Part shown: piece after piece, positions 1-22,046 of the stretch
Layout: each line of letters starts with the position of its first letter
How positions within the stretch are numbered: the stretch's first letter is position 1
Assembly (NCBI GenBank): GCA_943704525.1
Contig: CALSCQ010001945.1
Coordinates: 1-22,046, forward strand
DNA from: Pigoraptor vietnamica
Lineage: Eukaryota > Opisthokonta > Filasterea
Length of the DNA stretch: 22,046 bases
Direction: 5' to 3'
Position numbers and translations under genes: made by a program
Notes under the pieces: generated by a model
What the model saw: the letters and a program-made list of their open reading frames with translations, nothing else
Told to the model about the DNA's origin: nothing
Databases searched by the model: none

Positions 1-2
<2 letters not shown>

Positions 3-92
<90 letters not shown>

Positions 93-202
93 TGTGTCTG
101 TGTCTGTGTGTGTCTGTGTCTGTGTGTGTGTCTGTGTGTCTGTGTTTATGTGTGTGTGTGTGGTGTGTGTGTGTGTGTGTGTGTGTTGTGTGTGCGTGTG
201 TG

Positions 203-246
<44 letters not shown>

Positions 247-247
247 G
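3..247. repeat. (TG)n microsatellite in a PRP16 intron
   Basis: Nearly pure TG dinucleotides with scattered TC and TTG interruptions fill the first ~245 bases. They lie in the intron that ends with the acceptor AG at 321-322, just before the first visible PRP16 exon, so the TG strand is the coding strand. The intron donor is outside the window. The long Cys-Val open frames here are products of the repeat, not genes. Confidence 0.97.
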
Positions 248-322
248 CATTGGCCTTCCTGTGATAGACACAAGCGATTGTAAAAAAGCTGTGTTCTTGT
301 GCTGACGTCATTTGTGATGCAG

Positions 323-1632
323 GTGCGCGAGATTCGGCAGCAGCTCGTGGAGATTATGCAGTCGAACAAGCTGCGCCTTCGCTCGTGCGGCTCGTCGTGG
401 GACGTCGTTCGCCGCACCATCTGCTCGGCGTTCTTCCACCAGGCCGGCCGTCTGAAGGGGATAGGTGCGTCAGCACCGTGCGTGTGTGCGAGTACTGTTG
501 TTCCGAATAGTTGTACTGTTGCCCGCTGAAGAAGTGTGGACAGCAACGCGGAGGCTTGTGTTTGTGCGAATACTTTGTTCCGAATGTTGTACTGCTGCTC
601 GTGCTGTAGCGTGTTCGAACATGAGGGCTTCCCGCTCACTCGTTGCTCCCAACTCTGCGTCGCAGGCGAGTACATCAACATGCGCACGGGCATGGCGTGC
701 CACCTCCACCCGACGAGCGCGCTCTACGGAATGGGCTTTACGCCGGACTACATCGTGTACCACGAGCTCGTCATGACGAGCAAGGAGTACATGCAGTGCG
801 TGACGGCCGTCGACCCGTACTGGCTCGCCGAAATGGGGCCGATGTTCTACTCGATTAAGGAGTCGCACAAGACGCGCATGGTGCGTGGCCCTTGTGTTCT
901 GCTGAACTCTCGTCCGAAAGGATCGCATTTTTAAATCTCTGCGTCTTGTGAGGTTCACATAGCGCACGCAAAATCCGTCGCTTTCAAATTCGAATCGTCA
1001 CGCAACCTGGCGCGTCTCTGCCCGTCGATAGCCTTACCCGTCTTGAGTCGCTTTTTTGTGCCCTCCCTTCCCTCTCTCTCTTCCCCGACGCTTAGAGTCG
1101 ATGGGGGTTCAACCTCTATGACTGCCACGAACTGAGGTCTCTTCCTCGGCGCCTCGTTCTCACGGCCATCATCATGTGGATCGTCTTGCTTGTCTATGAT
1201 TTATGGCACAGACAATCCTACTCACCCTGTTACCCTGTTACTGAACTCGACAGGAGCGGCGCAAGCAGCAGCGCGCGGAGGTGTCCAAGATGGAGGAGGA
1301 GCTCAAGGAGGCCGAGGAACGACGGAAGCGCGAGAAGGAGGAGGAAGAAAGCCGCCTTGCCGCGGAGAAGAAGAGGTGCGTCCCAGTCTCCCCGTTTGAA
1401 GACCTCTTCGTTGAATCCACTTGATCCCGCTGGATTCGAAATCTAAATCCACTTGAACTAGTCATTCTCCTTTGTGTGCGTTTTATGCAATTCCATCCAC
1501 TCGCTCTCTCTCCGTTTTCTGTGTGTTGGCACTCACAGCGCGTGTTGTTACTGTCGCAGCTCTCGCATTGTCACTCCGGGACGCGTCGAGCCGGGCACGC
1601 CGCGCAGGACGCCCGCACGCTTTGGCTTCTGA
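323..1632 (+). CDS. DHX38: Pre-mRNA-splicing ATP-dependent RNA helicase PRP16/DHX38, C-terminal part (5' partial)
   Basis: Four exons join in frame: 323-464, 666-880, 1254-1375 and 1560-1632, ending in TGA. All three internal donors are GTGCGT. The encoded ~183 residues are the end of a DEAH-box spliceosomal helicase: the C-terminal OB-fold region ([44 protein letters not shown]), a charged Glu/Lys coiled segment, and the tail TPGR[15 protein letters not shown]. I recognise that tail from animal PRP16/DHX38, whose C-terminus ends [14 protein letters not shown]16 uses ATP hydrolysis to remodel the spliceosome between the two catalytic steps in the nucleus. The RecA-like helicase domains are not in the window; the gene starts upstream, beyond a (TG)n intron. 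Tail and OB-fold together separate it from PRP2 and PRP22 paralogues. The exons are continuous, with no frame break. Confidence 0.95.
482..598. repeat. Diverged direct repeat in PRP16 intron 465-665
   Basis: Two 41-base copies, 482-522 and 558-598, share the pattern GTG-TGTGCGA-TACT-TTGTTCCGAAT-GTTGTACTG-TGC with a few substitutions and small indels. The separation is 76 bases. It is an intron-internal duplication with no coding effect. Confidence 0.75.
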
Positions 1633-2152
1633 CGCGTGCACTTTTAAAAGTTTAACAACTTCACTCTTCGCCGAGTTTCTTTTGCTTTTTTTTTTAGTTT
1701 TGATCAGGCATAAAGACACACATCTCGCGAACAAAACACACGCGAGCGCGCAGCTATATAATACGACATCCCGGCGTGACTCGAGACGCACGACCGCCGC
1801 ACCGCCGCAGGCGACCATCCCGCGCTGCCCCGTCAACCCGCCGCAACGGGCCCGGAAGGCAGACACGAAAGTCACACGCGCGCGCGCACGCAGCCATGAT
1901 ATACATTGCAAAAAAACCAAAACGACACCGCGAGAAGCGCGCAGACGCGGCGCAGTCAGGCGCGCAACCAATGAAAAGCCATCAGGGGCCTACACGACCC
2001 CATAATACTCCACGGCGCATGCACAGACAAACGCCACGAATGCATCCCGCGGCCGCCGGCCCCTCCACCATGCCGAAAGGACAGCGCGGGGTGTAGTGTC
2101 AGCAACGAGGACGGCTCGCGCGCCCCTAAGTCACGCCGGCACGACGGCCCTT
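1633..2152. other. Tail-to-tail intergenic region, PRP16 to profilin
   Basis: These 520 bases separate the 3' ends of two convergent genes and should hold both 3' UTRs. A T10 tract lies near 1687-1696. A TATA-like TATATAATA sits at 1755-1763 on the plus strand, but no convincing gene follows it: the open frames here are Arg/Pro/Ala-rich with no recognisable domain. No canonical AATAAA is seen close to either stop codon. Confidence 0.6.
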
Positions 2153-2852
2153 TCAGTAGTTGTTCTCCGTGAGGTAGTCGCCGAGCTTCTCGACGACCGA
2201 GTTGCACTGGCCAGCCTGGATGCCACCCTCGTAGACACCGATGAGGAGGGCCTGGTTCGTCTTCACGACGCAGACACCGCCGTCGGCACCCTTGCGGCCG
2301 TAAGCCTTCTTGTTCTGCTCGTACTGGAGGAACGTGTACTTCTGGCCGGCGAGCTTGATGCCGTTGGCATAGAAGCCCTCAGCCTGGGGAGCCTTGATGT
2401 TCTGGACAATGAACTGCACCTCCGCGGGCGCAACCTGGGCGGGCAAAGGGACGGAGACTTCGCGTTAACAACCGGGATGTCGGAAAGTGACCGTGCGACA
2501 TACGAGAAAGACCATAACATACCAACACCACGCGAAAGCAAGTTGTACGTCAACATTCTCAACCAGTGGATGCACGAACAGCGTGTGAATGCATTGCACA
2601 CAACAGCCCACAACTCCCGAGAAGTATTGTGTGAGCATGCAATCGTCAGCATCCACCACATCTGCCACACCCCCGCGGAAATCCGAAACGAGCAGCCCCA
2701 AAAACAAAACACCGGCGCACAAACACCGCGCAGACACTCACGTTGAAGCCCGCCGAGGACGCCCACTTCGTGCCGTCAAGGCCGTGGATGGCAGCCTTGG
2801 ACACGAGGCCCGTGCCGACCAGGTTGGCATCGACGTACTGCTGCCACGACAT
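2153..2852 (-). CDS. pfn: Profilin
   Basis: Two exons on the minus strand, 2852-2742 and 2434-2153, join in phase 0 through a 307-bp GTGAGT...CAG intron to give 130 residues, a normal profilin length. The start MSWQQYVDANLVGTG is the conserved profilin N-terminal helix with the Trp and Tyr that help bind poly-proline. WASSAGF follows at about 30-36, then the YGRKGADGG turn, and the C-terminal helix VVEKLGDYL supplies the other half of the poly-Pro groove. Profilins bind monomeric actin, promote ADP-ATP exchange and deliver actin to formins in the cytoplasm. Codon use is strongly GC-biased, as expected for a highly expressed gene. The start is fixed by MSWQ. The central loop is shorter and more divergent than in Acanthamoeba profilins as I remember them, so it does not place the organism. 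Confidence 0.95.
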
Positions 2853-2954
2853 TTTGTTGTGTGTGTTTTGTGAGACGACGCAAAGAGAAAGCAAGGGAGG
2901 GTTTCGCGTTTGGCCAATTCGACACGTTGCGTCTCTCTCTATTCCTCTTAAGCC

Positions 2955-3032
2955 TGCGTGCGTGCGTGCGTGCGTTGCGTGCGTGCGTGCGTGCGTGCGT
3001 CGTACGTGTGCGTGCGTGTGCGTCGGTGTGTG
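2955..3032. repeat. (CGTG)n tetranucleotide tract in the profilin leader
   Basis: GCGT/CGTG units run almost unbroken, then degrade to CGTGTG. On the profilin coding strand this is (ACGC)n, about 100-180 bases upstream of the ATG, so it is in the 5' leader, a leader intron or the core promoter. No leader intron can be proved from the sequence alone. Confidence 0.85.
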
Positions 3033-3293
3033 TTGTGATGTGTTTCAGGGCCCGTTACATATGAGAGCGACCCTAATAAATTTCATTTCCATACATTTTT
3101 CATAGTGAGCGGGCGCGCAAATAACGTCCGTGTGACCACCCCCGCGTTTTTCCCCTAGAGTGGCCCGTGCGTCAAAACACGGTTATTTCGATCGCCCCTT
3201 TTGTATGAGATTTGTATAGAAATGAAGATTTATTTTGCGCGCCGTTGCAATCGAATGTGTGGGCTGGGCCAGAAGTGGAGAGAAGGTCACCAG

Positions 3294-3320
3294 TGTCACG
3301 TGTTGTCACGAGATGTCACG
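3294..3320. promoter_or_regulatory. Three TGTCACG motifs at exact 10-bp spacing
   Basis: TGTCACG occurs at 3294-3300, 3304-3310 and 3314-3320, each start 10 bases after the last. Two copies continue to TGTCACGTG, which holds the palindromic E-box CACGTG. One helical turn of spacing would put three bound proteins on the same DNA face. The cluster directly abuts a T68 tract and is ~440 bases upstream of the profilin start. A regulatory role is inferred from spacing and palindromy only. Confidence 0.45.
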
Positions 3321-3326
3321 TGAAAG

Positions 3327-3328
<2 letters not shown>

Positions 3329-3396
<68 letters not shown>
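3329..3396. repeat. 68-base homopolymer T tract
   Basis: An unbroken run of 68 T on the plus strand (A on the minus strand). It could be a nucleosome-excluding tract upstream of profilin, or the A-tail of a retroposed RNA inserted in minus orientation (see 3329-3521). Homopolymers this long are often mis-sized by sequencing, so the exact length is uncertain. Confidence 0.95.
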
Positions 3397-3521
3397 CGTT
3401 GTCGCTTGTTGGCTAGCTCGATACACAAACGGCTTGGTGGGTCATATCACTGCGAGCCGCTCGGGTACCTAAAGTAACATGCTCTATCAGCGCGTGTGTA
3501 CATGCCCGTGAGGATTGAACC
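3329..3521 (-). mobile_element. Possible tRNA-derived retroposon trace with A68 tail (weak)
   Basis: On the minus strand, GGTTCAATCC (3521-3512) matches the Pol III B-box consensus. About 23 bases further on, GATAGAGC (3488-3481) resembles the 3' half of a tRNA D-arm. About 85 bases after that the sequence runs into A68. A-tail plus tRNA-like words suggest a SINE-like insertion. However, the B-box precedes the D-arm word, which is the wrong order for one tRNA, no cloverleaf folds, and I see no target-site duplication. It may be coincidence beside a T tract. Confidence 0.2.
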
Positions 3522-3685
3522 GCGAAGAAAAAAAACTGACCCCTAAGCACGGCCATGACACACGTCAGCAAACTGCTTAACGGCATGGCCAGTTCATAAT
3601 TGTCCTTTTCTCTGATTTGATAGCACGCAAAGCACCGCACGCGCACACAGGCAACGCAGCAACGCAACTCGATACGGTGCTCTGA

Positions 3686-4761
3686 TCAGTCCCGACGGGG
3701 TGCCTGCTGCTGCTGCTGCTTCATAAGCTCGCGAATGTTGTCCTCTGTGTCCTTCAGCACGCGTTCAACAGACATCTTGGCCTTCTGCGCTCACAATAAC
3801 AATTCTGTGGTGAGGGCATGCAGAAATCGCGAATGAACTCGCTCACTCCTGCACACAACACAACACGCACACACACACATACACACACATATACACACAC
3901 ACATACACACACACATCTACACACACACATACACACACATACACACATACACACACACACACATACACACACACACACCTTCAAGTCTGTGACTTCGTTC
4001 TCGTCGTGCTTGATCTTGTGGCGGAGGTCATTCTTCATGTCATCAATAGGAAGGAGGAGAAACCTGCGCAGAGATGTTTGAGAAATCTCGCCAGAAACCG
4101 AAGGCTCTACAGACGAATAACAAAACATGGACGAAGCACAACAATCACAAAGGAAGCCAACGTCACAAAAAATACTTTCGCCCCAAGGGCCACCATTCTC
4201 GTGCAAAAAAAAAAAAAAAAAAAAAAAAAGCTTTCACTCACATCTTGCCCACGGCCTTGTACGTCTTGGTCGCATCGGGCATACGGGCAAGCTCCTGCTC
4301 CGTGAAGTTGGCGCGCTTGATTTCCCTTTGCTTTACCTCAATCTGAGCATTGATGAGGTTCACGCGCCGCTGAGACTCGATCATTTTGGCCTGAAGCTCC
4401 ATAAAGGCCTGTTTTGGGAGGCGCATCAGCGGAAAGCAGTGTTTTCGAGGACCATCTCGCGTTCAGACGATAACAAAGTGGACATTACTGCGAACGACAA
4501 TAGGCACGCGCACTATCCCCGGCATGGGACGACAATACTATGGAAACGCGCTGGACAGCGGCGGCACGATCACAACAAAAAAGGCATGAACGCCGACTCA
4601 AGAGACAGCATAGTACGCTATATACATCACAATAAGCTATCATGCAGCACAATAAAGATCTACAAACCACAGCGCCCTCATGGGGCCGTCAGGAGAACGC
4701 ACCGCACATAACGGAGTGAAACACGAGCACGCACCTTCTGATCCTCACTCTCTCGGCTCAT
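3686..4761 (-). CDS. PFDN1: Prefoldin subunit 1 (beta-type)
   Basis: Four minus-strand exons, 4761-4735, 4408-4242, 4063-3979 and 3784-3686, join in frame to give 125 residues, close to the usual ~122. Donors are GTGCGT, GTGAGT and GTGTGT. The first exon encodes only MSRESEDQK. The rest is a classic beta-prefoldin: an N-terminal coiled-coil helix (ELQAKMIESQRRVNLINAQIE), the short hairpin region around MPDATKTYKAVGKMF, and a C-terminal coiled-coil helix ending TEDNIRELMKQ. The TYKAVGKMF block aligns with MYEGVGRMF of animal PFDN1. Prefoldin is a cytosolic heterohexamer that captures nascent actin and tubulin and passes them to the CCT chaperonin. A Q5 run near the C-terminus comes from CAG repeats. 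Intron 3 starts directly in a (GT)n array. Lying beside profilin links two actin-related genes, but this is probably chance. Confidence 0.93.
3852..3978. repeat. (CA)n microsatellite in prefoldin intron 3
   Basis: CA dinucleotides with TA interruptions on the plus strand, so (GT)n on the prefoldin coding strand. The array begins at the splice donor itself: exon 3 ends at 3979 and the intron reads GTGTGTGTGTG from 3978 downward. The donor is therefore embedded in the repeat. Confidence 0.95.
4205..4229. repeat. A25 tract in prefoldin intron 2
   Basis: Twenty-five A on the plus strand, which is T25 on the coding strand. It begins 13 bases into the intron whose donor is at 4241. A T-rich element just downstream of a donor can recruit TIA-1/Nam8-type splicing factors. 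That role is inference from position. Confidence 0.9.
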
Positions 4762-6069
4762 TTTCACAGCTTGAAATACACCGCTTCAAATACTGCCGTT
4801 GAATCCCGTGTGCACAAACACTCGCGTTAGATTCGTCTATTACAATATTTTCACAAACAGAGAAGGGCATCTTTTTTCGGTTCATCGTAGGTGTGCGGAA
4901 TGCACGGCTGCGTGCCAATGATTTCCGATCGTAATCATTTCCGTAAACTGATTTACGATTTCAGTCTCATTTTAAGCGAGTTCTCGCAAGAAATGTTGCC
5001 AGGGACAACGTTCGATGAGTCTAAATTTCGCCGGGAACAGAAAAGGGGTGACGCATTTATTACTGCATCCGTTCAGTATGGAAAATGTATGGGCCTCATT
5101 TTTATTTGGCATCGGTCGCGAGGGGCGACCCACTGCACATCATGCAAAATCTATAGAAAGACGTTCTCTCTCAAGTTGCATGACTTTGTGGTGCCATGGG
5201 AAGTTCCCACGCAAAAAGGTCCCAATTTAGGCACTCCTTCAAATTAACGCCTCCTAGTGACGTGCGTGAGTTGGGACTCTCGTCGATTCACGTTCCCATA
5301 AAGGGGAACTTCCCACGAAAAAAAGGGCCAAGTTTTGGAAGTCTTTCAAATTAATGACTCCTAGCGACGCGCTGGAGTTGGGACTCCATCGCTCACGTTC
5401 CCACAAACAAGCCACGCTCAGTCCTCACTCGCGAAGGTGCCGTTGTGCATCTGCAGGGGATTGCGCGCACGTCGCCTCACACGCACACGCACTCCGAGCG
5501 TCTCTGTGTGTCTCTGTGTGTGTCCGCACTCTTGCGCGTTCATGTTATGTCTGCTTGACTATTACTGCGGAATACTTTTTGCGTGGAGACGCGTTTTGGA
5601 TAAGCCGCTTCGAAACACCATACTCGCTGACGTGTTGCGTGCGCGCCGTCACTCGCTAGCCTGCCATTTCCGTAATTTCGATTGAGAAGGTCCTCCTTTC
5701 GACGTGGCCCGCGCTGTACGTTGCGTCGCTCTCGGTGCGCGCCCGTGCGGTGACTTTTTCGCGGCGTCGCTCTCGCACTTGTTTTCCGCGTGAAACCATG
5801 CGCTCTGCCGGCTACCAGCGCCACGGCAACGCGCTTTAGGGAGAGGCGCGTGGTGCCATCGCCGTGCGTCGCGTCCCTTTGGGTCTGCGCTTGCGGAGTT
5901 TTGCATCCCCATCGCCGCGTCAGTGCGCGTGGTTGCTAGCGTCGGGCGGCCGTGAGGGCCGGGGCACCCCTCGTTCGCGAGTTTCGTGCGTCGACCGCTG
6001 CGGGTCGCGTGCAGGCGCTGAGGGCGCGCGTGTCCTGTGCTTGGTGGTGGACGCGGCGCGTACGAGAAG
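4762..6069. other. 1.3 kb divergent promoter region, prefoldin / cyclase-kinase
   Basis: Prefoldin (minus) and the cyclase-kinase (plus) point away from this segment, so it should contain both promoters. The left half, about 4762-5420, is visibly more AT-rich than the GC-rich flanks. It carries an imperfect hairpin (CGTAATCA...TGATTTACG, about 4931-4957) and a ~100 bp tandem repeat at 5198-5403. The right half returns to GC-rich sequence with a TG-rich patch near 5503-5522. A 118-codon open frame at 4891-5247 has no recognisable domain, uses AT-rich codons unlike the neighbouring genes, and runs into the tandem repeat, so I do not call it a gene. Confidence 0.6.
5198..5403. repeat. ~100 bp imperfect tandem repeat in a divergent promoter
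   Basis: Copy A is 5198-5298 (101 bp) and copy B is 5304-5403 (100 bp), with a 5-bp spacer. They are roughly three-quarters identical by eye. Each begins with the near-palindrome GGGAA(G/C)TTCCCACG and ends with CACGTTCCCA, so each unit has short inverted ends (TGGGAA / TTCCCA). Best-conserved inner words are TTTCAAATTAA (TTCAAATTAA in A), CTCCTAG and GAGTTGGGACTC. Word conservation with a drifting background suggests selected binding sites, or an old small element duplicated in tandem. Confidence 0.85.
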
Positions 6070-8756
6070 ATGGCGGACAGTCAATCCAACGGCAAGGTTG
6101 GGCTTGAGAACGGCAGCCATGACGCGCTCAGCGAAATACCCGCGAGCCTGGCGCCCGCGTCCGAAGCACCGACGGGCGAAGTCGCGCTCGTGTTCACGGA
6201 CATTCAGGGCAGCACGCAGCTGTGGGACACGGTGCCGGAGACGATGAAGCAGTCGATCATTATGCACAACAACATGATGCGGCGCCTCCTCAAAAAGTAC
6301 CACGGCTACGAGGTCAAGACGGAAGGCGACGCGTTCATGGTCGCGTTCCAGGACGCCGTCAACGCGCTCAAGTGGTGCCTGGAGGCGCAGCTCGAGCTGA
6401 TGCACACCAAGTGGCCCAAGGAGCTGCTGGACGTCGAGGCCGGTAAGGAAGAGGTGGCGGAGGACGGGGTGGCGCTGTTCCGCGGCCTTCGCGTGCGAAT
6501 GGGCATCCACAAGGGCTCGCCGCACTGCGAGCCGGACCCGACGCACGGGCGCATGGACTATTTTGGTCCCGTGGTGAATCGCGCGGCGCGCGTAGCGGGC
6601 ATTGCGGAGGGCGGGCAGATTATCGTGTCGCGAAGCGTGATGGAAGAAGTCACGAACAGGTGGGACGAGCTCCAAGAGTTCGACCCCGTGCAGGCGGAGC
6701 TTGGCTCGTTCAAGCTCAAGGGCCTCGGCGACGCCGAGTTTCTCACTCAGGTTTGTGTGCATGCGTGCGTGCGTGGTGCGTGCTGTGTCTCTGTCTGTGC
6801 GTGCGTGCTTGTAGATGGCTACGCCGCCGGATTATCTCATCCAATCGATTCTACTCTCTTGCTGCGCACAGATTTTGCCGCGAGAGCTGCCACGGCAATT
6901 TGGCACGCACGACACGTCGGACCCCTGGTTCTCGTTCACCAGCGGCCGCGACATCAACAAGTCGTCCAAGGCCGAGTCCACGCGGCGAACAAGCAGCCAG
7001 GCGACCGCCCCGCGTGCCCTCCCATTGCCAAAGGTACGCCCTCTTCCGTGTGTGTGTGTGCGAGGGCGTGCGTGTGTTGTTTGTGCATGCGTGTGTGTAG
7101 TGTTGCGATGAGTTGCTGTGACTGTACTCGCACCTTCCTTTGCGTTGTGCTCATCCTTCCCCGTCGCACCTGCAGCCGGAGGAGAACAACATTGCGTGGC
7201 TGGTGCCCTCGGCGGAGATCCGGTTGGGCGTGAAGCTCGGCTCTGGTGCGAGCGGTGAAATGTACAAGGCCGACTGGAAGGGCATGAAGGTCGCCGTCAA
7301 GAAGCTCTTCCGACAGAAGATGGACGACACGGCGCTCGAGGACTGGAAGACGGAGCTCAGTATCCTCAGGTGCGTCGACGACGTGGTCGCAGTGCGATCG
7401 ATCTCATGTCTCTGTTTTGGGTGTGCGTTGTTTGAGAGTTGTTCAGTGTCTCGTGTGTCGGCATGTGTCTCTAACCCCCACTCTTCGCTTGTGTGGTGCA
7501 GCCAAATCCGGCACCCGAACTGCATCCTCTTTATGGGCGCCATCCTCGAACCAGGCAAGATGTGGATCATCAGCGAGTACATGCCCAAGGGATCGCTCCA
7601 CGACGTGCTCCACGACACATCGCAGTCGCTCTCCTGGCCGCAGCGCATCAACATGTCCAAGGACGTCGCGCGCGCGATGCTCTACCTCCACACGTACAAG
7701 CCCCCCATCATCCACCGAGACCTGAAGAGCCACAACATGCTGGTGCGTGTCGGGGAGCTTTTCTGTCCGTACATTCTTTGCTCCGGGTACCTGCTTTCTC
7801 GCTCTATTCGCCCGCGCACGCACGTATGTCTAATGTGCTTCCCTCTCTCTCTCTCTTGTGATTTGCAGGTCGACAACAACTTTGTCGTGAAAGTGGGAGA
7901 CTTCGGCTTTGCGCGAATCCTCGCGTCCTCTTCGGTCATGACGCAGTGCGGCACGATGTGCTGGACGGCGCCCGAGATTCTTCGCGGCAAGAAGTACGAT
8001 GAGAAGGTTGACCTCTATTCGTACGGCATTGTGCTCTGGGAAATTGGCACGCGCCAAGACCCGCACGAGGGCGTCAACGCGCTCAAGCTCGCGATGAAGG
8101 TCTTGCAGGGTGGGTGTCCCTTCCCCTGTCTCCCTTCAACACATTATTGCCGCACACTCGCTTTCCCTGTGTTCTCGAGTGTCTGGACCACCCGTCGCGC
8201 CCTTTGTGTTATGTGCGTTTCCCTGGCTGACGGTGTGTTGCTGTTTTGGTGCTTCGCAGGTGAGCGACCGCCCATTCCCAAGTACTTCCCTGACTTTTAC
8301 ACGGAGCTCATGACCGCGTGCTGGGCGGACGACCCCGCGGCACGACCCGACTTTGGCGAGGTGCGTCGTCTCCACATCTCGATTCATATGCTTCCTTCTC
8401 TCTCCCTTCTTTCTCTTGTCTCCGTCTGTCGCCCTTTTCGCGTGTGCTGAATGGGTTCGACGCGGCGCAGGTTCTCGACAAGCTCGACAGCATCAGCGTG
8501 CAGCAGCTCAATTCGATCTCGAGGGCATCCATTTCGATCAAGAGCATTACGTCAAAGAAGAAGACGGTGCGTGTTTCCGCGTGTGTGTGCACTTGTGAGA
8601 GCGCGTTTGTGTCGACGAGGGTTGTGCTCGTCCATGCGCGCTCTGTGTGGTCGCACACGCGGCATCCAACTCACTCTCTGCATCCCATTGCCCTCGCAGG
8701 CGGACCCCTCGGCGTCAGAAAAGAACCAGCAGTCGTCAGCGTGCGCGATTCTCTGA
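6070..8756 (+). CDS. Class III adenylyl cyclase fused to a TKL-type protein kinase, with C-terminal CaaX box
   Basis: Eight exons (6070-6750, 6872-7033, 7176-7369, 7502-7742, 7869-8109, 8260-8360, 8471-8566, 8700-8756) join in frame to 590 residues. Residues ~36-225 are a class III cyclase domain: FTDIQGST with metal Asp44, KTEGD with Lys83 and Asp87, and DYFGPVVNRAAR with Asp163, Asn170 and Arg174. Both metal Asps, the ATP-selecting Lys/Asp pair and the transition-state Asn/Arg are all present, so an active cAMP-making homodimer is predicted. Residues ~296-550 are a complete kinase: GSGASG loop, Lys323 (VAVKK), Glu341, HRDLKSHN (Asp419), DFGFAR (Asp437), WTAPEIL. The HRDLKSHN motif suggests Ser/Thr specificity. 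The last exon encodes a Ser-rich tail ending CAIL. ATG 6070 is in good context (GAAGATGG). Cyclase-TKL kinase fusions are known in some protists; the anchor is the unusual part. No transmembrane segment is seen. Confidence 0.9.
8742..8753 (+). other. CaaX prenylation motif (CAIL)
   Basis: The last four codons before TGA read Cys-Ala-Ile-Leu. Cys-aliphatic-aliphatic-Leu is the classic substrate of geranylgeranyltransferase I. A short basic stretch (SKKK, ending at residue 571) lies ~16 residues upstream, similar to the hypervariable tails of Ras/Rho GTPases. Exon 8 alone encodes the tail, so splicing could include or omit the anchor. Prenylation is predicted, not shown. Confidence 0.6.
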
Positions 8757-9320
8757 ACGCCGCCAATCCCTGCGTTGATCGCGCCTCGCGTCCGCTGCCA
8801 TTGCGCCCTGCCGCTCGCTCGTCTCTTATCGTGTGCCTTTTGCCGCTCGCGCGTACCGCTTCCGTCGTCGCCATTCACCCGCTGCGTTCACACTACTGTT
8901 CCCCTGCGAGTCGCTTGACCGCTATGTATTTCTATCCCGTGTGGTCATGCCCTCCTCCGAGCGCGCTACAATGTCTCCCGCTCGCGGGACATGCGGTCTG
9001 ACCCACGTCTTCACTCCCGCGTTAAGTCCCCTCTCCCTCTGTTTCGCCCTCCACACGCATTTCGCTCGTGCGTTGCGTGCGCGCTTCACTGTGCGTGCTT
9101 GTGCTTCCGTCGCCGCGCGGCGTGCGACCGAGAACAGCGCGCTTTTTCTCACGGGGCCGCGAACCGCCGTGTTCGCCCTCCGGTGTTGCGCTTACAGTAG
9201 TGCAACCATCTTTCTCGTTTCTCTTCGCGTGCGTGCTCGCGTGCCGCCCCTCTCGTTGAGGGCTTTCTGCGCTACTGGAATATAATCCCTTCTTGACAAG
9301 CATGGTACGACACTTGAGTT
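8757..9320. other. Tail-to-tail intergenic region, cyclase-kinase to dehydrogenase
   Basis: These 564 bases lie between two convergent stop codons. The sequence is pyrimidine- and GC-rich on the plus strand with an AT patch at about 9279-9289 (GGAATATAATC). I find no coding sequence, RNA gene or repeat here. It should contain both 3' UTRs. Confidence 0.55.
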
Positions 9321-10529
9321 TTATGTGGCGTGCATGTTGCCGTGGAGCTCCACGCCCACGGCGGATTCGAACAGCCGCACTAGCTCTGTTTCATCGGCTT
9401 CCTGGGGCATCACTTCTGCGCCGGCTGAGATGGTCGCAGCCGCAGACGGAATGACACGTGCGAGCTCCCCTACGCCGTCCGATACAATCTTCGCGCCAAT
9501 GCGCGCATCCTTTGCCCACAAGCGAAGGGACCCACGCCCACCGTACGCAAAGCGGCGCGTGAGCACCTCGGACGGAAAGCGCCTCTCCGTCATGAGGGAG
9601 CGTCCCGACGAGCCGTTGATCGCCTCGAGCGCGGCTGACGGCGAGACACCTGCGCGCGCAAGTGCGGCGAGACCTTCCGATGCCACGACAAAGTGGGCGA
9701 CGGCCATGGCGTTGTTGACGGCTTTCAGCGTGTGGCCGGCCCCAATGGCCCCCGCATGCACGACGCGCGCGCAGTAGGCGTTGAGTGCGAACCGCACATC
9801 CTCCAGCACCACTGCTTCGCCTCCAACCATTGTGGTAAGGGAGCCCGCTGCCGCGCCCTGCGGCCCCTGGAAACATTGAACGGCGCGATGAAAATGCACA
9901 CGCGGAATTAGCACATCGAAGTCTGGTGCAACGGCAGTGTGTGTCTGGAAGTGTGTTACACTACAACGACAGCATGCTTGCTTGCGTTGACTCACCCCAG
10001 ACACTGGCGCATCCAGAAATGCGACGCCAACTTCCGCGAGGGAGGCAGCAATGGAACGCGTGTGCTCCGGATCCCCAGTCGTGATATCAATCCACACTGC
10101 ATGTATTGGGTAAATGTCAACGACGATGGTAACAACAAACCCAATGCTCTGGAGTACACTTTCATGGACACGGCGAAGAGGGAATTCGCACAGAGCTCGC
10201 ACACCTGTCCCGCGTTGCAGCGACGGGCGCAGCGCCTCCGCGATCTCCGCCACTTGCGTCGATGTAGGCAAACATGTGAAGACAAACTGCTTAACTCCAT
10301 CCGATCCCTCCTCGTCGCTTGGAGTCAAAACAACTTCTGAGAGGGATGCAACGGCGACCGTCCCGTGTGCAGCTGCGTGTGCCTCGCCCTTCGCAGCCGT
10401 GCGCGCCCACACGCGCACTTCGGCAAACGCGCCTGATGCAACGAGGCGCGCGGCAATGGGACCCCCCATGGAGCCAAGGCCCACAAACGCCGCCAGAGAG
10501 CGCGAGCTGGGTCGTTCTGGCGGGGCCAT
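9321..10529 (-). CDS. 3-hydroxyisobutyrate dehydrogenase-like beta-hydroxyacid dehydrogenase
   Basis: Three minus-strand exons, 10529-10205, 10096-9996 and 9866-9321, join in frame to 323 residues, the usual length for this family. Near the N-terminus, FVGLGSMGGPIAARL is the Rossmann NAD(P)-binding motif. GTVWIDITTGDP and DAPVSGGPQGAAAGSLTTMVGG are the substrate-binding region. GHTLKAVNNAM carries the catalytic Lys (residue 190) and Asn, and KDARIGAKI is the C-terminal family motif. Members oxidise or reduce small beta-hydroxyacids (3-hydroxyisobutyrate in valine breakdown, tartronate semialdehyde, glyoxylate). The exact substrate cannot be read from the sequence. Both introns are also open in the reading frame (an unspliced frame would be 402 residues). 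The family motifs are only continuous after splicing, which decides the model. ATG 10529 (CCATGG context) leaves only ~13 residues before the fold, so a mitochondrial presequence is doubtful. Confidence 0.92.
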   Translation of the reverse strand: MAPPERPSSRSLAAFVGLGSMGGPIAARLVASGAFAEVRVWARTAAKGEAHAAAHGTVAVASLSEVVLTPSDEEGSDGVKQFVFTCLPTSTQVAEIAEALRPSLQRGTGVRALCEFPLRRVHESVLQSIGFVVTIVVDIYPIHAVWIDITTGDPEHTRSIAASLAEVGVAFLDAPVSGVSQRKQACCRCSVTHFQTHTAVAPDFDVLIPRVHFHRAVQCFQGPQGAAAGSLTTMVGGEAVVLEDVRFALNAYCARVVHAGAIGAGHTLKAVNNAMAVAHFVVASEGLAALARAGVSPSAALEAINGSSGRSLMTERRFPSEVLTRRFAYGGRGSLRLWAKDARIGAKIVSDGVGELARVIPSAAATISAGAEVMPQEADETELVRLFESAVGVELHGNMHAT

Positions 10530-10881
10530 GGCAGGAGAGACGCTGACCGTAAGAGTACGTTATCCTAAGTGGTCAAGAGCTCTACGGTCAGTTGAACAGC
10601 TGCACCTCGACACCCATGTCCGGAGAGTGTCCGGACTCCCAGAGCCACCCCGGATGTTGCGGGAATGCATCAGCCGAACCCGGCAAGTGGAACACCTTTC
10701 AAACTCAGAGTGGCTTCTCTCAGTAGCGGCGAATCACATGCTCACTTTTGTGTCCCACGCACTCTGCTGTGGAGAGCACTTCGAAGTTTTGATCCTTGCG
10801 CTTCTCGTTTTCTTTTGGTTCTGTTTGCGGCGTCACGACCGTAAGGCGACTGATTGGGGGGGTTGGGTTGGCGAAGCGACA
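10530..10881. promoter_or_regulatory. Divergent promoter region, dehydrogenase / meckelin
   Basis: These 352 bases separate two genes pointing apart, so they should serve both. A short direct repeat TGTCCGGA occurs near 10618-10625, with GTGTCCGGAC following at about 10627-10636. A G7 run lies at about 10856-10862, just before the meckelin start. No TATA box, repeat array or RNA gene is evident. Confidence 0.5.
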
Positions 10882-11621
10882 ATGGCGCGGTTTGCCGTTG
10901 CCGTCGCTCTCCGCGCCATCTTCGTTACGATTGCGGTGGTATTCGTGTCACGCACTGCGACCGCCGAAAGTCTCAAGTTTGTGCGGCCGGCCGAGTGTCC
11001 CGCGCTTCAGTTCCTCGACAGAAGCTCCCTCACATGTCGTGCTTGCGGCACGAATCAAATTGTGGACTCGTCAGGTGTGTGTGTGCGTGTGTGGTGTCGT
11101 GGAGATCGCCCGCACGAACGGCTGTAATTGCCATATACTGGTAGCTAGGCGGATGTGCCCATCCGTACCTGCGACGGCTGACGCGAGAGTTCCGTCGCAG
11201 GCCTGACGTGCATGTGTGCGCCCGGATTTCGAGTGACGGCGGACACGGGCAATGGAGATGTAACGTGTGCAGCGTGTGGGACGAATCAGGTGAGTGCCGT
11301 GGTGGCGTGATCGCTCGAAGCTTTGTGTGTGCGCGTGTGTGCGTGTGTCTGGCGTGTAAAACAGAGAAATGTGGAGAGTTCATGGCCACGTTGTTTGGTG
11401 TTGCGCAGGCACGTACGCGCGACGGGCGCCAGTGCCTCCCGTGCGATCCGCTGTTCCCTTTCAGCGCCACCACGAAGCAATGTGTCTGTCCGAGTAATTA
11501 CATCCTCGGTACGAGCTCTTTCCTTGACTTGCGGTAGCAGTGTATATATATCCTGTGTGCGTGTTTGTGTGCTGTGTGTGATGTGCGCGTGTGTCTGATG
11601 TGCGCGTGTGTGTATGTGCGC

Positions 11622-11717
<96 letters not shown>

Positions 11718-11725
11718 ATGTGCGC

Positions 11726-11763
<38 letters not shown>

Positions 11764-13404
11764 TGTGCGTGTGTGTGTGTGTTTGTGTGTGTGGGTGGGT
11801 GGGGGAGGAGGGTTCTCTTAGCTGAGTGTGACGTGCCGCAGTTGAGACGGACTCCGCCGGCGCCTATCTCGCCGCCAAGACATGCGTGAAGTGTGCGCGC
11901 GGCTTTCACGTGGACCCAGCGAATCCCTACGCGTGCATCGCGTGTCCGTCGAGCGAGATGTTCGTGCCCGACGGCAAGACAGAGTGCACTTGCCCGTCGC
12001 CTCTTGTGCTGGTGCGTTGAATGTTTGCCCCGCGTGTCTTCCTCAATGTGTGTGTGTGTGTGTGTGTGTGACGTGTCTGTGTGGGTACGTTGTGTGCATC
12101 GCTGTCTATGGTGTTGCGAGCGACGTGCCTGTTATACACACTCACCGAGCTACCGTCACAGGCGAACGGCAAGTGTCTGGATGCTGCGGAGGTGCAGTCG
12201 CCAGCACTTCCCCCCGCAAGCTCGTACGCAAAGGTCACGTTCCAGGTTCGTTCTCACAGATGCGAATCCCACTTCGTTATTGGCTTCGGGCGTAGTGCAG
12301 ACACCAGTGACCTGAGCGGAGGGGGTTGTGTGCACGTGCTAACGAGTTGCCGGTGCGGCGCCTTAGGATTTTGCGCGGGTGTCCGGATCGACTCTCTCGA
12401 CGCTTCCGACGTCGGTGGACATTGACTCGGCGCTGTTCCGCGAACTCCTGCCCGCCGCCAACAGCCTCTGCAAGGTACTGCGGGAAAGCGCCGTGTTGTC
12501 TCCAGTACTTGACATGGCGGGTTGAAAACGTTGTATTTAGTGTGGGGTTTCAAGGCCACTCGCGCGGGAAAGTGGCGCCCTTACTCCTCCGCCTGTGTGT
12601 GTAGGCCCAGGGAAACGTCACGGCGTGTCAGGTGCTCGGAAATCTCTGCGTGTTGCAGATGTACAGCAAGCAGACGGACGCATGCAACCTCTACAGCACC
12701 CGCGCGGCAGCCGTGCCCGCGTCCGTCAACGGCTACACCGATTGGTGCGTATATCTCGATTGTTCGCTGTGCAAATATTGTGCCTGTTTGTTTGTGCGTC
12801 TAGACGTGGGTGAGCGGCGTGGACGTGTGTGCGTGAGATGCGTACTCGTCGTGAGCCTGCGTCGCGTCCACACTTTCTGGCACCGCTTACGCCCTCTCGT
12901 GCTCAGGCCAAAGGGACTTCCGTGGCTCTACTATAAGGCGGGCGATGCCGCAAACATCGCGTCGTCGACGTACATCAGCACTGTGTTTGAGTTTGGGCGA
13001 TCGGTACGTTGGTATATGCTGTGCTGAAGTGTCTCTCAGCTCCTACGCGTAGCCCCTACGCGCGCCTGCATGCACACAAACACCCACCTCTCATTGGAGA
13101 GGAAAAAACTAGCGGCCCATCTTGACTCTCTCTAATGCTGTTGTTCGCTTCACTCTTCAGGTGCTCAGCAGCGTGAGCTCGCCCACGTCCTATCTCAAGT
13201 TCGTCCTCGCTGGATACACGCTCAACGGCACTTTCCTCGGCTTTGAGATACTCGGCACGCAATTGCAGGTGCGCGCGGGTTGCATGGTCACGTGGGGTTG
13301 CCACAACACCTGTGCAGCGGATTTTATTGGGCGCGGCTGCCCTCGTGTCCAACTCTAATTACCAGCAATTCTGCCGCGAGGGCGTTGTTGGTCAATAATT
13401 GTGT

Positions 13405-13442
<38 letters not shown>

Positions 13443-16400
13443 GCTGTTGTTCTCATCGCTTCGGACAACAACGCAGCTGTGCGACACGAGCGCGCAAGTG
13501 GGGCTTGCGTACCTCGAATTCGGCGTGCCTTACGAACTATCGTGCGCAGTCCCGATCGCTTCCCTGGTGGCGCGCACGTCGCCCGTGTTCTACGACATAT
13601 GTATCCGCCAATTGCTTTTAGATTCGCAACTTTGCAAGTGTCATATGCGTGCGTGCATGCGTGCGATGGTGCTCAACTCTTAGCCCAGGATTGAGGCGGA
13701 AGGCAGAATATGTGACAATTCGAATTGGCCCTTGACCTCACTTTGTCTCGTGTTTCGGCAGACTTCGACGACGGGACGACCCTCGTGCCCGTCCCCGTGC
13801 AAGTCAGCAACTACCGCGACGCCTCGGGCAACGCCGTCAACTTGGAGGGCAACCCCCAGCTCACCCGCAGGTGCGCACTCGCAATGTTTTCCCTCTTTTT
13901 TTTCTTCTTCTTCTTCTTTTGTTGTCTCTACCGAGGCGTCTGTCGCGTATGTACGACTGTTTCATTATAACTGCGCTCTGTCGAGGTCAAACGTGCGACT
14001 GCTGTGGTCAAGCGTGCGTCTGCCGTGGGTCTCACATGCGTCTGTGCGCGCACTCCAGGATGTTCCTCGTCGATACGGCCTCCGGCATTCCCCCGGGTGA
14101 CGCGGCGAACCAGCAGCGCGTCGTGCGATACGCCTCCGGAATTGCGTTCGAGTGGGTGAAGCGCCGTCGGTGTTGCCACCGTTTGTGCATTTCCACGCGC
14201 GCACGTGTCTGTGCGCGTGCTTGTACCGTGGCGTAATTCGCTTGTGCGTCCTGCCGTTATTCACCGCACTTGCCACTGCGTAGGCTGATGCTCAAAGACA
14301 GCGGCGATGGTCGCATTTACGTTCCCGTCGTATACGTGACCTACTCTTCGGCCATCGTCGGCGCCGGTGGCGTTGTGGAGGTGCGTGTGCGCCAGAGTGC
14401 CGTTGTTAATTGGAGATGTCTGACAATAGGAAGCCGAGATTTCGCACAGCGCCTCTCTGTCGTGACTATGCAAGATGGCCTGAGGCGCCTCTCCCAGTCT
14501 CTAAGTTCAGCCCGTTCCCTTATACTCAGGCTGCGTTCGTGGTTGATTACAACATGTCGATGACGAGCACGTGGCGCGGCCTCGCGATTGCGCTGGCCAT
14601 CTTCTCTGCCATCGCATTCCTCACGGCGTGCTTCAAGCTCAGCGCGTGGCGCAGGCGCATGCGCTCGTATTCGCTCGACTTTTCGGTGGGTTTTCATTCA
14701 TCGCGAGTGCAGGACAGCTTGCGTTGCGGCGTTTGCATGCACGTGTATTCTCTCCCTCTCCTATGGGGAGGTGGATTAGTGTTGTGTACTTGTGTGTGCG
14801 TCTGCGCCTGTTGGTCTAAACCCCACCCTACCTCCCACTTTTCCCAGATGATGTGGAACTTCTTCCTCATCGCGTGCCAGGAGTTCAGCAACTGGTACTT
14901 TTTGCTGACCTTCGGCTGCTGCCTCTACTACCTCGTGTTCTTCAAGGGTCAGACGACGGTCAAGACGCTCCTTCCCTCGGACGCGCAGATGCAGACGTTC
15001 CGCATTTTCATCGGCATCACATTTGCGATGAAGGTGTGTTTTGGTGTTTGGTGTTTGAGGCTTTTTTGATGTGCGCTTGTTGTTTGTTTCTTGGTGTTTG
15101 TGGTTCCTTTGATGTGCGCTTGTTGTTTGTTGTTTGGTGTTGTGGTTTCTTGCGGCGACCGGGGAAGGCGGAGAGTGCTCTGTATTGCGTGTCGGCGTAT
15201 AGGCAGCTGTCGTTTTGGTTATCAGATGTGCGCGTGCGTCGTGCGTTACAAGGGGGGGAGCAATTGAAAAGCGCAAGACTGTTCGTGTTATCTCATTCCC
15301 TCTCGTCACGCAGGCTGTGCAAGTGTGGGGCCTCGTGCGCCGCCAGGTCAGCTCGGACATCTTCTTCATCGACTGGGAGAAGAGCAAGGTGCGTGCTCGT
15401 GTTTGTCGCAATTGCAGCGGTGGGCCTTTTCTCTCCATGTGTACATTATTTGAATGCGACCATTTTATTCTTTCCTCTCCGGTGCATCGGTGCGTCTATG
15501 CGCTCTCACATGTGCCACTTTGCGCAGGGAATGGTGGTGTCGGCTGCGAGCGTGCTCCAAAACGACGCAACCGCTCGCCCTGCTCCTGTAAGCATTTGGC
15601 GCACGTACTTTGTGGCCAACGAGTGGAACGAAATTCAGGTGCGTGGTGGCGAAGGGATCACGTGTGATTCTGTTGTCGACGTCATCGCATAAGTCCATGT
15701 CTCGTTGCTTTGACGTCTCTCTTCCACTCACTCACTCACACGCACACACACACACACATGCTCCTGCGACCCCCTTCCCCTTTGTTCGCAGACGGTGCGC
15801 AAGACGAGCATGAACTTCCAGCTCTTCATGCTTGCCTTCATCCTCGTGGCCGTGGACGTGCAATACCTCGCGACGGAGGTGCCCAGCTCCTCACTCGACA
15901 AGGCCCCCATCAACCCCGTCCTCCGCTTCGCCGTCGCAACGTCCATTTGGCTGGGCCTCGCTCTCGTTCAGGTGCGTGTCTTGGCTTGGACGCATGTTGT
16001 TGTTGCCACTTGCGCAAGCTGCGTCACACGCTAGCATTGTCAGTCTGTCTCGTGTGTCTCGGCCTGGACGCGTGGTTGTCGCCACGGTGCTACAGTGCAA
16101 GCTTCATCCAACCATCAAACGCCGGCGTCGTCACTCGAGCCACACGGAGCCATCATAGTCGCGCTCAGTTGCTCGTGGCCCCTCGAGAAAATTTCAACGA
16201 CTGACTTTGTTTGTCGGCGCCGCAGCTGCTTTACAACTACTTTATCTACGAGCGCTTCGTGGAGGACAAGATCGGGCAGTTCAGCGACCTCTGCTCCGTC
16301 TCGAACGTCTCCGTGTTTGTGATGGAGGAACCCTACTTTGGGCACTATCTGCATGGCCGCTCGGTGCACGGGTACGCCGACACGGACATGTGGGAGATGA

Positions 16401-17656
16401 ACGAGCACTTGCGCAAGGAAGAGGCAAGTGCTGGGCCGCGTCTGTTACTGGCCGCTCGTGTCGCTTTTCGATTCGGAGACGAATGCAGTTGCGCGCAAAA
16501 CGCTTCATGCATACTACTCTCTATTCCCCACTCTTGGACAGACGTCAAGCGCATTCTCCCTGCGTGCGACTTTCTGCGTGCGGCACGCTCACGCTCTGTG
16601 CTTTCCTGTCTTCCGTCGTGCAGGAGGACCTGTGCGGTCACCGCGGCTTGCTTCCCAACTCGGAGAACCAGTCGTTTGAAATGCATCTTCCAACGGCCCT
16701 CCGCGAGCACTACGACCGCGTCTTCCTCTCGCTTGTGGAGGAGCAGAAGGGCGCGCGCGTCAAGGCGACGGCGTCGAACACTGGCGGCGGTGAGAGTCAC
16801 TGGCCGCATGTTTAATTTGAAGCTTGCGCGGTGGTGTTTGACATTGTAGGATCTCTCGGCTATCGTTCGCCGTCTCATTCCATCCTTCTTCCCGCGCCCA
16901 GGTCGCGTGCAGTCGCAGCGAAGCGGGCGCGGAATTGGCGACAAGACGATCCAGGCTTACCTCGCCGTGAACAGGTTCCTCGCGGCCTTCATCGACCATG
17001 TGAGTTCGGCCGGCCAAGTGTGAGCCCGCTTTACTGCTCGTTGGGGTCTCACAGCACTGTCTGTTGCGTGTCGCCCTTTCGACGCGTGCTCTCCCGTCGG
17101 TCGCTAACACGTCCAATGGACCTTGCGTGCAGGCGCTGAAGGAGGTGGACTACGTCGTCAAGGACAAGCTGTTCCTGGAGCAGCTCGTTGGCCTTGCGCC
17201 ACGTGCGGCCGACAAGGGTGTCTTCTACAACGGTTGGTGTCCGTGTGTGCGTTGGTGCACGGCGCCGAACGCGCGGCGGTCGTTGCGACTGCAGGGAATG
17301 CGATAGTTGGCACGTCCAAATTCCGCTCGCGCAGACGCTTCGTGCTCTCCTTGGTTTCGTGTCCTGTGTAGGCAGTGATGGGTTGTCAAATTCCCGGCTC
17401 ACTCTCTCTGCCCCTTCTTCTAACGGCGACAGAGGGCGGCCACGCGTACTCCAAGACGCTCTTCTACGGCAACGAGTGGACGCTCCTTCTGCTCGACATT
17501 ATGTTCTACGCCATCGTCGACCTCATCTTTGGCAATACGATCGTGTCGGTCGTCGCGACGTACGTCTTTGACCGCCTCCTGTGCGCCTACAGGAACTCGG
17601 CGTCGCAGAGCAACCTCGCGCGCAAGACGCTTGTCGACAAGCGCTTCCTTATCTAA
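10882..17656 (+). CDS. TMEM67: Meckelin (TMEM67), ciliary transition-zone membrane protein
   Basis: 23 exons join in frame: 10882-11074, 11201-11289, 11409-11508, 11842-12011, 12162-12245, 12367-12474, 12605-12744, 12907-13003, 13161-13268, 13477-13600, 13762-13870, 14059-14169, 14284-14380, 14530-14685, 14848-15033, 15314-15388, 15528-15638, 15792-15971, 16226-16423, 16624-16789, 16902-16999, 17133-17232, 17433-17656. The product is 1007 residues (human 995). It has a signal peptide (~1-28), a Cys-rich region with CGTNQ repeats (~35-180), an ectodomain, then transmembrane helices from ~528. Diagnostic blocks: VSIWRTYFVANEWNEIQ (670-686), HGRSVHGYADTDMWEMN and the C-terminus NLARKTLVDKRFLI, matching human NLASKTLVDQRFLI. 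Meckelin works with the MKS module at the ciliary gate and has a reported ER-quality-control role. ATG 10882 has strong context (GACAATGG) and starts the signal peptide. One intron is GC-AG; the exon 12 donor is the least certain junction. Confidence 0.95.
11553..11802. repeat. (TG)n microsatellite in meckelin intron 3
   Basis: Long TG runs broken by ATGTGCG blocks occupy most of the 333-base intron 11509-11841. The TG strand is the coding strand. The repeated TGATGTGCGTG interruptions show that the array grew by duplicating larger TG-plus-interruption units, not only by single-unit slippage. Confidence 0.95.
13401..13440. repeat. (TG)n microsatellite in meckelin intron 9
   Basis: Twenty TG/TC units on the coding strand, starting 132 bases after the donor at 13269 and ending 36 bases before the acceptor at 13476. 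Confidence 0.95.
15068..15152. repeat. 43-bp tandem duplication in meckelin intron 15
   Basis: GATGTGCGCTTGTTGTTTGTT occurs at 15068 and again at 15111, each followed by a similar GT-rich stretch, giving two ~43-bp units in tandem. It lies entirely within the intron 15034-15313 and has no coding effect. Confidence 0.8.
16424..16623 (+). other. GC-AG intron in meckelin (intron 19)
   Basis: Exon 19 ends ...CGC AAG GAA GAG and the intron begins GCAAGT, the strong consensus around GC donors. The acceptor is GTCGTGCAG. Joining these gives LRKEEEDLCGHRGLLPN, which follows human meckelin (LKREAENLCSQRGLVPN) with no gap. The nearest GT, two codons further, would break the frame. Confidence 0.85.
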
Positions 17657-17867
17657 CATTGCAAGCGGCCGGCCGGACGATGGCCTCTCGAGCGTGCGGC
17701 GCGTTTCGTTTTGCGTGTGTGTTGGCGTGCAGGAGTTTCAACCAAAACAAAAGAAAGGAAAAAGAGAAGTCGGTCACTTCTATATCGTTCTTGCATCGCG
17801 GGCGAAATAGAGAGAACCGCCCAGACAGGCCACACCGCGCACGACGTCGCGCCACGTGCGCACCCCT

Positions 17868-19313
17868 TCAAACAGCGATTACAAATTTCGCAATCGCCGG
17901 GTGCGTCGCCACTTCGACTATAGGACCGGGGCGACCCGTGCATATCGGGCGCGGCCAATTCCACGACGGCACCCACTGCACCCGCGCACCCTCCTTCCAC
18001 GCCTCCGTGGGGAGTCGGTGTCGCAGATCGTACTGTGCGCTTACGGCAGCGACGCGCTCGTCCACCGTCGCCTCGTCGAGCGCCTCCCAGTTGACCTGTT
18101 CCGCGCCGTCCATGCCGAGGTAGAGAGCCACCCAACCGCGCGCCGATTCCACGTTGGCGAACTTTCTAAACAGCGCGACGCCGACGGGGCCGCGCGTGTG
18201 CATCACCTCTTCCACGAGGCGGCGGTCTCGCGGCGTGAAGTTCGTGCGCAGCCAGCGCGGCAGCAGTTGGGCGTATCGCTCGCGTAGCGACGTGGGCGTG
18301 CGCCCCCCGAACTGCTGCGCAAGGCGCGCCCAGTCATTACGGGCCGAGGCCACGGCAGCGACCAGCGCCGCATCTTCCTCGGCGGTGAACGGACTGCCGG
18401 GAGCGCCCGTCCCCCCCGCGGTGGCCGTCGAGTCGTTCGTCTGCCACTCGAAGCAGACCGTCGCCATCGCCGCGCACTCGTCGGGCAGCCGTCCGTGTCC
18501 CACAGCCCACGCAATGCCGATCCAGTCCTTCCCGCGCTCGGCGATTGCCTCGAGCAGCCGCAGGCGCTCCTCGTCGCTCCACGGTGCGTTGTTCTCGAAC
18601 GTGCGCCAAGTGGCCGCCGCCGCCATCGCGCGCGCCTTTTCGTCGTTGACTGCGGGCTCCTGCTCGACGACGATGCCGCCGCGGACATTGTGGCTCGACC
18701 TGCCCGTCAGCTGTTCGTAGCGCGCGCGCACGGCCTCTTCCGTGCGGCCGACCGCCGTTGCAATCTGCAACCAATTGGCCCGCATCTGCGCCATTTCGGC
18801 GATTGTTCGGTCCTCGTCGAACGAAAAGTCGGGGTCGCCCTCGTGGTCCCGCACGGCTGCCCCGTTGCCCGCGCTGTCCTCGCTCGGCTCCAGAAGATAG
18901 TCGGTCCAGTACTCTGCGGACGGCGCAGGCTCGGATGTTACCCCGGGTTCTTGCGGGGAAGGTGATGGTGGGGGAGGTGATGGGGGTGCGACGAATGACG
19001 ACGACGCCATGAGGGCGTCCATGTTGAAGAGGCCCCCCAAATACTTTTCCTTGGCGCGCGCGTACGTGGGCGTTGCCGAAAACTTGGTCCACGCCGACGG
19101 ACCGTGCGGCTGCTTCGACAGCGGGTCCGCCTTCGGTTGCGCCGGCAGTCCGCGCGGTTGCTTCGACAGTGGGGCGGCCTTTGACTTTTTGGCCGCCTTC
19201 TGCGGTGGCACCGCCATTCGCGACTTGGCACGCGCGCGCACTGCGGTGCATGGGGAAGGCACGAGGGGCCTCAAGCGCATGCGCGCAAGGGCGTTTGCGA
19301 GGGCCATGTGCAT
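17868..19313 (-). CDS. Four-repeat Myb/SANT-domain protein
   Basis: An open frame without introns encodes about 481 residues. The N-terminal ~100 residues are basic and contain two copies of the motif PLSKQP (KAAPLSKQPRG, KADPLSKQPHG), followed by a Pro/Ser tract. Four Myb/SANT-like repeats follow, each with spaced Trp or Phe: about 163-202 (FSFDEDRTIAEM...NWLQIATAVG), 243-287 (PWSDEERLRLLEAI...DWIGIAWAVG), 308-350 (PFTAEEDAALVAAV...DWARLAQQFGGRT) and 358-399 (NFTPRDRRLVEEV). The third is the most canonical. Such repeats bind DNA or histone tails in the nucleus. Four tandem repeats recall SNAPC4-type or plant multi-repeat Myb proteins, but I cannot assign an orthologue. The start is uncertain: Met codons at 19313, 19307, 19280 and 19217 are all possible, and an out-of-frame ATG at 19335 precedes them. 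The gene faces the meckelin 3' end with 211 bases between. Confidence 0.75.
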   Translation of the reverse strand: MHMALANALARMRLRPLVPSPCTAVRARAKSRMAVPPQKAAKKSKAAPLSKQPRGLPAQPKADPLSKQPHGPSAWTKFSATPTYARAKEKYLGGLFNMDALMASSSFVAPPSPPPPSPSPQEPGVTSEPAPSAEYWTDYLLEPSEDSAGNGAAVRDHEGDPDFSFDEDRTIAEMAQMRANWLQIATAVGRTEEAVRARYEQLTGRSSHNVRGGIVVEQEPAVNDEKARAMAAAATWRTFENNAPWSDEERLRLLEAIAERGKDWIGIAWAVGHGRLPDECAAMATVCFEWQTNDSTATAGGTGAPGSPFTAEEDAALVAAVASARNDWARLAQQFGGRTPTSLRERYAQLLPRWLRTNFTPRDRRLVEEVMHTRGPVGVALFRKFANVESARGWVALYLGMDGAEQVNWEALDEATVDERVAAVSAQYDLRHRLPTEAWKEGARVQWVPSWNWPRPICTGRPGPIVEVATHPAIAKFVIAV

Positions 19314-19474
19314 GCAGCAGGCCGGCCGCCACCATCCCCTTTCGTCTGTGTCTTGCGCGATACACGGAACACTAGTAGAGAGGGAAAGGGAGAGAGAGAA
19401 AAAAAAAGAATGAGAGGCGCACATGCGTAACATCTCCCCCGGACAAAAAGAGTCGATCGTTTCTGATGCGAACC

Positions 19475-19480
19475 AAAAAA
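19475..19480 (-). terminator. Pol III terminator of tRNA-Ala
   Basis: Six T on the minus strand, one base after the tRNA discriminator position, the standard RNA polymerase III stop. Confidence 0.85.
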
Positions 19481-19481
19481 G

Positions 19482-19554
19482 TGGAGGTTTGGGGAATCGA
19501 ACCCCAGGCCTCACGCATGCGAAGCGCGCGCTCTACCAACTGAGCTAAACCCCC
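19482..19554 (-). tRNA. trnA-CGC: tRNA-Ala(CGC)
   Basis: The 73-base minus-strand sequence folds into a full cloverleaf: acceptor GGGGGTT/AACCTCC, D-arm GCTC-AGTTGGTA-GAGC, anticodon arm CGCGC-TTCGCAT-GCGTG, variable AGGCC, T-arm TGGGG-TTCGATT-CCCCA, discriminator A. Anticodon CGC reads GCG (Ala). The G3:U70 wobble pair, the main alanine identity element, is present. There is no intron and no encoded CCA, as usual for eukaryotic nuclear tRNAs. T6 at 19480-19475 is a Pol III terminator. It sits between two divergent protein genes. Confidence 0.97.
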
Positions 19555-19711
19555 ACAAAGATCTCCTTTTTCGGAAACAGACACCTTCTCATGATGACGA
19601 CTCTGAATTATGTGCCAGGCGTACTGAGCGTTACTCTGCTTTTGAGTGAGTGTGAGTGACTCACTTTTTTGCTCTCTCTCTCGGCTGTCAGTTTCCGTTG
19701 TCAGAGTCCGC

Positions 19712-20345
19712 ATGGCGGGTGTTCCCTTTCCCCGCGACGCGCCGGTGGTTGGCATCGCGCGCCAGCCCTCTTACCTCGAGGGCTTCTGGGCGTCGTCTCC
19801 TGACCCCGCTGCGGACGGCTACCACGGCGCGTACCCGTGGCCCATCGCGCACGCGGCGCCGTGGGAAGGGCATGCGGACTTTCAAAGTGCGCTCGCGGGT
19901 GTGGAGGCTGCCATTGTTGACGGCACACTTAATGGTGTGTTTTGCGTTTCGATGCGTCTCGTCTGCTTTCCCCATTTTTTTGCACTTGCATCACTCGGCT
20001 CAATTTTCTTGGCCTGTAACAGCGCAGACGGGTGCGTCCGTTGTGGCCGGCATTCCCTTGAGCTCTGCGCACGTGTACTCGTACGGCGCGCCTTCGGCCT
20101 GTCGCCTGTGCAGTGCGGACGTGGGCAACCGCGAATTCACGCTATCGTTCGCGTTGCCGCTGGCCGAAGGCGGCGCAATGTGCGTATCATGGCCCAGCGG
20201 ACTCGCGCACTATGTCGACGCGCACAATGTCGCGCCCTCGAGGCTGTTCTTTGACGTCATCATGGATCTGAATCGTCACGTGGGAACGGCGAACGTGGGC
20301 GGCGGCATCTTTAAAGGGCTACTGCGGCGGCTGTCGCTGAAATGA
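19712..20345 (+). CDS. Unrecognised small protein with C-x2-C ... H-x4-H pattern
   Basis: Two exons, 19712-19934 and 20023-20345, join in frame across an 88-base intron (GTGTGT...AACAG) to give 181 residues. A nearby second acceptor (GCGCAG, ending 20027) would break the frame. I do not recognise a named family. The N-terminal half is Ala/Pro/Trp-rich with no clear domain. The C-terminal half holds PSACRLC (Cys101, Cys104), NREFTL, then WPSGLAHYVDAHNV (His137, His142). Together these give C-x2-C-x32-H-x4-H, a plausible zinc site. From memory, small bacterial proteins carry a similar C-R-x-C ... WPEGLAHYVxxH block, but I cannot check this. There is no signal peptide or membrane helix. The stop is only 49 bases from the stop of the convergent glycosylase gene. 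Confidence 0.75.
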
Positions 20346-20394
20346 CATCAGGGGCCGAAACTGTGACTCGCATCGTTGGAGAGAAACACATTTT

Positions 20395-21905
20395 TTACCG
20401 CCTACGGCGCGACGAAACGGGGGCAGCGACCGGCTCGGACGCCGCCGCCTTGCCACGTGTCGCACGATGGGCGGGCTTCTCGTCGGCGACCACAGCGCCG
20501 TCGCCATTCTCTGCCTTGGCCCGCTTGCCCGCTGGCGCAACAGCCTCTTCCTCGCTCTCTCCCTTCACGACAGCGGTGCGCGCGCGCTTTGTGCCCTTTG
20601 GGGACTCGGGTTGGGCTGGCGCTGCAGCCGCTGCGTCGACCTTCGCCGGCCGCCCTCGCTTCTTGGGCGTGGCTGTCGCAGCTCTGTCCGCGTCCTCCTC
20701 CTCCTTCACAGTCTTGGCGCGCTTTGCATTTGGTTTGGTCTCTTCATCGTCCCCGTTGTCGTCGTCTGCCGCCGCCCTCTTCTTGGGACTCTTCTTCGAC
20801 CCCTTGACAGCGCCGTTGTCGCCGTCCGTCGGCGCGGTAGTGTCGTCGGAGGATGCCTTTTTTGCGGACTTGTCGCCGGAGGATTCCTTTTTTGCGGACT
20901 TGGCACCAGAGCCGGGCGTTTTCCCCTGGACGGCGGGTGCAAAGGCGCTCGTGCGCCCGCCCACCGTAATGAACTCGACCTGTGTGTCGACAGGGGCATG
21001 CGTCGGTCATTCGCAACGTCACTCACACACGCAAACTTTGCGATATGAATCGACTATCATCATGCACACTCTTCTCACACACAACAGTAATATGAATGTA
21101 GGACGAGGATAGCAAGGACACGCACCTTGTGTCCGTCCGCGGTGACCGGGTTCTTCTTCTTGCCCTTCCCCCACCGCACGTGGAAAATCCACGACGCCGG
21201 ATACTTCTCGCAGTCGCCGCCGAGATCGACCGCCGTGCGGCACACGTACTGAAGCTTGTCGTGCAGCGCCGCCGTCTGCTCGTCCGTCAGCGCATTCGAG
21301 CGCGTCTCCGGGTGCACGCTCGCTTGGTAGAGAACCTGCGAATAGGGCAGGCGGGAACGATGGGGAGAGTGAGCATAACAACAGCAAACGCTGCACAAGG
21401 AAAAAACACGGCACACATACGGCGCCAACACATGCACTGCATATTACATAACACACACCACCGCGCGCACACGCACGCACACACGCACGCACCTCGTCCG
21501 CGACCCAATTTCCGACGCCCGCGGAAAACTCCTGGTCCAGCAGTACGGCCTTGACGGGCGCACCGCGAGCGCGGATCAACTTGCGAAATTCATCGAGCGG
21601 TATCATAGAGAGGACGGGATCGAAACCGAGACGCGCACGCAGCTCGGCGGGGTCGGAGAGTGGCCGCACGCGCGCAAGACGCCGCGCGTCCGTGAACGCA
21701 ACGCGCACGCCGTTGTCCGTCTCGAACCACAGTTTCGTGAAGCGCGGCGGCCACTGCGCGCCGTCGCCGTCCTTAGCGCTCGAGCTGACGAGCTTGATTT
21801 TGGCGTAACCGGTGGCGGCGGCGCCAGACACCAAAAAGTTGCCCGTCATGCCCGGCTGAAAGTTGATGCAGGGGCCGCTGTTGAACACGATCCACAGCTG
21901 CTTTC
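20395..21905 (-). CDS. FPG: Formamidopyrimidine-DNA glycosylase (plant/fungal type) with AT-hook tail, 5' partial
   Basis: Three minus-strand exons, 21905-21493, 21335-21126 and 20979-20395, join in frame (donors GTGCGT). The ~402 residues lack the N-terminus with catalytic Pro/Glu, which lies outside the window. Visible parts: the beta-sandwich (FQPGMTGNFLVSG, VAFTDARRLARVR), the H2TH region (LLDQEFSAGVGNWVADEVLYQASVHP) and the C-terminal hairpin (YPASWIFH...VEFITVGGRTSAF). No four-Cys zinc finger is present, so this is the zincless-finger class seen in plants and fungi. FPG enzymes excise oxidised purines such as FapyGua and 8-oxoG and nick the strand (base excision repair). A ~185-residue Lys/Ala/Ser/acidic tail follows, with several basic clusters suitable as nuclear signals, an AT-hook (KKRGRPAK), a duplicated SAKK-x-SS unit, and the end SSRRRR. 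The exon at 21905 begins within a Gly codon shared with a missing upstream exon. Confidence 0.92.
20641..20664 (-). other. AT-hook motif in the glycosylase tail
   Basis: Codons for KKRGRPAK. The RGRP core flanked by basic residues is the AT-hook that binds the minor groove of AT-rich DNA. It lies ~100 residues beyond the end of the conserved glycosylase fold, in a Lys-rich disordered tail. Confidence 0.8.
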
Positions 21906-22046
21906 CTGCGCGTGCCGCAGAGTGAACGAGCATTATCCGTGTTAGAACGACAATCGCTGTCTTCGGTGTCATGCGTGTGTGTGTGTGTGTGTCTGTGTGT
22001 GTGTGTATGTGTGTGTGTGTGGGGGGGGGGGGGGGGGGGGGGGGGG
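21906..22046. repeat. Upstream flank of FPG: (TG)n and G26 at the window end
   Basis: After the acceptor at 21906 the glycosylase intron (or other upstream sequence) continues to the end of the window. TG repeats fill 21975-22020 and 22021-22046 is 26 consecutive G. A pure G run at a sequence end is often a read or assembly artefact. Here TG is on the non-coding strand of the gene, unlike most intron arrays in this window. Confidence 0.85.

Follow-up and report, generated by a model that had tools for sequence, protein, structure and literature searches.

An eight-exon gene on the forward strand of Pigoraptor vietnamica contig CALSCQ010001945.1 (positions 6070 to 8756) encodes a predicted protein of 590 amino acids in which a class III cyclase is followed by a TKL kinase. 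The window analyzed here is the whole 22,046-nucleotide stretch of that contig that contains the gene. This is a real, somewhat unusual fusion gene, as judged from its sequence. Its best explanation is probably a two-enzyme protein without a transmembrane (TM) helix that is most likely geranylgeranylated at its C-terminus and thereby held on a membrane. Cyclase-kinase fusions are already known and are numerous in some protists. The cyclase-first, TM-free arrangement and the CaaX anchor look new, and the novelty would lie in their combination in one gene. The features of the gene are as follows:

6070..6750, plus strand: exon 1, N-terminal tail and predicted class III adenylyl cyclase catalytic domain, residues 1-227
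6872..7033, plus strand: exon 2, end of the cyclase region and linker, residues 228-281
7176..7369, plus strand: exon 3, start of the predicted TKL kinase domain, with the Gly loop GSGASGEMYKA and the VAVK lysine
7502..7742, plus strand: exon 4, kinase domain up to the catalytic loop HRDLKSHN
7869..8109, plus strand: exon 5, kinase DFG, activation segment, and APE
8260..8360, plus strand: exon 6, kinase C-lobe
8471..8566, plus strand: exon 7, end of the kinase and tail with SKKKT, residues 541-572
8567..8699, plus strand: intron 7, GTGCGT...CTCGCAG; no in-frame stop upon retention, codons score as non-coding
8700..8756, plus strand: exon 8, 57 bases, ADPSASEKNQQSSA-CAIL-stop, a predicted CaaX box
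8742..8753, plus strand: codons of the CaaX box CAIL, GGTase-I type

The joined frame is 1773 nucleotides in length, giving 590 amino acids plus the stop. All seven introns begin with GT and end with AG, and they range from 110 to 150 nucleotides in size. The donor GTGCGT is used by four of the seven. The open frame containing the ATG at position 6070 starts at position 6022, and no other in-frame ATG is present between these two positions. A Pfam search of the 590-residue protein (E<=0.001) returned three families, which are Guanylate_cyc, PK_Tyr_Ser-Thr, and Pkinase. Together with the eight-exon model, these matches bear out the preliminary description, in which a cyclase and a TKL kinase had been reported as fused in a single polypeptide.

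The Guanylate_cyc match (PF00211) spans residues 34-201 with an E-value of 1.6e-28 and a score of 100 bits, against a cut-off of 21.9. The closest solved cyclase by sequence is Trypanosoma GRESAG 4.1 (E 3.1e-28), and GRESAG 4.3 is also close. Six diagnostic residues are intact in the one chain and align with GRESAG 4.1. These are D44 and D87, which we take to be the metal aspartates, K83 and D163, presumably the purine pair and of the ATP type among class III cyclases, and the pair N170 and R174. The cyclase had been called complete on the basis of these same residue types, and each of them is in place. By sequence, the N-terminal domain can be placed among the class III adenylyl cyclases, in the trypanosome/Cyr1-like (PP2C/Cyr1-like) subfamily. 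Since one chain carries both half-sites, the protein is expected to form a homodimer that has two active sites and, given the intact residues, would make cAMP.

The PK_Tyr_Ser-Thr match (PF07714) spans residues 297-545 with an E-value of 4.3e-63 and a score of 213.5 bits, and an overlapping Pkinase match is found at residues 299-543. The kinase was described as complete, and its motifs are all present: K323 in VAVK, HRDLKSHN at 417-424, DFG at 437-439, and APE at 460-462. The best solved kinase chains are those of plant CTR1 (E 2.8e-61 and 1.4e-60). The third in the ranking is an EGFR-named entry and the fourth is a Src/Abl ancestor, followed by MLT, MLK, and other MAP3Ks. With its class assigned by the closest solved chains, the C-terminal domain appears to be an active-looking TKL kinase of the CTR1/MLK-like kind, and it would be expected to have kinase activity.

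The protein ends in SKKKTADPSASEKNQQSSACAIL followed by the stop, that is, in CAIL-stop with the cysteine at residue 587. A codon score was used to assess this end. Its training set was small: exons 1-6 and two further long open frames from the window represented coding sequence, with introns 1-6 as the contrast. Exon 7 scores +48.6 bits. Exon 8, with 18 codons, reaches +18.6 bits in the frame of the gene model, compared with -3.9 and +5.7 in its two alternative frames. Between positions 8757 and 9300 the score is negative in all three frames. The stop and the CAIL box are thus well supported as part of a sequence-based gene model, in agreement with the GGTase-I-type end first read from this DNA. 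The basic stretch said to precede CAIL is a looser fit: the KKK at residues 569-571 exists, but it is separated from Cys587 by the 15 residues TADPSASEKNQQSSA, which include one Lys, one Asp, and one Glu. A polybasic second signal is not required by every CaaX protein. No transmembrane helix is expected, as had been proposed, since the mean Kyte-Doolittle value across all 19-residue windows of the protein reaches a maximum of 1.16.

The genome of P. vietnamica (32.5 Mb, 1395 contigs) was searched exon by exon for the prenylation machinery. A GGTase-I beta piece on contig C835 matches the solved GGTase-I beta with an E-value of 3e-10 and no other prenyltransferase. The second Prenyltrans locus, on contig C342, is the RabGGTase beta. 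This exon-by-exon search turned up no separate farnesyltransferase beta in the genome, although it may miss one. On contig C1257, PPTA repeats point to the alpha subunit of some prenyltransferase. ICMT-family pieces lie on contig C79; this family also gives matches in five of 14 prokaryote controls. The Rce1-like candidate is a single weak piece on contig C564 (E 2.2e-6, one internal stop), from a family that matches in 11 of 14 prokaryote controls.

The C-termini of Ras-superfamily proteins were read in 16 stretches picked from 90 matches. Five of these have a CxxL end in the frame of the G domain (CLIL, CLIL, CVLL, CSLL, and CSLL), one ends in CTIS, and the remaining ten have other or unresolved ends. 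In both CLIL GTPases a KKG adjoins the cysteine, unlike the more distant KKK of the cyclase-kinase protein. CAIL fits the CxxL pattern of the GTPases of this genome. Geranylgeranylation of the cyclase-kinase protein at CAIL is likely because the organism has its own CxxL-ending GTPases and a GGTase-I beta. Membrane anchoring by this lipid, as the preliminary description had it, is likely on the same grounds and stays a prediction.

Pieces of cyclase genes number 96 on 40 contigs when counted exon by exon, so that the genes are fewer than the pieces. A search with the window cyclase found four other loci, on contigs C799, C822, C931 (two domains), and C328, and no kinase-like piece was found within the 6.7-8 kb around each. 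At positions 2400-4008 of C799 (plus strand), a PP2C domain lies shortly ahead of the same-subfamily cyclase, as in fungal Cyr1, where a PP2C domain precedes the cyclase. At positions 2310-3906 of C931 (plus strand), the cyclase domains are in tandem, and the second reads YCRVDGAEELW at the expected first metal Asp; this second domain may be inactive.

Domain order was compared in two scans. Eight cyclase loci (C121, C800, C803, C650, C145, C91, C188, and C437) were picked because their contigs also carry a kinase piece, using a list in which 144 of 374 kinase candidates were scored. The kinase is on the N-terminal side and on the same strand in all eight. A second same-strand kinase downstream was not seen in the seven loci with at least 2.5 kb of downstream sequence; C145 has only about 80 bases. 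The other scan took in 30 cyclase loci with about 1.5 kb on each side. Both scans used a kinase profile made from the window kinase, which may miss other kinases. A kinase piece was found in 13 of the 30; in 11 it lies on the N-terminal side in the same orientation, in one it is on the opposite strand, and in one it is C-terminal, the last being the window gene itself. Both scans together cover 28 of the 40 cyclase contigs and give 12 kinase-first contigs and one cyclase-first contig, that of the window. The cyclase-first order thus appears unique as far as these 28 contigs go. On C145, positions 631-1734 (minus strand) hold a kinase that is followed by an HNOBA-type linker and, after this, by cyclase pieces. 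Linkers of the HNOBA type are typical of guanylyl cyclases.

Cyclase-kinase fusions had been said to be known in protists, and the literature agrees. The available excerpt of PMC4053784 gives 67 nucleotidyl cyclases in the Acanthamoeba genome, each having an extracellular portion, a single transmembrane helix, and two kinases that flank the cyclase, and it attributes the same layout to giant viruses. The excerpt of PMC4758236 places 66 of the 67 Acanthamoeba castellanii cyclases, and 43 from Physarum polycephalum, in a transmembrane cyclase-kinase family. The window protein resembles these amoebozoan proteins, as they are outlined in those excerpts, in joining a nucleotidyl cyclase and a serine/threonine kinase domain in one polypeptide. 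It differs from them in having no TM helix, one kinase placed after the cyclase instead of two flanking ones, and a CaaX end. A search of viral contigs gave no relatives; two stretches there match a pattern, and neither is a relative.

Receptor guanylyl cyclases carry a kinase-like domain followed by a cyclase. They share with the window protein the presence of both domains in one chain, and kinase-first examples such as C145 occur in the same genome. Unlike them, the window protein has the reversed order, the ATP-type K83/D163, no receptor or TM part, and a cyclase of another subfamily. The trypanosomatid GRESAG 4.1 and fungal Cyr1 resemble it in the cyclase itself, GRESAG 4.1 being the nearest solved chain and the same-subfamily C799 having the Cyr1-like PP2C-cyclase arrangement. 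In contrast to both, the window protein carries a kinase, and no LRR, RA, or PP2C domain was found in it by Pfam. For kinases with a CaaX end, the excerpt of PMC3307776 names GRK1, GRK7, and oomycete GRKs with CSIL or CILL ends. These resemble the window protein, to the extent that they are covered there, in being protein kinases with a C-terminal CaaX box of their own. GRKs differ in that they are AGC-group kinases with an RGS-homology domain and have no cyclase. No prenylated or CaaX-ending nucleotidyl cyclase was found described in the titles and abstract starts of open-licence PMC papers, which is weak evidence.

Two alternatives concern the C-terminus. The last exon could be wrong, with intron 7 retained or other splice sites used, so that the protein would end differently. 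If retained, intron 7 would let the frame run on to about position 9001, as it has no in-frame stop, and an end other than CAIL results from two of the five alternative acceptors and eight of the 14 alternative donors listed. Against this, the CAIL end survives the other three acceptors and six donors listed, the donor of intron 7 is the same GTGCGT as in introns 3, 4, and 6, and its acceptor has the highest pyrimidine content among the six listed. Exon 8 also scores as coding in its predicted frame, whereas the retained intron scores -30.5 bits over 44 codons. A wrong last exon is therefore very unlikely. An alternative that deserves more weight, though we still think it unlikely, is that of a genuine fusion protein whose CAIL end arose by chance or goes unused, which would make it a cytosolic enzyme. 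Selection on Cys587 cannot be revealed by one gene alone, the KKK is not adjacent to this cysteine, and the related cyclases at C799 and C328 have frames that finish in ADMSG and FSTNL with no CaaX end, these being open-frame ends before last-exon modeling. The window as a whole also offers more room for chance: with an estimated number of about ten genes, a CaaL end somewhere among them has a probability of roughly 0.0025-0.0045. On the other side, the chance of a C-x-[ILVM]-L C-terminus for this one protein, from its own composition, is about 2.5e-4, or 4.5e-4 when the last residue may be L, F, or M. Its tail is also hydrophilic, the genome has a GGTase-I beta, and CAIL resembles the CLIL, CVLL, and CSLL ends of the organism's own GTPases.

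A further alternative would make the protein a truncated representative of either the amoebozoan kinase-cyclase-kinase receptor family or the receptor guanylyl cyclases. Both families likewise join a cyclase and a kinase, and this genome has many kinase-first cyclases. The cyclase search is at odds with such an origin, as it finds besides the window gene only the four loci without a nearby kinase-like piece, and the cyclase profile misses the kinase-first cyclases except for one C145 piece with an E-value of 0.05. The reversed domain order and the missing transmembrane segment also count against it. This origin is considered highly improbable. Membership of the transmembrane cyclase-kinase family was rejected on the single kinase after the cyclase, the lack of a hydrophobic segment, and the different cyclase subfamily. 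The protein likewise falls outside the receptor guanylyl cyclases, having no kinase homology domain before the cyclase, no receptor part, and no TM helix.

In the preferred reading of a geranylgeranylated two-enzyme protein, CAIL would act as a GGTase-I-type signal and the lipid tail would hold the protein on a membrane. Class III cyclases reach membranes through transmembrane helices or through partners such as Ras or G proteins, and Cyr1-type cyclases are recruited by binding prenylated Ras. Here, most plausibly, that recruitment would be built into the enzyme itself, and the attached kinase would phosphorylate the cyclase or nearby targets. The preliminary description had suggested that cAMP could act on the attached kinase. 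This idea is unsupported because Pfam detected no domain in the protein that binds cyclic nucleotides, and it was rejected; we also know of no TKL kinase that responds to cAMP. The cAMP would instead act in trans through separate cyclic-nucleotide-binding proteins of the organism, and the 39 cNMP-binding pieces found elsewhere in the genome at E<=0.001 could be such receivers. More tentatively, the protein may be a cyclase of the Cyr1/GRESAG subfamily that has been freed from recruitment by a prenylated GTPase. With its own geranylgeranyl anchor and kinase, it would form a self-recruiting membrane unit for cAMP production and phosphorylation, with an origin independent of the receptor-type cyclase-kinases. 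If true, this would add a further means of positioning cAMP production, by a prenyl anchor on the cyclase itself and with a kinase held next to it, and a second protist route to cyclase-kinase joining would exist beside the kinase-first receptor types.

Several other genes are present in the window. A 3-hydroxyisobutyrate dehydrogenase-like gene (9324-10559, minus strand) is convergent with the cyclase-kinase gene. Also on the minus strand are a Profilin gene of at least two exons (2156-3044), a prefoldin-like gene (4241-4462), a Myb-domain gene (17871-19532), a tRNA-Ala (CGC) gene (19481-19554), and a formamidopyrimidine-DNA glycosylase-like gene (21022-22044). On the plus strand, a Meckelin (TMEM67) gene has exons at 14410-15066 and 16205-16846. 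Meckelin is a ciliary transition-zone protein, and its gene suggests that P. vietnamica has or had cilia.
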